64,000 nucleotides of DNA, taken from Nesterenkonia sandarakina. Lineage in GTDB: Bacteria > Actinomycetota > Actinomycetes > Actinomycetales > Micrococcaceae. Positions within the stretch are counted from its first letter, which is position 1. Every line of letters begins with the position of its first letter. Below the pieces are notes generated by a model. It searched no databases and was not told the DNA's origin. It saw nothing but the letters and a program-made list of their open reading frames with translations. Location of the stretch: positions 2,728,001-2,792,000 of the forward strand of contig NZ_JACCFQ010000001.1 of NCBI RefSeq assembly GCF_013410215.1. The letters are read 5' to 3'. Below, in pieces: positions 1 through 64,000 of this stretch. A program made the translations under genes and the position numbers.

Positions 1-519
1 GGCGTCGTTGAGGATGCAGATGACCTCGGCGTTCTCCGGTCCCACAGCGCTGAGCCCATGCGGGCGCAGCGTGTCGAACTCGGCGGCCTCGCCGGGCCCG
101 AGCAGGATCTCCTCCTCCCCGAGCTGCAGACGCAGGCGTCCTGTGAGCACGTAGAGCCACTCATAGCCGTCGTGGCTGCCCAGCTCTGGAAGCGGCGGGC
201 GCGGCACGTAGCTGATCTTGTAGGTGTGCACCGGAGATGATTCTGGGGAGAGCGGCTGCACGAGCATGCCGTTGCGCTCCCAGGCATCGCGCTGCACCCG
301 CGGGTCCGGACTGGAAGAGACCAGCAGCTCATCCACCGTGATGCCCAGGCAGCGCGTGACCGGCAGCAGCAGCTCCAGGCTGGCCTGGCGCTTGCCCGAT
401 TCCAGGCGCGAGAGGGTGCTCGGTGAGATTCCCGCGCCGCGGGCGAGCCGGTCCAGGGTCCAACCACGACTTGTGCGCGCCGATCGCAGGCGCAGGCCCA
501 GCTGAGCAAGTTCTTCCAT
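1..519 (-). CDS. XRE-family regulator with cupin domain (3' end outside window)
   Basis: The reading frame is open from an ATG at 519 to the left edge, giving 173 codons without a stop, so the C-terminus is missing. Residues 8-60 form an XRE-type helix-turn-helix (SPSTLSRLESGKRQ is the recognition region). From about residue 95 the chain looks like a cupin barrel (HDGYEWLYVLTGRL, then GEEEILLGPGE and FDTLRPHG). Such proteins bind DNA and probably sense a small ligand in the cupin. A GGGAG ribosome site lies just before the ATG. The gene diverges from the FAD oxidoreductase at 596 with a 76-bp gap, so control of itself and that neighbour is a reasonable inference. The ligand is unknown. Confidence 0.85.
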   Translation of the reverse strand, partial: MEELAQLGLRLRSARTSRGWTLDRLARGAGISPSTLSRLESGKRQASLELLLPVTRCLGITVDELLVSSSPDPRVQRDAWERNGMLVQPLSPESSPVHTYKISYVPRPPLPELGSHDGYEWLYVLTGRLRLQLGEEEILLGPGEAAEFDTLRPHGLSAVGPENAEVICILNDA

Positions 520-595
520 GCTCCCAGTCTGAGCATTTATTGCCATTTCAGCAAGACGTGTTTCAGGTTGCGAGGCCGGGGCGCATGCTGGTGCC

Positions 596-1576
596 ATGAA
601 CAGCACAGCACAAGCAGATCGCTATGACGCCATCATCATCGGAGGCGGCGTCGCCGGGCTCAGCGCCGCCCAGTCCCTGGGCCGCGCGCTGCGCAGGACG
701 CTCATCCTCGACGCCGCCGAGCCTCGCAACCGCTTCGCCCGGCAGATGCACAACGTCCTGGGCCATGACGGGACACCCCCTGCAGAACTGGTGTCGCGCG
801 GACTCGCCGAGGCCCAGCGCTACGGGGTCGAACGCCTCACCGCCGGGGTGCACCGGGTGCGCGACTCCACCCGCGCCGACTCGGTGGACGGGACCGGGGC
901 GCGCGAGCTCGTGGTCACCCTGGACTCGGGGGTCCAGCTCTTCACCCGCAGCGTCATCGCGGCCTCGGGACTGACCGATGAGCTGCCGCCGATCCCGGGA
1001 CTGGCCGAGCACTGGGGCTCCAGCGTGCTGCACTGCCCGTACTGCCACGGATGGGAGTTTCGTGGTCAGCGACTGGCGGTGCTGGCCACCAGCCCGATGC
1101 AGCTGCACCAGGCGCAGCTGCTGCGTCAGTGGAGCGACCGGCTGACCTATTTCAGCGCCGGGGCCGGAGAGCTGCCCGCAGAGACTCTCCAGCGGCTGCA
1201 GGCGCGCGGCGTCGTCGTGGAACCGACCCCGGTGAAGCAGGTGCTCGGGGACGGCACCCACGTGACCGGCGTCGTCCTGGAAGACTCGCGCACGATCGCC
1301 CTGGACGCCATCTTCACCGCAGGCAGACTCATCCCGCGCGACGGCTATCTGCGCGATCTCGGGCTCGAGCGCGAGGAGACCATGGTGGGCAGCTTCGTGA
1401 AGGTCGATGCGATGGGACAGACCTCCCATGAGCGGATCTGGGCCGCCGGAAACGTGGCCGCGCCGATGGCGACGGTCCCGGCATCGATGGGTATGGGCAG
1501 CTTCGCCGGAGCGGCGGCCAACGGGGCCCTGGTCAACGAGGAGTTCGATCTCGCCGCGGCCGGGAAGAACCAGTAA
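596..1576 (+). CDS. FAD-dependent NAD(P) oxidoreductase, thioredoxin reductase-like
   Basis: A 326-residue protein with an N-terminal FAD-binding glycine motif (IIGGGVAGLSAA, residues 14-25) and a CPYC pair near residue 148 followed by HGWE, as in the thioredoxin reductase-like family of short flavoproteins. The C-terminal part carries the second FAD motif (AAGNVAAP). True TrxB has CATC and a different interface, so the substrate may not be thioredoxin. The ATG at 596 follows the divergent intergenic region shared with the XRE-cupin regulator, a common pairing in Actinobacteria. It probably reduces a disulfide or a small redox substrate in the cytosol. The exact substrate cannot be read from the sequence. 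Confidence 0.85.
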   Translation: MNSTAQADRYDAIIIGGGVAGLSAAQSLGRALRRTLILDAAEPRNRFARQMHNVLGHDGTPPAELVSRGLAEAQRYGVERLTAGVHRVRDSTRADSVDGTGARELVVTLDSGVQLFTRSVIAASGLTDELPPIPGLAEHWGSSVLHCPYCHGWEFRGQRLAVLATSPMQLHQAQLLRQWSDRLTYFSAGAGELPAETLQRLQARGVVVEPTPVKQVLGDGTHVTGVVLEDSRTIALDAIFTAGRLIPRDGYLRDLGLEREETMVGSFVKVDAMGQTSHERIWAAGNVAAPMATVPASMGMGSFAGAAANGALVNEEFDLAAAGKNQ

Positions 1577-1650
1577 CGTGGAGGGTGAGCGGGCGCATCA
1601 ACCGTGCGCTCGCACACCCTTTCCCGGAGCTTCCCGATCAGGAGGATGTA

Positions 1651-2295
1651 GTGGCCCAGGCGCTGATCATTGTCGACGTGCAGCAGGACTTCTGTGAGGG
1701 CGGAGCACTCGCGGTCGCGGGCGGGGCTCAGGTCGCCAGCGAGATCAGTGAGTTCCTCGAGGACAGCTATGCCGAGTTCGACGCGATACTGACCACCCAG
1801 GACTGGCACATCGATCCGGGCCCGCATTTCTCCGCGACCCCGGATTTCACGGTGAGCTGGCCCGAGCACTGCGTGGCCGGCACCCCGGGTGCGGAGCTGC
1901 ATCCCAACCTCGACACCGAGCACGTGGACGCCCGGTTCCTCAAGGGGCTCTACTCCGACGGCTACTCCGGGTTCGAAGGACTTGAGGGCGACCCGGAGAA
2001 GGTCGGCAGCCTGGAGGGCGAGAACGGAGCCAAGGTGGGACCGGCGGCCGCCATTGCCGAGGGCGCAGCGGACCTCCACGCGTGGCTGCAGGCCCAGGAC
2101 ATCGACGCCGTGACGATCGTCGGGATCGCCACGGACCACTGCGTGCGCGCCACGGTGCTCGATGCGGTGGAGAACGACTTCCGAGTCCGGGTGATCCGGG
2201 AGCTCACGGTGGGCGTCAGCGAGGATTCTGTCCAGGAGGCCTACGCGGAGTTCGACGCCGCCGAGGTCGAGGTCGTCAGTCTCGACGACCTCTGA
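1651..2295 (+). CDS. pncA: Nicotinamidase / isochorismatase-family hydrolase
   Basis: A 214-residue protein starting at GTG 1651, chosen because AGGAGGA lies just upstream; an upstream in-frame GTG at 1585 has no ribosome site. Catalytic features of the nicotinamidase family are visible: the Asp in IVDVQQDF, the metal-site DWH in TTQDWHIDPG, a Lys in FLKGLYSDGYSGF and the nucleophilic Cys in VGIATDHCVRATVLDA. It would hydrolyse nicotinamide to nicotinate for NAD salvage. It lies 74 bases after the FAD oxidoreductase on the same strand. The nad operon at 56.6 kb supplies the de novo route to the same cofactor. The YSGF segment fits nicotinamidase better than generic isochorismatase. Confidence 0.88.
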   Translation: MAQALIIVDVQQDFCEGGALAVAGGAQVASEISEFLEDSYAEFDAILTTQDWHIDPGPHFSATPDFTVSWPEHCVAGTPGAELHPNLDTEHVDARFLKGLYSDGYSGFEGLEGDPEKVGSLEGENGAKVGPAAAIAEGAADLHAWLQAQDIDAVTIVGIATDHCVRATVLDAVENDFRVRVIRELTVGVSEDSVQEAYAEFDAAEVEVVSLDDL

Positions 2296-2326
2296 GTCCC
2301 ACCGCGCGCAGGACCCGCTGACCCCG

Positions 2327-4114
2327 CTACTTGCGGCCGACGAACCACAGCTGGATCTTCTTCAGCCGTGCCTCGAGCTGGGGCTGGGTGGCCTGCCCCA
2401 CGGCAGGCCCGCCGCAGGCGTCGCGGAGCTTGGTGTGGATGCTGCCCTGGTGCATCCCGGTCTTCGCCGCGTAGGCGGAGACCGACTTGTTCAGCGTGGC
2501 CCGCAGCGTCTTGAGCGCGCGGTGATCCACCACCGGTTCTTCCGGAGCCGCCAGGGCGGGTTTGCGGCGCAGCTGATCGGCCTGGTGCTGACGCAGCAGC
2601 GTGGAGACCTGCTCAGGCTCCAGCAGACCGGGGATGCCCAGGAAGTCCAGCTCCTCCTCAGACCCCATGGCGCCGCCGAGTCCGAACTCGGCGCCGTCGA
2701 AGAGGACCTTGTCAAAGGCTGCGTTGGAGTGCAGCGCGGCGAACTCACCGCGCTCCAGGGACTCCGAGCCACGTTCCTCCCGGTTCGCGGCCGCCAGGAG
2801 ATCATCATCGAGTGCCTCCTCCGGGTCCTCGGCAGCCGAGCGCGGAACCTCCAGGGCATGATCGCGCTCCTGCTCCATCTCATTGGCCAGAGTGGTCAGC
2901 ACCGGCACCGAGGGCAGGAAGACCGAGGCCACCTCCGCCTTCTTGCGCAGCCGCACGAAGCGACCCACCGCCTGGGCGAAGAACAGCGGTGTGGAGGTGG
3001 AGGTGGCGTAGACGCCCACGCACAGACGCGGCACGTCAACACCCTCTGAGACCATCCGCACCGCGACCATCCACAGCTTCGAAGGGTCCTCGGAGAACGC
3101 CTCGATCTGGTTCGATGCGCCCTTGTCATCGGAGAGCACGACGGTGGTCTTCTGCCCGGTGAGCGCATCCAGCTGCGCGGCATAGGCGCGCGCGGTCTCG
3201 TGATCGGTGGCGATCACCAGTCCCCCGGCGTCGTCGATCTTGTCCCGCACCTTCAGCAGACGCTGATGCGCCGCCCGGAGCACCGAGGGGATCCACTCCC
3301 CCTCCGGGTTCAGCGCAGTGCGCCACGCGTGGTTGGTGATGTCCTTGGTGGCCGCGGCCCCGAGCTGAGCCTCCATCTCTTCGCCGGTGGAGGTGCGCCA
3401 GCGCATGTTCCCGGAGTAGGCCATGAAGACCACTGGGCGGACCACCCGGTCCTTCAGCGCGGGCCCGTAGGTGTAGGCGTAGTCGGCCTTGGACCGGCGC
3501 ACGCCGTCGCCGTCCTCCACATAGTCCACGAACGGGATCGGGGAGGTGTCGGAGCGGAACGGGGTGCCGGTCAGGGCGAGCCGGCGCACCGCAGGGTCGA
3601 AGGCCTCACGCACGCCGTCGCCCCAGGAGAGCGCATCACCGGCATGGTGGATCTCATCGAAGATCACCAGGGTGCGCCCGGCTTCGGTCTTGTTCCGGTG
3701 CAGCGCGGGCTTGTTCGCCACCTGGGAGTAGGTCACCACCACCCCGATGTACTGCCGTCCGTGGCGGCCGTCGGAGTTCTTGAAGTTCGGGTCCAGGGCC
3801 AGACCCACCCGGCCGGCGGCGTCGGCCCACTGCCGCTTCAGGTGCTCGGTGGGCGCCACCACGTAGATCCGGTTGACCTCACCGGATTCCACAAGCAGCT
3901 TCGCCACGCGCAGCGCGAAGGTGGTCTTGCCGGCCCCGGGGGTCGCCACCGCGAGGAAGTCCTTGGGTCGGCGCTGGATGTAGAGGTCCAGCGCCTCCTG
4001 CTGCCACTGCCGCAGGGTGCCCGCGGTGCCATGCGCGGCGCGGTGCGGGTAGACCGGCGGCAGGGATCTGCCGACATCGGTGCCGACGTCGAAAAGCGTC
4101 TCAGACTGCTCCAC
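2327..4114 (-). CDS. DEAD/DEAH-box helicase
   Basis: A 595-residue superfamily 2 helicase. Visible motifs are the Q-like region WQQEALDLYIQR, Walker A ATPGAGKTTFALR (about residue 58), Walker B DEIHH (about residue 153), motif III LTGTPFR, and the C-terminal RecA-like lobe with VSEGVDVPRL and QAVGRFVRLR (motif VI). The last 100 residues hold a small Lys/Arg-rich helical domain of unknown use. The frame starts at GTG 4114 with no obvious ribosome site. It converges with pncA (31-bp gap) and lies just downstream of the DUF3039 gene. Its nucleic-acid role is unknown; DNA repair or RNA remodelling are both possible. Confidence 0.85.
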   Translation of the reverse strand: MEQSETLFDVGTDVGRSLPPVYPHRAAHGTAGTLRQWQQEALDLYIQRRPKDFLAVATPGAGKTTFALRVAKLLVESGEVNRIYVVAPTEHLKRQWADAAGRVGLALDPNFKNSDGRHGRQYIGVVVTYSQVANKPALHRNKTEAGRTLVIFDEIHHAGDALSWGDGVREAFDPAVRRLALTGTPFRSDTSPIPFVDYVEDGDGVRRSKADYAYTYGPALKDRVVRPVVFMAYSGNMRWRTSTGEEMEAQLGAAATKDITNHAWRTALNPEGEWIPSVLRAAHQRLLKVRDKIDDAGGLVIATDHETARAYAAQLDALTGQKTTVVLSDDKGASNQIEAFSEDPSKLWMVAVRMVSEGVDVPRLCVGVYATSTSTPLFFAQAVGRFVRLRKKAEVASVFLPSVPVLTTLANEMEQERDHALEVPRSAAEDPEEALDDDLLAAANREERGSESLERGEFAALHSNAAFDKVLFDGAEFGLGGAMGSEEELDFLGIPGLLEPEQVSTLLRQHQADQLRRKPALAAPEEPVVDHRALKTLRATLNKSVSAYAAKTGMHQGSIHTKLRDACGGPAVGQATQPQLEARLKKIQLWFVGRK

Positions 4115-4135
4115 TGGGTTCTGTGCTCAGCAGGT

Positions 4136-4540
4136 TCAGCTGCGGCCGAAGCCGAAGAAGCCGCGCTTGCCGCCCGAGTCGCCGCCGGACTCACCGTCGC
4201 CGTCGCCGCCCATCATCTCTTCGTAGATCTCTTTGCACTCCGGACACACCGGGAACTTCTTGGGGTCCCTGGACGGGATCCAGACCTTCCCGCACAGCGC
4301 CACCACGGCGCCGCCCTCCAGGGCCGACTCCATGATCCGGTTCTTGTTCACGTAGTGCGCGAAGCGCTCGTGGTCTCCGGGTTCGGAGAGCTGCTCCTGG
4401 TGCTCGCGCTCGATGGTCGCCGCTCCCGCCGGGGCCGCAGCCGGGTCGGCGGTGTGCATGTGCCCCGGGCCGGCGTGCCGGGCGACCGGGGCGCCGAAGC
4501 GGGCGTCAGCGGGCTGGAGTCCGTTCTCGATGACCATCAT
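4136..4540 (-). CDS. DUF3039-family protein
   Basis: A 134-residue protein. The segment GDHERFAHYVNKNRIMES followed by ALCGKVWIPSRDPKKFPVCPECKEIYEEM is typical of the actinobacterial DUF3039 family, with a CPEC pair and an upstream Cys likely to bind a metal. The tail is Gly/Asp-rich and ends GFFGFGRS. I place the start at ATG 4540 because a TAGAAT box ends 7 bases before it, which predicts a leaderless mRNA; ATG 4549 is an alternative. It precedes the helicase gene by 21 bases on the same strand, so the two may be cotranscribed. The function of the family is unknown. Confidence 0.85.
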   Translation of the reverse strand: MMVIENGLQPADARFGAPVARHAGPGHMHTADPAAAPAGAATIEREHQEQLSEPGDHERFAHYVNKNRIMESALEGGAVVALCGKVWIPSRDPKKFPVCPECKEIYEEMMGGDGDGESGGDSGGKRGFFGFGRS

Positions 4541-4547
4541 GGGAACC

Positions 4548-4553
4548 ATTCTA
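4548..4553 (-). promoter_or_regulatory. -10 box for leaderless DUF3039 mRNA
   Basis: TAGAAT on the minus strand, 7 bases before ATG 4540. No clear -35 is seen. The short spacing predicts that transcription starts at the A of the start codon. Confidence 0.6.
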
Positions 4554-4643
4554 GCCAGCCGCGGCGAGCACATCATCTCCGGGCGACCCGGTGTCCATCC
4601 CGAGCGCTGCCGCCCTGGCGGGGCGGCGCCCACCGCCTGCGCC

Positions 4644-6224
4644 TCAGTACTGGCTCACCTGCTGGAAGAGCTCGGGCTGGCTGCGCTCGTAGACCCGCGC
4701 GCCCAGACGCACCCCGAGCCAGACCAGCGCCGCACCTTTGAGCACCGAACCGACCCCGAGCACCCAGGCCAGCCAGGCCTCGCCGCTGACCAGGAGGAAG
4801 ATGACCAGGATCAGCTCAGGCAGCATCAGCGCCAGGGCGGAGAGCATCATGCCCAGCTGCACGATCATCAGCCGGCCGGTGGAGCCGGAGGGCTGTGTCA
4901 GCGGCCCGTCCCCGGGCTTGGGAACCGGGTAGGTGAAGCGCGCGGAGATCAGGCAGGAGAGCCCGGAGGCGCTGAGGAGCATGCCCACGCTGACTCCCAC
5001 CAGGGCCACGGTGGTGCCTGGGGTCGTGAACATCACGGCCGGCACAAGTGCTGCCAGCACCGTGGCCGGCAGCCCGAAGACCAGCAGGCCGACCAGGCGG
5101 CCCAGGCGGTCCGCCGTCCCGGAGACCCCGCTGGTGATGTGCAGGGCGAAGGCCGAGTGGTCGTAGGAGATGTCGGCGGAGATCGCATAGCCCAGGGTGA
5201 AGCCGGAGACCGGCCCCAGTGCGAGCAGCACCCAGACGGCATCGGTCTGGAAGTACATCACCAGGGCGAGCACGACCAGCGCCGGCAGGACCACCAGGGT
5301 GCCGCCGTAGCGGGTGTCCTTGAGCCAGTAGGTGCTGGCCCGGGCCGCCACCGCGCCCCAGGGTGTGGCCGGGAACCGGCCCAGCAGCCCGAGCCCGCTG
5401 GCCTGCTTGGACCCCGAGGAGCTCTGCACAGTGGGCTGTTCGGTGATCTTCACCAGTCCGGCGCGGATCACGACGACGGCGAGCACCACCGTGGCGAGCA
5501 GGACCCCCAGCCGCAGCAGCATCGCACCCCAGGCGCCCGCCGCGGCGTCGGCGGGCAACGCAGCACCGGCGCCCAGCGGGGTGTATGCCAGGAAGTCGAC
5601 CACCGCGGGGATAGCATCGGAGAGTGAGGCGAACGCGCTCTGCAGACCGACCATGATCGGGTAGAGCATCACCATCAGGCTCAGCGCCAGCACGGCCAGG
5701 AAGTCACGAGACCGGCGACCGCTGAACCAGGCGCTGATCGAGGTGGTCACCGCCTGGGAGACCAGGCTGAAGGTGATCAGCAGCAGCGGCAGCGTGAGCA
5801 GGGCCGTGGCGGCGGCAGCGAGGTCCCATCGCCAGTGCAGCACCTGACCGATCAGCCAGATCAGGGTGAGCACCGCGCCGATGGAGATCAGACCGGTCAC
5901 CGCCAGTCCCAGGATCAGTCCGCGACGAGGGATGCCGTAGGTGATGAACTGCCGCGGATTCATCGCCGCGTCTGCACCGGAGATGAACACCGGGATGATG
6001 AGCCACAGCAGGAAGACCGCCGAGCCCATGAGCACGCTGGTGGTCCGCACGAACTCTGGATCGGCGACGTCCGCCGCGCCCTCCATCACCTGCAGCGAGA
6101 ACACCATCCCGACCATGCCCAGGCCGTAGAGCCCGGCGAAGATAGTGCCCAGGATGTGCCAGACGGACTGGTTGAAGCCGTTGAAGGTGAGGGCCTTCTT
6201 GAGTCGGATCAGAGTTGCAACCAC
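4644..6224 (-). CDS. ABC-2 type transporter permease
   Basis: A 526-residue polytopic membrane protein with roughly twelve hydrophobic spans, starting MVATLIRLKKALTF and ending in a short cytoplasmic tail. It has the look of large actinobacterial ABC-2 permeases. Its start overlaps the end of the ATPase gene by 16 bases in another frame, so the two are translationally coupled and form one exporter. Substrate is unknown; such pairs export lipids, peptides or drugs. No accessory binding protein or histidine kinase is adjacent. Confidence 0.82.
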   Translation of the reverse strand: MVATLIRLKKALTFNGFNQSVWHILGTIFAGLYGLGMVGMVFSLQVMEGAADVADPEFVRTTSVLMGSAVFLLWLIIPVFISGADAAMNPRQFITYGIPRRGLILGLAVTGLISIGAVLTLIWLIGQVLHWRWDLAAAATALLTLPLLLITFSLVSQAVTTSISAWFSGRRSRDFLAVLALSLMVMLYPIMVGLQSAFASLSDAIPAVVDFLAYTPLGAGAALPADAAAGAWGAMLLRLGVLLATVVLAVVVIRAGLVKITEQPTVQSSSGSKQASGLGLLGRFPATPWGAVAARASTYWLKDTRYGGTLVVLPALVVLALVMYFQTDAVWVLLALGPVSGFTLGYAISADISYDHSAFALHITSGVSGTADRLGRLVGLLVFGLPATVLAALVPAVMFTTPGTTVALVGVSVGMLLSASGLSCLISARFTYPVPKPGDGPLTQPSGSTGRLMIVQLGMMLSALALMLPELILVIFLLVSGEAWLAWVLGVGSVLKGAALVWLGVRLGARVYERSQPELFQQVSQY

Positions 6225-6979
6225 GCCAGCTCCTGATCTCCACCCTCGAGCCCGACCAGCTCCACGAATCGCGTCTCGAGGTCCGAGCCTGCGCGCACCT
6301 CATCCAGGGTGCCGGAGGCCAGCAGGCAGCCCTCAGCGATGATGCCCACATGGGAACACATCCGCTGCACCAGATCCATCACGTGGCTCGAGAGGATCAC
6401 GGTGCCCCCGGAAGACACATAAGATTCCAACAGCCCACGGATGGTGCGGGCTGAGACCGGGTCCACGGCCTCGAAGGGCTCATCCAGCACCAGCAGCTCC
6501 GGGGCGTGCACCATGGCCGAGGCCAGTGCGATCTTCTTGGTCATGCCGGCCGAATAGTCCTGGACCAGCTTTCCCTGGGCGTCCTGCAGACCGAGCACCC
6601 GGAGCAGATCCGCGGTGCGAGACTCCACGGTGTCACGGTCCATGCCGCGCAGCAGTCCGGCATAGGCCACCAGCTGCGCCCCGGTGAGCTTGTTGAACAG
6701 CGTCACCCCGTCCGCGAGCACCCCCATCGAGCGCTTCGCCTCCCGAGGCTGCTCCCAGACGTCGATGCCCACGACCTCAGCAGTGCCGGCGTCGGGGCGC
6801 ATCAGGCCGGTGGCCATTGAGAGGGTCGTGGTCTTCCCCGCCCCGTTGGGTCCCACGAAGCCGTAGAACGAGCCGCGCGGCACGTCCAGGTCCAGGTTCT
6901 CCACTGCCGCGGTCTGACCGAAGGTCTTGGACAGCCCGCGCAGTCGAAGTGCAGGCGTGGTCTGACTGGCTGAGTTCAT
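6209..6979 (-). CDS. ABC transporter ATP-binding protein
   Basis: A 256-residue ABC ATPase. Walker A is GPNGAGKTTT (about residue 44), the signature is YSAGMTKKIALASA rather than the standard LSGGQ, and Walker B is ELLVLDEPFEAVDP followed by the switch histidine in LSSHVMD. The YSAGM signature is common in ABC-2 ATPases. It is translated from ATG 6979 on a predicted leaderless mRNA and is coupled to the permease downstream. Together they probably form an export complex at the inner membrane. Confidence 0.9.
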   Translation of the reverse strand: MNSASQTTPALRLRGLSKTFGQTAAVENLDLDVPRGSFYGFVGPNGAGKTTTLSMATGLMRPDAGTAEVVGIDVWEQPREAKRSMGVLADGVTLFNKLTGAQLVAYAGLLRGMDRDTVESRTADLLRVLGLQDAQGKLVQDYSAGMTKKIALASAMVHAPELLVLDEPFEAVDPVSARTIRGLLESYVSSGGTVILSSHVMDLVQRMCSHVGIIAEGCLLASGTLDEVRAGSDLETRFVELVGLEGGDQELAWLQL

Positions 6980-6985
6980 GCCCCG

Positions 6986-6991
6986 AGCCTA
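6986..6991 (-). promoter_or_regulatory. -10 box for leaderless ABC operon mRNA
   Basis: TAGGCT on the minus strand, 6 bases before ATG 6979. There is no Shine-Dalgarno sequence in between. Confidence 0.65.
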
Positions 6992-7039
6992 CCCACCCCA
7001 GCTCAGCGCCGCCTCAGCCCTGAGAGGGACATCGTGAGC

Positions 7040-7057
7040 CTCGGTCGTGGAACCGAG
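7040..7057 (-). terminator. Possible hairpin after the YbbN-like gene
   Basis: CTCGGT and ACCGAG are 6-base arms around a 6-base loop, 9 bases past the stop codon of the minus-strand gene ending at 7066. No U tract follows, so this is weak. Confidence 0.3.
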
Positions 7058-7065
7058 CCCAAGTC

Positions 7066-8046
7066 CTAGAAGAGGGCGCTGGCCAGCTGCCGGCGCGAGG
7101 CCGAGACCCGAGGGTCGCTGTCTCCGGTGATCGAGTAGAGCTCCACCAGATGCGCCCGAGCCGTCTCCCGGTCCTCGCCGAAGTGGGTCTGGATGAAGCG
7201 GACCAGCCGGGAGAAGGCGTCTTCCACGTGGCCTCCGAGCACGTCCAGATCCGCGACGGCGATCTGCGCGTCGACGTCGTCCGGGTTCTGTGCGGCAGCC
7301 TCTCGAGCCTGGGCCAGGTCGGCTCCGGTGGTGCGCTGCAGCAGCTTCACCTGGGCCAGGCCGATCTTGGCGTCCTCGTCGTCGGGCTTCTCCTTGATGG
7401 CCTGCTCGTAGGCCTTCGCGGCCGCGGCGTAGTCGCTGTTCTCCAGCGCCTGAAGCGCCTCTTGGTGCAGCGGCGGCAGCTCCGGCTCGGCCGGGGGCTC
7501 CTGGCCCTCGACGACCCGGGTGGACTGCGCGGGGAGCTTCTGGGTCATCCCGTTCTGGGTCGCCATCTGGACCATCTGGGTGACCAGCTGTGCGAGCTGC
7601 TCGGCGGGCACCGAGGCGTCGAACTCACCGACCGGCCGTCCCCCGATGAAGGCGGTGGCCACCGGCACCTGGTCGGCGCTCTGCGCCAGCTCAGGATGGG
7701 CGGAGGAATCGATCTCGGCCAGGAGCAGCCGGCCCTGCTGGGCGTCGACCAGATCCTCCAGAGTGGCCTTCATCGTCGTGGAGCCGGAGTCGGTGCCATG
7801 GATGAGCACGATCACCGGGGCCTGCGCTGAGAGCTCGACCACCTGTTGCAGCTGCTGGGGCTGCACCTGAACCGCCCAGCTGTTGGGCGTCCCCGAGGGG
7901 GCCGGTGTCGCCGAGCCTGGGGCTGCTGCGCCGCCCGCGGTTGACGGGGCAGGAGCGGAGCCCGCGCCAGCGGCGAAGCCGGAGAGGTCCACTGCTCCCC
8001 GGGCGTCGACTCGGCGGGACTGTGGTTCCTGGGCGGACTCTGTCAC
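7066..8046 (-). CDS. YbbN/CnoX-like thioredoxin-fold TPR protein
   Basis: A 326-residue cytosolic protein. Residues 1-60 are low-complexity Ala/Pro/Gly. About 60-165 form a thioredoxin fold (VQLSAQAPVIVLIHGTDSG, later VPVATAFIGGRPVGEF), but the usual CxxC is replaced by a Cys-free TDSGSTT. About 190-326 contain TPR-like helices (ALENSDYAAAAKAYEQAIKE). The YbbN/CnoX family holds unfolded or oxidised proteins for chaperones. Lack of the Cys pair suggests a binding role and no redox chemistry. Start is GTG 8046 with AAGGAG upstream. Confidence 0.85.
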   Translation of the reverse strand: MTESAQEPQSRRVDARGAVDLSGFAAGAGSAPAPSTAGGAAAPGSATPAPSGTPNSWAVQVQPQQLQQVVELSAQAPVIVLIHGTDSGSTTMKATLEDLVDAQQGRLLLAEIDSSAHPELAQSADQVPVATAFIGGRPVGEFDASVPAEQLAQLVTQMVQMATQNGMTQKLPAQSTRVVEGQEPPAEPELPPLHQEALQALENSDYAAAAKAYEQAIKEKPDDEDAKIGLAQVKLLQRTTGADLAQAREAAAQNPDDVDAQIAVADLDVLGGHVEDAFSRLVRFIQTHFGEDRETARAHLVELYSITGDSDPRVSASRRQLASALF

Positions 8047-8112
8047 TGCGGCTCTCCTTGCACGTCGGCGTCGATCATGGCGGTCCTGCAGACCGTACTC
8101 CGGCTGAGGAGA

Positions 8113-10359
8113 TCAGTCGAGAATGTTGACCTCGTTCACAATATCGTGGACTCCGAGCACCACGACCCGTTCCCCATCCTCGGCCGGGATGTGCAGGATC
8201 ATCGACTCCCGATTGACGATGTCGACGTCCTCGGTCGTGGACTCGGTGCCGGCGAGCTCGGCGGTCACCCCGGAGAGGTTGATCGAGGCCCCGTCATCGG
8301 GCCGAAGCCGGGTGGTGGAGTCGAAGCTGCCGATCGCGATCACCGAGCCGTCGGGCAGGCGCATTGCGGTGCTGCCCTCGGTGATCAGCGGACGGGTGTA
8401 GGAGATGCTGAGGTCCTCGGCGCTCTCCCGGAGCTCGTCCTGGTACCCCTGCAGGTCCTCGATGTAGGCGTTCTCCTCGACGCTCATGCCGAAGTAGTAC
8501 TCGCGGTTGTTCAGGAACACCGCCACCCGCTCCATGGCGTGGTTGGCGGCGAACCGTGCTTCTTCAGCGTCGGGATCCACCGGCTCCACACCGCCGTCCT
8601 CGGCGGAGATGGCGGGGAACTCCGTGCCGGGGACCATCAGCACCGACTGGGTGAGCTCGTAGTTCTCCCGGGGCGAGGCCTGTTCGATGACCAGCACCTG
8701 CGGGATCTCGGCCTCGGCCTCCTGGGTGATCACCACGGCCTGGCGAGGGAAGTCTGTGCCGGAGGTCACCGCAGCGCTGAGGATCTCGGTGCCGATCGCG
8801 TCCGGGAGGACCTCGTCGTCGATCTCGTGGTTGCGGTAGGTCAGCTCCCGGACCTCCGCGGCGTTTCCGGAGACTCGTGGGGAGAGCAGGTCCGCGTCGA
8901 ACTCGGCGTCCGCAGCAGCGGTCGTCTCCGCGATCTCATCGATGATCCCCTGCAGCTGGGACTCCAGCAGCACCGAGTATCCGGCGTCCTCACCGTCTTC
9001 CGCCTCGACCTCTTCGGCCTCGACGTCCTCGGTCTGGGCCGGGGAATCCTCGGCGGGATCCTGCGAGGGATCCTGTGCGTCGGCCAGAAGCACCGACGGG
9101 CTCAGCGCCAGGGCGACGCCGGCAGCGGTGGCCACGGACCGGCTGCGCCAGGTGCGCCCCTGGCGGGTCTCGTCCTCCGGGTCATCCTGCGCATCCGCAG
9201 CAGCAGGGGCCTCGGGATGGTTCCCCTGGATCGGGTCGATCCGTCCGGTTTCCTCGGGATCCTCGGCGATGTCCTGGTCGGTCTCGCGATCCTTCAGCGC
9301 CTCGGGGTCGTGGGTGCTCTCAGTCGTGGAGATCGATCCCATGACCCCGGTCAGCTCGTTCTCGGCGGGATCAAGGTCCTGGGAGCCGGCTTCACGAACC
9401 GCTTCGTCCTCACCGTGGTTCTGGTTCATCTCGTCCTCAGTGCTGGTCGGGTCGGTGGCGCTGGACTCCTCGGAATCGGCGGCGGTCCCTGTGGCTGCAG
9501 TGCCGGTGGCTGCAGTGCCGGTGGTTGCGACAGCAGCTGTGCCGCCCGCAGCAACGGCAGCTGAGGCTCCGGCGGTTGAGGTCTCGGTTGTTGCCGTGGT
9601 GCCCGAGGCGGTGGCAACGCCGGAGGCGTCATGATCACGCGTGCCCACCGCCGCCGGCTCGGCCTCGCGATCACGCCGACGCGCTGCCAGCGCGCGGTAG
9701 AGCAGGAAGATCCCCAGCAGGATCGAGAGGGCGCCCAGCACGATCAGCACCGTGCCCAGCAGGCTGTCCTCCTCCTCGGGCAGCTCCACGGTCACGGCCG
9801 CGGGTGCTGGCTCCTCGCCGTCGCGGAAGATCAACAGGCTCCACTCGCCGCTGTCATCAGGGGCGCTCCAGCGGTACCGGAGATCCCCTTCAATAGTCTC
9901 GGTGACTGCCCAAAGATCCGAGCCGCTGGGATCCGGCACCGTGGCTTCACCCTCGGTGTACTGCGTCTCGATCGTGGCCGGCGCGTCCTCGGTGCCCTCC
10001 TGGACCGCCCCGATGGTGACGTGTGCGGCGTCGCCCACCCAGGCCTCGATGTCCTGGGTCCGTGCCAGGGCGATGGTGTATTCACCCTCGGCGCTGATGG
10101 TGAACTCCTCGCGCTCCTGCTCCGGGTCGATCACCTCATCACCGATCACGGTCAGCGGAGCGTCCTGGACCTCCTGGGTCGCAGCGGTGGGGACCTCGTC
10201 GGAGGCCCAGACGGTGAGCAGCCCCACTCCGATGCCCGCCAGGAGCAGACCCAGGATGAAAGCGATGATGGAAGCGGGGAAACGCACGGGTGTGAGGTCC
10301 TTGATCGGAGGGAGCTGTGGTTCAACTTCCAAGACTACCGAAGATAACGATCGGATCAC
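8113..10359 (-). CDS. Large three-span membrane protein with acidic, low-complexity linker
   Basis: About 748 residues. Three hydrophobic spans are visible: IIAFILGLLLAGIGVGLL near the N-terminus, VLIVLGALSILLGIFLLY about residue 210, and ATAAGVALALSPSVLLA about residue 430. Between spans 1 and 2 is a beta-rich extracytoplasmic domain. Between 2 and 3 lies an Ala/Thr/Glu/Asp-rich linker that includes repeated ATGTAATGTA. The C-terminal 280 residues form an acidic domain starting YSVLLESQLQGIIDEIAET and rich in beta strands. I do not recognise the family with certainty. The start is unclear: GTG 10359 or TTG 10332. It is divergent from the AI-2E family gene, with a gap of only about 75 bases. 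Confidence 0.75.
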   Translation of the reverse strand: MIRSLSSVVLEVEPQLPPIKDLTPVRFPASIIAFILGLLLAGIGVGLLTVWASDEVPTAATQEVQDAPLTVIGDEVIDPEQEREEFTISAEGEYTIALARTQDIEAWVGDAAHVTIGAVQEGTEDAPATIETQYTEGEATVPDPSGSDLWAVTETIEGDLRYRWSAPDDSGEWSLLIFRDGEEPAPAAVTVELPEEEDSLLGTVLIVLGALSILLGIFLLYRALAARRRDREAEPAAVGTRDHDASGVATASGTTATTETSTAGASAAVAAGGTAAVATTGTAATGTAATGTAADSEESSATDPTSTEDEMNQNHGEDEAVREAGSQDLDPAENELTGVMGSISTTESTHDPEALKDRETDQDIAEDPEETGRIDPIQGNHPEAPAAADAQDDPEDETRQGRTWRSRSVATAAGVALALSPSVLLADAQDPSQDPAEDSPAQTEDVEAEEVEAEDGEDAGYSVLLESQLQGIIDEIAETTAAADAEFDADLLSPRVSGNAAEVRELTYRNHEIDDEVLPDAIGTEILSAAVTSGTDFPRQAVVITQEAEAEIPQVLVIEQASPRENYELTQSVLMVPGTEFPAISAEDGGVEPVDPDAEEARFAANHAMERVAVFLNNREYYFGMSVEENAYIEDLQGYQDELRESAEDLSISYTRPLITEGSTAMRLPDGSVIAIGSFDSTTRLRPDDGASINLSGVTAELAGTESTTEDVDIVNRESMILHIPAEDGERVVVLGVHDIVNEVNILD

Positions 10360-10421
10360 AGTCCGGGTGCCCGCCGAACGCACCGATCCGGGGCGATGGT
10401 GTCCGGCGACCGCCGCGTGAC

Positions 10422-10427
10422 TAAGCT
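10422..10427 (+). promoter_or_regulatory. -10 box for leaderless AI-2E family mRNA
   Basis: TAAGCT, 6 bases before GTG 10434. No ribosome site intervenes. Confidence 0.65.
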
Positions 10428-10433
10428 GAACCC

Positions 10434-11825
10434 GTGACAGAGTCCGAGCGGCACCCTGAGAGACCGGGCGCGGATGGCCAGCCCGGGGCGGACGTGTCGG
10501 CTGGGACCGACTCGACGACCCGCTCCGCCTCGAGTGCCGGCGCCGACTCGACAACCGGGTCCCCCTCGAGGGCCGGGGCTGAGCCAGGATCCGGGACGGT
10601 TTCGAGACGACGGGGCCGGCTCGGCGCCGGTTCCGCCTCGCGCCGCCTGACCGCCTTCCGCGGAGGCCTGCAGAGCGGGGTGCGCAGCCTTCGCTCCGCC
10701 CGGGCCCAGAGATCCGCCGCGGCGCCGCCGGAGTTCGACCAGTATGGTCTTCCCCCGGTCTCCGCGGAACACATCGAGAAGGCCGCCTCCTACGCCACGC
10801 GTCCGGTCTACACCGGGTTCATGCTGACCCTCGGGGTCGGTCTGGCGCTGCTGGTCTTCTACGTGGCCCAGGCGAACACGCAGCTTCTGGTCTGGATCGC
10901 CGCGGCACTGTTCATCGCCATCGGGCTGGATCCGGTGGTGCGCAGCCTGGAACGCGCCGGCCTCCCCCGCCCGGCGGGCGTGGCCGCGACCATCAGCGCC
11001 TTCCTCCTGGTCGTGGCGACGTTCATCGCCGCCCTGGCCCCGATGGTCGCGGAGCAGACGGCCACCTTCGTCCGCTCGCTGCCAGCGCTGGTCAATGACA
11101 TCTCCGGCTCGGAGTGGTTCCGCCGCGTGGAGGAGGACTTCGAGGTCCAGCAGATCATCGACACCGAGGTCAACCGGTTCATCTCCGACCCGACGAACAT
11201 CACCAATGCACTCGGTGGCCTGTTCGGGGTGGGGACGGCCATCCTGACCACCGGACTCGGCACCTTGGTGGTGTTCGTGCTCGCGATCTACTTCCTGTCC
11301 TCGCTGCCGGTGATGACAGCCTGGGCGTACCGTCTGGCGCCGCGATCGAACCGGGACCGGGTGCAGCATCTCGGAGATCGGATCCTCGACGGCATCGGGC
11401 ACTATGTGATCGGCCAGGCCTGCGTGGCGGTGCTCAACGGGCTCGTCGCCTACATCGCCATCAGCATCGCCGGGGTGCCCTTCGGCGTGCTCTTCGCCGT
11501 GGTGGCCGGGGTCCTGGCATTCATCCCGCTGGTCGGCCCGGTCACCGGGGGCACCCTCGTCACTCTGGTCGCGCTCACCGTGGACTGGCAGACCGCGGCC
11601 ACCTTCGCCGCCATCTACTTCGTCTACCTGCAGGTGGAGGCGTATCTGGTCTCACCGCGGATCATGGCGCGCGCCGTCCGGATCCCGGCCGCCGTCGTCG
11701 TCATCTCAGTCATCGCCGGGGGCACCCTGCTCGGGGTGCTCGGGGCCCTGATGGCGATCCCCACCGCGGCCGCGGTGATGCTGCTCACCCGCGAGGTGCT
11801 CATCCGCCGCCAGGACGCGCGCTAG
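10434..11825 (+). CDS. AI-2E family transporter (PerM-like)
   Basis: A 463-residue membrane protein with the AI-2E exporter/PerM fold: paired N-terminal spans (GFMLTLGVGLALLVFYVA, LLVWIAAALFIAIGLDPVVR), a long extracytoplasmic segment, and the conserved GVPFGVLFAVVAGVLAFIPLVGP near residue 345. It starts at GTG 10434 on a predicted leaderless mRNA. The first 60 residues are disordered and include three 12-residue repeats (AGTDSTTRSASS, AGADSTTGSPSR, AGAEPGSGTVSR). Members have been linked to autoinducer or ion export, but the substrate here is unknown. Confidence 0.88.
   Translation: MTESERHPERPGADGQPGADVSAGTDSTTRSASSAGADSTTGSPSRAGAEPGSGTVSRRRGRLGAGSASRRLTAFRGGLQSGVRSLRSARAQRSAAAPPEFDQYGLPPVSAEHIEKAASYATRPVYTGFMLTLGVGLALLVFYVAQANTQLLVWIAAALFIAIGLDPVVRSLERAGLPRPAGVAATISAFLLVVATFIAALAPMVAEQTATFVRSLPALVNDISGSEWFRRVEEDFEVQQIIDTEVNRFISDPTNITNALGGLFGVGTAILTTGLGTLVVFVLAIYFLSSLPVMTAWAYRLAPRSNRDRVQHLGDRILDGIGHYVIGQACVAVLNGLVAYIAISIAGVPFGVLFAVVAGVLAFIPLVGPVTGGTLVTLVALTVDWQTAATFAAIYFVYLQVEAYLVSPRIMARAVRIPAAVVVISVIAGGTLLGVLGALMAIPTAAAVMLLTREVLIRRQDAR
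10500..10607 (+). repeat. Three tandem 36-bp in-frame repeats
   Basis: Three 36-base units start at 10500, 10536 and 10572, in frame with the AI-2E family gene. They encode 12-residue repeats in its N-terminal disordered region; the third copy is diverged. Confidence 0.7.
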
Positions 11826-11900
11826 CAGCAGACTCACCACAGCCGTGCCGTGGCTGGCATCCGGCCGAGCAGCGAGGAGCTGAGACCTCTCAGCCGGCGT

Positions 11901-12212
11901 TCAGCCGATCCGCCAGCAGTGGCTGTGCCAATGCCGACGTTCAGCCGCGGCGTGCTCATCGCCGAAGATCGAGTCCGCGCGCCAGGCGACCACATGGGCG
12001 GTCCCGGCCGGGACCGGCAGCTGGCAGCCCGGGCAGGTGTAGCTCTTCTGCGCGGCGGAGGCGGAGATGTGCCGCACGTGGTACTCCCCGTCTCGGCGCC
12101 GGACGGTTCCGGTGGAGAACGCACCCTGGCCGAAGACACCCGTGGAGAGCGGCCGGTGCTCGCGCTGCCACTTCGACGCGCGCCGTCCGGGGCCCCTCGC
12201 TGACTTCGCCAT
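11901..12212 (-). CDS. Small Cys/His-rich protein (often annotated ATP/GTP-binding)
   Basis: A 103-residue basic protein starting [19 protein letters not shown]. It has CPGC followed 40 residues on by HWHSHC, which looks like a single treble-clef or zinc-ribbon site. Short proteins of this type sit next to nucS in many Actinobacteria and are often annotated as ATP/GTP-binding, though I see no P-loop. It diverges from nucS (67-bp gap). An HNH-like structural fold is possible. The true function is unknown. Confidence 0.75.
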
Positions 12213-12265
12213 GATCCCATTGTTCCAGCTGCCGGAGCCGATGCGGCACCGGCTCCCGGACCGGG

Positions 12266-12271
12266 TAGGAT
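12266..12271 (+). promoter_or_regulatory. -10 box for nucS
   Basis: TAGGAT, 8 bases before GTG 12280, with no ribosome site between. Transcript is probably leaderless or nearly so. Confidence 0.5.
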
Positions 12272-12279
12272 CAGGCACC

Positions 12280-12972
12280 GTGCGATTGGTAATTGCGACC
12301 TGCTCAGTGTCCTACTCCGGCCGGCTCAACGCCCACCTGGCTCAGGCGACGCGCCTGCTCATGGTCAAGGCCGACGGCGGCGTGCTCATCCACTCTGACG
12401 GCGGCTCCTATAAGCCGCTGAACTGGATGTCGCCACCGGCCACCATGCGGGTCAGCGCACCCGACGAGCAGCAGCACGAAGCGGGGATCAGCGAAGTCTG
12501 GACCGTCTCTGCGACCAAGAGCGACGACACCCTGCGCATCCTGATCAGCGAGGTCCACGAGGATGTCTCGCATGACCTCGGAGTTGATCCTGGTCTGGTC
12601 AAGGACGGCGTGGAGTCTGATCTGCAGCGGCTGCTCGCGGAACAGATCGAGCTGCTCGGCTCAGGACACCGCCTGATCCGCAGGGAGCACCCCACCCCGA
12701 TCGGCCCGGTGGACATCCTGGCCCGCGGCCCGCAGGGCAGCGTGGCCGTGGAGCTCAAGCGTCGCGGGGACATCGACGGCGTGGAACAGCTCACCCGCTA
12801 CCTGGACCTGCTCAACCGGGATCCGCTGCTGGCCCCGGTGCAGGGAGTCTTCGCCGCCCAGCAGATCAAACCGCAGGCGCGGACCTTGGCGGAAGATCGC
12901 GGCATCCGCTGCCTGGTGCTGGACTATGACGCGATGCGCGGAGTCGACGACGCCGACTCGCGCCTGTTCTGA
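12280..12972 (+). CDS. nucS: Mismatch-specific endonuclease NucS/EndoMS
   Basis: A 230-residue protein starting [16 protein letters not shown], the usual NucS N-terminus. The C-terminal nuclease domain has the PD-(D/E)xK arrangement in [19 protein letters not shown], followed by QLTRYLDLL. It ends in DSRLF; a C-terminal LF-type peptide is how NucS contacts the sliding clamp. NucS cuts both strands at mismatches and replaces MutS/MutL in Actinobacteria. Frame starts at GTG 12280 behind a TAGGAT box. It lies near the ATP synthase operon as in mycobacteria, although here it is on the opposite strand, with a reductase gene between them. Confidence 0.95.
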
Positions 12973-13010
12973 GCATCCGACTCTGAGCATCGGACCCTGA
13001 GCATCCCGTT

Positions 13011-13592
13011 TCAGCCCCCGGCGATCGCCGCCCGGTAGGTGGCCAGGGTCACTCCTCCGGGCAGCGCCTCCTGCGAGACCGGGGAGAAGCTGTGCGCAGA
13101 CACCCCTGATCTGAACAGCGGGATCCCGTCACCGAGCACCAGTGGGTTGATCTTCAGCTGGATCTCATCGATCTCCCCGAGGAGCTGACCGGCCAGCTCA
13201 GCACCGCCGCAGAGCCAGATGTCCCGGCCCGATCCGGCCTTGAGCTCGCGCACCGCCTTGAGAAGATCCCCCTGGATCACCTCTACTCCCGGCGCCTGCG
13301 GCAGGGCCCGATGCGCAGCCACGACCTGGCGCAGATGCGGATACGCTCCGCCGACCAGACCGGCGTCCACCGCTGGCTGGTAGGTGCGCCGGCCCATCAG
13401 CACGGTGTCGAAGCGACGCGGCTCGGCCGTCACCCCCAGCGCCTGGCGGGCATGCACCGGGCAGGTCTCCGGATAGCGTTGGAAGAGCGCGACCAAGGTC
13501 TCAGGATCCAGCGGGAAGCTGGAGAAGTCCCCGGCCGGGTCCGCGATGAACCCGTCGATGCTGGTCGCGATGTAGTAGACGAGTTCACGCAT
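13011..13592 (-). CDS. RibD/dihydrofolate reductase-fold protein
   Basis: A 193-residue protein of the RibD C-terminal/DHFR-like family: N-terminal ELVYYIATSIDGFIADPAG, a middle VLMGRRTYQ, and DIWLCGGAELAGQLL with the NADPH-binding Gly pair, then INPLVLGDGIPLF. These proteins reduce an unknown substrate with NAD(P)H. A GGAG sequence lies before ATG 13592. It converges with nucS and lies downstream of the ATP synthase terminator, so it is probably a separate unit. Confidence 0.85.
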   Translation of the reverse strand: MRELVYYIATSIDGFIADPAGDFSSFPLDPETLVALFQRYPETCPVHARQALGVTAEPRRFDTVLMGRRTYQPAVDAGLVGGAYPHLRQVVAAHRALPQAPGVEVIQGDLLKAVRELKAGSGRDIWLCGGAELAGQLLGEIDEIQLKINPLVLGDGIPLFRSGVSAHSFSPVSQEALPGGVTLATYRAAIAGG

Positions 13593-13677
13593 GGCACGCT
13601 CCGCCGGTCTGGACCGGCCGGAGCCGGTGAGGATCGATCAGGTCAATCTACCCTTCTCCCGAAGCAGCCCTGATACG

Positions 13678-13721
13678 CAGGCGGGCCCCCGGACTCGGTG
13701 AAGAGTCCGGGGGCCCGCCTG
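13678..13721 (-). terminator. Strong hairpin terminator of the ATP synthase operon
   Basis: Perfect 19-base arms (13678-13696 and 13703-13721) around a GGTGAA loop, 27 bases past the atpC stop codon. The stem is very GC-rich and lacks a U tract, as is common for actinobacterial terminators. Confidence 0.8.
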
Positions 13722-13748
13722 ATGCGATGCGCCGTTGGGGCAGTGCGC

Positions 13749-14015
13749 TCAGCTCTCGGTGAGCTCAGCCTTGTCCGCCACGATGGTCACCTGATCGGAG
13801 TCCACCGAGAAGAAGCCTCCGCTGACGTCGGCCTTGACCGGGGCGCCCTCGACGGGCTGGATGACCAGCTCACCTTCGGCCAGCAGCGAGAGCACCGGGG
13901 TGTGACCGGGCAGGATGCCGATGTCACCTTCCACGGTGCGCCCGCGCACCGACTTCGCGGCACCGGACCAGACGGCGTGGTCGCTGGCGACCACCTGGAC
14001 GTCGAGTTCGGCCAT
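13749..14015 (-). CDS. atpC: F1Fo ATP synthase subunit epsilon
   Basis: An 88-residue protein, MAELDVQVVASDHAVWSGAAK, matching the beta-sandwich domain of epsilon, with GDIGILPGHTPVLSLLAEG. It is short: the C-terminal helical hairpin that lets epsilon inhibit hydrolysis is missing, as in other Actinobacteria and Micrococcaceae. Starts 2 bases after the atpD stop codon. Last gene of the operon before the hairpin at 13678. Confidence 0.95.
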   Translation of the reverse strand: MAELDVQVVASDHAVWSGAAKSVRGRTVEGDIGILPGHTPVLSLLAEGELVIQPVEGAPVKADVSGGFFSVDSDQVTIVADKAELTES

Positions 14016-14017
14016 GA

Positions 14018-15508
<1,491 letters not shown>

Positions 15509-15547
15509 TCAAAACGTCTGTTGTTGGCCTGCGGGAGTCCCCGTGGG

Positions 15548-16441
15548 CTAGCTCGAGGCCAGGGCGTCGGCACCCGCGATGAGCTCGCTGAGCTCCTGGG
15601 TGATCTCCGCCTGGCGAGCGTTGTTGCGCAACAGGGTGTACTTCTTGATGAGCTCGTCTGCATTGTCTGCAGCCGATTTCATCGCCCGCTGGCGTGCCGC
15701 GAGCTCCGAGGCGGAGGCTTCGAGCATCGCCGCGAAGATCTTGGACTCGATGTACCGCGGAAGCAGCGCATCGAGGACCTCCTCGGCGGCGGGCTCGAAG
15801 TCATACAGCGGAGTCGGCTCGTGCGTGGCTTCTGCTTCCTTCTCCACGAAGGCCAGTGGCAGCAGACGTCGCACCACCGGTTCCTGCTTCACCATGGACT
15901 GGAATTCGGTGAAGACGAGGTAGAGCTCGTCCACACCGCCCTCCTCGGTGGGCTGCAGGAAGCGGTCGACCAGCGTGCGGCCGATCTCCTGAGCGCGTTC
16001 CACCTCGGGGGCGTCCGTGTTGCCGGTCCAGACCTGGTCATACTCCCGCTCGCGGAAGTCATAGAAGGCCTGCGCCTTGCGTCCATAGAGGTACGGGCGG
16101 ATCTCCTTGCCGTCCTCACGCAGGCGCTTGGTCAGGGCTTCGCCCCGTTTGAGCACATTCGTGGAGTAGGCGCCAGCGAGACCGCGGTCGCTGGTGAGGA
16201 TCAGCACTGCCGCGCGGGTGGGGTTCTCCACCTTGGTGGTCAGCACATGATCGATGTCGTTCTGCGAGGCCACGGCGGAGACCGCTCGTGTGATGGCATC
16301 TGCGTATGGCGAGGCTGCCCGCGCACGGCTGCGTGCCTTGCCGATGCGAGACGTCGCGATCAGCTCCATCGCCTTGAAGATCTTCTTCATCGACGAGGTC
16401 GATGCGATCTTCTGGCGGTAGACCCGAATCTGGGCTCCCAT
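15548..16441 (-). CDS. atpG: F1Fo ATP synthase subunit gamma
   Basis: A 297-residue protein with the N-terminal rotor helix [20 protein letters not shown], the Rossmann-like middle ([20 protein letters not shown]) and the conserved C-terminal helix [20 protein letters not shown] then [16 protein letters not shown]. It is the central shaft that couples proton flow to catalysis. Sits between atpA and atpD in the standard order. Confidence 0.97.
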
Positions 16442-16498
16442 GCTTGTCCTTCCCTGATGTCGTCCAGCAAGTGATCCTGCTCAGCTGTGGTGTGAACC

Positions 16499-18127
16499 TC
16501 AGCTGCGCGCGGGGATCTCTTCCTGGCTGATCTCGTCGGCGGACATCGCTTCGGTCTGCTCGTTGCCCACGATGGAGCTCGCGCCCTCGGCGTGGAACTC
16601 CTTCTTGAACGCGGTCATGGCTTCCTTCAGCGCGCTGACGGTGTCGTCCTCGAGCTTCCCGGAGGCGGCGATGTTGGTGAGCACGTTGGTCTTGCGACGC
16701 AGGTAGTCCAGCCAGTCGGTCTCGAAGCGCTTGATGTCAGCGGTCTCGACGTCGTCCAGGTGACCCTGGGAACCGGTCCAGATCGAGGCGACCTGATCCT
16801 CGACGGCGTACGGGGTGTACTGGGCCTGCTTGAGCAGCTCGGTCTGACGCTCGCCGCGCACCAGCTGCTGGCGCGTTGCGGGGTCCAGGTCCGAGGCGAA
16901 CATGGCGAAGGCCTGCATGTCCCGGTACTGGGCCAGGTCCAGCTTCAACGTGCCCGAGACCTTCTTCATGGCCTTGACCTGCGCCGAGCCGCCCACGCGG
17001 GACACCGAGATGCCCACGTCGACCGCTGGGCGCTGGTTGGCGTTGAAGAGGTCCGACTGCAGGAAGATCTGACCGTCGGTGATCGAGATGACGTTGGTCG
17101 GGATGTAGGCCGAGACGTCGTTGGCCTTGGTCTCGATCAGCGGCAGTCCGGTCATCGAGCCTGCGCCGAGCTCGTCGGAGAGCTTCGCGCAACGCTCGAG
17201 CAGACGGGAGTGGAGGTAGAAGACGTCGCCGGGGTACGCCTCGCGTCCCGGTGGGCGACGCAGCAGCAGCGACACGGCGCGGTAGGCCTCAGCCTGCTTG
17301 GAGAGGTCATCGAAGACGATGAGCACGTGCTTGCCGCCGTACATCCAGTGCTGACCGATCGCGGAACCCGCGAACGGCGCCAGGTACTTATAGCCCGCGG
17401 GGTCGGAGGCCGGGGACGCCACGATGGTGGTGTACTCCAGCGCGCCGCGCTCCTCGAGGCTCTGCCGCACGGCTGCGATCGTGGAGGCCTTCTGGCCCAC
17501 CGCGACGTAGATGCAGCGGACCTGCTTGGAGACGTCGCCGGACTCCCAGTTCGCCTTCTGGTTGAGGATGGCGTCGATCGCGATCGCGGTCTTGCCGGTC
17601 TGCCGGTCACCGATGATCAGCTGACGCTGACCGCGGCCGATCGGGATCATGGCGTCGATGGCCTTGATGCCGGTCTGCAGCGGCTCGTGCACGGATTTGC
17701 GCTGCACCACCGAAGGAGCCTGCAGCTCCATGGGGCGGCGTCCCTCCGGGGCGATGTCGCCCTTGTCGTCGATCGGCTTGCCCAGCGGGTCCACCACGCG
17801 ACCCAGGAACTCGTCGCCCACCGGGACCGAGAGGACCTCTCCGGTGCGAGTGACCTCCTGGCCCTCCTCGATCCCTGAGAACTCGCCGAGGATCACGACG
17901 CCGATCTCTCGGGTGTCGAGGTTCTGGGCCAGGCCCAGGGTGCCGTCTTCGAAGCGAAGAAGTTCGTTTGCCATGGTCGAGGGAAGTCCCTCGACACGTG
18001 CGATGCCGTCAGCCGCGGAGATCACGCGTCCGACCTCGACGCGCTCAGCGCTGCCGGGATCGTAGGATGCGGCGAAATCGTTCAAGGCGTTGCGGACGTC
18101 GTCGGCGTTGATGGTCAAGTCGGCCAT
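16499..18127 (-). CDS. atpA: F1Fo ATP synthase subunit alpha
   Basis: A 542-residue non-catalytic nucleotide-binding subunit. Visible: P-loop [16 protein letters not shown] (about residue 173), the segment [20 protein letters not shown], and [19 protein letters not shown] with the VGR-type arginine region. Length is normal. The C-terminus has a short acidic tail. Forms alternating positions with AtpD. Confidence 0.97.
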
Positions 18128-18216
18128 CTGCAGTCCCTGCTCTCCTCAGTCATGGCCGCAGTGTGCGGCCGGGTGGTTCAAAGATTCACGTATGTGTTGA
18201 GCCAGTCTGAAGAAGA

Positions 18217-19025
18217 CTAGCTGGCCAGTCTCCGGTCGAGATCGTTGAGCTTGGTGGCCACGGTGGAGTCGACCACCTCATCGCCGACCTGGACACGGAT
18301 GCCGCCGACCACAGCAGGGTCGACGACGACGTCGAGTTTCAGCTCCCGGCCGAAGTAGCGGTCCAGGCTTGCCCGGAGCCGTTCCATGTAGCTGGGATCC
18401 AGCTCCTTGGCGACGGTGACCAATGCGATCCAGCGCTGCTGGCGGGCCGCGATCTGCTCGGTGAAACGCTTCACCAGCTGCGCGGGCCGAAGTCCGCGAG
18501 GCGAGGTGACGGCGCGGTCGATGAGCAGCCTGGCCTCGGCGCTGGCAGAAGGTGAGAGCGCAGCGCCCAGCTTCTGCTTCGCCTCGGGCTTCGCCTGCGG
18601 ATCCGTCAGAGCGCGCTGCACCTCGTGCGAGGAGGACACCGTCCGGCGGAAGTCCAGCAGCACCGTCTCCAGCTTCTCGAGCCCGGCCAGGCCCTCGCGC
18701 TCGGCCTGGACGACCACCACGGCGACGGCCAGAACCTCGACGGCGTCGCCGAGGTCGCGCTCCTTGCTCCAGCGTCGGGAGACCAGAGCAGTCAGAACCT
18801 CCGCCGTCGTGCTGTTCACCTTCCCACCGAAGAGGCTGCGCGCCATCGCGGCGCGGTCCTGTGCCTCTCGGGAGGGATCGGTGAGGCTGCGCCGCAGCCC
18901 CGCCGAGGAGTCGAGCACGTCCAGTGCGGCGAAGAGCTCCCGAGCGACCTCAAGATCGGCCTGGGCCAGGGTCGACGCGAGCTCCTTCTGCACGGATGCG
19001 AGGGATTCGGTGGTCACCGCTGCCA

Positions 19026-19026
<1 letters not shown>
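18217..19026 (-). CDS. atpH: F1Fo ATP synthase subunit delta
   Basis: A 269-residue stator subunit. The C-terminal signature VVDPAVVGGIRVQVGDEVVD is typical of delta. The start ATG 19026 overlaps the atpF stop by one base (TAATG), so the two are coupled. Length fits actinobacterial delta subunits. It connects the F1 head to the b subunit stalk. Confidence 0.95.
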
Positions 19027-19610
<584 letters not shown>

Positions 19611-19676
19611 TCAGTAGTCTGACGATCTCAGAGGGCCCGGAGCTCCGGTGCCCGTCCCAGAGGAATCGGACCAGCG

Positions 19677-19880
19677 TCAGAGCACGAAGGCGAAGACGAT
19701 GGCGAGGATGAAGACCGCCTCCGCCAGCGCGAAGCCGAGGATGGCGATGGGCTGCAGCACACGCTGAGCCTCGGGCTGGCGGGCCACACCGTTGAGGTAG
19801 GCCGAGAAGATCATGCCGATGGCCAGAGCAGCGCCGAAGCCTGCGAGACCCATACCGACCATGTTCAGAGTGCCGTCCAT
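19677..19880 (-). CDS. atpE: F1Fo ATP synthase subunit c
   Basis: A 67-residue proteolipid with two membrane helices. The first has the GxGxA-type small-residue packing ([16 protein letters not shown]), the polar loop is [10 protein letters not shown], and the second carries the proton-binding Glu in [12 protein letters not shown]. Lies 81 bases upstream of atpF. Confidence 0.95.
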
Positions 19881-20018
19881 ATGTGTTGCTCACTTTCTGT
19901 CTGAGTCCGGCGTGCGTGCCACGCGGACGTTTCAATGTCAGGCCTACCGGCGTCTGCCGGTCCGCCGCTGCCACTCGGCCTCCGGGTCAGGAGAGCCGAA
20001 CCGCATAGAGGAAACTCA

Positions 20019-20828
20019 TCAGTGGGCGTCAGCCTCGATGGAGCCCTGGATGTAGATCGCTGTCAGCAGGGCGAAGACGAAGGCCTGAAGGACCATCATC
20101 ACCAGCTCCAGGAAGTACAGCGGGATCGAGCCCACCAGGATCAGCGCGCCCAGGCCGTAGCCGTCCAGGCCGCCCTGCTGGGCCACGAGGAATTCGACGC
20201 CGGATCCGGCGAGCATCACGATGATGTGCCCGGCGAGCATCACAGCCATCAGTCGCAGCGAGTGCGTGAGCGGGCGGATGATGAAGTTCGAGAGGAACTC
20301 CAGGACCACCAGCAGCGGCAGCAGCCACTTCGGCACCCCGGAAGGGACCGTCATCAGCTTGATGAACTTCGGTCCGTGGGTCCTGAAGCCCAGCACGATC
20401 CAGGTGATCCAGATGATGCCGGCCAGCGCGTAGGCAGGCCCGGCGTGCGAGAAGGTCGGCAGCTGCAGCCCGGGGACCGCGCCGAAGATGTTGTTGACCA
20501 GGACGAAGAAGAAGACCGCGAAGAGCAGCGGGATCCAGCGGCGGAAGTGCTTCTCGCCGAGGATGTCGCGGCCCAGGGTGTGCCGGACGAAGCCGTAGCC
20601 GGACTCGGCGATGAACTGCGCGCGGGAGGGCACCAGGGACTGCTTCCGGATCGCCCACATGAAGAACCAGGAGATGACGATGACCGAGAGGATGACCATC
20701 AGCATGTTCTTGCCGAAGCCAGTCCCCCACTCCGCCATCCAGGGAAAGATCTCCGGAAGGTGCGTCTCAGAAATCGTGGGCGGCTGGAATCCACCTTCAT
20801 TGGTGGCCATGGGCGCAAGCGAATGCAA
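20019..20828 (-). CDS. atpB: F1Fo ATP synthase subunit a
   Basis: A 269-residue membrane subunit that forms the proton half-channels with the c ring. The key Arg lies in RPLTHSLRLMAVMLAGHI, and the C-terminal helix has LELVMMVLQAFVFALLTAIY. I select the TTG at 20828 because AGAGGA precedes it by 6 bases; the ATG at 20810 (MATNEGGF) has no ribosome site. First gene of the operon. Confidence 0.93.
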   Translation of the reverse strand: MHSLAPMATNEGGFQPPTISETHLPEIFPWMAEWGTGFGKNMLMVILSVIVISWFFMWAIRKQSLVPSRAQFIAESGYGFVRHTLGRDILGEKHFRRWIPLLFAVFFFVLVNNIFGAVPGLQLPTFSHAGPAYALAGIIWITWIVLGFRTHGPKFIKLMTVPSGVPKWLLPLLVVLEFLSNFIIRPLTHSLRLMAVMLAGHIIVMLAGSGVEFLVAQQGGLDGYGLGALILVGSIPLYFLELVMMVLQAFVFALLTAIYIQGSIEADAH

Positions 20829-21098
20829 CGCTGGTCCTCTCTGCGGTGTCCGTCAGTGGGTTCAAACCCCGGGCATCGGAAGCCGGATCAACTCCGTCTC
20901 GCCTTGTATGTGGACAGCCAGTCTGTTAAGAGACCTCCGAATGACCGTCCACGGGCAACTGCCCCGCGCAGGTGTTGGAAAACACAGAACTAGCGCGGGA
21001 AGTCACATAGAGCCTACCAGAACGAGGGCTTCGGCTCTGCCGCGCGACGTCGTCGACGGGCGTTCTGCTCGGCGCTGAGTCTGCCCTGCCGGGCTGGA
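20829..21098 (-). promoter_or_regulatory. Leader region of the ATP synthase operon, no gene seen
   Basis: The 270 bases between wecA and atpB contain no convincing reading frame; in mycobacteria a small atpI-like gene (Rv1303) occupies this place. AGAGGA lies before the TTG start of atpB. A TAGGCT box near 21014 could be a -10, but I see no matching -35. Confidence 0.4.
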
Positions 21099-22247
21099 TC
21101 AGTTCTTGAGTCGGTGCCGCAGGGCCCGCGACGCGGCGGCGCGGTTGACCCGCAGCGCGCGACGGCGCAGCCAGGGTCCCAGCGTGAGCACCAGCGCCGC
21201 CCCCAGGCTCAGCACCATGCCCAGAGCCACCAGCCACCAGTCCACGAAGTTGAACGAGACCGCTCCGAAGGCGAAGAGCGCCGACCAGAAGTAGAGCAGC
21301 AGCACCGCCTGGGGATGCGAGTAGCCGCCGTCGACCAGTTTGTGATGAAGGTGGCCCCGGTCGGGGCTGAAGGGCGAGGCGCCACGGGCGGTGCGCCGGG
21401 CCACTGCCAGGGCGAGGTCGAGCAGCGGAAGCAGCGTGACCGCCAGGGGCAGCAGGATCGGCATATATGCCGGGATGTTACGGAATCTGAAGCCCTCCGC
21501 GAGCTGGCCGACGTCGGCGGTCACTGCCAGCGCCCCGGCGGCCATGACCAGTCCCAGCAGCATCGCCCCGGTGTCGCCCATGATGATCTTCGAGGGGTAG
21601 AAGTTATGCGGCAGGAACCCCAGACAGGAGCCCACCAGCACGGCCATGAGCAGGGTCACCAGGTTCGAGGCGTCGAAGGCGTTGATCGAGAGCGTGAGCA
21701 GGTAGCTGTAGATGAAGAAGGCCGCCCCGCCCAGGGCCGCCACGCCGGCGGCGAGGCCATCCAGGCCGTCGATGAAGTTGAAGGCGTTGATGGTCAGCAC
21801 CACCACGAACACGGTCAGCATCGCTTGGACCAGCGGACCCCCGACCCCCAGCCAGCCCACCGGCATCACCTCCAGCTGGATCCCGTGCAGCACCAGGGTC
21901 ACGGCGGCGAAGACCTGGCCGCCCAGCTTGACCATCCAGGGGATGTCCCAGGCGTCGTCGGCCATGCCGACCACCAGGATCACCAGCATCGCGGCGAAGA
22001 CCCCGCGCACCGGGGTCAGGTCCGCGAAGATCCCTCCCAGGTAGGGAATCGTGGAGGCGGCCGCCAGTCCCACCACCATCCCCAGGAACATCGCGACTCC
22101 GCCCCAGCGCGGCTTGATCGCCTGGTGCACGTCGCGGTCCCGGATCGGGGTGTAGATGCCCAGTCGCAGGGCGACGATGCGCACCGCAGGGGTGAGCGCA
22201 TAGGTCACCACCATCGAGACGACCAGGACGGCCAGGAAATAGATCAT
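21099..22247 (-). CDS. wecA: Polyprenyl-phosphate N-acetylglucosaminyl/glycan-1-P transferase (MraY/WecA family)
   Basis: A 382-residue integral membrane enzyme of the WecA/TagO/MraY family. The metal and nucleotide sites are visible as MADDAWDIP (DDxxD-like), FNFIDGLDGLAAG (NxxxD) and RGHLHHKLVDGGYS (the HxH segment). It would load a sugar-1-phosphate onto decaprenyl or undecaprenyl phosphate for wall polymer assembly. In mycobacteria this position is held by rfe/wecA. Its start overlaps the YrdC stop (ATGA), so it is the last gene of the prfA-prmC-YrdC-wecA run. Confidence 0.9.
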   Translation of the reverse strand: MIYFLAVLVVSMVVTYALTPAVRIVALRLGIYTPIRDRDVHQAIKPRWGGVAMFLGMVVGLAAASTIPYLGGIFADLTPVRGVFAAMLVILVVGMADDAWDIPWMVKLGGQVFAAVTLVLHGIQLEVMPVGWLGVGGPLVQAMLTVFVVVLTINAFNFIDGLDGLAAGVAALGGAAFFIYSYLLTLSINAFDASNLVTLLMAVLVGSCLGFLPHNFYPSKIIMGDTGAMLLGLVMAAGALAVTADVGQLAEGFRFRNIPAYMPILLPLAVTLLPLLDLALAVARRTARGASPFSPDRGHLHHKLVDGGYSHPQAVLLLYFWSALFAFGAVSFNFVDWWLVALGMVLSLGAALVLTLGPWLRRRALRVNRAAASRALRHRLKN

Positions 22248-22921
22248 GAGTGGGCGTCGGGGGCCTCTGCCTCGGGCTCCACTGAAGGGACCACGGCCTG
22301 GACCTCGGCCAGCGGCAGGGCACCGGAGCGCACCACGCGGGCCGGGCTCACGGTGGCGTCGATGATGGTCGAGGCGGCACTGCTGGCGCGCTCCCCGGCG
22401 TCGAGATACACCGCGACGGACTCGGCGAGCATGCTCTGCGCCTCGGTCACATTCGTGGCCGCGGGCATCCCGGTGCGGTTGGCGGAGGACACCGCCAGCG
22501 GCCCGGTGGCGGAGAGCAGGTCCAGGGCGAGCTCATCGGCGGGCATGCGCAGCGCCACGGTGCCATGGGTCTCCCCCAGGTCCCAGTGCAGCGAGGGCTG
22601 AGCGTGCAGGATCAGGGTCATCGGGCCAGGCCAGAAGGCCTGGGCCAGTGCCCGCGCCTGCTCGGGCACGTCGATGGCCAGGGCGTCCATGACCTCAGGG
22701 CGTGCGATCAGCACCGGTGGCGGCATCGCGCGGCTGCGCCCCTTGGCGGCGAGCAGCACCGCGACGGCCTGCGGCGAGAAGGCGTCGGCGCCGATCCCAT
22801 AGACGGTGTCGGTGGGAAGGACCACGGTCTCCCCGCGGGAGAGTGCGTTCTGTGCCGCGGCGATGCCCTCGGCGCGGGAGGCGGGGTCCGTGCAGTCGAC
22901 TGTCTGGCTCACGCGCGCCAT
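22244..22921 (-). CDS. tsaC: L-threonylcarbamoyladenylate synthase (YrdC/Sua5)
   Basis: A 225-residue YrdC-domain protein. It shows the KRxxxS-like substrate region as LPTDTVYGIGADAFSP, then LLAAKGRSRAMPPPVLIARP, and SSANRTGMPAATNV. It makes threonylcarbamoyl-AMP from threonine, bicarbonate and ATP, the first step of t6A tRNA modification. It overlaps prmC by 13 bases and wecA by 4, so the genes are coupled. Position matches Rv1301 in mycobacteria. Confidence 0.93.
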   Translation of the reverse strand: MARVSQTVDCTDPASRAEGIAAAQNALSRGETVVLPTDTVYGIGADAFSPQAVAVLLAAKGRSRAMPPPVLIARPEVMDALAIDVPEQARALAQAFWPGPMTLILHAQPSLHWDLGETHGTVALRMPADELALDLLSATGPLAVSSANRTGMPAATNVTEAQSMLAESVAVYLDAGERASSAASTIIDATVSPARVVRSGALPLAEVQAVVPSVEPEAEAPDAHS

Positions 22922-23865
22922 TCTTCCACGACCGCGGCTGGATCCAGGTCAGCCACTGCGCTGGTGGCGCGGTCCCGGCCGGTGAGGTCCTGGTGCGTGC
23001 TGACCGCGGAGAGCCAGGGGTCGCGCCGGCAGTGCTCGGCCAGCGCGTCCGCCTGAGCCTCGGCGTGCTCCAGGATGAACCAGCCCCCCGGCTTCAGCAG
23101 CCGCTTGGCGGTCTCGATGACTGCGCGAGGCATGATCAGCCCGTCGTCTCCCCCGCCGTAGAGCGCGAGCTCGGGATCATGCACCCGGACCTCCGCCTCG
23201 CGCGGCACCATCCCGGCCGGGATGTACGGCGGGTTGGACACCACGACGTCGAAGCTGGCCTCCCAGTCCTCAGGCACCTCGCGCAGGTCCTGCTGATGCA
23301 GGGTGACCCCCAGCGGGTCCAGGTTGAGCTGCGCCCAGGCGGCGGCCTGCGGTGAGAGCTCCACCGCGTGGACCTCCGCGCTCGGGTGCTCCGCGGCGAT
23401 GGCCCCGGCCAGGGCGCCGGAGCCGGTGCCGAGATCGATCACGCGGGGCCGCCAGGACGCGGGACGCTGCGCGGCCATCCTGCCCAGCTGATCAAGGGCC
23501 GCCTGGGCCACCTGTTCGGTCTCTGGGCGCGGGATGAAGACCCCGGGCCCCACTCGCAGCTCCATGTGACGGAACGGGGCCAGTCCGGTGAGGTGCTGCA
23601 GCGGGATGCGCTCTGCGCGCTCGGCGATGAGCTCCGTGATCCGGTCGGCCTGCGAGGCGGGCACCGCGCTGCCGGCCAAGGTCATGGCAGCCAGGCGTCC
23701 GCGGGAGACCCCGAGCACGTGGGCGGTGAGGATCTCTGCGTCCACCCTGGGGCTGGGCACCCCTGCGGCATGCAGCCGCGCTGTCGCCTCGCTCAGCAGC
23801 TGATCGGCCTCCCGGGCTGCCGACTGGGCTGCCAGCTGGGCATCGGTGGGGTCGGGGGCGTGCAC
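22909..23865 (-). CDS. prmC: Peptide chain release factor N5-glutamine methyltransferase
   Basis: A 318-residue SAM-dependent methyltransferase. The SAM site is RVIDLGTGSGALAGAIAAE, and the catalytic NPPY is in VVSNPPYIPAGMVP. The N-terminal helical domain ends in IPLQHLTGLAPFRHMEL. It methylates the GGQ Gln of RF1 and RF2. Starts at GTG 23865, five bases after prfA. Confidence 0.95.
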   Translation of the reverse strand: MHAPDPTDAQLAAQSAAREADQLLSEATARLHAAGVPSPRVDAEILTAHVLGVSRGRLAAMTLAGSAVPASQADRITELIAERAERIPLQHLTGLAPFRHMELRVGPGVFIPRPETEQVAQAALDQLGRMAAQRPASWRPRVIDLGTGSGALAGAIAAEHPSAEVHAVELSPQAAAWAQLNLDPLGVTLHQQDLREVPEDWEASFDVVVSNPPYIPAGMVPREAEVRVHDPELALYGGGDDGLIMPRAVIETAKRLLKPGGWFILEHAEAQADALAEHCRRDPWLSAVSTHQDLTGRDRATSAVADLDPAAVVEEWRA

Positions 23866-23870
23866 CGGGC

Positions 23871-24977
23871 TCAGCCCTGGCTGTCGTTCAGCGCGGCGAG
23901 TCGCTCCTGCTCGTCGAGCTGGACGCAGGACTGGATCACGGCCTCCAGGTCACCGTTGATCACGGTGTCCAGGTTGTAGGCCTTATAGCCGGTGCGGTGA
24001 TCGGCGATCCGGTTCTCCGGGTAGTTATAGGTGCGAATCCGTTCGGAGCGGTCCATGGTGCGGACCTGGGACTTGCGCACCTGCGCGTTCTCGGCGTCGA
24101 TCTGTTCCTGCTGGTGCGCCAGGATGCGGGAGCGCAGCACGCGCATCGCGGCCTCGCGGTTCTGCAGCTGTGACTTCTCGTTCTGCATGGCCACCACGAT
24201 CCCGGTGGGCAGGTGGGTGATCCGGACCGCGGAGTCCGTGGTGTTCACGCTCTGTCCGCCCGGTCCGGAGGAGCGGTAGACATCGATCTTGAGGTCGTTC
24301 TGGTTCAGCTCCAGCTCCTCGGGCTCATCGACCTCGGGCAGCACCAGCACGCCGGCGGCGGAGGTGTGGATCCGGCCCTGGGACTCGGTCTCGGGCACGC
24401 GCTGCACCCGGTGCACTCCGCCTTCGAACTTCAGGTGGGCGTAGACCCCCTGGGCCGGGTCGTTGGTGGAGGACTTGATCGCCATCTGCACGTCCTTATA
24501 CCCACCCAGGTCTGAGGGCGTGGAGGAGATGATCTCGGTCTTCCATCCCTTGGACTCGGCGTAGCGGGTGTACATCCGCAGCAGGTCCCCGGCGAAGAGC
24601 GCCGCCTCATCGCCCCCGGCTCCGCCCTTGACCTCGATGATCGCGTTGCGGACATCGTTCTCATCGCGTGGGATCAGCATCCGCAGCAGCTTCGCCGCGG
24701 CCTCCTCGCGGGCGGCGGTGAGCTCAGGGATCTCCGCGGCGAACTCAGCGTCCTCCTGGGCGAGCTCCTGGGTGGTGGCCAGGTCCTCGCTGAGCTGCTT
24801 CCAGGTCTTATGCGCCTCGGCGACGCCGTTGAGCTGCGCGTAGCGGCGTCCCAGCCGACGGGCCAGGGACTGGTCGGCGTGGACCGCGGGGTCGGCGAGC
24901 TGTTCCTGGAGCTCGGCGTGCTCAGCGAGCAGCGTCGAGACGGAGTCGAACATCCTGGCGTTGATCTCTTCGCTCAT
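23871..24977 (-). CDS. prfA: Peptide chain release factor 1
   Basis: A 368-residue class I release factor. The GGQ motif lies in [20 protein letters not shown] (about residue 243). The region [20 protein letters not shown] is standard for RF1, whose PxT-type loop reads UAA and UAG. Start ATG 24977 has an AAAGAGA upstream. Together with prmC it forms the usual translation-termination pair. Confidence 0.96.
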
Positions 24978-25047
24978 GACTGGCTTCTCTTTCGTTTCCG
25001 TGGCTGATGCGCGGACGCACTGCTGGCAGATCGGGCTGGTACAGGCG

Positions 25048-25083
25048 AAGCCCGGGGTGAGCAGATGCTCTCCCCGGGCTTCA
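25048..25083 (-). terminator. Hairpin terminator after rho
   Basis: Arms GAAGCCCGGGG (25048-25058) and CCCCGGGCTTC (25073-25083), with an inner GAGCA/TGCTC pairing, form a nearly continuous stem with a tiny loop. It begins 13 bases after the rho stop codon. It separates rho from prfA, where rpmE is found in mycobacteria. Confidence 0.75.
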
Positions 25084-25096
25084 GCTTCTGAGGTGG

Positions 25097-27289
25097 CTAG
25101 TTGCCCTTGTCTCCGAGCGTGGTCTTGGACGCGAGCATCAGGAACTCAGCGTTTGACTGGGTCTCCTTGAGCTTGTTGATCAGCAGCTCGAGACCCTGTT
25201 CCTGCTCGAGTCCTGAGAGCACCCGGCGCAGCTTCCACATGATCTTGACCTCCTCGGGCGAGAGCAGGTTCTCTTCACGACGGGTGGAGGACTCGTTCAC
25301 GTTCACGGCCGGGAAGATCCGCTTGTCCGCCAGACGGCGGGACAGACGCAGCTCCATGTTGCCGGTTCCCTTGAACTCCTCGAAGATGACCTCATCCATC
25401 TTGGACCCGGTCTCCACCAGCGCGGTGGCCAGGATGGTCAGCGAGCCGCCGTTCTCGATGTTGCGCGCCGCGCCGAAGAACCGCTTCGGCGGGTAGAGCG
25501 CATTGGCATCGACACCGCCGGAGAGGATCCGACCGGAGGCCGGTGCCGCGGTGTTGTAGGCGCGGCCGAGCCGGGTCATGGAGTCCAGCAGGACGACGAC
25601 GTCCTTGCCCAGTTCCACGAGTCGCTTGGCACGTTCGATCGCCAGTTCCGCGACGGTGGTGTGGTCCTCCGCCGGACGGTCGAAGGTCGAGGCGATGACT
25701 TCGCCGTCGACCGTGCGCTGCATGTCGGTGACCTCTTCGGGCCGCTCGTCGACCAGGACCATCATGAGGTGGACCTCAGGGTTGTTCATCTTGATCGCGC
25801 TGGCCAGCGCCTGCAGGATGATGGTCTTGCCAGCCTTCGGCGGGGAGACGATCAGGCCGCGCTGGCCCTTGCCGATCGGGGCGATCAGGTCGATCACCCG
25901 GGGGGCGATGTTCTTCGCGTCCCCCTCCAGGCGCAGACGATCCTGTGGGTAGAGCGGGACCAGCTTGCTGAACTCCACACGGTCGGTGTTGGACTCGGGC
26001 GGGCGCCCGTTGACCGCATCCAGCTTGACCAGCGCGTTGAACTTCGCGCGCTTCTGCGGGTTCTCCCCCTCGCGGGGGGCCCGGATGTGCCCGTGCACCG
26101 CGTCGCCCTTGCGCAGATTGTGCCGCTTGACCTGTGCCAGGGACACATAGACATCGTTGGGTCCGGAGAGGTAACCCGAGGTGCGCACGAAGGCGTAGTT
26201 GTCGAGCACATCCAGGATCCCGGCCACCGGGACCAAGACGTCATCCTCGGTGATCTCGGTGTCATCGACCTCGGGATCGCGGCCGCGACGGCGGTTGTTC
26301 CGATCACCGCGATCGTTGCGGTCATTGCGATCATTCCGGTCGTTGCGGTTGCGACTGCGCCGGTTCCGGCGTTCCTCGTCGCGTCCGCCGTCGTTGCGGT
26401 TGTTCTCACGCCCGCCGTCGTTGCGGTTGTCGCCGCGACCACCGTCGTTGCGATTGTCGCCGCGACCACCGTCGTTGCGATTGTCGCCGCGACCACCGTC
26501 GTTGCGGTTGTTCTCACGCCCGCCGTCGTTGCGGTTGTTGCCGCGTCCGCCGTCGTTGCGGTTGTTCTCGCGGTTGCGGCGGTTCCGACCTTCCCCGTCG
26601 TTGCGCTGGCCGTTGTCCTGGGCCTGATCCTGCTCCTCGGAGCGGGAAGACGAGTTCGAGGTCTGCGCGTCACTCTGCGCGGCGTCCTGCTGCTGGCCCG
26701 AGTTCTCGTCCCGGTTGCGATTGCGGCGGTTGCGGTTGCGTCCGCGCGGCTGGGATTCGGCAGCGTCGTCGCTGCCCTCGGTGTTCTGCTGCTCTGACCG
26801 GCGGTCGTTGCCGTTGCGGTCGTTGCTGCTGCGCTCGTTGCCCTCCTGGGGCCCGTTCTCGCGGGGGCTCTCGCCGCCCTGCGCGCTGGCAGCGCCGTTG
26901 GCGCTGGCGCCGTTGTCCTCGGCGGCGGTGTCAGCGGCCTTGGGATCGGCCTTGGAGCGGCGGCGACTCGGGCGCTTCGGGGCGGTCTCGTCGGTGGCGG
27001 CGTCCTGGTTCCCGTCCTTGGCGGCCTCGTTCTGGCCACCGGAGGTCTTCGCCTGGTCCTGCTTCTTCTCTCGCTCGGCGACGGCGCCGCCGCGCTGATG
27101 CGAGGAGATGGCATCCACCAGTGCGGATTTGCGCATCCGGGAGCTTCCAGTGATGCCCAGCTGCGAGGCAAGCGCCTGCAGCTGTGCGAGCTTCAGACCG
27201 GCAAGCCCGGAGCTCTTGGCCTCGGGTGCAGCAGACTCGGCCTTCTCGGGGCTCTGAGTCGCAGTGGTCTCAGCGGTGGTTTCTGTCAC
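25097..27289 (-). CDS. rho: Transcription termination factor Rho with long disordered insert
   Basis: A 730-residue Rho, much longer than the 419 residues of E. coli. The N-terminal helical bundle ([19 protein letters not shown]) is followed by about 280 residues of Asn/Arg/Asp/Gly-rich disordered sequence, with seven 9-residue repeats near residues 239-301. The RNA-binding OSB domain starts around residue 345 ([19 protein letters not shown]). The ATPase core has [17 protein letters not shown], the Walker B region [16 protein letters not shown], and the R-loop region. Starts at GTG 27289 with a moderate AAGGAA. Long inserts are typical of Actinobacteria and add RNA binding. Confidence 0.95.
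26385..26573 (-). repeat. Seven tandem 27-bp repeats inside rho
   Basis: A 27-base unit repeats seven times in frame and encodes 9-residue units of the type [18 protein letters not shown] or RGNNRNDGG. Unit starts are 27 bases apart (for example 26385, 26412). Differences are mainly at the GD/GN/EN positions. Confidence 0.85.
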
Positions 27290-27599
27290 GAAGGTTCCTT
27301 CCCCCTCGTCAGGCAGGCCCGGCGGATGCGCCGACCTGCGATGTCTTCAACGGAGCGTCAGAAGTCCGTTGGCTTATTTCAGTTTCTTCCGCGCGTACAG
27401 CGTTGGGGAGGCTTCTTGCGCGGTCCTCATCCCCGGCGGGGAGTGGGATCATCGCGAGACTCTGCTCAACCGCTCCGATGGAGGGTCGGCAACGTCCAGC
27501 GCGCTCAGGAATACAGCGCAACGTGCGCGAAGGAACATCGCGGTGATCTCTTCGGGGCCAGCTCAGTGGTCCGGTGGAGTGAGCGTGTCGAGCACGCCA
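27290..27599 (-). other. Rho leader / thrB-rho intergenic region, no gene seen
   Basis: 310 bases between thrB and rho hold no convincing reading frame; short frames use atypical codons. It would form the 5' leader of rho if rho has its own promoter. I cannot place a clear -10/-35 pair. An AAGGAA lies 5 bases before the rho GTG. Confidence 0.4.
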
Positions 27600-28712
27600 T
27601 CAACGCCGATGTTTTTCCACTGTAGCACCAGTGTCCGCGATCGGCAGGATCGACGGGGTGAAGAAACGGCCCAGCTCGTCGGGTCCGCCCAGGGCTGAAA
27701 TCTGTTCCGCCGCGGCGCTGGCCTGGGCCTCGGATTCCGTGAGCACCAGCACCGAGGGGCCTGCCCCGGAGATCACCGCAGCGAACCCTGCCGCACGGAG
27801 TCCATCCACCAGCGCCATCGACGCCGGGAAGGCGGGACGGCGCTGCTCCTGGTGAAGGGCATCCTCGGTGGCTTCGAGCAGCAGCTGCGGGGCAGTGGTC
27901 AGGGCGTGGACCAACAGCCCGGCGCGGGCCGAGTTGCGTGCCGCATCGGCGTGGGCGACTTCGGCGGGAAGCAGATCCCGTGCCACCTGCGTGGACTGCT
28001 CAAAGTTCGGCACGGCCACCACGGTGCGCAGCTGCGGATGTGCCCGCAGCGGGGCGGTCTTGAAGCTCGCGGCGCCGCTGGCGGCATCCGGCGTCGCCGC
28101 AGGGCTGGCCTGCCAGGAGATCGCCACTCCCCCGCGCAGCGCCGGGACATAGTTGTCCGGATGGCCTTCGATCCGGGATCCGATCTGCAGCTGTTCATCG
28201 GCGCTGAGCCCCTCAGGCAGCAGAGCATCTGCGGTGATCACCGCGGAGGCCACTGCGGCGGCGGAGGATCCGAGCCCACGACTGTGCGGGATGTTGTTCA
28301 CCGCGTGGACGGTGAGGTCCGGGAGGCTGAAGCCCTTGGCGTTGAGGATCTTCTCCACCAGGCTGACCACCAGGTGTGAGGCGTCGCGGGGCAGCGTCGC
28401 GGACCCCTCGCCGTCCACGCTGATCTCGACCTGCGCGGTGTCGGCTGCGCGCGGGGCGGCGTGGACGGTGATCTCGTCGAACAGGCTCAGCGCCAGACCC
28501 ATGCTGTCGTACCCCGGCCCGAGGTTCGCCGAGGTCGCGGGCACCCTGAGGTGGAAGGACACCGGCCCGGCCAGCGGCTCCCGCAGCTGGGGCGCCGGGT
28601 GACCGGTCCCCGGGCCAGGTGCCGCGGCCGGGGGCGTCTTGGCCGAGGGGGCCACCGCCTGTTCGGGCGCCAGGCCCTGTCCGAGCTTGTGCATGCTGGG
28701 CTGCCGGCTCAT
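27600..28712 (-). CDS. thrB: Homoserine kinase
   Basis: A 370-residue GHMP kinase. The core begins near residue 50 with VSFHLRVPATSANLGPGYDS; the ATP-binding GHMP motif is IPHSRGLGSSAAAVASAVI (about residue 147). It phosphorylates homoserine for threonine synthase. The first 50 residues are low-complexity Ala/Pro/Gly and may start further in (ATG 28694). It follows thrC by 4 bases on the same strand, so the hom-thrC-thrB order is complete. Confidence 0.93.
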   Translation of the reverse strand: MSRQPSMHKLGQGLAPEQAVAPSAKTPPAAAPGPGTGHPAPQLREPLAGPVSFHLRVPATSANLGPGYDSMGLALSLFDEITVHAAPRAADTAQVEISVDGEGSATLPRDASHLVVSLVEKILNAKGFSLPDLTVHAVNNIPHSRGLGSSAAAVASAVITADALLPEGLSADEQLQIGSRIEGHPDNYVPALRGGVAISWQASPAATPDAASGAASFKTAPLRAHPQLRTVVAVPNFEQSTQVARDLLPAEVAHADAARNSARAGLLVHALTTAPQLLLEATEDALHQEQRRPAFPASMALVDGLRAAGFAAVISGAGPSVLVLTESEAQASAAAEQISALGGPDELGRFFTPSILPIADTGATVEKHRR

Positions 28713-28716
28713 CGGA

Positions 28717-29826
28717 TCAGAGCCCCAGCTGCCGTGCCACGGTCTCCACGTCCTGCGGGACCATGGTGGGGGTGACGTCGGAGCCGTCGGCGTTCTTCAG
28801 CGCCCAGTCCGGGTCCTTCAGGCCGTGTCCGGTCACCGTGATCACGATGGTCTTCTCCGCCGGGACCTCACCGGCGGAGTGCTTCTTGATCAGGCCAGCG
28901 ACCCCGGCCGCCGAGGCGGGCTCCACGAAGACGCCCTCCTTGGAGGAGAGCCAGCGGTGTGCGGCGAGGATCTCTTCATCGGTCACCGACTCGATGACCC
29001 CGCTCGACTGGTCCCGTGCGGCCTCGGCCTTCTCCCAGGAGGCGGGATTGCCGATCCGGATGGCGGTGGCGACGGTCTCCGGCTCGGTCACCGGGTGGCC
29101 CATGACGATGGGGGCCGCACCCTCGGCCTGGAAGCCCCACATGATCGGGGTCCGGGTGGCGACCGCGGCCAGCGGGGCGCCGGTCCCGCCGTCGCGGGGG
29201 TTGGTCCAGGGCTGGGAGTATTCCTGGTAGCCCTTCCAATAAGCAGTGATGTTGCCAGCATTGCCCACCGGGAGCATGTGATAGTCCGGGGCGTCCCCGA
29301 GCGCGTCGACCACCTCGAAGGCTCCGGTCTTCTGGCCCTCGATCCGAGCCGGGTTCACCGAGTTGACCAGGAACACCGGGTAGTTCTCTGAGAGCTTGCG
29401 GGCAATGTCGAGGCACCCGTCGAAGTTGCCGTCCACCTGGATCAGCTCCGCCCCATGGGCCACGGCCTGGGAGAGCTTGCCCATCGCGATCTTCCCCGCG
29501 GGCACCAGCACCGCGCAGGTCAGCCCGGCCGCAGTGGCGTAGGCGGCAGCCGAGGCAGAGGTGTTTCCGGTGGAGGCGCAGACCACGGCCTTGGCACCCT
29601 CGGCCACGGCGGCGGTGATCGCCATGGTCATCCCGCGGTCCTTGAAGGACCCTGTGGGGTTCATCCCCTCGACCTTGAGGTAGACCGTGCCGGAGACCAG
29701 CTCCGAGAGCGCCGGGGCGTGGACCAGCGGCGTTCCGCCCTCGCCCAGGGTGATCACCTCGGTGGTCTCATCCACGGGAAGTCGGTCTGCATACTCGCGG
29801 ATGACTCCGCGCCATTGGTGCGCCAC
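28717..29826 (-). CDS. thrC: Threonine synthase
   Basis: A 369-residue PLP enzyme. The PLP lysine lies in [16 protein letters not shown] and the phosphate-binding loop is [16 protein letters not shown] place the start at GTG 29826 ([12 protein letters not shown]) because AAGGAG precedes it; the ATG at 29844 contains that ribosome site. It converts O-phosphohomoserine to threonine. Between hom and thrB. Confidence 0.95.
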
Positions 29827-29935
29827 GAGTGGGTGCTCCTTCATCGTCGTGCTGGTGGGGTCTGATCGGGTGCGGCCGTGCCGTGAGGTGCTGCCGCCCT
29901 GCGGGTCGCTGCTCTGCGGGTCGCTGTCCGCGGGG

Positions 29936-31288
29936 TTACTGTTCGACCTCGACGCGCAGCACCGAGTTCACCGCCCGGACCACGTCCAGGGCGCGCAGCG
30001 TCGCCACCGTGTCGGAGAGGTCCTTCTCCTTGGCCAGGTGGGTGACGATCTGGACCACGGCGCCGCGCTCGCGCGCCGCCTCGGTGTCCACCTCGCCGTC
30101 GATCGAGACGCTGCCGGGCTGACGCATGGACTCGATGGAGACGTGGTGATCGGCCAGCACCCGTGCCACCTCGGCGATGACACCCTCCCGGTCCGCGACC
30201 ACCATGTCGATGTAGTACTGCGTGCGGGCGTCATCCACCGGAAGCCCACGCACCCGCTGAGCGTCTCCATCGGTGCCCGCCGCGCCGGGGCGGTCCGGTC
30301 CGCCGTGCAGCCGGCGCGCCACCGAGACCACGTCGCCCATGATCGCCGAGGAGGTGGGCAGCCCTCCGGCGCCCTGGCCGTAGAACATGAGTTCCCCAGC
30401 GTTCTCGGCCACCACGAAGACGGCGTTGAAGGCCCCGCGCACACTTGCCAGCGGGTGGGTGCGCGGCAGCAGCGTGGGGTGCACGCGCAGGATGGCGCCG
30501 TCGTCGTTCTTCTCCACGATCGCCAGCAGCTTGATCACGTAGCCCGAGGCCGCGGCGGCTTCGATGTCGGCGGAGGTGACGGCCGTGATGCCCTCGCAGT
30601 AGACGTCATCGATGGTGAAGGGTGCGTGGAAGGCCAGCGCTCCGAGGATGGCGGCCTTGGCCGCCGCATCATGGCCCTCGACGTCGGCCGTCGGGTCCGC
30701 CTCGGCGTAGCCCAGTCGCTGCGCCTCGGCCAGCGCGTCGTAGAAGGCGGCGCCGGTGGAGTCCATCTGGTCCAGGATGTAGTTGGTGGTGCCGTTGACG
30801 ATGCCCATCACCTTGGTGATCCGGTCCCCGGAGAGCGACTCCTGGATCGGACGCAGGATCGGGATCGCACCGCCGACGGCAGCCTCGAAGCGCAGCAGGG
30901 CACCGGACTCTGTGGCTGCCTGGCTGAGCGCGCCGCCCTGGACCGCCAGCAGCGCCTTGTTCCCGGTGACCACGGCGGTGCCGGCGCGCAGTGCGCGCTC
31001 CACGAGGGCTCCGGCGGGTTCGAGTCCGCCCATCAGCTCGATGATCAGGTCGGATTCGTCCACCAGCGCCTCAGCGTCGGTGGTCAGCAGCTCACCCGGA
31101 ATCTTCCAGTCCCGCGGGGCTTCGACGTCCCGGACGGCGACCCCGATCAGCTTGATCGGCGCACCGACGCGGGAGGAGATCAGCTCACGCTCCTCGACCA
31201 GGGTGCGTGCGACCTGGGAGCCGACGTTGCCTGCGCCGAGCAGACCGATCTTCAGCGGCTCTGCAGTAGTCCTGGCTGCGGACATCAT
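29936..31288 (-). CDS. hom: Homoserine dehydrogenase
   Basis: A 450-residue enzyme. The NAD(P) site is [17 protein letters not shown], the catalytic and substrate segment is [19 protein letters not shown] followed by [18 protein letters not shown]. The C-terminal 80 residues form an ACT regulatory domain ([20 protein letters not shown]), which usually confers feedback by threonine. It makes homoserine, shared by threonine and methionine synthesis. Confidence 0.96.
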
Positions 31289-31341
31289 GACCTCAATCCC
31301 TTGTGCCTGTTCGGTTCCCGGCGCTGCGCGTGGGCTCTGGG

Positions 31342-32856
31342 TCAGCCTGCGGCGAAGCCGGTGTCGCGCCCGAGCATGTCCTGCTCGGTCTCCCGGCGGA
31401 TGAGCACCTGGGAGGCACCGTCTGCGACGGCGACCACCGCTGGTCGAGTCAGGTAGTTGTAGTTGCTCGAGAGCGAGTGGCAGTACGCGCCGGTGGCGGG
31501 AACGGCCAGGAGATCATCCCGTGCCGTCGCCGTCGGCAAGTATACGTTTCGCACCACGATGTCGCCGGACTCGCAGTGTTTGCCCACGATGCGAGACAGC
31601 ACGTGATCACCGGTGACGCGGCGGGACGCGAGCACCGCGGAATAGTCCGCGTCATACAGCACGCCGCGGGCGTTGTCGCTCATTCCGCCGTCCACCGCCA
31701 CGTAGCGCCGGGAGGCGGTGCTGCCGTCGGGCGCGTCCACCTGGACGTCCTTCTGCACGCCGACCCGGTAGAGCGTGATTCCGGCGGGTCCCACGATGGC
31801 CCGTCCGGGCTCGATGGAGATCCGCGGCACGCTCAGACCGTGCTCCGCACAGGCCTGCTTCACGGTGGTCGCCAGCGCCGCGGCGATCGACTCCGGGTCA
31901 CGCGGGGTGTCGGCCTCGGTGTAGGCGATGCCGTGGCCGCCGCCGAGGTCGAGCTCGGGAAGTTCCACCCCGTGCTCGGCCCGCAGGCTGGCCAGGAAGG
32001 TGATCAGCTTCTGCGCGGCGAGCTCGAAGCCGGCCGGTTCGAAGATCTGCGAGCCGATATGGGCGTGCAGTCCGCGCAGTTCGACGCCGGGGAGCTCAAG
32101 TGCCCGAGTGGCCGCGGTCCAGGCCGGGGAGCCCAGGTAGGGGTTTGCGGAGCCTGCCGGAGCGGCACCAGGGGCGGGGGTCAGGGAGAGCCCGAACTTC
32201 TGATCCTCGTGCGCGGTGGCGATGTATTCATGGGTTGAGGCGTGCACCCCGGGGGTCAGCCGCAGCATGACCGGGGCTCGGGTGCCGGCGGCCACGGCGA
32301 GGCGGGAGATGCGCTCCAGCTCATCCGAGGAGTCGGCGATGACGCGACCGATCCCGGCGTCCAGGGCACGCTGGATCTCGGCGTCGGACTTGTTGTTCCC
32401 GTGCAGTCCGATCTTCTGCGGCGGGACTCCGCCTGCCAGCGCGAGGGCCAGCTCGCCGCCGGAGGCGGTGTCGACGCAGAGCCCCTCGGCCACGGCCCAG
32501 CCTGCCACATGGGTGCTCAGGAACGCCTTTCCGGCGTAGAAGACATCGACCTCGGTCTCCGGGGCGAAGGCCGCGCTGAAGGCTTCCCGGAAGCTGCGGG
32601 CCCGTGCCCGGAAGTCTTCCTCGGAGAGCACGTAGAGCGGGGTGCCGTGCTCGGCGGCGAGGGTCTGGACGTCGACCCCGCCGATGACCAGGCGACCTTC
32701 CGCGTCGCGATGCGCGTTGCGCGGGAGCAGCGCGGCCTCGAGGTCGTCGGTGTCCCGGCGGGCGCTCAGCCAGGTCGGGGCCAGCGGGTGAGCTTCGGGG
32801 GCTGGGCGGAGCGTCTGCTCTGCAGCGCTCTCCGACGTGGAGCTGTTGGCTGTGAT
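31342..32856 (-). CDS. lysA: Diaminopimelate decarboxylase, start codon unusual
   Basis: A PLP enzyme that makes lysine from meso-diaminopimelate. The PLP lysine is in FYAGKAFLSTHVAGW, and HEDQKFGLSLTP, HIGSQIFEPAGFEL, EPGRAIVGPAGITLY and GKHCESGDIVV follow in order. Homology extends well upstream of the first canonical start (GTG 32631): LLPRNAHRD and TLAAEHGTPLYV belong to the conserved N-terminus. Between the argS stop (TGA 32865-32863) and that GTG there is no ATG, GTG or TTG in frame. I place the 5' end at ATC 32856; GTC 32859 lies 8 bases after an AAAGGA. A sequencing error or a substituted start codon would explain it. Confidence 0.85.
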   Translation of the reverse strand: MTANSSTSESAAEQTLRPAPEAHPLAPTWLSARRDTDDLEAALLPRNAHRDAEGRLVIGGVDVQTLAAEHGTPLYVLSEEDFRARARSFREAFSAAFAPETEVDVFYAGKAFLSTHVAGWAVAEGLCVDTASGGELALALAGGVPPQKIGLHGNNKSDAEIQRALDAGIGRVIADSSDELERISRLAVAAGTRAPVMLRLTPGVHASTHEYIATAHEDQKFGLSLTPAPGAAPAGSANPYLGSPAWTAATRALELPGVELRGLHAHIGSQIFEPAGFELAAQKLITFLASLRAEHGVELPELDLGGGHGIAYTEADTPRDPESIAAALATTVKQACAEHGLSVPRISIEPGRAIVGPAGITLYRVGVQKDVQVDAPDGSTASRRYVAVDGGMSDNARGVLYDADYSAVLASRRVTGDHVLSRIVGKHCESGDIVVRNVYLPTATARDDLLAVPATGAYCHSLSSNYNYLTRPAVVAVADGASQVLIRRETEQDMLGRDTGFAAG

Positions 32857-32862
32857 GACGGT

Positions 32863-34518
32863 TCACATCCTTTCGGGGGCGGTGACGCCGAGCAGCGCCA
32901 GTCCGTTGCGCAGCACCTGGGCGGTGGCGTCGTTGAGCCAGAGCCGGGTGCGGTTGAGATCGGTGACCGGGTCCTGCACGCCGTCCGGGCTGACGCTGGG
33001 CGCCACTCGGCACACCGCGTACCAGCCGTGGTAGGCGCTGGCCAGGGACTCGAGGTAGCGCGCCACACGGTGGGGTTCGCGCAGCTCGGCGGCGGAGGCC
33101 ACCACGGAGGTGAAGCGTCCCAGGTGGGCGAGCAGCTCTTCCTCGGTCTCATGGGTGAGCAGGCCGGCGTCGAAGCTCTCGCGGTCCACGCCCGCGGCCT
33201 CGGCGTTGCGCGCGGCGTTGCGTGACCGAGCGTGGGCGTACTGGACGTAGAAGACCGGGTTGTCATTGGTGCGTGACTGCAGCAGCTCCGGGTCCACGTC
33301 GATCGGAGAGTTCGCAGGGAACCGAGCCAGCGTGTAGCGCAGCGCGTCGGCGCCCAGCCACTCGATGAGCTCGGTGAGCTCGATGATGTTGCCCGCCCGC
33401 TTGGAGAGCTTGGCGCCCCGGATCGACATCAGCTGACCGATGAGCACCTCGATGTTGTGCTCCGGATCATCCCCGGCGCAGGCCGCGATGGCCTTCAGCC
33501 GGGAGACGTAGCCGTGGTGGTCAGCGCCGAGCAGGTAGATCTTCTCGCTGAAGCCGCGCTCCCGCTTGGAGAGGTAGTAGGCGGCGTCGGCGGCGAAGTA
33601 GGTGGGCTCGCCGTCGGCCTTGAAGAGCACCCGGTCCTTGTCATCGCCGAAATCGGTGGTGCGCAGCCAGACGGCGCCGTCGCGGTCCTCGATGTGGCCC
33701 TGCTCGCGCAGCGTCTCCACCGCCGCGGCGACCTTGCCCTCGGAGTGGAGGGTCTGTTCGGAGTAGAAGACGTCGAAGTGCACACCGAAGGAGCTCAGGG
33801 TGTCCTTGATCTGGCCCATCTGCGCCTGGTAGCCCAGTTCGCGCACGATCGGCAGGGCCTGCTCCCGGGGCATGTCCTTGACGTCGGGACGGGCCGCGAG
33901 GATCTCCTGGGCGAGCTCCACCACGTATTCACCGGGGTAGCCGCCCTCCGGGACGTCCTCGCCGTGGATCCGGGAGAGCACCGAGAGCCCGAAGACGTTC
34001 ATCTGGTTGCCGGCGTCGTTGACGTAGTACTCGTTGGCGACCGTGGCCCCGGAGGCGCGCAGCAGACGACCGATGGCGTCGCCCAGGGCTGCCCAGCGGG
34101 TGTGTCCCAGGTGCAGCGGGCCGGTGGGGTTCGCAGAGACGAACTCGAGGTTGACCGTTCGTCCAGCCAGCGCGGTGTTGTGTCCGAAGCTGTCTCCGGC
34201 CTCGACGATGGTGCGGGCGAGCTCACCGGCGGCTGCGGAGTCCACGGTGATGTTGATGAACCCCGGCCCGGCGATCTCGATGCGTTCGACGCCGGCCACC
34301 TGCTCCAGCCGCGCGCCCAGGATCTCGGCGAACCCACGCGGGGCCATGCCGGCCTTCTTGGCCAGCTGCAGCGCGATGGTGGTGGCCCAGTCGCCGTGCT
34401 CGCGGTTCTTGGGGCGCTCGATGACGACGTTCTCGGGGAGATCGACGCTCAGCTCACCGGCTTCGACAGCCTCGGCGAGCACGCTCTTGACAACGGTGGA
34501 GAGTTCTTCGGGAGTCAC
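32863..34518 (-). CDS. argS: Arginyl-tRNA synthetase
   Basis: A 551-residue class I synthetase. The HIGH-type motif is in SANPTGPLHLGHTRW (about residue 136), the KMSKS-type segment is GAKLSKRAGNIIELTEL, and the C-terminal DALR anticodon-binding domain includes NPVFYVQYAHARSRNAARN. It starts at GTG 34518 on a predicted leaderless mRNA. lysA follows directly in the same frame after the stop. Confidence 0.96.
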   Translation of the reverse strand: MTPEELSTVVKSVLAEAVEAGELSVDLPENVVIERPKNREHGDWATTIALQLAKKAGMAPRGFAEILGARLEQVAGVERIEIAGPGFINITVDSAAAGELARTIVEAGDSFGHNTALAGRTVNLEFVSANPTGPLHLGHTRWAALGDAIGRLLRASGATVANEYYVNDAGNQMNVFGLSVLSRIHGEDVPEGGYPGEYVVELAQEILAARPDVKDMPREQALPIVRELGYQAQMGQIKDTLSSFGVHFDVFYSEQTLHSEGKVAAAVETLREQGHIEDRDGAVWLRTTDFGDDKDRVLFKADGEPTYFAADAAYYLSKRERGFSEKIYLLGADHHGYVSRLKAIAACAGDDPEHNIEVLIGQLMSIRGAKLSKRAGNIIELTELIEWLGADALRYTLARFPANSPIDVDPELLQSRTNDNPVFYVQYAHARSRNAARNAEAAGVDRESFDAGLLTHETEEELLAHLGRFTSVVASAAELREPHRVARYLESLASAYHGWYAVCRVAPSVSPDGVQDPVTDLNRTRLWLNDATAQVLRNGLALLGVTAPERM

Positions 34519-34524
34519 CGGGAC

Positions 34525-34530
34525 AGTCTA
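34525..34530 (-). promoter_or_regulatory. -10 box for leaderless argS mRNA
   Basis: TAGACT on the minus strand, 6 bases before GTG 34518. It would drive argS and probably lysA. Confidence 0.65.
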
Positions 34531-34547
34531 CGGGGTCAGCTGAAGAT

Positions 34548-34596
34548 GCCCGGCGCGGGAGGCGCGAGCGCGCCGGCGTGCGGCCGGGCGCCCGGC
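34548..34596 (-). terminator. GC-rich hairpin downstream of lysE
   Basis: GCCCGGC (34548-34554) can pair with GCCGGGC (34583-34589), and 34583-34596 is a perfect 14-base palindrome. It lies 25 bases past the lysE stop codon, so a terminator is plausible. No U tract. Confidence 0.3.
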
Positions 34597-34620
34597 GGGA
34601 GCTGGTCGGCCCCGGGGCGC

Positions 34621-35487
34621 TCAGCTGAGCAGGCCGAGCACGCCGCTGACGCTGAGGTAGATCCCCAGCCCTGCCAGGGTCAGGCCGCTGCCCAGCTCGA
34701 TGCGACCGGTGACCACCGGGTTGGAGAGCCAGGTGTTCGCCGCATCCACGAGCAGGACGACGCCGATCAGGTAGAGCCACATGCTCGCGGCCACGGTCCC
34801 GCCGAGCACCCCGATCGCGAAGGCCGGAGAGGCCCCCACCGGGGTGAACTGCGGGAACAGCGCCAGGAAGAACAGTCCGACCTTCGGGTTGGTCATGCAG
34901 CTGGCCAGCCCGATCAGGAAGGTGCTCCGGAAGCTGGTGGTCTCCCGACGGGGACGCCGGCCCGCGGGGCGCGGGGCCCCGGGAGGCGTTCCGCGAGCGT
35001 CGTCGGACTGTTCCGCAGCGGAGAGATCACGCTTCGGGGCGTCCGTCACCCCCGTCGACGGGTGGGTGGCCACTGGGTCGGTCGTGACTGGGTCGGTCAT
35101 GACTGGGTGGGGGGCCACTGCGGACGGCTGGGGATCGTGCGGGCCGCCCACCAGGGCTGGAACCCTCCCCCGGGCCCGTGCACGCGGATGGGATCGCAGC
35201 ATGATCCGAGCGCTGCGCACGGCGCGCAGACCCAGGAAGATCACATAGAGCCCACCGATGAGGCTCAACAGCTCATAGGCCACCGGGGAGGCTTGGAAGA
35301 GCGCCGCCAGACCGGTGGCCGCCAGGGCCGCCCAGATCAGCGCAGCCACCGAGGATCCGGTGGCCGCACCCAGGCCGGCCCGGCGGGAGACCAGCGCATT
35401 GCGCAGCGAGAGCATGGTGTCCTGCCCCGGGGTCACCGCCAGCACCGCGGAGACGGCAAGCAGACCGAGGTAGCTGGAGAGTGTCAT
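34621..35487 (-). CDS. LysE/RhtB-family amino acid exporter
   Basis: A 288-residue membrane protein. The N-terminal signature is LAVTPGQDTMLSLRNAL, typical of LysE/RhtB. Five to six spans are interrupted between spans 3 and 4 by a large cytoplasmic loop of about 100 residues, rich in Pro/Arg and including DPV repeats (VMTDPVTTDPVAT). Usual members have about 210 residues. The start is ATG 35487. A LysR-type gene diverges 90 bases away, the classical lysE-lysG layout, and argS/lysA lie next door. Lysine or arginine export is a fair inference; homoserine or threonine are also possible. Confidence 0.87.
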   Translation of the reverse strand: MTLSSYLGLLAVSAVLAVTPGQDTMLSLRNALVSRRAGLGAATGSSVAALIWAALAATGLAALFQASPVAYELLSLIGGLYVIFLGLRAVRSARIMLRSHPRARARGRVPALVGGPHDPQPSAVAPHPVMTDPVTTDPVATHPSTGVTDAPKRDLSAAEQSDDARGTPPGAPRPAGRRPRRETTSFRSTFLIGLASCMTNPKVGLFFLALFPQFTPVGASPAFAIGVLGGTVAASMWLYLIGVVLLVDAANTWLSNPVVTGRIELGSGLTLAGLGIYLSVSGVLGLLS

Positions 35488-35565
35488 GGCTCCATGGTCT
35501 CGCCACTCATTCATCAGGACAAGCAGATAATCGCGTTGCACTGTTCGGCATTAACGAATTAGGAC

Positions 35566-35571
35566 CATACT
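35566..35571 (+). promoter_or_regulatory. Possible -10 box for leaderless LysR mRNA
   Basis: CATACT, 6 bases before ATG 35578. The first base departs from TANNNT. Confidence 0.4.
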
Positions 35572-35577
35572 GGTTCC

Positions 35578-36474
35578 ATGTTGAATCCACACAGGCTGCG
35601 TGTGCTGCAGTCGGTCATCGCCGCAGGCTCGATCCAGGGAGCGGCCCGCAGCCTGCACTACTCCCCCGCCACGGTCAGCCAGCACATGAGCAGCCTCGCT
35701 CAGGAGACTCACCTGAAGCTCTTCGAGCGCACCGGCCGCGGACTCACCGCAACCGCTGCGGCACTGTCCCTCGCCCAGGCCAGCACATCGGTGCTGCAGA
35801 ACCTCGATGAGCTGGACCGCCTGGTGGAGAACCTGCGCGTGGGCAGGTCCCGTCACCTGGTGCTCGCCAGCTTCAGCTCTGCGGCCAAGGAATGGCTTCC
35901 TCAGGTCGTCGCCGCCCTGCGCGCGAAGGAACCGGACTTGACCGTGCAGATCAGTCTGAACGAGCCCTACACCGAGAAGTCCGGACACCCGGTGGACATC
36001 GACATTCGCAATGAGTCCCCATTGGAGCCCGAGGAGCACTTCCCCGACTGCCAGCGCCACCTGCTGCGCGATGAGGACTTCGCGGTCGTGCTTCCGGCCC
36101 AGCACTCGTTGGCGAAGGCTGAGACGGTGGAGGTCCACGAGCTCAGCGGCCAGATGTGGGTGGACCATGACATCCAGGACAGCCCCAATGGGCGGATGAT
36201 CCGCACCGCCTGCCAGGCGGCCGGTTTCGTCCCGCAGTTCGCCGCCCGACTCGATGACCACAATGCCGCCCTCTCCCTGGTGGCCGCCGGCCTGGGGATC
36301 ACAGTGCTCCCGCATTTGGCGCTGCGCGATCTCCCCCGGGGCACCGTGGCCCGGCCGCTGCGCAACCCCACAGTGCAGCGCAGGATCGTCGCGCACGTAC
36401 GCCAGGACCGCGCGGGTGAGGAGCTCGTCGTCGAGGCGCTGAAGGTGCTGCGCCTCGAGGCCCAGCACTCCTGA
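35578..36474 (+). CDS. LysR-family regulator (LysG/ArgP-like position)
   Basis: A 298-residue LysR regulator. The N-terminal wHTH is GSIQGAARSLHYSPATVSQH, followed by the linker helix and a periplasmic-binding-like effector domain (LVLASFSSAAKEWLPQVVAA, then AALSLVAAGLGITVLPHLAL). It diverges from the LysE/RhtB exporter. It probably activates the exporter in response to an amino acid, but the ligand is inferred only from context. ATG 35578 follows a CATACT box at 6 bases. Confidence 0.9.
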   Translation: MLNPHRLRVLQSVIAAGSIQGAARSLHYSPATVSQHMSSLAQETHLKLFERTGRGLTATAAALSLAQASTSVLQNLDELDRLVENLRVGRSRHLVLASFSSAAKEWLPQVVAALRAKEPDLTVQISLNEPYTEKSGHPVDIDIRNESPLEPEEHFPDCQRHLLRDEDFAVVLPAQHSLAKAETVEVHELSGQMWVDHDIQDSPNGRMIRTACQAAGFVPQFAARLDDHNAALSLVAAGLGITVLPHLALRDLPRGTVARPLRNPTVQRRIVAHVRQDRAGEELVVEALKVLRLEAQHS

Positions 36475-36495
36475 GAACTCCTCGGCGGAGAACCC

Positions 36496-36524
36496 TTGAC
36501 TCCACCCGGCCACAGGCCTAACGT
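36496..36524 (+). promoter_or_regulatory. Full -35/-10 promoter of the ArsR operon
   Basis: TTGACT (36496-36501), 17-base spacer, TAACGT (36519-36524), then 8 bases to ATG 36533. This is the best full promoter in the window and predicts a leaderless transcript. Confidence 0.75.
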
Positions 36525-36527
36525 ACA

Positions 36528-36539
36528 ACCAAATGGTTA
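36528..36539 (+). promoter_or_regulatory. Inverted repeat over the ArsR start codon, candidate operator
   Basis: AACCA-AA-TGGTT, a perfect 5-base inverted repeat around the start codon and 4 bases past the -10 box. A bound repressor here would block transcription start. Autoregulation by the ArsR protein is the simplest reading. Confidence 0.5.
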
Positions 36540-36904
36540 TACATCACGAGGTTTCACCGTTGCGTGACGACCAGGTGGATCGGATCTTCCGGGCCCTGGC
36601 AGACGCCACCCGCAGGGACATCGTCCGGCGCACCTTGGGGGCCGAGGCTTCGGTCTCCGCCCTGGCCGGGCTCTACGAGATGTCCTTCGCCGCCGTGCAG
36701 AAGCACGTCAGCGTCCTTGAAAGTGCTGACCTGGTCACCAAACGCCAGCAAGGGCGCGAGCGCCTGGTCCGCGGCAACCCCAACACCCTCCGTGAAGCCC
36801 AGGCGCTGCTCGACGAGTACACGCTGATCTGGAAGGGCCGCATCTCCCGCCTGGACGCAGTCCTGGCGGAGGACTCGCAGCATGACTCCAGTGGGGGTTC
36901 CTGA
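36533..36904 (+). CDS. ArsR-family transcriptional regulator
   Basis: A 123-residue winged-helix protein (DDQVDRIFRALADATRRDIV, then LYEMSFAAVQKHVSVLESAD as recognition helix). It lacks the CxC/His metal sites of ArsR or SmtB. It resembles the SdpR-like ArsR regulators that precede SRPBCC genes. The start is ATG 36533 with no leader. Operon: ArsR, tandem SRPBCC protein, VOC protein. Confidence 0.92.
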   Translation: MVIHHEVSPLRDDQVDRIFRALADATRRDIVRRTLGAEASVSALAGLYEMSFAAVQKHVSVLESADLVTKRQQGRERLVRGNPNTLREAQALLDEYTLIWKGRISRLDAVLAEDSQHDSSGGS

Positions 36905-36921
36905 CACCAGAAAGGCTCGCC

Positions 36922-37905
36922 ATGCCCATCACCTCCGTCACCCAAGACACCGATGCACTGACCATGACCGTGGTCTCCGACTTCCCCGTCCCGGTCCAGC
37001 GACTCTGGGACGCCTACGCAGACCCTCGGATGCTCGAGCGGTTCTGGGGGCCCGCCGAGTGGCCTGCCACCTTCACCCGGCATGACTTCCGCCCCGGGGG
37101 CCGTTCGCACTACTGGATGACCGGGCCAGACGGGACTCGGTCCTGCGGCTACTGGGAGTTCCTCGCGATGGACCACGGGCGCTCCTTCGAGGTCGCCGAT
37201 GGCTTCGCGGATGAGTCCGGGAGACCGAATCCCGAGATGCCGCGGCTGCGCATGACCCTGGGCTTCGAGGCCACTGCGGAAGGCTCGCGACTGACGACGA
37301 CGACCTGGTTCAGCTCCGCCGAGGACCTTCAGCAGCTCCTGGAGATGGGCATGGAGGAGGGTATGACCTCCGCGATGGGCCAGATGGATGCGGTGCTGCA
37401 GGACCTCTCCTCCTTCGCAGCAGGCGGGGGCGTCCAGACCCAGGTGCTCACCGAGACCGTGGTCCGGTTCAGCCGGATCATCCGCGGCACCCCGGAGCAG
37501 GTCCGTCAGGCGCACCGGGATCCGCAGCTGCTGCGCCGCTGGCTGCTGGGCCCCGACGGGTGGCGGATGTCCGACTGCCAGGTAGCGACCACGGTGGGCG
37601 AGAGCTATCGCTTCGCCTGGGAGAAGGAGGCCGACGGCTCGGGCGGATTCGCGATGACCGGCAAGCTGATCGAGCTGGAGGAGCCCTACCGGGAGGTCAC
37701 CACGGAGTCCATGGAGGGCGTCCCCGGTGAGCCGAACATCAATGATCAGACGCTCACAGCTCTCGACGGCGGCACGCTGCTCACCCTGGTGGTCACCTAC
37801 CCCAGCCCGGAGGTCCGGGACATGATCCTGGAGACCGGCATGACCGAGGGCATGGAGGCCAGCTATCGCCGACTCGAAGAGATGCTGACGCCGGCCAGAA
37901 GCTGA
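36922..37905 (+). CDS. Tandem SRPBCC (AHSA1-like) protein
   Basis: A 327-residue protein of two AHSA1/SRPBCC domains. The first (about 5-165) starts VVSDFPVPVQRLWDAYADPRM; the second (about 170-325) starts VRFSRIIRGTPEQVRQAHRD and repeats the same layout (WLLGPDGWRM). The typical domain ends (SRLTTTTWFSS, GTLLTLVVTYPS) appear in both. These hydrophobic-cavity domains bind small ligands. Follows the ArsR gene by 17 bases with the ribosome site AGAAAGG upstream. Confidence 0.88.
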   Translation: MPITSVTQDTDALTMTVVSDFPVPVQRLWDAYADPRMLERFWGPAEWPATFTRHDFRPGGRSHYWMTGPDGTRSCGYWEFLAMDHGRSFEVADGFADESGRPNPEMPRLRMTLGFEATAEGSRLTTTTWFSSAEDLQQLLEMGMEEGMTSAMGQMDAVLQDLSSFAAGGGVQTQVLTETVVRFSRIIRGTPEQVRQAHRDPQLLRRWLLGPDGWRMSDCQVATTVGESYRFAWEKEADGSGGFAMTGKLIELEEPYREVTTESMEGVPGEPNINDQTLTALDGGTLLTLVVTYPSPEVRDMILETGMTEGMEASYRRLEEMLTPARS

Positions 37906-37959
37906 CCCGTCGTTCCTCTCCGACACCAGAGCCCGATCATGAAAGCCAGGGATGCCGCC

Positions 37960-38355
37960 ATGCCACAGCGATTCACCCTCACCCTTCCGATCAGCGACCG
38001 GCACCGGTCACACCGGTTCTACCGAGAAGGCCTGGGGCTGGACCCCATCGGCGAGCTGGCCCAGGACGGCCTCCCGGAACCGCTGCAGTTCCAGCTCTCC
38101 GGCGGGGTCTGCCTGTGCCTGGTCCCTGCGGAGGGACTCGGCTGGGTGCTCGGTGACCGTGAGCTCTCCCCCGCCGGGCTCAGTGAATGCCTGCTGGGCA
38201 TGGCGCTCACCGACGCCGAGCAGGTCAGGGCCACCGCCGAGGTCCTGCGCGGTGCCGGTGGCACGGTGCTGACGCCGCCGACCCTTCAGCCGTGGGGATT
38301 CGAAGCTCTCGTCGCGGATCCAGACGGTCATGCCTGGCAGCTTTACATTGAATGA
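37960..38355 (+). CDS. VOC-family (glyoxalase-fold) protein
   Basis: A 131-residue protein with the two betaalphabetabetabeta modules of the VOC superfamily: FTLTLPISDRHRSHRFYREG in the first and EALVADPDGHAWQLYIE at the end. The Glu at the end is the usual metal ligand; an N-terminal His is not obvious. The ATG at 37960 has AGGG upstream; ATG 37939 is an alternative. Third gene of the ArsR-SRPBCC-VOC operon. Function in the cell is unknown. Confidence 0.85.
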   Translation: MPQRFTLTLPISDRHRSHRFYREGLGLDPIGELAQDGLPEPLQFQLSGGVCLCLVPAEGLGWVLGDRELSPAGLSECLLGMALTDAEQVRATAEVLRGAGGTVLTPPTLQPWGFEALVADPDGHAWQLYIE

Positions 38356-38435
38356 GCACCCCTAGACGATCCACAGCAGGTTTGGGATGCGCCCCCCGAG
38401 CGCGAGCGCAGAAGCAGCCGAGCTCGGCTGAAGGT

Positions 38436-38472
38436 GGTCCGGCGGGCTCGGCGGCGGTGGCCCGCCAGGACC
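38436..38472. terminator. Hairpin between convergent genes
   Basis: GGTCC-GGCGGGC (38436-38447) pairs with GCCCGCC-A-GGACC (38460-38472) with one bulged base. It lies between the plus-strand VOC gene and the minus-strand channel-like gene and could end both transcripts. Confidence 0.55.
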
Positions 38473-38477
38473 CTGGT

Positions 38478-39203
38478 CTAGGCCCGCTGCTCTGAGTTCT
38501 CGGAGGTCTTCGGCTGGCGCACCAGCAGGTAGGTCGCGCCGAAGAGCAACAGGCCGGCGCCGATGGCGGCGGGGATGGCCCATTCCTCACCGACCAGGTC
38601 ATCCAAGAACGACCGGGCCGGGGACTCCGGGTCCACGAGCGCCACCACGACGAATGCGGTCACCACGAACGTGGCCAGGATCGTGCCCAGGCGCTGCCAC
38701 CACCGCGACGCTCCCACCTTCTGGAGCGAATGACCGGCCTTGGCGACCTGCTTCGCGCGCAGCACCCGCAGCGCGCCGACACTGCGAAGCAGCCGCAGCA
38801 GCTGCATCGGGCCGATGCTGAAGACCACGGCGACGACGACGAGCCCGCTCAGGCCCACCAGCCACCAGTTGCGCAGCAGCCAGTCGATCTTCCTGGGTGA
38901 GACCAGGAACAGCACAAGCGTCTCGGCGATGAGCACGACACTGGTGATCCAGAGCCCGACGTGTCCCATCATCTCGAAGGGCTCGTCCAGCAGAGTGAGG
39001 AAGACCGCGGGCACGGAGACGACGGCGGCGATCAGCACCGGCCAGGCCAGCCGGTCTTCCCATCGTTCCTGAAGCTCCTCGGCGCGTTCCCGGGAGGCTC
39101 TGCCGCTCGCAGTCTCGGCGAGCTCCCGGGCGGCGGCCGAGGTGCGCCGCCTCGTCGACTCGGATCCGCGCTCGTCTTCTTCCTGGGCGGGTGCGGTGTT
39201 CAT
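38478..39203 (-). CDS. Membrane protein resembling a voltage-gated ion channel without filter
   Basis: A 241-residue protein. A charged N-terminus (residues 1-50) precedes six hydrophobic segments. The fourth is LLRLLRSVGALRVLRAKQ with Arg/Lys every third or fourth residue, as in an S4 voltage sensor. Segments 5 and 6 (TILATFVVTAFVVVALV, WAIPAAIGAGLLLFGATYLLV) are joined by DPESPARSFLDDLVGEE, which contains no TVGYG-type selectivity filter. It may be a pore-dead channel relative or a sensor-only protein. Starts at ATG 39203 on a predicted leaderless mRNA. Confidence 0.65.
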   Translation of the reverse strand: MNTAPAQEEDERGSESTRRRTSAAARELAETASGRASRERAEELQERWEDRLAWPVLIAAVVSVPAVFLTLLDEPFEMMGHVGLWITSVVLIAETLVLFLVSPRKIDWLLRNWWLVGLSGLVVVAVVFSIGPMQLLRLLRSVGALRVLRAKQVAKAGHSLQKVGASRWWQRLGTILATFVVTAFVVVALVDPESPARSFLDDLVGEEWAIPAAIGAGLLLFGATYLLVRQPKTSENSEQRA

Positions 39204-39209
39204 AGACCC

Positions 39210-39215
39210 AGGTTA
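39210..39215 (-). promoter_or_regulatory. -10 box for leaderless channel-like mRNA
   Basis: TAACCT on the minus strand, 6 bases before ATG 39203. Confidence 0.6.
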
Positions 39216-39249
39216 GGGGCTTCTCCTGATCAGGCCTCAGTCAGAGAGA

Positions 39250-39255
39250 TACCGT
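39250..39255 (+). promoter_or_regulatory. -10 box still present before the VOC remnant
   Basis: TACCGT, 6 bases before ATG 39262 of a broken VOC gene. Confidence 0.45.
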
Positions 39256-39261
39256 TGCAGC

Positions 39262-39392
39262 ATGGTCTCTCGCATCGCCAACTTCTGCATCGACGCCGCG
39301 GACCCCTTCGCCCAGGCCACATGATGGACCCGGAGGGCAATGAGTTCTGCGTTCTGACTGCCGATGCTGAGCCAGCGGGCATCGACTCCTGA
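39262..39392 (+). pseudogene. Remnant of a VOC-family gene with internal deletion
   Basis: The first 20 codons from ATG 39262 read MVSRIANFCIDAADPFAQAT and stop at TGA 39322. In the next frame, starting about 39318, HMMDPEGNEFCVLTADAEPA follows to a stop at 39390-39392. These are the first and last parts of one well-known VOC protein type (about 120 residues), so roughly 80-90 middle codons are deleted and the frame is shifted. A TACCGT box still lies 6 bases before the start. No function is expected. Confidence 0.75.
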
Positions 39393-39519
39393 GCGCGGGC
39401 GACGTCTGAGAGGCGCCTCCGCGACGGCCCTCGGTGGGACACACCCGTGATCGGGATTCCCTAGAGACTAAAGTTCATATAGCATTCCGGCCAGCACATA
39501 ATGTGACGCCGACCACTGG

Positions 39520-39864
39520 ATGACTATGCAGAAGATGCCGCTTTCGCTGACCACCCGACTCATTCGAGCCCTGCGACGCCATGCCATTGATGGCCCTCCG
39601 CATGAGGCCACCTTGGAGGGGTACACGGTTCGCGTGCGGGGAGTCGATCTGCTCACCGGCGACGCCGCGAGCTCTGGCGGCCCGCGCATCGAGGTGTGGT
39701 ACGGCTCGTTCAGCCATGCGGCACCCTTCGAGATCCTTGACAGCTCGTGGCCGGACCCACAGTGGAACATGCTGCAGATGGCATTGAGCCAGTGCTTGAA
39801 TCTTGGGCCCTCGCGGGAGCAGCGGCGCTGGGGGCTCGCCCTGCTTGCGCGCTCCGCCGGCTGA
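39520..39864 (+). CDS. Hypothetical protein
   Basis: A 114-residue frame with normal codon usage. It starts MTMQKMPLSLTTRLIRALRR and has a beta-rich middle (EGYTVRVRGVDLLTGDA, PRIEVWYGSFSHAAPFEIL). I do not recognise the family. ATG 39520 or 39526 are possible starts; no ribosome site is clear. A gene is plausible because the third codon positions are GC-rich and the predicted protein is not low-complexity. Confidence 0.5.
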   Translation: MTMQKMPLSLTTRLIRALRRHAIDGPPHEATLEGYTVRVRGVDLLTGDAASSGGPRIEVWYGSFSHAAPFEILDSSWPDPQWNMLQMALSQCLNLGPSREQRRWGLALLARSAG

Positions 39865-39994
39865 ATCGGGCTGGCCTGGGCGCGCGAAGCCCCAGCACGG
39901 ACCTGTTCCTACCGGCGGGATCGGCGCAGAGCAGCGGCGCGGTGCGGCCGCGGTGCGCCTGCGCCCCGGTGTCCACCCGGCTGAGGAATGACAC

Positions 39995-40035
39995 AAAAAG
40001 GTCCGCATCCCTTGAGTGACAAGGATGCGGACCTT
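39995..40035 (-). terminator. Rho-independent terminator of tRNA-Arg
   Basis: On the minus strand AAGGTCCGCATCC (at 40035-40023) pairs with GGATGCGGACCTT (40010-39998) around a 12-base loop, and a T5 tract follows. It begins 9 bases after the tRNA 3' end. Confidence 0.9.
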
Positions 40036-40043
40036 CTTCTGAC

Positions 40044-40119
40044 TGGTGCCCCCGGCAGGATTCGAACCTGCGACTTCTGGTACCGGAAACCAACGCTCTA
40101 TCCCCTGAGCTACGGAGGC
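40044..40119 (-). tRNA. tRNA-Arg (anticodon CCG)
   Basis: 76 bases on the minus strand: acceptor GCCTCCG/CGGGGGC, D arm with GCTCAGGGGATAGAGC, anticodon stem TTGGT/ACCAG with loop TTCCGGT giving anticodon CCG, T arm GCAGGTTCGAATCCTGC and encoded CCA. It reads CGG codons. Followed by a strong terminator. Confidence 0.97.
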
Positions 40120-40198
40120 CCGCCGGCTGTGCAATTCGAGGAACTGGGTTCCTCGAGCAACCGACCGATTTAGATTACCAGCACCGTGCCGGTTCCAC

Positions 40199-40519
40199 CT
40201 AGCCGGTCACTGAGGTGGTGTAGCTCCACAGCTCCGCGGACATGCCCACCGGCTTCTTGGGCGGCTCTGCGGAGTCGGATTCGCCGCCGCTGTGGGAGTT
40301 CTGGAAGTCCCGCGAGGTGCGCCATGCCTCGAAGGCCTCCTCGCTGGCCCAGCGCGTGATGACCAGCCAGGTGGTGCGGTCATCGGTGGGCTTGAGCAGC
40401 TCGAACCCCTCGAAGCCTTCGGTGCCCTCCATGGAATGTCGCCGCGCGGCGAACCGGCTGCCGAGTTCATCGCCGGAATCGGCAGGAACAGTGATCGCGT
40501 TGATCTTGATGATGGTCAT
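40199..40519 (-). CDS. Haem-degrading monooxygenase, MhuD-like
   Basis: A 106-residue protein of the antibiotic biosynthesis monooxygenase (ABM) fold. It aligns along its length with M. tuberculosis MhuD as I remember that sequence: IIKINAITVPADSGDELGSR at the N-terminus and TRWASEEAFEAWRTSR in the middle. MhuD residues Asn7, Trp66 and His75 have counterparts here: Asn7, Trp66 and His76 (in QNSH). Degrading haem to release iron is therefore likely. The start is ATG 40519; no ribosome site is evident. Confidence 0.8.
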   Translation of the reverse strand: MTIIKINAITVPADSGDELGSRFAARRHSMEGTEGFEGFELLKPTDDRTTWLVITRWASEEAFEAWRTSRDFQNSHSGGESDSAEPPKKPVGMSAELWSYTTSVTG

Positions 40520-40654
40520 AGGGTCATCATCGCAAGAGCACCGGGTTTCACACCAGGACCGTGACGGCGCGAGGACCCGAGTGGCATCGAACACGCCGCG
40601 GCACCAGCGTTCGGGCCGTCTCAGCGTCCGAGCCGCCTGAGCACCCGTGCCGCC

Positions 40655-42445
40655 TCAGCGCCCGGCGGCGTAGCCCTGGGCGCCGCGGGCGTTGGCGGCG
40701 GCGCCCAGCTGCCCGGTCTGCGGATCCCGCGTCACACAGGAGAGCCGACCCAGGGCCCAGTCCCCGGCGAGGGTGACCTTATGCCCTCGTCGGCGCAGTC
40801 CCTCGATGACCTCGGCGCCCAGCCGGTCCTCCATCACGGCCCCGCCGGGCTCCCAGGCGCGTGGCCAGAAGGAGCCGGGCATCGACGTCGTATGCAGAGT
40901 GGGAGCGTCGATGGCCTGCTGTGCGGTGTGACCGCCGATCAGCATGCGCAGCAGCATCGGCAGCTGCCACTGGTCCTGCTGGTCCCCGCCCGGGGTGCCC
41001 AGCGCCATCCACGGTGCGCCATCCTTGAGCACCAATGTGGGGGTCAGCGTGGTGCGAGGGCGCTTGCCGGGCTCCAACCGAGAGGCGGAGCGCTCATCGA
41101 GCCAGGTCATCTGCAGCCGGGTGCCCAGGCAGAAGCCAAGACCCTCGATCACCGGAGAGGACTGCAGCCACCCCCCGGAAGGGGTCGCGGAGACGATGTT
41201 GCCCCAACGGTCCACCACGTCGATGTGGCAGGTGTCCCCCTTGGTCTCCCCTGACCTGGAGACGGTCGGCTCCCCGGCGCCGGCGCCCGTCGCCGCATCG
41301 GAGATGTCCACCAGGGCCGGCAGCACCTGCTCCACCCCGGGAACCTCTCCCGGGCGGAACTCAGCGGAGGCCTGCTCGCTGATCAAGCCGCGGCGCTGGG
41401 CGGCGTAGTCCTCGGAGAGCAGGTGTTCCAGGTCCACCGGGACTTCTCCGTAGTAGGTGTCGCGGTCGGCCAGGGCCAGCTTCTGCGCTTCCAGGGTCAG
41501 GTGGGCGCCGGTCTCGGTGCCGGGATCCAGCTGTTCGTCCGAGTAGCCCTCGAGAATCTTCAGCGCCTGCAGCAGCGCGGGCCCCTGGCCCCAGGGGCCG
41601 GACTTCGCGATCGTGTACCCGCGGAACTCGATGGACACCGGGTCTTCGTAGCCGGCGCTGTGCGAGGCGCAGTCCTCGGCGGTGATCACTCCGGCGTAGT
41701 CACCGCCGTCGGAGTGCCGGTGCGGGGTCTTCACGAACTCGGCCGCCGAGCGGGCCACGCGCCCGGTCTTCCACTCGGTGCGGGCCGCTTCGATCTGCGC
41801 GATCCGCCCTTCGACGCCGTCACCGGCGGCGATGAGCTCACGCAGGACCTGCGCGTACTCGGGGTTGCGGATGATCTGCCCGGGCTCGGGGACCTTGCCC
41901 TCGGGCATCCACAGCGCGGCCGAGGTCGGCCAGTGCTCCTGGAAGAGCTCGGCGACGGCCCGGATCGCCCGGACCGCACCGGGAAGGATCGGGTGACCCT
42001 CCTGCGCGTAGCCGATGGCGTAGTCGAGCACCTCGGCGAGGCTGAAAGTCCCGTGGTCGCGCAGCAGCACCAACCAGGCGTCGACGGCGGCCGGGATGGC
42101 CGCGGCGAGGGCACCGGCACCCGGGACACTCTCCAGCCCGAGCGCTCGGTAGTGCTCGATCAGCGCCCCGGCCGGCGCAGGGCCCTGGCCCATGAGCACC
42201 TGCGGCGTCGACCCGGCGTCTGCGGTGGCGAAGATCCCGACCATATCGCCGCCGGGCCCGTTCAGATGCGGTTCCACCACATGCAGCACGAAGGCCCCGG
42301 CCACCGCGGCGTCGAAGGCGTTCCCGCCGCGTTCCAGCACTGCCTGCGAGGAGGCCGTGGCCAGCCAGTGCGTGGAGGCGGTCATCCCGAAGTGGCCCTG
42401 CAGGGTGGGTCTGGTGGTGAAGGTCTCGGCGTGGGTGAACGTCAT
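40655..42445 (-). CDS. ggt: Gamma-glutamyltransferase-family protein
   Basis: A 596-residue Ntn hydrolase precursor. The N-terminal half has ATASSQAVLERGGNAFDAAV and EPHLNGPGGDM. The expected processing site and nucleophile is the Thr in GDTCHIDVVDRWGNIVSAT (about residue 410), preceded by Asp, and the small subunit carries LTPTLVLKDGAPWMALGTPG. Resembles the YwrD branch, with no signal peptide, so a cytosolic role in glutathione-like or gamma-glutamyl peptide turnover is possible. AGGAG lies 4 bases before ATG 42445. Confidence 0.88.
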   Translation of the reverse strand: MTFTHAETFTTRPTLQGHFGMTASTHWLATASSQAVLERGGNAFDAAVAGAFVLHVVEPHLNGPGGDMVGIFATADAGSTPQVLMGQGPAPAGALIEHYRALGLESVPGAGALAAAIPAAVDAWLVLLRDHGTFSLAEVLDYAIGYAQEGHPILPGAVRAIRAVAELFQEHWPTSAALWMPEGKVPEPGQIIRNPEYAQVLRELIAAGDGVEGRIAQIEAARTEWKTGRVARSAAEFVKTPHRHSDGGDYAGVITAEDCASHSAGYEDPVSIEFRGYTIAKSGPWGQGPALLQALKILEGYSDEQLDPGTETGAHLTLEAQKLALADRDTYYGEVPVDLEHLLSEDYAAQRRGLISEQASAEFRPGEVPGVEQVLPALVDISDAATGAGAGEPTVSRSGETKGDTCHIDVVDRWGNIVSATPSGGWLQSSPVIEGLGFCLGTRLQMTWLDERSASRLEPGKRPRTTLTPTLVLKDGAPWMALGTPGGDQQDQWQLPMLLRMLIGGHTAQQAIDAPTLHTTSMPGSFWPRAWEPGGAVMEDRLGAEVIEGLRRRGHKVTLAGDWALGRLSCVTRDPQTGQLGAAANARGAQGYAAGR

Positions 42446-42536
42446 GGCACTCCTGAGGCGTCGGGGCGACGATCGAGCAGAACACTCATCCGCCGCTTTA
42501 GTTGCTTATGCAAACCAGACTACGGGATGGGCTGCG

Positions 42537-44087
42537 TCAGAAGAGTGCCGGCTGCGCCGGCCCCGCCGCGGCGCCAGCGAGTCCACCCTGCGCCGGCACC
42601 GGGGAGTCCGGATCATTGCGTTCCCGCCACATCAGGTCCGCGGGCGCGTCGAAGCCGTGGCGACGCCTGGCCGCGCGCGCCGAGTCAGCCAGCCAGTGCC
42701 GGTACTCCTTGGAGGCATAGGACCCCCCGCCGTAGATCCGGCGATACTTCGCCACCAGCGCCGGATACTCCCTGGCCAGCCACGCCATGAACCACTCCCT
42801 GGCGCCGGGGCGCAGGTGCAGCGCCCCGGTGGTGACGTAGCTGGCTCCGGCTTCGGCCAGCGCGGCATGCAGCGCGTCGATGCGCTCGTCGCCGTCGGTC
42901 AGCCAGGGCAGGATCGGCATGGCCAGCACGGAGCACTCCAGCCCGGCGTCGGTGATCGATCGGATCAGATTCAGCCTCGCCCGCGGGTCAGGTGTTCCCG
43001 GCTCCACCTTCTGCTGCAGCTCAGGATCCAGCACGGCCAGGGACACGGCCACCGAGACGGGCACCTGCTTAGCGGCCTCCTGCAGCAGCGGAAGATCCCG
43101 CTTGAGCAGCGGCCCCTTGGTCAGGATGGAGAACGGCGTCCCGGAGTCTGCGAGCGCCCGGATGATTCCGGGCATCAGCTGGTAGCGGCCCTCGGCGCGC
43201 TGGTAGGGATCGGTGTTGGTCCCCAGCGCCACGTGTTCGCGCTTCCAGGAGGGCCGGTGCAGCTCGGCGCGCAGCACCTCAGCGACATTGGTCTTCACGA
43301 TGATCTGGGTGTCGAAGTCGCGTCCTGCGTCGAGGTCGAGGTACTCGTGGGTCTTCCGCGCGAAGCAGTTGTGGCTCACCACACCGTTGGCGATGAAGTC
43401 ACCGGTGCTGGTGGTGATGTCAATCAGAGATTCACTGCGGCCCAGCGCCTCGATCCCGGTGATCGACAAGGAGTCGCTGGTCTCCACCAGGCTTCCCACG
43501 GGGCTCGCCACAGCTCCTGCGTCCGCCGGCTCCGAATACGACTCAGCAGACATGCCGAGCCCGAAGCCCATGAGTCGGTTGTGGTCCGTCAGAGCTGGAC
43601 GCCGCGCCCCCTCCTCGGAAGGGGCCACATACTTCCAGCCACGCTCTGTCAGGAACCGGTGGTCTCCGCTGGCCACAATTTCTGTGCCGTCACGGAGGGT
43701 GACGTGGAAAGCAGGTTTCTCCGTGCGCCATTTCGCCGACACTTCCGAACGGACGAACCGGCGATACTTGCCATCGAACTCTGTGCCAACGACGGCATCC
43801 CCCACCCTGACATCCCGGAGCAGCTTCTGGCGACCGTCCGCCATCAGAATCAGTGTCTCCGGACTCAGGCAGTACACGCACTGATGCAGGCAGCCCCGGG
43901 TGGGATTCACAGTCCAGGAGAAGGGCATGTTCGACTGACCCGGCACCTTGTTCAGCGCGGTCTTCGCGGCCACCTCGTGGAAAGTCACACCCTCGAACTC
44001 CGGGGTGCGCACCGAGCGCATCAGCCCTTTGAGCGGGATGAGCGCAGCCGCCTCACCCTCCTGCACCGCCTGACCCTGCCACCTCAT
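42537..44087 (-). CDS. Rv2578c-type radical SAM protein interrupted by an intein
   Basis: A 516-residue precursor. Without the intein the host protein is about 348 residues. The [4Fe-4S] motif CLHQCVYC is split: the N-extein ends QCVY at residue 72 and the C-extein begins CFARKTHEYLDLDAG at 241. The SAM domain continues with IIVKTNVAEVL, HVALGTNTDPYQRAEGRYQL and SILTKGPLLKRDLPLL, as in the SplB-like/Rv2578c family. Mature protein needs splicing to form the cluster site. An SOS-type box (44096-44111) precedes the ATG. It probably acts in DNA repair or nucleic-acid modification, but the reaction is unknown. Confidence 0.93.
   Translation of the reverse strand: MRWQGQAVQEGEAAALIPLKGLMRSVRTPEFEGVTFHEVAAKTALNKVPGQSNMPFSWTVNPTRGCLHQCVYCLSPETLILMADGRQKLLRDVRVGDAVVGTEFDGKYRRFVRSEVSAKWRTEKPAFHVTLRDGTEIVASGDHRFLTERGWKYVAPSEEGARRPALTDHNRLMGFGLGMSAESYSEPADAGAVASPVGSLVETSDSLSITGIEALGRSESLIDITTSTGDFIANGVVSHNCFARKTHEYLDLDAGRDFDTQIIVKTNVAEVLRAELHRPSWKREHVALGTNTDPYQRAEGRYQLMPGIIRALADSGTPFSILTKGPLLKRDLPLLQEAAKQVPVSVAVSLAVLDPELQQKVEPGTPDPRARLNLIRSITDAGLECSVLAMPILPWLTDGDERIDALHAALAEAGASYVTTGALHLRPGAREWFMAWLAREYPALVAKYRRIYGGGSYASKEYRHWLADSARAARRRHGFDAPADLMWRERNDPDSPVPAQGGLAGAAAGPAQPALF
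43368..43871 (-). other. Mini-intein (168 residues) in the radical SAM gene
   Basis: Residues 73-240 of the precursor. It begins CLSPETLILMADGRQKLLRD (block A, Cys1), has the block B histidine in TEIVASGDHRFLT, and ends SLIDITTSTGDFIANGVVSHN (blocks F and G), with penultimate His and terminal Asn before Cys+1 of the C-extein. Between blocks B and F there are only about 70 residues, too few for a LAGLIDADG homing endonuclease, so this is a mini-intein. Confidence 0.93.
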
Positions 44088-44095
44088 GGAGCTAT

Positions 44096-44111
44096 TCGAA
44101 CATAGATTCGA
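44096..44111. promoter_or_regulatory. SOS box (LexA site) before the radical SAM gene
   Basis: TCGAAC-ATAG-ATTCGA, one base from the actinobacterial LexA consensus TCGAAC-N4-GTTCGA, 9 bases upstream of ATG 44087. On the minus strand it overlaps TATGTT, a possible -10. Confidence 0.75.
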
Positions 44112-44124
44112 ATCACTGTCGAGG

Positions 44125-45207
44125 TCAGCCCACCAGCAGCAGCACCGATGCCAGCCCGGTCCCCACCGCGAGCACCGTGCCGCCGGCGCCGAGGACCAGC
44201 GCAGACCCGCCCTCCCGCAGCAGTCGCCGCAGGTCCACCGAGGCCCCGACGCCGACCATCGCAGTGGTCAGCAGCATCGTGGTCACCTCCGCGGAGAAGT
44301 CGAGGGCCGAGTTCGGCAGTTCGGTCACCGAGCGCAGCGCCATCATCGCCAAGAAGCCCAGCACGAAGAGCGGGATCAGCGGCGGCCGCGGCCCCTGCTC
44401 CCCACCCGCGGCGGCAGCGCGTCGCTGTCGCCGGCTCAGACTGATCCCTGCCACCACCGGGGCCAGCAGCACCACCCGGGCCAGCTTCACCAGCGTCGCG
44501 GTGGCCAGCGCCGCGGCGCCCACCACTCCCCCGGCGGCGACCACCTGTCCCACCTCGTGGACGCTGGCCCCGATCCAGACACCAATCGCCTCCTCTCCCA
44601 GACCCAGAAGCGCCCCGAGCGCAGGCAGCGCCAGCAGCGCCAGGGTGCCGTAGAGGGTGACCACGGCGACTGCCGCCGCAGCCGCGGACTGGACGGGAGC
44701 GCCGTCGTCGTCCTTGCCGTCGCCGCGGTCGATCGCCGCCGCCGCGGCGGCCACCGCAGAGGCCCCGCAGATCGCGGTGCCGGTGGCCAGCAGCATGGTC
44801 ATGCCCCGCGGCGCGTTGAGCGCACGGCCCAGCGCGATCATCCCGAAGAAGGTCACCGCCACAGTCAGCGCGACGACGACAAGCACCTCCCAGCCCAGCC
44901 CGAGCAGATCCCCCAGAGCCAGCTGAAGCCCGAGCAGCACGATCCCGGCGCGCAGCAGCTTCTTCGCCGCCCAGCGCAGACCCGGTTCAGCCCAGGACGG
45001 CACCCAGCCCAGACTGCGCAGCGCGATCCCGGCGAGCACCGCGATCAGCAGTCCGGAGACCACCGGGATCAGCTCTGCGATCAACCGGTGCGCGGCGACC
45101 GCGAGGATCAGCGCCAGCGCCACGCCGGGAAGGGCCTCGGCGGTGCTTCGCCAGAGGATGTTCAGCCGTGAGGTCAGCGAAGCGGTGCGGGAGGAGTCTG
45201 TAGGCAC
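44125..45207 (-). CDS. YeiH/UPF0324-family putative sulfate exporter
   Basis: A 360-residue polytopic membrane protein with about ten spans. The family signature MLLATGTAICGASAVAAAAA is present, followed by WIGASVHEVGQVVAAGGVVG and LGFLAMMALRSV. These proteins are annotated as possible sulfate or anion exporters. Starts at GTG 45207, 6 bases behind TATGCT. It diverges from tgt; the two start codons are only 35 bases apart. Confidence 0.87.
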   Translation of the reverse strand: MPTDSSRTASLTSRLNILWRSTAEALPGVALALILAVAAHRLIAELIPVVSGLLIAVLAGIALRSLGWVPSWAEPGLRWAAKKLLRAGIVLLGLQLALGDLLGLGWEVLVVVALTVAVTFFGMIALGRALNAPRGMTMLLATGTAICGASAVAAAAAAIDRGDGKDDDGAPVQSAAAAAVAVVTLYGTLALLALPALGALLGLGEEAIGVWIGASVHEVGQVVAAGGVVGAAALATATLVKLARVVLLAPVVAGISLSRRQRRAAAAGGEQGPRPPLIPLFVLGFLAMMALRSVTELPNSALDFSAEVTTMLLTTAMVGVGASVDLRRLLREGGSALVLGAGGTVLAVGTGLASVLLLVG

Positions 45208-45213
45208 CGGATA

Positions 45214-45219
45214 AGCATA
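45214..45219 (-). promoter_or_regulatory. -10 box for leaderless yeiH-like mRNA
   Basis: TATGCT on the minus strand, 6 bases before GTG 45207. Confidence 0.65.
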
Positions 45220-45230
45220 GGACCCTCGCC

Positions 45231-46604
<1,374 letters not shown>

Positions 46605-46672
46605 CAGGAACTGCTCCGGCACCGCTGTGAGGCCGGTCGATCGCGTGCCGAGAAACCCGTCAGTAATCAGCT

Positions 46673-46693
46673 GAGGCCCTGATCAGCGGCCTC
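46673..46693 (+). terminator. Possible hairpin after tgt
   Basis: GAGGCC and GGCCTC, 6-base arms with a 9-base loop, 68 bases past the tgt stop. No U tract. Confidence 0.3.
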
Positions 46694-46811
46694 TCGGGCG
46701 CACGTCGGAGTTGCACTTCAGGCCCGCCTGCGGTGAACTGGCTCACGACTCGATACCCTGTACAACCAAGCGGTCAGTGAGTCGGCACGTCTGGCTTCGA
46801 CCTAGGGCAGG

Positions 46812-48902
46812 ATGACTTTGCGCCACCCCGCACCGGCGAGCGACCACGCTCCCGCCCTGGACCCGGCCGCCTCCTGGGTGGCGCCGGAACGCCGGTACCG
46901 TCCGGAGCTCCATGGGCTGCGCGGCCTTGCGATCCTCGGGGTGGTGGTCTTTCACCTCTTCGGCGCCGGTCGAGTCTCCGGCGGGATCGACATCTTCCTC
47001 GCCATCTCGGGCCTCCTGTTCACCGCGATGCTGCTGCGCGAAGCCGTCGAGAGCGGCGGGACGATCAAGGTCGGCCGCTACCTGGCCCGGCTTGCCCGAC
47101 GGCTGCTCCCTGCGGCAGCCCTGGTCATCCTGGTGACCACCCTCGCCGGGCTCTTCGTGTTCCCGGAGACCCGGCACGCGCAGCTTCTCGCTGAGGCCCG
47201 CGCCTCGCTGCTCTATTTCGAGAATCTCGAACTGATCAGCTCGCAGCTGACCTATGGTGCGGCCGGACCCGAGACGAGTCCGTTCCAACACTTCTGGTCA
47301 CTCTCGGTGCAGGGCCAGTTCTACCTGCTCTGGCCCCTGGTGGCACTGGCCGCGGTCATGATCTCCAAGCGGATCCGGCGCAGCCCGATCGCGGTGATGG
47401 CGGTGATGACCGGGCTGATCGTGCTGGTCTCCTTCTGCTACGCGGCGGTGCAGGGACAGGTCAACCAGGATGAGGCATACCTGATGACCCGTACCCGCCT
47501 CTGGGAGCTCGGCTTCGGCGGGATGCTGGCACTGCTGGGCTCCTGGCTGAGACTTCCGCGGCGCCTGCGGGGCGTCGCCGGTTGGGCCGGGGTCGGCCTG
47601 ATCGTCAGCACCGGCTTCCTCTTCGACGGGGCACAGTTGTTCCCCGGCCCCTGGGCGCTGTGGCCGCTGCTGGGCCTGACCCTGGTGCTGGCTGCGGCAG
47701 GCCCCGACGGGGGCGCGAAGGATTCCGCTGGATCGGCGACCCGGGTGCTCTCCACCCGGCCGTTCGGCTGGATCGGTGATCATGCCTACGCGCTCTACCT
47801 CTGGCACTGGCCGCTGCTGATCCTCTATCTCGAGATCCGGGACTACTCGACGCTCGGGGGGCGCGGGGCGCTGATCGTGCTCACCGTCTCTCTGGTGTTG
47901 GCGTATCTGACCCACCGGTGGGTGGAGCAGCCTCTGAGCCGGTCCGCATCGCGGATCCCGCCGCGGGTTCCTCTGGCCTTCGCGGCGACGGTGCTGCTGA
48001 TCGGGGGTGCGGCGAGCAGCTTCAGCATCCACCAGATGCAGACCCAGCGCAGCTCGGTTCCCGCTCTGGCGGAGCTGGAACAGGAGGACTATCCGGGGGC
48101 GCTGGCGACCCTGGAGGGCGTCGAGGCCCCTAAGGGTGTGGAGTTCATCCCCGATGTGCAGACCCTGGCGCAGACTCGTCCGGACTACTACGACTGGGGC
48201 TGCCGGCAGGAGTTCGGCGACGGCGAGAACCGCGGGGAGGTCCTGGTCTGCGAAGATCCTGACAGTCCTGCCGAGCCTGACCTGACGGTGATGATCACCG
48301 GGGGTTCACACGCCGGACAGTGGCACCACGCCTGGCGGATCCTCGCGGCGGAGCACAACTGGGAGCTTCTGATCGCTGACAAGTCCGCGTGCCTGCTCAC
48401 CGAGCCCACCGACCCTGAGGGCAACCAGTGCCATGAGTGGAACCTGAATCTTCTCGATGTGATCACCGAGCGCAGCCCGGACCTGGTCTTTACCGCAGGC
48501 AGCCGAGTGCCCAACGACGACGGCCCGGAGAACATCGAGTCCGGGGCGCCCGAGAAATGGCAACAGATCATGGATCGCGGCTCCGAGGTGCTGCTGATGC
48601 GCGGCACCCCCCGACGTGAAGACTCCGTGGCGGACTGCCTGGCCGAGGGCGGGGACGCGCAGAGCTGCGGAATGGACCCGGTGAGCTATCAGCAGGACAA
48701 CCCACTCACCGCACCCGACCTGCCCGCCGGCCTCTACACCCTGGACATGACCGAGCATCTCTGCGAGGACCAGGTCTGCCCGGCGGTGATCGGCAACGTG
48801 GCCGTCTACTACGACAAGAGCCACCTCTCTAACCACTACATCGAATCTCTGGCCCCGTTGCTGGAGGATCGGCTGCGCCAGGAGATGCCGCACCTGTTCT
48901 GA
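46812..48902 (+). CDS. Acyltransferase-3 / SGNH fusion (OafA/YrhL-like)
   Basis: A 696-residue protein. The N-terminal 360 residues form an acyltransferase-3 membrane domain with about ten spans (RPELHGLRGLAILGVVVFHL and SGGIDIFLAISGLLFTA). After a span near residue 395 comes an external SGNH-like domain with VMITGGSHAGQWHHAW as block I and DKSHLSNHYIESL near the C-terminus. Such enzymes O-acetylate cell-surface polysaccharides or peptidoglycan. ATG 46812 has no strong ribosome site. It ends 14 bases before the convergent DUF4287-like gene. Confidence 0.9.
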   Translation: MTLRHPAPASDHAPALDPAASWVAPERRYRPELHGLRGLAILGVVVFHLFGAGRVSGGIDIFLAISGLLFTAMLLREAVESGGTIKVGRYLARLARRLLPAAALVILVTTLAGLFVFPETRHAQLLAEARASLLYFENLELISSQLTYGAAGPETSPFQHFWSLSVQGQFYLLWPLVALAAVMISKRIRRSPIAVMAVMTGLIVLVSFCYAAVQGQVNQDEAYLMTRTRLWELGFGGMLALLGSWLRLPRRLRGVAGWAGVGLIVSTGFLFDGAQLFPGPWALWPLLGLTLVLAAAGPDGGAKDSAGSATRVLSTRPFGWIGDHAYALYLWHWPLLILYLEIRDYSTLGGRGALIVLTVSLVLAYLTHRWVEQPLSRSASRIPPRVPLAFAATVLLIGGAASSFSIHQMQTQRSSVPALAELEQEDYPGALATLEGVEAPKGVEFIPDVQTLAQTRPDYYDWGCRQEFGDGENRGEVLVCEDPDSPAEPDLTVMITGGSHAGQWHHAWRILAAEHNWELLIADKSACLLTEPTDPEGNQCHEWNLNLLDVITERSPDLVFTAGSRVPNDDGPENIESGAPEKWQQIMDRGSEVLLMRGTPRREDSVADCLAEGGDAQSCGMDPVSYQQDNPLTAPDLPAGLYTLDMTEHLCEDQVCPAVIGNVAVYYDKSHLSNHYIESLAPLLEDRLRQEMPHLF

Positions 48903-48915
48903 GCGCGCGGATCGC

Positions 48916-49461
48916 CTAGAGCTCGCCCAGCAGCTCCCGCCAGATCAGCTTCCAGCGGGCGACCTCTTCGGGCGAGCCCAGCTTGGTGTGTCCGACCCCG
49001 ACCGAGGACTTCTCCTGGGACTTCTCCGAGATGGTCACGGCCACCCGGGAGCCGTCGGCCAGGCCGGCCCGCCAATACCGCCACCGTTCGGTGGCCGAGG
49101 TGCCGGGCTCGCCTGTGATCGCGACACCGCCGAAGTCCCCGCGCCCGGCGACCAGGTCCAACCAGGCCTGGAACGCGGCGTCCATGCTCCCGGCGTAGGT
49201 CTTCGAGACCGAGGCCTGGAACTCCCCGGGGCGGGTCTCCCCCGGCCGGCGCAGCGCGTGGTGCTGCTCATAGGCGACTGCGACGCTCTGGGCCCACCAC
49301 CCGTGGTTCTCCACGTGGGCCGGCATGTGGTCATAGACGATCCCGACGATCTCACGGTGCGGCAGGGCGGCGGCCCCGGCGTCGTCGAGGGCGGTGACCC
49401 ACTGGTCCCAGCCACGATGTGTGGTGCGCTCGATGGCGGCGGTGCTGTGCATCCTGACCAT
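48916..49461 (-). CDS. DUF4287-like / AHSA1-like protein
   Basis: A 181-residue protein. The N-terminal half has WDQWVTALDDAGAAALPHRE and HVENHGWWAQSVAVAYEQ, which match a small domain often annotated DUF4287. The C-terminal part (TERWRYWRAGLADGSRVAVT, then SSVGVGHTKLGSPEEVARWK) looks like the end of an AHSA1-type domain. Ligand and role are unknown. Starts at ATG 49461 on a predicted leaderless mRNA. Confidence 0.8.
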   Translation of the reverse strand: MVRMHSTAAIERTTHRGWDQWVTALDDAGAAALPHREIVGIVYDHMPAHVENHGWWAQSVAVAYEQHHALRRPGETRPGEFQASVSKTYAGSMDAAFQAWLDLVAGRGDFGGVAITGEPGTSATERWRYWRAGLADGSRVAVTISEKSQEKSSVGVGHTKLGSPEEVARWKLIWRELLGEL

Positions 49462-49468
49462 GGATTCC

Positions 49469-49474
49469 AGGCTA
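49469..49474 (-). promoter_or_regulatory. -10 box for leaderless DUF4287-like mRNA
   Basis: TAGCCT on the minus strand, 7 bases before ATG 49461. Confidence 0.55.
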
Positions 49475-49626
49475 CGCCGATGAGGTGCACCTGCCAGCCC
49501 TCACCGGCCAGCGACCTCAGTCGAGCTTGACGGCGTTGATGGGCATCTGCGGGGAGTGCTCCCGGCGTGCATGGTGGTCCTTCCAAGAGGGTTCTGCATG
49601 CGATGCCTGCAGCCCTCGGCGATCGG

Positions 49627-51240
49627 TCACCTCCGTGCGGAGACCGACGCGCTGGTGGCGCTGCCCGGAGGATCCGGGAGCAGGTGCGGATGGTCGCGCT
49701 GGACGGTGCGCAGCCTCCACGGGTCACGGAACAACGCCACAGGTGTGCCGTCGTTGCGGTAGAGCACTTCGCAGTCCTGGCGTTCACTCAGGATTGCCGC
49801 CGCCTCGTCGTCGATGTCTCGGGCCACCGAGTAGTCCAGAGCGTCGAAGGAGACCGCGGCGCCGAAGTCGGATTCCATCCGGGCTGAGACGACCTCGAAC
49901 TGCATGGGCCCGACGGCGCCGAGCACCGGGCGCTGCTGGCCGCGCCGTTCGGAGTAGAACACCTGGATGACGCCTTCGCGGTCCAGCTGCTCGATGCCTT
50001 TGCGGAACTGCTTGTGCTTGGAGGCGTCCCCGGTCTTGCCCACCCGGAAGTGCTCCGGGGCGAAGGGTTTGAACGGCGGGAACAGCACGGACTGCCCGGC
50101 ATGAAGGGTGTCTCCGGGACGCAGCGTGGAGGCGTTGACCAGGCCGACGACGTCGCCGGGCCAGGCGGTGTCCACGGTGGTGCGGTCCCGGCCGAAGACC
50201 TGCTGGGAATATTTGGTGGGGAACGGCTTCCCGGACTGGGCGTGGGTGGCGACCATGCCGCGTTCGAAGACTCCGGAGCAGATCCGCATGAACGCGATCC
50301 GGTCCCGGTGGGCCTTGTCCATGCCGGTCTGGACCTTGAAGACGTAGCCGCTGAAGTCAGAGGTCAGCTCATACGGGGTGCCCTCGGCGTCGGGGCGAGC
50401 CTGCGGCGGCGGCCCCTGTTCCATGATGAAGTGCAGCAGCTCTTCGACGCCGATGTTTTGCACCGCTGAGGCGAAGAACAGCGGGGTAGCCTCCTGGGCG
50501 AGGAAGGCGTCGCGGTCGTAGAACTGATCCTCGAGCTCCAGCAGTGAGGACTCCTCCACTGCGGTCTGGAACTCGAGTGGATATTCGGCCTCGGCGGTCT
50601 CCGCGGAGAGCTTCTCAGCGAGGACCTTCTTCGCGCCGCCGGGGGCGCGGGTGTAGCGGTTCATGGTCATCGCCTCGGGGTTCAGCAGACCCAGCATGTG
50701 CCCGGAGTCTCCGACGGGCCAGTTCCGCGGCATCGAGCGCATACCGGTGCGGGTGAGGATCTCGTCGACCAGCTCCAGGGCATCCTGGCCCGGGCGGTCC
50801 CACTTGTTGATCACGGTGATCACCGGCAGTCCGCGGGCCTTGCAGACCTCGAAGAGCTTCATGGTCTGGGTTTCCATGCCCTTGGCGGCGTCGATGAGCA
50901 TGATCACCGCGTCCACCGCTGCAAGCACGCGGAACGTGTCTTCGGAGAAGTCTGCGTGCCCGGGGGTGTCCACCAGGTTCACGATCGCGTCCCCGACGGT
51001 GAACTGGAGCACGGCAGAGCTGACGGAGATCCCGCGGGCCTTCTCCATCTCCATCCAGTCCGAGACGGTGCCCCGGCGGCCCGCCTTGCCATGGATCGCA
51101 CCGGCCTCGGTGATCGCGTTGGAGTGCAGCAGCAGCGCCTCGCTCAACGTGGACTTGCCCGCATCCGGATGCGAGATCACTGCGATCGTGCGTCGCGACA
51201 AGGCCTGCTTGAGGATCTGCTTGGTATCTGCTTCCATCAC
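49627..51240 (-). CDS. prfC: Peptide chain release factor 3
   Basis: A 537-residue translational GTPase. G1 is AVISHPDAGKSTLSEALLLH, G3 VNLVDTPGHADFSED, and G4 VITVINKWDRPGQDA; the RF3-specific segment GRRGTVSDWMEMEKARGIS follows G1. It recycles RF1/RF2 from ribosomes. The first two codons may be GTG-ATG (51240, 51237); TAGAGT lies 7 bases before the GTG, so the GTG start is favoured. The frame is open further upstream, but that part does not look like RF3. Confidence 0.95.
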   Translation of the reverse strand: MMEADTKQILKQALSRRTIAVISHPDAGKSTLSEALLLHSNAITEAGAIHGKAGRRGTVSDWMEMEKARGISVSSAVLQFTVGDAIVNLVDTPGHADFSEDTFRVLAAVDAVIMLIDAAKGMETQTMKLFEVCKARGLPVITVINKWDRPGQDALELVDEILTRTGMRSMPRNWPVGDSGHMLGLLNPEAMTMNRYTRAPGGAKKVLAEKLSAETAEAEYPLEFQTAVEESSLLELEDQFYDRDAFLAQEATPLFFASAVQNIGVEELLHFIMEQGPPPQARPDAEGTPYELTSDFSGYVFKVQTGMDKAHRDRIAFMRICSGVFERGMVATHAQSGKPFPTKYSQQVFGRDRTTVDTAWPGDVVGLVNASTLRPGDTLHAGQSVLFPPFKPFAPEHFRVGKTGDASKHKQFRKGIEQLDREGVIQVFYSERRGQQRPVLGAVGPMQFEVVSARMESDFGAAVSFDALDYSVARDIDDEAAAILSERQDCEVLYRNDGTPVALFRDPWRLRTVQRDHPHLLPDPPGSATSASVSARR

Positions 51241-51712
51241 ATCTCTGACTCTACGCTTCCGCCGCGAGAGAGTTGAATTCTCCCGCGGCGCTGAGAGGGC
51301 GGTCACAGCTGACAGTGGGGCGTGACCCGGCGCCGCCTGCGCCCGCGACGCGCTGCCGGCACACCGGACCCGCATGGGACCGGTCGGGGCCGTTTCGGGC
51401 CTCCTCGGGACACCACGCATCGCCCCGGGACACCTCGGGCCGCCTCGCGGCAATCTGTCGCATCCGTATGCCATGTCCCATGACTTTGGGCCGAAATAAC
51501 GCTGGGACATCGCATAGAGGTGCGACCGATCCAGGTTGCGCACCTCACGAGGACGGAGGGGGCAAATTCTGCACCCCGGATCCGCCCGGGGAGTAGCGTG
51601 GGCGTAACGTCGCCAGGCCGCGTCGCCCACCCGGTGAGGATGCGATGTTGGGTGTGGCGGAACTTATTGGCCACTCGTCACCGTCCTGACATCTCTCGAT
51701 GAAGGAGCACCT
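51241..51712 (+). other. 472-bp intergenic region with repeated GGGACA sites
   Basis: No convincing gene. An inverted repeat ATGTCCCA (51473-51480) / TGGGACAT (51503-51510) lies about 200 bases upstream of the alcohol dehydrogenase. Further GGGAC copies occur near 51374, 51416 and 51437. AAGGAG precedes ATG 51713. Confidence 0.45.
51248..51253 (-). promoter_or_regulatory. -10 box for leaderless prfC mRNA
   Basis: TAGAGT on the minus strand, 7 bases before GTG 51240. Confidence 0.5.
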
Positions 51713-52813
51713 ATGAAGACCCAGGCAGCAGTCGCCGTCGCCCCCGAAACCGACCTGGAGTTCCGCGAGCTGACCCTCGATGAGCCCCGCCCCGATGAAC
51801 TCCGGATCAAGATGGTCGCCTCCGGCGTCTGCCACACTGACGCGATCATCCGCGACCAGTGGTACCCGGTACCCCAGCCCGTGGTGCTGGGCCACGAGGG
51901 TGCCGGCGTCGTCGAGCAGATCGGCTCTGCGGTGTCAGGCTTCGAGGTCGGTGACAAGGTCGTCCTCGGGCCGTCCTTCTGCGGATCCTGCCAGCAGTGC
52001 CTCTCGGGTCACCCGATGTACTGCGAGACCTTCTACGACCACAACTTCGGCGCGCAGCGCGAGGACGGCTCCACCGCTTTCAGCTCCGAGTCAGGGCAGT
52101 CGGTGGGCTCGCACTTCTTCGGCCAGTCCTCCTTCGCCGAGTACACCAATGTTCCCGCCCAGGGTGCGGTCAAGGTTCCCCAGGACGCTCCGCTTGAGCT
52201 GTTGGGACCGCTGGGCTGCGGCATCATGACCGGCGCCGGCGCGGTGCTCAACGTGCTGCGCCCCAAGCCCGGTTCCTCCATCGTGATCTTTGGGACCGGG
52301 GCAGTCGGCATGGCCGGGATGCTCGCGGCCAGGGCCGCCGGAGCCACGACGATCATCATGGTCGACATCGTCGCCGAGCGGCTGGATTTCGCCGAGGAGC
52401 TGGGCGCGACCCATACCGTGAACTCCAAGGAGGTAGACCCCGTCGAGGCGGTCAAGAAGATCACCGGTGGCGGCGCGGAGTACGCATTAGACACCACGGG
52501 CGTGCCCCCGGTGTTCTCCCAGATGACGAAGTCCCTCGGGGTTCAGGGCCACGGGGCCCTGGTCGGCGCCGCCAAGCTGGGCACCGAGGCGCCCTTCGAC
52601 ATCGGCACACTGCTTGTCTCTGGCATCACCATCAGCATGGTGATCGAGGGCGACGCGGTGCCTAAGGAGTTCATTCCGCGCCTGATCGCGCTGCACCAAA
52701 ATGGAGAGCTCCCTTTCGACAAGCTCACCAAGAGCTACCCCTTCGCTGAGATCAACAAGGCGTTCGCCGACTCTGCCGCGGGGACCACGCTCAAGCCGAT
52801 CGTGGTGTTCTAG
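51713..52813 (+). CDS. Zinc-dependent NAD(P) alcohol dehydrogenase
   Basis: A 366-residue medium-chain dehydrogenase. Catalytic zinc: Cys in ASGVCHTDAII and GHE in VLGHEGAGVVEQIG. Structural zinc: CGSCQQCLSGHPMYC. The Rossmann motif is IFGTGAVGMAGMLAARAAG. The overall pattern is close to aryl/benzyl alcohol dehydrogenases. AAGGAG lies 6 bases before the ATG. It stands alone after a long non-coding region. Confidence 0.92.
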   Translation: MKTQAAVAVAPETDLEFRELTLDEPRPDELRIKMVASGVCHTDAIIRDQWYPVPQPVVLGHEGAGVVEQIGSAVSGFEVGDKVVLGPSFCGSCQQCLSGHPMYCETFYDHNFGAQREDGSTAFSSESGQSVGSHFFGQSSFAEYTNVPAQGAVKVPQDAPLELLGPLGCGIMTGAGAVLNVLRPKPGSSIVIFGTGAVGMAGMLAARAAGATTIIMVDIVAERLDFAEELGATHTVNSKEVDPVEAVKKITGGGAEYALDTTGVPPVFSQMTKSLGVQGHGALVGAAKLGTEAPFDIGTLLVSGITISMVIEGDAVPKEFIPRLIALHQNGELPFDKLTKSYPFAEINKAFADSAAGTTLKPIVVF

Positions 52814-52825
52814 GCCTCCTCAGGT

Positions 52826-53650
52826 TCAGTCCGAGTGGGTGCCTGCGGGCTTCGCCAGACCGTCGAAGGGTTGCACTGCCCGCTGGAACTCTTCCCGTTG
52901 ACCCTGACGCACCGTCGTGACTCCGTAGTCGATCTGGACCGACCGCTCCGGCCAGTCGATCTCTCGCAGCGACTCGGCCGCTTCGCCGCTCGGATCCTTG
53001 CTGGCGTCGGTGAGGACCACCGACACCCATTGGGAGCCGTTCGAGGACTCGGCAGTCCACTCCCAGAACTGGTCGGGATCGTTGGTGCCCAACCTCTCGA
53101 ACTCCTCCCCCTGCCACGCTTCGTCCTCCGCGTACAACGAAGACTCGTGGAAGAGAACCAGGCCGCCAAGCTCATGTTCGATGAGCACCGCGTCCACGGC
53201 GTGGAGCAGCTCCCGCCAGGCGTCGGGACCCTCGGGCACGTCCTCGGCCGTCCAGGCCGCAGAGTTGTAGGTGGCCAGAAGAGACTCACCGCCGTAGCCA
53301 TTACCAGGGAAGTCGTACCATCCGGACTCCCCGCGAGGGCCCCAGACGAGTCCATAGTCCTCGCGGAGCATCTTCCCGAGATCGTCGAAGAGCTGGCTCT
53401 GACGCTCCTCGACCTCTTCCGGCGTCGGTGCGGCTAGGACGTCTTCGTCATCCGTGGAAGCGTCCCCGGGGTGGTCCTCCCAGTAGACAGTCCGCTTCTC
53501 ACCTGAACTCTCCACGACGGTGGTTTCAGGGGCGACTGCGCACCCGGTGGTCACTAGGGCGACGGCGGCAGCGAAGGCGACGCTCTGTCGTGGTATCAGA
53601 AAGGACCTTTTGCTGGGTGACGCGGTGACTCCCCGGGAAGCGATCTTCAT
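52826..53650 (-). CDS. Hypothetical lipoprotein
   Basis: A 274-residue protein with a basic N-terminus, hydrophobic stretch SVAFAAAVALVTTGC and a lipobox-like VTTGC near residue 37, so it is probably exported and lipidated. The mature part is acidic with aromatic residues (DQFWEWTAESSNGSQWVSVV). I do not recognise the family. Leaderless start at ATG 53650. Converges with the dehydrogenase, 12-base gap. Confidence 0.7.
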   Translation of the reverse strand: MKIASRGVTASPSKRSFLIPRQSVAFAAAVALVTTGCAVAPETTVVESSGEKRTVYWEDHPGDASTDDEDVLAAPTPEEVEERQSQLFDDLGKMLREDYGLVWGPRGESGWYDFPGNGYGGESLLATYNSAAWTAEDVPEGPDAWRELLHAVDAVLIEHELGGLVLFHESSLYAEDEAWQGEEFERLGTNDPDQFWEWTAESSNGSQWVSVVLTDASKDPSGEAAESLREIDWPERSVQIDYGVTTVRQGQREEFQRAVQPFDGLAKPAGTHSD

Positions 53651-53656
53651 GGCGCG

Positions 53657-53662
53657 AGACTA
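53657..53662 (-). promoter_or_regulatory. -10 box for leaderless lipoprotein mRNA
   Basis: TAGTCT on the minus strand, 6 bases before ATG 53650. It lies at the 3' end of the next minus-strand gene. Confidence 0.55.
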
Positions 53663-54082
53663 CCTCGCTGAGTCGAACACAAGACGGGTTGATTCGACGA
53701 TCTTTTCGTACACCGGCTCCACGACGTCGGGGCCGGCGCCGCCCATGTTGAACGCGTGGCCCACTCCCCGGAGATCGAGGTGCTCGATCAGGGCATCCGC
53801 CGCACGCAGCCGCTGGGCGTATCTTCCAGCCTCCTCGCGCTTCGAAGGCCAGCCGGGCCGCTGCCGCGGCCAGTGCGCCACCTGCAGACTGACCCCCGAG
53901 AGCCAGTCTGCTCCCGTCCCAGGGCCGTTCCGGTTCGGCGGTCCATGGCGGGTGGGGACGGTGATCTCCTCGGTGGTGGCAGGCAGCTCGGTGAAGGAGA
54001 TCTCTGCAGGGATCCGAGGGCCGTGGGGAGCCCGCTGCATCAGCTTGGCGGCGCCGTCGGCGAGCCATCCAGGTAGCACCAT
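53660..54082 (-). CDS. Hypothetical protein
   Basis: A 140-residue protein, MVLPGWLADGAAKLMQRAPH. AGGAGAG lies 8 bases before ATG 54082, which sets the start. It has a basic middle (PRQRPGWPSKREEAGRYAQR) and an N-terminal helix. I do not recognise a family. It diverges from the GNAT gene. Confidence 0.65.
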   Translation of the reverse strand: MVLPGWLADGAAKLMQRAPHGPRIPAEISFTELPATTEEITVPTRHGPPNRNGPGTGADWLSGVSLQVAHWPRQRPGWPSKREEAGRYAQRLRAADALIEHLDLRGVGHAFNMGGAGPDVVEPVYEKIVESTRLVFDSAR

Positions 54083-54112
54083 GTCCAGTCTCTCCTTTGC
54101 CGACGCTCCGCC

Positions 54113-54118
54113 TATTCT
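54113..54118 (+). promoter_or_regulatory. -10 box for leaderless GNAT mRNA
   Basis: TATTCT, 7 bases before ATG 54126. Confidence 0.6.
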
Positions 54119-54125
54119 TGCTCCC

Positions 54126-54629
54126 ATGAGCATTCCACCGCACACCGCGCGACTCAGGTTCCGTCCCATGACCGAGGCTGACCTGGAGGATATGGCTGCG
54201 ATGCTCGGTGACCCGGTGGTGATGCACTACTACCCGGCGCCGAAGTCCCGGGCAGAGGCTGAGGCGTGGATCCAGCGGAACCAGCAGCGCTATGCCGAGC
54301 ACGGCTATGGCCTGTGGATCATCGAGACGCTCGAGGGTGAATTCCTCGGCGACTGCGGGCTCACCTGGCAGTCCGTGAACGGGGTCCCCAAGCTTGAGGT
54401 CGGTTTCCGGGTCCGAGCAGAGCGGCAGAACCGGGGCTACGCCACCGAGGCTGCGCTCGCCTGTCGGGCCTTCGCCCGGGACCACACCCCTGAGACCGAG
54501 CTGGTGGCGATCTTGCACCCGGAGAATCGCGCCTCTGAACGGGTCGCTCAGAAGCTCGGGATGCACCGTGTCGCGGATGACCTAGCCGGACCCATCCCGG
54601 TGCGGGCCGTGTACAGCATGCGGCTCTGA
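54126..54629 (+). CDS. GNAT-family N-acetyltransferase
   Basis: A 167-residue protein of the RimJ/RimL-like GNAT group: TARLRFRPMTEADLEDMAAM, LGDCGLTWQSVNG, and the acetyl-CoA motif EVGFRVRAERQNRGYATEAA, then NRASERVAQKLGMHRV. The target is unknown. The start is ATG 54126. Confidence 0.9.
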   Translation: MSIPPHTARLRFRPMTEADLEDMAAMLGDPVVMHYYPAPKSRAEAEAWIQRNQQRYAEHGYGLWIIETLEGEFLGDCGLTWQSVNGVPKLEVGFRVRAERQNRGYATEAALACRAFARDHTPETELVAILHPENRASERVAQKLGMHRVADDLAGPIPVRAVYSMRL

Positions 54630-54686
54630 GGGGGTGACCGACGGCGGTGCGGCCGCAGGATCTGTCGAAAACCGTTTCTTATATGC

Positions 54687-54692
54687 GATAGT
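54687..54692 (+). promoter_or_regulatory. Possible -10 box before a small lipoprotein
   Basis: GATAGT, 6 bases before GTG 54699. Confidence 0.4.
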
Positions 54693-54698
54693 TGCACC

Positions 54699-55106
54699 GT
54701 GGAATTCCGTCATCAGCTCCCTGCTCTGACCATTGCCCTCACCGCACTCATCGGCACATCTGGATGCTCAGAACCCACAGAGAGGTACTCAGATCTGACG
54801 GAAGATGCCACCAGCGAGAAGCCTCTTCCAGACGCGATCCATGACCATGACCTTGATCCTGAATCCGTTCGATGGGTGGGAGAACACGAGGACTCGGAGC
54901 TGTGGCTCGGCCTTGGGGCGAACGTCGGGGGAACATGCCTGGTCGTCTATCCAGACGACGACAGGTGGGTCACCGGCTGTTCGACGGGTGATGAGGTGAG
55001 TGTCAGCAACGGCGACGGGTGGGACTACCGTGTTCGCCCGGACAGCGCCGAACTCCCCGAAGGAGCCATCCAGGTCTCATACAACGTCTTCGTCACCAGA
55101 GGCTAG
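54699..55106 (+). CDS. Hypothetical lipoprotein
   Basis: A 135-residue protein from GTG 54699: MEFRHQLPALTIALTALIG followed by the lipobox-like GTSGCSEP, so probably lipidated. The mature part has two cysteines (GGTCLVVYPDDDRWVTGC), typical of a small folded extracellular domain. No family recognised. Confidence 0.65.
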   Translation: MEFRHQLPALTIALTALIGTSGCSEPTERYSDLTEDATSEKPLPDAIHDHDLDPESVRWVGEHEDSELWLGLGANVGGTCLVVYPDDDRWVTGCSTGDEVSVSNGDGWDYRVRPDSAELPEGAIQVSYNVFVTRG

Positions 55107-55322
55107 GCCGAGACTCACCGCAGGCATACGAACGGGGAGACCCTGCCACCCCGCCCATCGGGCGCGCCTGGCAAAGCGCTCCGGGAAGTCTTCCGCGCCG
55201 ATGGTCCGGGCACGTAGAACGCGCCGATGCCCCCGGCTCGTAGAACCAAGCAACGAACCCGCGCCGCGCTTTCCGCCGGCGCACCTACAGAGGCAGACCT
55301 AGGTGGCCGGTCAGGTGCTTGC

Positions 55323-55328
55323 TACTGT
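55323..55328 (+). promoter_or_regulatory. -10 box for leaderless SGNH-lipoprotein mRNA
   Basis: TACTGT, 6 bases before ATG 55335. Confidence 0.5.
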
Positions 55329-55334
55329 GTGCCC

Positions 55335-56510
55335 ATGACCGGTCCTCGAGCCGCTTTCCTGGGCACCGCCCTGATCCTGCTGCTCTCGGCGTGTGAGAGC
55401 GGCGCCGCCGAGGAGGACGGCCCGGGCGCAGATTACGGCGCGTCATCCTCCACAGATGAAGACAGCTTCCCCACCGTGACGTTCAACCAAGCTTTGACTC
55501 AGGATGTGACGCCTGAGCAGCTGGAGGACTGGACGGCCAGGGATCTGCTCCCTCTGGCGCCGGCCCACGGCGGTGCGTTTGAGACGATGACCAATGCTCT
55601 GCGCGTCGCCGATCCCGCGCCCGATGTGATCATCTTCGGTGACTCCATGACTCAGCAGGGCCTCGACCCCGCCGAACTGGGGAATCTCCTCTCGGAAGCC
55701 GCTGGTGAGGAGGTCACTGCCTTCAACGGGGCCAGCAGCAGGGCCCGGTGGGGCATGAATCTCCTGCTCGCGCACTACGTGGTCAGCCTCGAGGATCTGG
55801 CCTCCGTCGCGCTGATGGGCATCTCGACCCGCGCGGCCGAGGATGACGACTTCTACACCTCAGAGGGCGCGAAGTCTCCGTTCTCTTCGCTGGTGGAGGG
55901 ATGTGAGCGGCCCGGCAGCGAGGACTGGGGCGAGGCCGACACCGCGAGGTGCGAGCGCGACGTCGCCGATCCGCTGTTTCGATTCCGCACCGGCGGGGAC
56001 CAGGTGGTACGGGCTCAGGAGGGCCAGCCGGCGCAGACCAGCCTGCGGATCAAGGAAGGCAGCCAGCTGCGTTCGGATGGTTTCATGATCCACCCGGGGG
56101 TTAGTGCGGCCGAGGCCCGGCAGATCAGCGATACCCGGATGGAGCGGGGATTCCCCGGCTTCCCGACGGTGCACGATGAAGCTGTCGCCGACTTCGGCGA
56201 GGCCGCTGAGCTGCTGCGCGGCCACGGGGTCACCGTGCTTGCCTTCGAGATCCCCTACACGCCGGTCCACCAGGCGAACCTGGAGGAGGCCGGGCGAGAC
56301 TACGACGCGCGCCGTCAGGACGCGGCACAGGCTCTGACCACCCCGCACGAGGTCCCGCTGTTCGCCGTGGATGAGTTCGGGGACTGGTGGGGAGACGGCG
56401 ACAGCCGGGACGCCATCCACCTGGCACCCCAGGGCGCTGCGAAGTTCGCGCGCCAGCTCACCGAGACTCCCGGCTTCCTCGAGGAGGTCCAAGCCGGACT
56501 CGCTGACTGA
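55335..56510 (+). CDS. SGNH-hydrolase-like lipoprotein
   Basis: A 391-residue protein. The N-terminus is a lipoprotein signal (FLGTALILLLSACES). The mature part has an SGNH-type block I in DVIIFGDSMTQQG, Asn-containing FNGASSRARWG, and the catalytic-type Asp/His pair in DAIHLAPQGA near the C-terminus. DltD/AlgX-like O-acetyl transfer or esterase activity on the cell surface is possible. Starts at ATG 55335. Confidence 0.75.
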   Translation: MTGPRAAFLGTALILLLSACESGAAEEDGPGADYGASSSTDEDSFPTVTFNQALTQDVTPEQLEDWTARDLLPLAPAHGGAFETMTNALRVADPAPDVIIFGDSMTQQGLDPAELGNLLSEAAGEEVTAFNGASSRARWGMNLLLAHYVVSLEDLASVALMGISTRAAEDDDFYTSEGAKSPFSSLVEGCERPGSEDWGEADTARCERDVADPLFRFRTGGDQVVRAQEGQPAQTSLRIKEGSQLRSDGFMIHPGVSAAEARQISDTRMERGFPGFPTVHDEAVADFGEAAELLRGHGVTVLAFEIPYTPVHQANLEEAGRDYDARRQDAAQALTTPHEVPLFAVDEFGDWWGDGDSRDAIHLAPQGAAKFARQLTETPGFLEEVQAGLAD

Positions 56511-56556
56511 GCGCACGGAACACAACTCCAGAGAGGATCAACTGGGGCCCTTCAGG

Positions 56557-56586
56557 TTGACGTGACCATATGACCTGGACCATAGT
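56557..56586 (+). promoter_or_regulatory. Promoter and candidate NrtR operator of the nad operon
   Basis: TTGACG (56557-56562), 18-base spacer, CATAGT (56581-56586). Around it are repeated GACCATA (two copies) and TGTCAC (two tandem copies) elements and the odd palindrome AGTGTCACT. AAGGAG lies 8 bases before ATG 56615. NrtR binding here is inferred. Confidence 0.55.
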
Positions 56587-56614
56587 GTCACTGTCACCTT
56601 AAGGAGTCCCTGCC

Positions 56615-57322
56615 ATGGCCGCGCCGTCGAACCTGCAGACCGAGCTCGCCGTGAGCACGGTGGTCTTCGCGCTGCGCCCGCACCCGGACACCGGTGAGCT
56701 CACCCTCTGGCTGCCTCTGGTGCGTCGGATCCGGGAGCCTTTTCTGGGACAGTGGGCGCTGCCCGGCGGGCCGCTGGAACCCGAGCAGGACCTGGTCAGC
56801 TCCGCCCGCGCCACACTGTTGGAGACCACCGGGCTGGCTCCGCGGCACATGGAGCAGCTCTATGCCTTCGGCAACGTGGACCGCTCCCCCTCCAGCACCC
56901 GGGTGGTGTCCATCGTCTATTGGGCCCTGGTGCGTCAGGACGAGGACACCGACGCGGTGGAGGGCGAGAACCTGGAGTGGTTCCCCGCCGACGACATCGC
57001 CGAGGAGGCCGGCGTGCTGGCCTTCGACCATGGTGTGATCCTGGCCTACGCGCTGGACCGGCTGCGCGCGAAGGTCACCTACTCCCCCATCGCCCACGCC
57101 TTCCTGCCGGAACAGTTCCCCCTGGCGGAGCTGCGCCGAGTCTATGAGGCGATCCTCAACCGGGCCCTGGACCCCTCCAACTTCCGCCGCCAGATCCTGG
57201 CGCAACGCTCCGTGGAGGACACCGGCGAGCGCATGACCGGCACCGCGCACCGCCCGCCGCGGCTCTACCGCTCCAACTCCGACCGCACCCGCTACACCCT
57301 CACCATCCAGGAGACACCATGA
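56615..57322 (+). CDS. nrtR: NrtR-type Nudix regulator of NAD synthesis
   Basis: A 235-residue protein. Residues 8-150 form a Nudix domain in which the catalytic box is degenerate (GGPLEPEQDLVSSARATLLE), as in NrtR regulators that bind ADP-ribose compounds. The C-terminal 80 residues (FLPEQFPLAELRRVYEAILN) form the winged-helix DNA-binding part. It overlaps nadA by 4 bases (ATGA). NrtR represses NAD synthesis genes when NAD breakdown products are low or high depending on species. Confidence 0.88.
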   Translation: MAAPSNLQTELAVSTVVFALRPHPDTGELTLWLPLVRRIREPFLGQWALPGGPLEPEQDLVSSARATLLETTGLAPRHMEQLYAFGNVDRSPSSTRVVSIVYWALVRQDEDTDAVEGENLEWFPADDIAEEAGVLAFDHGVILAYALDRLRAKVTYSPIAHAFLPEQFPLAELRRVYEAILNRALDPSNFRRQILAQRSVEDTGERMTGTAHRPPRLYRSNSDRTRYTLTIQETP

Positions 57323-58596
57323 CCGCCTCGGTCCATGACCTGATCACCCTGTCCCCGAAGGACAGCTGCAACACCAAGCTCGCCGCCGGGCCCTGGGACT
57401 TCGACACCGTGCCGGGCTACGGGCCTGGATCCTCCCAGGCAGATCGCCTCCCGGACCCGGTCTCGAGACCCGGTCAGCTGCCCGAGCGCTACCAGCTGAT
57501 GCCGGAGCCGGAGCTGCAGGAGCGAATCCTCGCCGCGAAGGCCACGCTCGGCGAAGAGCTGGTCATCCTGGGCCACTTCTACCAGCGTGACGAGGTCATC
57601 GCGCATGCCGACTTCGTGGGCGACTCCTTCCAGCTGGCCAACGCCGCGCTGAGCAAGCCGGAGGCGAAGACCATCGTGTTCTGCGGGGTCCATTTCATGG
57701 CCGAGACCGCCGACATCCTCTCCGCCCCGGAACAGGCGGTGATCCTGCCCAACCTTGCGGCCGGGTGTTCCATGGCGGACATGGCCGATGAGTCCTCGGT
57801 GGAGACCGCCTGGGAGGAGATCTGCGAGACCTACGGCGTGGATCCGGAGAACACGCTCCCGGACGCCGAGGGCAAGCTGTCGATCCTGCCGGTGACCTAT
57901 ATGAACTCCTCGGCGGCGCTGAAGGCGTTCTGCGGCCGCCACGGCGGGATCGTCTGCACCTCCTCCAACGCCTCCACCGTGCTGGAGTGGGCCTTTGAGC
58001 GCGCCCACCGGGTGCTCTTCTTCCCCGATCAGCATCTGGGCCGCAATACCGCCAAGGCGATGGGCGTGCCGCTGGAGCAGATGCCGCTGTGGAATCCGCG
58101 CAAGGCCCTGGGCGGGAACACCGCGGAGCAGCTGCGCGAGGCCAAGGTCCTGCTCTGGCACGGCTTCTGCTCGGTGCACCGGCGCTTCACCGTGGACCAG
58201 ATCAGCCAGGCCCGCGCGGCTGATCCGGGGGTGAAGATCATCGTGCACCCGGAATGTCCGATGCCGGTGGTCGATGCCGCCGACGCCGCCGGGTCCACCG
58301 ATGCGATCCAGAAGTTCATCGCCGCCTGCGCCCCGGGGGACCGCATCGGGGTCGGCACTGAGATCAACATGGTCAATCGGCTCGCCGCGCAGTTCCCGGA
58401 CCGGACCATCTTCTGCCTGGATCCGGTGATCTGTCCGTGTTCCACCATGTACCGGATCCATCCGGGCTACCTCGCCTGGGTGCTGGAGGAGCTGGTGGCC
58501 GGAGAAGTGCACAACCAGGTCAGTGTGGAGCCCGAGGTCTCGGTGCACGCGAAGGTCGCACTGGACCGGATGCTCGCCGCGAAGCCCAAAGCCTGA
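57319..58596 (+). CDS. nadA: Quinolinate synthase
   Basis: A 425-residue iron-sulfur enzyme. Cluster cysteines are expected in VFCGVHFMAETADIL, CTSSNASTVLEW and CLDPVICPCSTMYR. It condenses iminoaspartate with dihydroxyacetone phosphate. The first codons overlap nrtR. nadC follows after 9 bases; nadB, which makes iminoaspartate, is absent. Confidence 0.95.
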   Translation: MTASVHDLITLSPKDSCNTKLAAGPWDFDTVPGYGPGSSQADRLPDPVSRPGQLPERYQLMPEPELQERILAAKATLGEELVILGHFYQRDEVIAHADFVGDSFQLANAALSKPEAKTIVFCGVHFMAETADILSAPEQAVILPNLAAGCSMADMADESSVETAWEEICETYGVDPENTLPDAEGKLSILPVTYMNSSAALKAFCGRHGGIVCTSSNASTVLEWAFERAHRVLFFPDQHLGRNTAKAMGVPLEQMPLWNPRKALGGNTAEQLREAKVLLWHGFCSVHRRFTVDQISQARAADPGVKIIVHPECPMPVVDAADAAGSTDAIQKFIAACAPGDRIGVGTEINMVNRLAAQFPDRTIFCLDPVICPCSTMYRIHPGYLAWVLEELVAGEVHNQVSVEPEVSVHAKVALDRMLAAKPKA

Positions 58597-58605
58597 AGGG
58601 ACCCT

Positions 58606-59538
58606 GTGGACGCTCAACTCTCCGCCCGCGCGATCGACGCGGTGATCACCCTGGCCCTGGCTGAGGACATGCCCTTCGGGGATCTCACCAGCACCGCGTT
58701 CCTCTCCGCCGACGCCACCGCGCACGCCCAGCTCGTGGCGCGGGAGCCCGGCGTCCTGGCCGGTGGCGAGGTCTTCGCCCGCACCTTCGCCGCGGTGGAC
58801 CCCGGCGTCGTCGTGAGTCTGCACACCGACGACGGCGCACGGTTCGCCCCTGGGAATGTTCTGGCCAGCGTGCAGGGCCCCGCCCGAGCGATCCTCGGGG
58901 CGGAACGGGTGGCGCTGAACCTGATCCAGCGGCTCTCCGGGGTCGCCACACTGACCAGCCAGTACGTCGCGGCCGTGGCCGGCACCGGGGTCCGGGTCAC
59001 CGATACCCGCAAGACCACCCCGGGGCTGCGCGCGCTGGAACGCTACGCGGTGCGCTGCGGGGGCGGGCACAATCACCGGTTCTCACTCTCCGATGCGGTG
59101 ATGGCCAAGGACAACCACCTTGCGGTCCTGGGCGACTCCCCGGAGGCGCTCACCCAGGCGATCCGCACCGCCCGCGAGCGCCTGCCGCACACCACGCATA
59201 TCGAGGTGGAGGTGGACCGGATCGAGCAGATCGCCCCGGTGCTCGCCGGTGGGGCGGACACCATCATGCTGGATAACTTCAGCCTCGAGGACCTGCGCCG
59301 CGGCGTGGAGCTCATCGACGGTGCGGCCCTGGTGGAGGCCTCCGGCGGGGTGAGCCTGGAGACCATCACGGGGATCGCCAGCACCGGGGTGGACCTGATC
59401 AGCGTGGGCGCGCTGACCCACGGGGCGCGCGCCCTTGACCTGGGGCTGGATATGAACCTGGGACTGGGCGCGAACCTCGGCCAGCAGATGAACCTGAGCC
59501 AGAGCACGGACGTGAACCGGCCGGGGACCTCGGCCTGA
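58606..59538 (+). CDS. nadC: Nicotinate-nucleotide pyrophosphorylase (carboxylating)
   Basis: A 310-residue quinolinate phosphoribosyltransferase: DMPFGDLTSTAFLSADA, then RVTDTRKTTPGLRALERYAV, RCGGGHNHRFSLSDAVMAKD, and EVEVDRIEQIAPVLAGGADTI. Starts at GTG 58606. The C-terminus has about 30 extra residues with LGLDMNLGLGANLGQQMNL repeats. It overlaps the next gene (TGATG). Confidence 0.95.
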   Translation: MDAQLSARAIDAVITLALAEDMPFGDLTSTAFLSADATAHAQLVAREPGVLAGGEVFARTFAAVDPGVVVSLHTDDGARFAPGNVLASVQGPARAILGAERVALNLIQRLSGVATLTSQYVAAVAGTGVRVTDTRKTTPGLRALERYAVRCGGGHNHRFSLSDAVMAKDNHLAVLGDSPEALTQAIRTARERLPHTTHIEVEVDRIEQIAPVLAGGADTIMLDNFSLEDLRRGVELIDGAALVEASGGVSLETITGIASTGVDLISVGALTHGARALDLGLDMNLGLGANLGQQMNLSQSTDVNRPGTSA

Positions 59539-60656
59539 TGCTCTACCTGGACGAGTCCGCCGCAGCGCCGGTCCGGCGCGAGGTGCTGGAGGCGATGTGG
59601 CCGCACCTGACCGGATACGCGAACCCCTCCAGCGTGCACGAACCCGGAGCCGCGGCCTCCCGTGCGCTGGAGACCGCCCGCGCCGAGATCGCCCGGCACC
59701 TCAACGCCCGCCCCACCGAGATCATCTTCACCTCCGGTGGGACCGAATCCGACAACGCCGCGCTCAAGGGCATCGCGCTCGCCGAACCCCGGGGCCGCCA
59801 CGTGCTGATCTCAGCCCTGGAGCACCCAGCGGTCAGTGAGTCGGCCGCCTGGCTGGGACGGCTGGGCTACGAGGTGGAGACCATCCCGGGGGACCGCGAC
59901 GGCGTCGTGACTCCGGCCGCACTGGCCGCGGCGCTGCGCCCGGACACCACCGTGGTCTCCATCCACTACGCGAACAACGAGGTCGGCACGGTCCAGGACA
60001 TCCAGACATTGGCGGCAATCTGTGCCGAGCATCGGGTCCCGTTCCACACCGACGCGGTCCAGGCCGCCGGGACCTTGTCCCTGGATGTGCAGGCCCTCGG
60101 GGTCAGCGCGATGAGCCTTGCCGGGCATAAGCTGGGCACCCCCAAAGGCACCGGGGTGCTCTACCTGCGCCGTCGGACGCCTTTCGAACCGCTCATCCAT
60201 GGCGGCGGCCAGCAGCGGGATCTGCGCTCGGGGACCGAGAACGTCGCCGGAGCCGTCGGCATGGCGACGGCGCTGCGCCTCGCCACCCAGACCGACGTCG
60301 CCGACCTGGCGCGGCGGCGCGATGAATTCATCGACGCGGTGCTGAGCCGGGTGCCCGGCGCGCAGCTGACCGGGCACCGGACCCGTCGGCTGGCCGGGCA
60401 CGCCTCCTTCGTGCTGCCCGGGCGCAGCGGAGAGTCGGTGCTGCTGGATTTGGAGCGGCAGGGGATCTTCTGTTCCTCCGGATCGGCCTGCGCCGCCGGT
60501 TCGAGTGAGCCGAGTCCCGCCCTGACCGCCATGGGGTATTCGGAAGAGGTCGCCCAGAGCGCCGTGCGGTTCAGCTTCGGGGACTCTGTAACCTCGCAGG
60601 ATCTGGTTCGCGCCGCAGCAGCGCTGCCGGGGGTAGGACCTGCTCCGCAGGCGTAA
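59538..60656 (+). CDS. Cysteine desulfurase of the nad operon
   Basis: A 372-residue NifS/IscS-type enzyme. The PLP lysine is in SLAGHKLGTPKGTGVLYL and the active-site Cys in FCSSGSACAAGSSEPS. In nad operons it is called NadS and supplies sulfur for the NadA cluster. Its ATG overlaps the nadC stop codon. Confidence 0.93.
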   Translation: MLYLDESAAAPVRREVLEAMWPHLTGYANPSSVHEPGAAASRALETARAEIARHLNARPTEIIFTSGGTESDNAALKGIALAEPRGRHVLISALEHPAVSESAAWLGRLGYEVETIPGDRDGVVTPAALAAALRPDTTVVSIHYANNEVGTVQDIQTLAAICAEHRVPFHTDAVQAAGTLSLDVQALGVSAMSLAGHKLGTPKGTGVLYLRRRTPFEPLIHGGGQQRDLRSGTENVAGAVGMATALRLATQTDVADLARRRDEFIDAVLSRVPGAQLTGHRTRRLAGHASFVLPGRSGESVLLDLERQGIFCSSGSACAAGSSEPSPALTAMGYSEEVAQSAVRFSFGDSVTSQDLVRAAAALPGVGPAPQA

Positions 60657-60661
60657 GGTGA

Positions 60662-60700
60662 TCAGGGGCCTGCCCGGTGTCTTGACCGGCAGGCCTGACC
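60662..60700 (+). terminator. Hairpin after the nad operon
   Basis: GCCTGCC-C-GGT pairs with ACC-GGCAGGC with one bulge, closed further by CAGG/CCTG. It lies just past the cysteine desulfurase stop and before the aldo/keto reductase. Confidence 0.5.
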
Positions 60701-60741
60701 AAGACTTGGAAACACTGACACCGCGAACTTCAGGAGCCACC

Positions 60742-61779
60742 ATGTACGTTCCCGCAGAAGACCGTTATGAGAACGCGGAGTACCGCCGTGTGGGCCGCTC
60801 CGGCCTGGTGCTGCCCCCGCTCTCGCTGGGCCTCTGGCACAACTTCGGTGACGACTTCGCCCTTCAGAACCAGCGCGAGATCATCCACATGGCCTTCGAC
60901 CATGGGATCACCCACTTCGATCTGGCGAACAACTACGGGCCTCCCCCAGGCTCGGCCGAGATCAACTTCGGACGGATCCTGCGCGAGGACTTCGCTGGGC
61001 TGCGCGATGAGCTGATCATCTCCACCAAGGCCGGCTGGACCATGTGGCCCGGGCCCTACGGCGGGCCGACCGGCAGCCGCAAGCACCTGCTCTCCAGCCT
61101 GGACCAGTCGCTGAGCCGGATGGGCCTGGACCATGTGGACATCTTCTACTCACACCGTCCCGACGCGGACACTCCGCTGGAGGAGACCATGTCCGCTCTG
61201 GACGCCGCGGTCCGCTCCGGCAAGGCGCTCTACGCCGGGATCTCCTCCTACTCGGCCGAGGACACGATCAAGGCCGCCGCGATCCTGAAGGATCTCGGCA
61301 CCCCGCTGCTGATCCACCAGCCCTCCTACTCGATGCTCAACCGCTGGATCGAGACCGAGGGCCTGCTCGACGCGGTCGACGAGCTCGGAGTCGGGGTCAT
61401 CGGCTTCAGCGCCCTGGCCCAGGGCATGCTGACCGATAAGTACCTCAACGGGGTTCCCTCGGATTCGCGTGCAGCGACGAAGGGCTCCTTCCGGGACGAT
61501 TTCCTCACCGAGGAGAATCTGGGACACATCCGTTCGCTCAATGAGATCGCCTCGAACCGCGGGCAGAGCCTGGCGCAGATGGCGCTGGCCTGGGCGCTGC
61601 GCGATGACCGGGTGAGCTCGCTGGTGATCGGCGCCAGCCGGCCCGAGCAGCTGAAGTCCAACCTGGCTGCCCTGGACCAGCGCTCCTTCTCCAAGGAAGA
61701 GCTGGACGCGATCGATGAGCACGCCGTCGACGGCGGGATCGACATCTGGGGCTCGGCGCGGAAGAGCACCAAGGGCTGA
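60742..61779 (+). CDS. Aldo/keto reductase (YghZ/Gpr-like)
   Basis: A 345-residue NADPH-dependent reductase. The catalytic tetrad region includes GITHFDLANNYGPPPGSAEI with Asp and Tyr, the Lys in ISTKAGW and the His in FYSHRPD. The C-terminus has VIGASRPEQLKSNL for the phosphate of NADPH. It resembles the L-glyceraldehyde 3-phosphate reductase branch. CAGGAG precedes ATG 60742. Confidence 0.92.
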   Translation: MYVPAEDRYENAEYRRVGRSGLVLPPLSLGLWHNFGDDFALQNQREIIHMAFDHGITHFDLANNYGPPPGSAEINFGRILREDFAGLRDELIISTKAGWTMWPGPYGGPTGSRKHLLSSLDQSLSRMGLDHVDIFYSHRPDADTPLEETMSALDAAVRSGKALYAGISSYSAEDTIKAAAILKDLGTPLLIHQPSYSMLNRWIETEGLLDAVDELGVGVIGFSALAQGMLTDKYLNGVPSDSRAATKGSFRDDFLTEENLGHIRSLNEIASNRGQSLAQMALAWALRDDRVSSLVIGASRPEQLKSNLAALDQRSFSKEELDAIDEHAVDGGIDIWGSARKSTKG

Positions 61780-61963
61780 TTGCCCCGGGCCCTGCTCCGG
61801 TGAGGTGTGGATCCGTCCGCACCCCACCGGGAAGTTCGGCTGGTGCAGGTCAGACACCTGAGGCGGGGTCGATGCCATGCTGGTCGCAGCGGCCGATGCG
61901 CGCTTCAGCCGGATCATGCGGTAGACTTTCCTGGTGCTTCCGGCGAGTTTGCTGGAAGGATTT

Positions 61964-62040
61964 CGGGCTATAGCGCAGCTTGGTAGCGCGTCCGTCTGGG
62001 GGACGGAAGGTCGTGGGTTCAAATCCCGCTAGCCCGACCA
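61964..62040 (+). tRNA. tRNA-Pro (anticodon GGG)
   Basis: 77 bases: acceptor CGGGCTA/TAGCCCG, D arm GCGCAGCTTGGTAGCGC, anticodon stem TCCGT/ACGGA with loop CTGGGGG giving anticodon GGG, T arm GTGGGTTCAAATCCCGC, encoded CCA. Reads CCC and CCU. Confidence 0.97.
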
Positions 62041-62060
62041 TGTGATGTCTCAGTACATCG

Positions 62061-62093
62061 GAAAGGCCCTGAACCCACGGTTCAGGGCCTTTC
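62061..62093 (+). terminator. Terminator of tRNA-Pro
   Basis: GAAAGGCCCTGAACC pairs perfectly with GGTTCAGGGCCTTTC around a CAC loop, 20 bases past the tRNA. It works in either direction. Confidence 0.85.
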
Positions 62094-62193
62094 TTCATGT
62101 TGTGATCCCCGCGGCGAATGGCCCCGAGTGGAGTCAGCGATCTGCCCCCAAGACCTTTTCCCGCGATACCGGGCCTCCCCCGCGGGATATGAG

Positions 62194-62409
62194 CTAGTCC
62201 TTGGTCGGCTCCGCATCGTCCTCGGGGTCAGTCCCTCCGTCACGCTTGCCCTTGGCGTCAGCTTTGGCACCGAAGGCGACCCCGAAGGCCATTCCTATGC
62301 CGATGCCTAGCGCCAAATTGTCGAAGAAGATCAGACCGACAGACATGCCGATCATCATTCCTTGGACCATGCCAAAGACAAGTTTGTTCGATTCTTTGCC
62401 TTCCCCCAT
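62194..62409 (-). CDS. Small Gly-rich membrane protein
   Basis: A 71-residue protein with two hydrophobic stretches, KLVFGMVQGMMIGMSVGLIF and LALGIGIGMAFGVAFGA, the latter glycine-zipper-like, and an acidic tail DPEDDAEPTKD. Starts at ATG 62409, 6 bases behind TAGGCT. Family unknown. Confidence 0.7.
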   Translation of the reverse strand: MGEGKESNKLVFGMVQGMMIGMSVGLIFFDNLALGIGIGMAFGVAFGAKADAKGKRDGGTDPEDDAEPTKD

Positions 62410-62415
62410 CACGCC

Positions 62416-62421
62416 AGCCTA
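62416..62421 (-). promoter_or_regulatory. -10 box for leaderless small-membrane-protein mRNA
   Basis: TAGGCT on the minus strand, 6 bases before ATG 62409. Confidence 0.6.
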
Positions 62422-62481
62422 CGATGCCTGCGGTATGCCTGGGCTGGTCGAGAAGTGGTGGCGTGGCTTGACGAGTGACTT

Positions 62482-62552
62482 GTTCTACCGGGGCCTTTGT
62501 GAGCTACCGGCCAGACCGTTGGCCAGGTGATTCACGCAGACCCCGGTAGAAC
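62482..62552 (-). terminator. Large nested inverted repeat after the binding-protein gene
   Basis: GTTCTACCGGGG (62482-62493) and CCCCGGTAGAAC (62541-62552) are perfect 12-base arms. Inside, GTGA/TCAC and GGCCA/TGGCC can form a second stem. The whole lies 6 bases past the stop codon of the solute-binding protein. A terminator is likely, though the 47-base interior is unusual. Confidence 0.45.
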
Positions 62553-62558
62553 GCGAGG

Positions 62559-64000
62559 TCACTGCGCGCGTTCGTAGGCGTCGTTCGCCAGGTCCACGAG
62601 CTGCTGCATGTTCAGGTTCTCCAGCTCCGCGACGTAGGCATCCCAGTCATCGAAGGACCGCTGCCCCAGGATGAACTGTGCCGACGCCGTCTGCACGTGG
62701 TCGGTCAGCGTGGTCTGCAGCAGACCCGCCTGCTCCAGCTCCAGATCCGTGAACGGATACGGCGGCGTCACCGGCAGCTCCTCCTTGTCGTGCATCTTCT
62801 CCTGCCACTCCACCACGTGCGGGCGGAAGGTGGAGTGGACCAGGTCAGTTGTGGAGCCCACGGCGTGCAGGAACGGCTGGTTCGAGAAGCCGTAGTCACG
62901 CACCAGGTGCTCCTCTGCCTCCGGGTTCAGGCTGTTGAGATCGATGTTGGGATCCAACTCCCGCTCGCCGTTCTCGCCGACCGTGTAGGTCTCGCCCTCC
63001 ACACCCCAGGTGGCGAACTCCAGGCCCTCGTCCGAGTAGTACAGCCAGTCGATGAACTGCAGCTTGGCCAGGAAGTCATCATCTTCGGCGACCGAGGAGG
63101 AGATGGCGAGTCCACTGTCGAAACGGGCCCCGCTGTGCACGAAGTCTCCGTCCTCACCGCCAGGAATGGGAATCAGCCGCGCCTCGGCGCCTTCGGTACC
63201 CAGCTCCTCGAAGCCGCGGGTGTAGATCTGGGTGGACTCGTCGTTTCCGGCGGTGGCCAGCGAGCTCCCGGCGGAGAACTTCTGCTCCGCGGTGCGATCA
63301 TCCTGGGTCAACGTCTCAGAGTCCATCAGTCCCTCGTCGAGGAGCCCGGCAAAGAACTCCAGGAGTTCGCGGTACTCCTCCGAGGCCCCGGCGTAGATGA
63401 ACTCCTCGGCCTCATGGTCGAAGTAGATGCCGTCGCCATAGCCCCAGCCGGCGACGGTGTTGAAGTTCGCCGAGGCGAAGTTCAAGGTGCTCTGCAGCTC
63501 CCAGCGGTCCGAGTACGGGACCGCATCCGGGTATTCCTCCTTGACCTCACGCAGCTGATCGGCGAACTCTTCCCAGGTCTCGGGCTCCTCGAAGCCCATC
63601 TCGTCCCAGATATCGCCCCGGACCACCAGGGAGAAGTGCTGGAAGGGATCCTCCAGCAGTCCCGGCAGGATGTAGGCCTTGCCGTCCTCCTGGTAAAGCG
63701 CCTCGTAGTCCTCCCGCAGATCCCAGGCGTCGAGCTTCTCGGTGAAGTGCGGCATGTGTTCCAAGTAGTCACTGACCGGCAGGAGGGCGCCTCCGGAGAT
63801 ATATGGCACCTCCTGACCGGGATAGGTCACCGGAACGAAGTCCGGCATGTCCCCAGCCCCGATGACCAGGGAGCGGCGCTGCTCGAAGTCGCTCAGCGGC
63901 GCGTCCACGATGGACAGCGACACGTTGTGGTTCTCCTCCAGGTGGTCGAAGAACATCCAGTCCTGGTCCAACCCGTGGTCTGGGTTGTTGCGGTAGAGCA
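62559..64000 (-). CDS. ABC transporter solute-binding protein (N-terminus outside window)
   Basis: About 480 codons are present; the frame runs off the right edge, so the signal peptide and start are missing. It resembles large lipoprotein binding proteins of the LplA/YtcQ type for sugars or oligosaccharides: GAGDMPDFVPVTYPG, AYILPGLLEDPFQHFSLVVR, EPETWEEFADQLREVK and ANFNTVAGWGYGDGIYFDHE. Acidic, as expected for a secreted protein. Permease genes are probably beyond the edge. Confidence 0.88.
   Translation of the reverse strand, partial: LYRNNPDHGLDQDWMFFDHLEENHNVSLSIVDAPLSDFEQRRSLVIGAGDMPDFVPVTYPGQEVPYISGGALLPVSDYLEHMPHFTEKLDAWDLREDYEALYQEDGKAYILPGLLEDPFQHFSLVVRGDIWDEMGFEEPETWEEFADQLREVKEEYPDAVPYSDRWELQSTLNFASANFNTVAGWGYGDGIYFDHEAEEFIYAGASEEYRELLEFFAGLLDEGLMDSETLTQDDRTAEQKFSAGSSLATAGNDESTQIYTRGFEELGTEGAEARLIPIPGGEDGDFVHSGARFDSGLAISSSVAEDDDFLAKLQFIDWLYYSDEGLEFATWGVEGETYTVGENGERELDPNIDLNSLNPEAEEHLVRDYGFSNQPFLHAVGSTTDLVHSTFRPHVVEWQEKMHDKEELPVTPPYPFTDLELEQAGLLQTTLTDHVQTASAQFILGQRSFDDWDAYVAELENLNMQQLVDLANDAYERAQ

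Follow-up and report, generated by a model that had tools for sequence, protein, structure and literature searches.

The locus treated here raises the question of why an actinobacterial gene for a radical SAM protein should carry an intein exactly within the codons of its cluster motif, and whether this position acts as a switch or reflects the history of a mobile element. It lies in a stretch of 64,000 nucleotides of Nesterenkonia sandarakina (contig NZ_JACCFQ010000001.1, positions 2,728,001 to 2,792,000), hereafter the window. A sequence-only reading had placed a mini-intein in the motif and proposed that the enzyme cannot bind its [4Fe-4S] cluster until splicing has occurred, which would make a redox- or metal-controlled switch possible. 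Rv2578c-family genes were taken from many actinobacterial genomes and the cluster motif was located in each of them.

The intein and its insertion site

The features of the gene are given below in window coordinates, (-) denoting the reverse strand.

44097..44110 (-): LexA/SOS-type box CGAATCTATGTTCG, first base 23 nt upstream of the start codon, position conserved across homologues
42537..44087 (-): precursor of an Rv2578c-family radical SAM protein, 516 aa, interrupted by an intein (single open frame; scores of the profiles NF038136 and NF038135)
43872..44087 (-): N-extein, residues 1-72, ending in GC66LHQC70VY72 with the first two cluster cysteines (intein-free homologues go on here as C-F-A-R)
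43368..43871 (-): mini-intein of 168 aa, residues 73-240, Cys1...His-Asn, endonuclease domain lost (homologue alignment; match to the HINT fold in the PDB)
43869..43871 (-): Cys1 of the intein (residue 73), also the residue that completes CX3CX2C in the precursor (Cys1 in 50/50 inteins)
43365..43367 (-): Cys241, the +1 residue for splicing and, once the enzyme is spliced, its third cluster cysteine (translation; homologue comparison)
42537..43367 (-): C-extein, residues 241-516 and stop, the remainder of the enzyme (Pfam Radical_SAM matches residues 278-401)

The precursor scored 756.5 bits with the NCBIfam model NF038136, 'intein-containing Rv2578c family radical SAM protein' (cut-off 700), 515.7 bits with NF038135, which describes the intein-free Rv2578c family (cut-off 430), and 46 bits with PF04055 Radical_SAM (cut-off 29.5). 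The suspicion that the site might be known already was borne out, as NF038136 models it and the window precursor lies above the cut-off; the insertion site is catalogued in actinobacteria, and the intein itself is ordinary. Among the papers searched, none deals with the Rv2578c intein.

Homologues without insert show an uninterrupted C-x-x-x-C-x-Y-C-[FY]-[AS]-R, with [YF] overall at the position before the third cysteine, and because they run continuously through the site the 168-aa segment is an insertion, so that the objection that aligned homologues might not reveal it as one falls away. In every intein-bearing gene the insert starts after the Tyr and ends in ...HN before the third cysteine; the codon boundary is identical for all 50 extracted inteins, and their flanks are constant (C(x3)C-x-Y before, C-[FY]-A-R after). 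A second set of homologues, which overlaps the first, gave the same site in Nesterenkonia, Ruania, Blastococcus, Klenkia, Amycolatopsis, Lentzea, Promicromonospora, Pseudonocardia and others, and the search of the family for the insertion point, which had been recommended, returned a single site throughout. The junctions of the window precursor read ...NPTRGC66LHQC70VY72 / C73LSPETL...GVVSH239N240 / C241FARK..., and the boundaries first drawn from the letters, between Tyr72 and Cys241, proved exact to the base. Translation and comparison with homologues likewise upheld the view that the intein splits the cluster motif and that the third cluster cysteine, Cys241, is the +1 residue; the CX3CX2C motif of the enzyme after splicing is C66-C70-C241.

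Across the 50 inteins at this site Cys1, block B His71, block F Asp151, the penultimate His167 and the terminal Asn168 are invariant, and Cys+1 was found with all 50 at the Rv2578c-family site, which confirms blocks A, B, F and G and the splicing residues as they had been read. The residues of a class 1 intein (Cys1, His167-Asn168 and Cys+1) were present in 50/50, and it is because of Cys1 that the window intein is assigned to class 1. The inserted segment scored above the cut-off of TIGR01445 intein_Nterm, and its AlphaFold model resembles solved inteins (NpuDnaB 4o1r, target-normalised TM 0.81), the matches to 4o1r, 1mi8 and 2in0 at target TM 0.76-0.81 indicating the HINT fold. In block B, usually TxxH, intein position 68 (window 43668-43670, reverse strand) is Ser in 49/50 and Gly in one; the Ser (SxDH) appears to be a trait of the family and no defect of the window copy. 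Intein position 56 is His in the window copy as against Arg in 48/50. Both departures, the Ser where most inteins have Thr and this His, weigh somewhat against the splicing reading. A profile search for LAGLIDADG gave no match in the 168-aa intein of the window. The segment is a real, endonuclease-free mini-intein at a catalogued site and probably active. Splicing of the window precursor, as we infer it, would begin with an N-to-S shift at Cys1, proceed by transthioesterification to Cys241 and then by cyclisation of Asn240, and would yield as ligation product an enzyme with an uninterrupted CX3CX2C.

The host enzyme and its upstream box

The AlphaFold model of the precursor had a mean pLDDT of 80.5 and its host part matches spore photoproduct lyase (SPL), which was also the best structural match for the model of an intein-free homologue (4fhc, E 1.2e-8, TM 0.52-0.56). 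By sequence profile no whole-protein match to SPL was obtained, the best match to a solved structure covering 39 profile positions at E 0.015. Because this sequence link is weak the host enzyme is termed SPL-like, not SPL, its predicted fold being nearest to that of SPL. In another genome of the same genus, 62% complete, the host gene is broken by a frame change and a TAG (L064, G075:C1:1393400-1395300).

A 14-base box like CGAACN4GTTCG, a type which we take to be the actinobacterial LexA box, lies 22-24 nt upstream of the start codon, counted from its first base, in nearly all of 105 homologues (L007-L116). Within 200 nt upstream, a box with at most one mismatch to this pattern was found in 84 of the 105, compared with 0.7 expected from shuffles, and recA of the window genome has CGAAGATATGTTCG upstream. 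Genome-wide, single-mismatch matches occur at 152 places per strand versus 97 for a control pattern; as such matches are common, it is the conserved position that counts and not the match alone. The box is present with and without the intein and therefore belongs to the enzyme, not to the intein. Together, the putative LexA-type box and the SPL-like fold indicate that the Rv2578c-family enzyme is probably SOS-induced and point to a DNA-damage-induced, repair-type enzyme as the host of the intein; from its upstream sequences, the family looks like a conserved member of the SOS regulon. In PMC9380542 a 'Radical SAM protein' of S. venezuelae, vnz_31145, stands among the LexA targets; this possible member of the family was set aside as a counterpart of the window gene, since its box and position differ.

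Mobility and loss of the endonuclease

The inserts are mainly of two sizes, 146-188 aa or 294-352 aa, and the large inserts tested, including relatives of 348 and 349 aa, contain a LAGLIDADG_3 domain with intact-looking motifs, e.g. GYLAGFFDAEG. In the window clade of the intein tree the intein of L040 (348 aa) and the four copies of 168 aa are sister groups, the 352-aa intein of L044 is nearest to two copies of 172 aa, and in a copy of 188 aa (L037) the deletion ends elsewhere. The differing deletion junctions suggest that the endonuclease was lost separately at least three times among nine close relatives.

Within the genus the intein is present in 15 of 28 intact host genes and absent from 13, and an extein tree of 106 genes, a sample enriched for intein-bearing ones, requires no fewer than 22 changes between presence and absence. 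In the intein tree L065, L066, L068, L069 and L071 group together with support (96/95) despite widely separated hosts, and this clade, picked after that tree had been seen, is rejected by the extein data (p-AU 1e-69), which shows horizontal movement of the intein. Intein and extein distances also correlate (rho 0.40), which speaks for vertical descent too. Monophyly of the Nesterenkonia inteins is compatible with the data (p-AU 0.45), so that repeated gain and a single gain with repeated loss are inseparable within the genus. Of 38 plasmid records that match the host family none covers 80% of the precursor, so these records offer no plasmid vector for the intein.

A phage record, Virus Rctr197k (KX853510), annotated as 'radical SAM protein-like', matched the intein at 26% identity but was rejected as a second radical SAM case. 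Read by eye, its gene (KX853510.1, L229 292-3561) seems to encode a helicase-type protein with a large intein of its own, whose junction is without CX3CX2C; the 'radical SAM' annotation probably stems from the intein match.

In the window clade the intein is kept in 9/9 with no visible loss. In another actinobacterial genus, g144 (L074, L075, L078-L080, L082-L088), a mini-intein of 152 aa occupies the site in 12/12 genomes listed with a complete match, where this endonuclease-free form is apparently fixed. Steady retention in both groups is also what a useful intein would lead one to expect, and it counts against a pure homing view.

The overall pattern fits the normal life cycle of a homing intein. 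The window element is very probably a self-splicing mini-intein of class 1 that descends, with loss of the endonuclease, from a homing intein aimed at the conserved cluster-motif codons of actinobacterial Rv2578c-family genes; the patchy occurrence, the horizontal movement and the homing endonucleases account for the insertion without any regulatory benefit.

Cysteines at the junction and possible control of splicing

In all 50 precursors CX3CX2C is retained, in the window as C66-LHQ-C70-VY-C73, with Cys1 of the intein in place of the third cluster cysteine; this results automatically where a Cys1 intein sits before a cysteine. The claim that the enzyme cannot bind its cluster before splicing is therefore unsupported as stated, for the precursor keeps the motif (CLHQCVYC) and may be able to hold metal. 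Conversely, whatever engages Cys1 would block splicing.

With Cys70 at position -3 and Cys73 as Cys1 the window precursor has the Cys-3/Cys1 pair of the redox-trapped intein of the type known from MoaA, itself a radical SAM enzyme. In the MoaA intein of Pyrococcus abyssi a native Cys-3/Cys1 disulfide is reported by two reviews to control splicing (PMC3922620 and PMC10663303, citing Callahan et al., 2011). A working redox switch in the window gene would mean that on oxidation a Cys70/Cys1 disulfide blocks the first splicing step, while reduction lets the oxygen-sensitive enzyme mature. It would agree with this that the pair occurs in all 50 precursors, that an equivalent pair is reported to control the P. 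abyssi intein, and that the window intein has no cysteine besides Cys1, which leaves Cys1 and the extein cysteines as the partners in any thiol chemistry. However, the enzyme motif dictates Cys-3 and the intein dictates Cys1, and their co-occurrence is therefore no sign of selection and the pair no proof of a selected switch; moreover, 13 of the 28 genes of the genus manage without the intein, and the MoaA intein comes from an anaerobic archaeon whereas the actinobacterial hosts considered here are mostly aerobic. By analogy with MoaA, a redox effect is credible and would not be new in kind: oxidation may slow splicing of the window precursor in vitro through a Cys-3/Cys1 disulfide, although we hold this to be less likely than not, and a physiological switch of this type is improbable. 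What stands of the proposed redox control is its possibility, given a Cys-3/Cys1 pair as reported for MoaA; nothing in the sequence shows its use.

Even less probable is that an Fe-S cluster or Zn, bound via Cys66, Cys70 and the intein Cys1, would hold splicing until the metal is removed: CX3CX2C is intact in the window precursor and in all 50 intein-bearing homologues, but its restoration is automatic once Cys1 replaces Cys+1, and if splicing is fast, a cluster could not be loaded in time.

When the window copy was compared with its three mini-intein sisters, the splicing part gave a dN/dS of 0.08-0.13 and the extein one of 0.03-0.045, as against 0.30-0.49 for the linker that remains at the former endonuclease position of the same four copies. 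Judged from these ratios, purifying selection acts on the splicing part, and the pattern of constraint is as expected if the enzyme depends on splicing; it is no evidence of regulation. That the intein is dead and the host gene a pseudogene is scarcely believable, for although mini-inteins can decay and G075 of the same genus has the broken copy described above, the catalytic residues are intact, the frame is open and dN/dS is low in extein and splicing part alike.

The locus makes a good test case, as a single genus offers natural alleles of the gene that lack an intein, carry a mini-intein or carry a full homing intein; that the splice junction coincides with the cluster motif and that the gene has a LexA-type box adds to this value. 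The Cys-3/Cys1 redox trap has so far been reported for an archaeal radical SAM enzyme, and the window gene suits a direct test of whether it is relevant in bacteria or a side effect of insertion sites.

Among known systems, the proteins described by NF038136 share host family and insertion site with the window precursor, whose intein has only 168 aa, whereas the 574-position model has a longer intein section (approximately positions 76-334). The P. abyssi MoaA intein resembles the window intein in having Cys-3 and Cys1 and in residing in a metal-cluster enzyme; it differs in its archaeal host and enzyme family, and the redox effect was measured in MoaA but is hypothetical for the window intein. 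Conditional splicing is reported for the mycobacterial SufB and DnaB inteins in PMC6195587, PMC8891592 and PMC7360933. These are actinobacterial like the window intein, but lie in other host proteins and at other sites, and the M. smegmatis DnaB intein, of solved structure (6bs8), belongs to class 3, the window intein to class 1.

Follow-up and report, generated by a model that had tools for sequence, protein, structure and literature searches.

The window, by which we mean the whole 64,000-nucleotide stretch of the Nesterenkonia sandarakina genome analyzed here, contains a gene for a radical SAM protein that exceeds the cutoffs of the models for both the intein-containing Rv2578c family (NF038136; 756 bits, cutoff of 700) and the Rv2578c family (NF038135; 516 bits, cutoff of 430) and that also matches PF04055. 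These family models themselves say nothing about function or regulation and include no clamp motif. A gene for a YeiH-like transporter lies upstream on the same strand and ends at position 44125, leaving a gap of 37 bases; the promoter is therefore squeezed into about 37 bases and would serve only the radical SAM gene. The features of the locus are collected in the table.

Features of the radical SAM locus, in window coordinates
Feature	Position	Strand	Basis or remark
Intein-containing Rv2578c-family radical SAM protein, 516 aa	42537..44087	-	NF038136, NF038135, PF04055
Sliding-clamp-binding-like motif QPALF, last five residues	42540..42554	-	Compared with the consensus QL(S/D)LF (PMC9690074)
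Third cluster cysteine, C241 in precursor numbering (intein +1 residue)	43365..43367	-	
Mini-intein, 168 residues, Cys73 to Asn240	43368..43871	-	Insertion point directly ahead of the third cluster cysteine
First two cluster cysteines, C66 and C70, of CX3CX2C (C70 is intein residue -3)	43878..43892	-	
Start codon ATG	44085..44087	-	Predicted transcription start at 44087, inferred from spacing
-10-like element TCGAAT	44094..44099	-	Overlaps the box, 17 bases after the -35-like element; inferred from alignment
Predicted LexA operator (SOS box), TCGAACATAGATTCGA	44096..44111	.	Match in the window and conserved position in orthologues
-35-like element TCGACA	44117..44122	-	Inferred from alignment; in orthologues, TTGACA occupies the equivalent place relative to the box

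Within the gap lies the 16-base palindrome TCGAACATAGATTCGA, which reads TCGAATCTATGTTCGA on the gene strand. A check of the window sequence placed it where the initial annotation had reported an SOS box, one base away from the LexA consensus TCGAACN4GTTCGA, although the distance to the start codon is 8 bases (44088 to 44095) and not the 9 bases given there. The palindrome is the only match with two or fewer mismatches in the whole window. Shuffled windows are expected to hold about 2.3 such matches; taken by itself within the window, the box is therefore not significant, and the case for it derives from its position, its genome context, and its conservation. On the gene strand, the deviating base changes the half site from GAAC to GAAT; since the same position also varies in the recA, dnaE2, and umuD-like boxes of the same genome, GAAT is no sign of a weak site.

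When orthologues are aligned on the box, TTGACA-like letters appear at position -11, followed by a 17-base gap to a hexamer. The final T of this hexamer is conserved in 98% of orthologues and lies 7 bases ahead of the first base of the start codon. The -35-like element, the 17-base spacer, and the distance to the start codon together imply a leaderless promoter. The putative -10 element shares bases with the box, which agrees with the earlier proposal that the box overlaps the likely promoter. Judged by this alignment, the layout fits a leaderless promoter covered by LexA, with the repressor sitting between the -35 and -10 elements.

The genome (3.0 Mb in two contigs, C1 and C2) encodes LexA at C1:1945002-1945679 and has copies of the box upstream of canonical SOS genes. 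The looser pattern TCGAAN6TTCGA has 11 exact copies in the genome, versus 2 for the reversed pattern used as a control. Six of the 11 are located upstream of recA (TCGAAGATATGTTCGA), lexA (TCGAAGATCACTTCGA), uvrA (TCGAACGTTTGTTCGA), a cassette that includes DnaE2 (TCGAATGTATGTTCGA), a umuD-like gene (TCGAATGTATGTTCGA; C2:84957-84972, L119 2958-2973), and the radical SAM gene, whereas four others fall in or beside coding frames with no evident SOS link. LexA and RecA were named by model matches, uvrA and dnaE2 by reading translations, and the umuD-like gene by a partial match to the LexA model. All three genes that had been singled out beforehand for such a genome search (recA, lexA, and dnaE2) thus have the box. 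The umuD-like gene with its own box lies on the 103-kb second contig, and the SOS set may therefore reach a possible plasmid. One further perfect copy (C1:1642564-1642579; L202) is flanked by a cytosine methyltransferase gene on one side and a divergent ATPase-like gene on the other and looks like a possible candidate for an SOS-linked defense or modification locus. Two more degenerate LexA-like boxes are found near a divergent LysM-type gene adjoining lexA (L112 2380-2415).

Conservation of the box was assessed in two samples. The first was a scan of 84,980 species, each represented by one genome; its best matches included 79 distinct orthologous loci, 78 of which were parsed. The best box had 0, 1, 2, and 3 mismatches in 15, 56, 6, and 1 of these loci, respectively, and hence two or fewer in 77; it ended 8 bases before the start codon in 46 loci, 9 bases in 29, 7 bases in 2, and 11 bases in 1. 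At the background rate, 0.05 matches would be expected by chance in a 12-position window. The second sample, 246 evenly drawn Actinomycetota genomes, yielded 65 parsed loci, including the window's own, and the box was present in 58 of them, most with the core GAACN4GTTC free of mismatches. The species in both samples are related, so that these counts are not independent events, but many families are spanned. The 58 include one locus (L193) in which the match lies 66 bases from a start and is probably due to chance. The seven loci without a box comprise five PA0069-like distant relatives, one locus cut by a contig end, and L153, which from its sequence seems truly to lack a box. That a few orthologues (L153 and probably L193) have no good box counts against the operator reading. 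Streptomyces-like loci have a perfect core but different outer bases, with the box about 30 bases before the start. LexA is present in 236 of the 246 Actinomycetota genomes, and its absence is therefore uninformative as a natural experiment. Clustering of the flanking frames revealed no phylum-wide partner gene, the clusters being mostly alternative frames of the radical SAM gene itself.

The fold of the enzyme was compared by using a predicted model of an intein-free orthologue (L055; pLDDT of 75, low in the cluster loop). Its best matches among solved structures in VIA-align were spore photoproduct lyases (SPL), with Z scores of 15.0 to 15.5 over about 260 to 270 residues, followed by lipoyl synthase as the next family (Z score of 13.2); Foldseek placed lipoyl synthase and SPL jointly at the top. 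Searches of solved structures with the intein-bearing precursor alone returned only inteins, and a search with the alignment profile matched SPL weakly. The shared fold is no proof of a shared function. The CX3CX2C cluster motif, complete after splicing, aligns by profile with that of SPL, and the two families also share an EPGT block. In SPL, Tyr98 lies next to the cluster and Cys140 is the hydrogen-donor cysteine, roles that are reflected in the PDB titles of mutants. All aligned relatives of the window protein have Phe at the Tyr98 position, which is the state of the SPL Y98F mutant (4k9r). The only invariant cysteines in an alignment of 22 sequences are the three of the cluster, and no conserved cysteine comparable to the donor Cys140 was found among these sequences. 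Therefore, although SPL (4fhc and relatives) provides the best fold match, the enzyme should not be named SPL, as both the Tyr98 and the donor-cysteine features are absent, and a DNA substrate is not secured by the similarity. For annotation, this is a warning: the active-site residues do not back the usual label of "DNA repair photolyase / spore photoproduct lyase."

A feature that SPL does not share is the C-terminal motif. The bacterial clamp-binding consensus is QL(S/D)LF and is usually C terminal (PMC9690074). The window protein ends in a variant of this consensus, QPALF, which is short and has no Leu at motif position 2. Among 104 relatives, Q..[LMI][FLWY] occurs within three residues of the end in 80, versus 0.3 expected from shuffled tails, and a relaxed form occurs in 93, versus 0.5 expected. 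The ends of distant family members are QLSLL, QLTLL, QLALL, and similar. This recurrence makes recruitment by the sliding clamp, and with it a DNA-directed function, likely. PA0069-like radical SAM proteins (L207 to L211) end in QPSLFD or QPTLFD and have no SOS box. The motif was consequently rejected as a marker of SOS control, and to judge from these sequences, it may be older than that control. Our literature search, which covered a minority of the subscription papers, found no report of a clamp-like motif in radical SAM proteins.

The intein places cysteines at positions -3, 1, and +1, and it therefore has the Cys(-3)/Cys1 pair of the MoaA-type redox-trap inteins. In the Pyrococcus abyssi MoaA intein, a disulfide between Cys -3 and Cys1 blocks splicing under oxidizing conditions (PMC10663303, PMC3922620). 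Both inteins interrupt Fe-S enzymes and have a Cys1 positioned to pair with an N-extein Cys -3; redox-controlled splicing is published for the P. abyssi intein and would be a possibility for the Rv2578c intein. Cys -3 is an obligatory cluster ligand, so that the redox-trap geometry comes for free. Redox gating of splicing is possible in this family and, as far as the distribution of box and intein goes, would be separate from SOS control: orthologues with and without the intein carry the same box across Actinomycetota, and a link between the two was rejected on that account. The initial annotation had read damage induction and the intein as joined features of an enzyme that also senses redox or metal state. 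The joining does not hold, as each occurs independently of the other, and such sensing is no more than compatible with the intein geometry. Even among Nesterenkonia species, the length of the inteins at the third cluster cysteine (L033 to L111) varies between about 150 and 350 residues, and intein-free species are interspersed among intein-bearing ones.

Overall, we consider it very likely, close to certain, that LexA controls the radical SAM gene, and the comparative evidence, together with published Streptomyces venezuelae chromatin immunoprecipitation sequencing (ChIP-seq) and mitomycin data (PMC9380542), lends strong support to this proposal of the initial annotation. Under such control, LexA bound at the box would cover the stretch from the -35 element to the -10 element and start of the leaderless promoter and block RNA polymerase. 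RecA filaments formed on damaged DNA would induce the self-cleavage of LexA, after which the radical SAM gene would be transcribed. From the precursor product, the intein would splice itself out and the CX3CX2C motif would be rebuilt, and the mature enzyme would combine an SPL-like radical SAM barrel with a flexible tail that ends in the clamp-binding-like motif. DnaN would most likely recruit this enzyme to replicating or damaged DNA, where it may apply radical chemistry to a DNA lesion that is not necessarily the spore photoproduct. The enzyme is thus very probably made upon DNA damage and probably helps DNA repair. Taking the operator, the modeled fold, and the tail together, we put the probability of a functional operator driving an SOS-induced, clamp-recruited, SPL-like enzyme that acts on damaged DNA at roughly 0.8. 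A more specific version, in which a phylum-wide enzyme induced by SOS and delivered by the clamp repairs a lesion other than the spore photoproduct (for example, a cross-link) without the cysteine donor of SPL and in which redox-sensitive splicing at the cluster site adds gating in intein-bearing species, is speculative, and we regard it as tentative at best.

The strongest competing explanation accepts LexA control as real and holds that the enzyme modifies RNA, protein, or a metabolite and is merely coinduced by damage. Radical SAM folds are versatile, lipoyl synthase and others score not far below SPL, and the catalytic residues of SPL are not conserved; however, the conservation of the clamp-binding-like tail, the clear lead of SPL in the full-length fold comparison by VIA-align, and the association of SOS control with DNA repair genes render such a non-repair role unlikely. 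Still less credit is due to the idea of one designed switch, in which the SOS response would supply the precursor and redox-sensitive splicing would activate it. Its appeal lies in a Cys -3 and Cys1 arranged as in the redox-trapped MoaA intein, and it is weakened by the ligand role that Cys -3 has to play anyway and by the independent occurrence of box and intein.

Two other alternatives concern the box itself. Sites of ArsR-type repressors can resemble the mycobacterial SOS box (PMC8151990), and the palindrome might accordingly serve a different regulator whose site resembles that of LexA. Such a regulator is very improbable, given that the same box precedes recA, lexA, uvrA, dnaE2, and umuD-like genes of the same genome and that LexA binds a box at a radical SAM gene of Streptomyces (PMC9380542). 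A chance match, which the rate in shuffled windows would by itself allow, has practically no probability left and was rejected, being already refuted by the fixed position in 78 loci and the phylum-wide conservation. LexA control of an SPL-like, clamp-recruited enzyme remains our preferred reading. A family that has so far had little more than a model name would thereby gain a definite place, open to testing, in the SOS response across the phylum, including Mycobacterium and Streptomyces, and the clamp-like motif indicates where the enzyme may work and how this can be tested.

The closest published counterpart is the S. venezuelae radical SAM gene vnz_31145, which is bound by LexA in ChIP-seq and induced about 20-fold by mitomycin C (PMC9380542). 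Like the window gene as predicted here, it is a damage-induced radical SAM gene under LexA, and it is described as similar to UV-lesion repair enzymes and may be an orthologue of the window gene; unlike the window gene, it has a weaker box of its own, TCGACCGTTCGCTC, at -61. In M. tuberculosis, a "DNA repair photolyase" given without a gene name, a possible counterpart of the window gene, is reported to be induced in a RecA-dependent way (PMC8151990). The initial annotation counted Rv2578c itself among the LexA-controlled genes of this species; our literature search, limited to papers other than the primary ones, found none pairing Rv2578c with LexA. In alpha- and betaproteobacteria and Bacteroidetes, splB is under SOS control (PMC3323433, PMC8565304), and these are likewise SPL-like radical SAM genes controlled by LexA, although they belong to other phyla and have other LexA motifs. 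Archaeal SplB-like genes neighbor NreB, a member of a PCNA-linked repair gene family (PMC4929162). A link to the sliding clamp and to mitomycin damage is suggested there as well, but it runs via the neighboring Nre family and not via the tail of the SplB-like protein itself. SOS control of an SPL-like gene is therefore an already known kind of arrangement. The present analysis adds that the operator is spread across the phylum with a fixed geometry, that residues differ from those of SPL, and that the tail carries a clamp-like motif.
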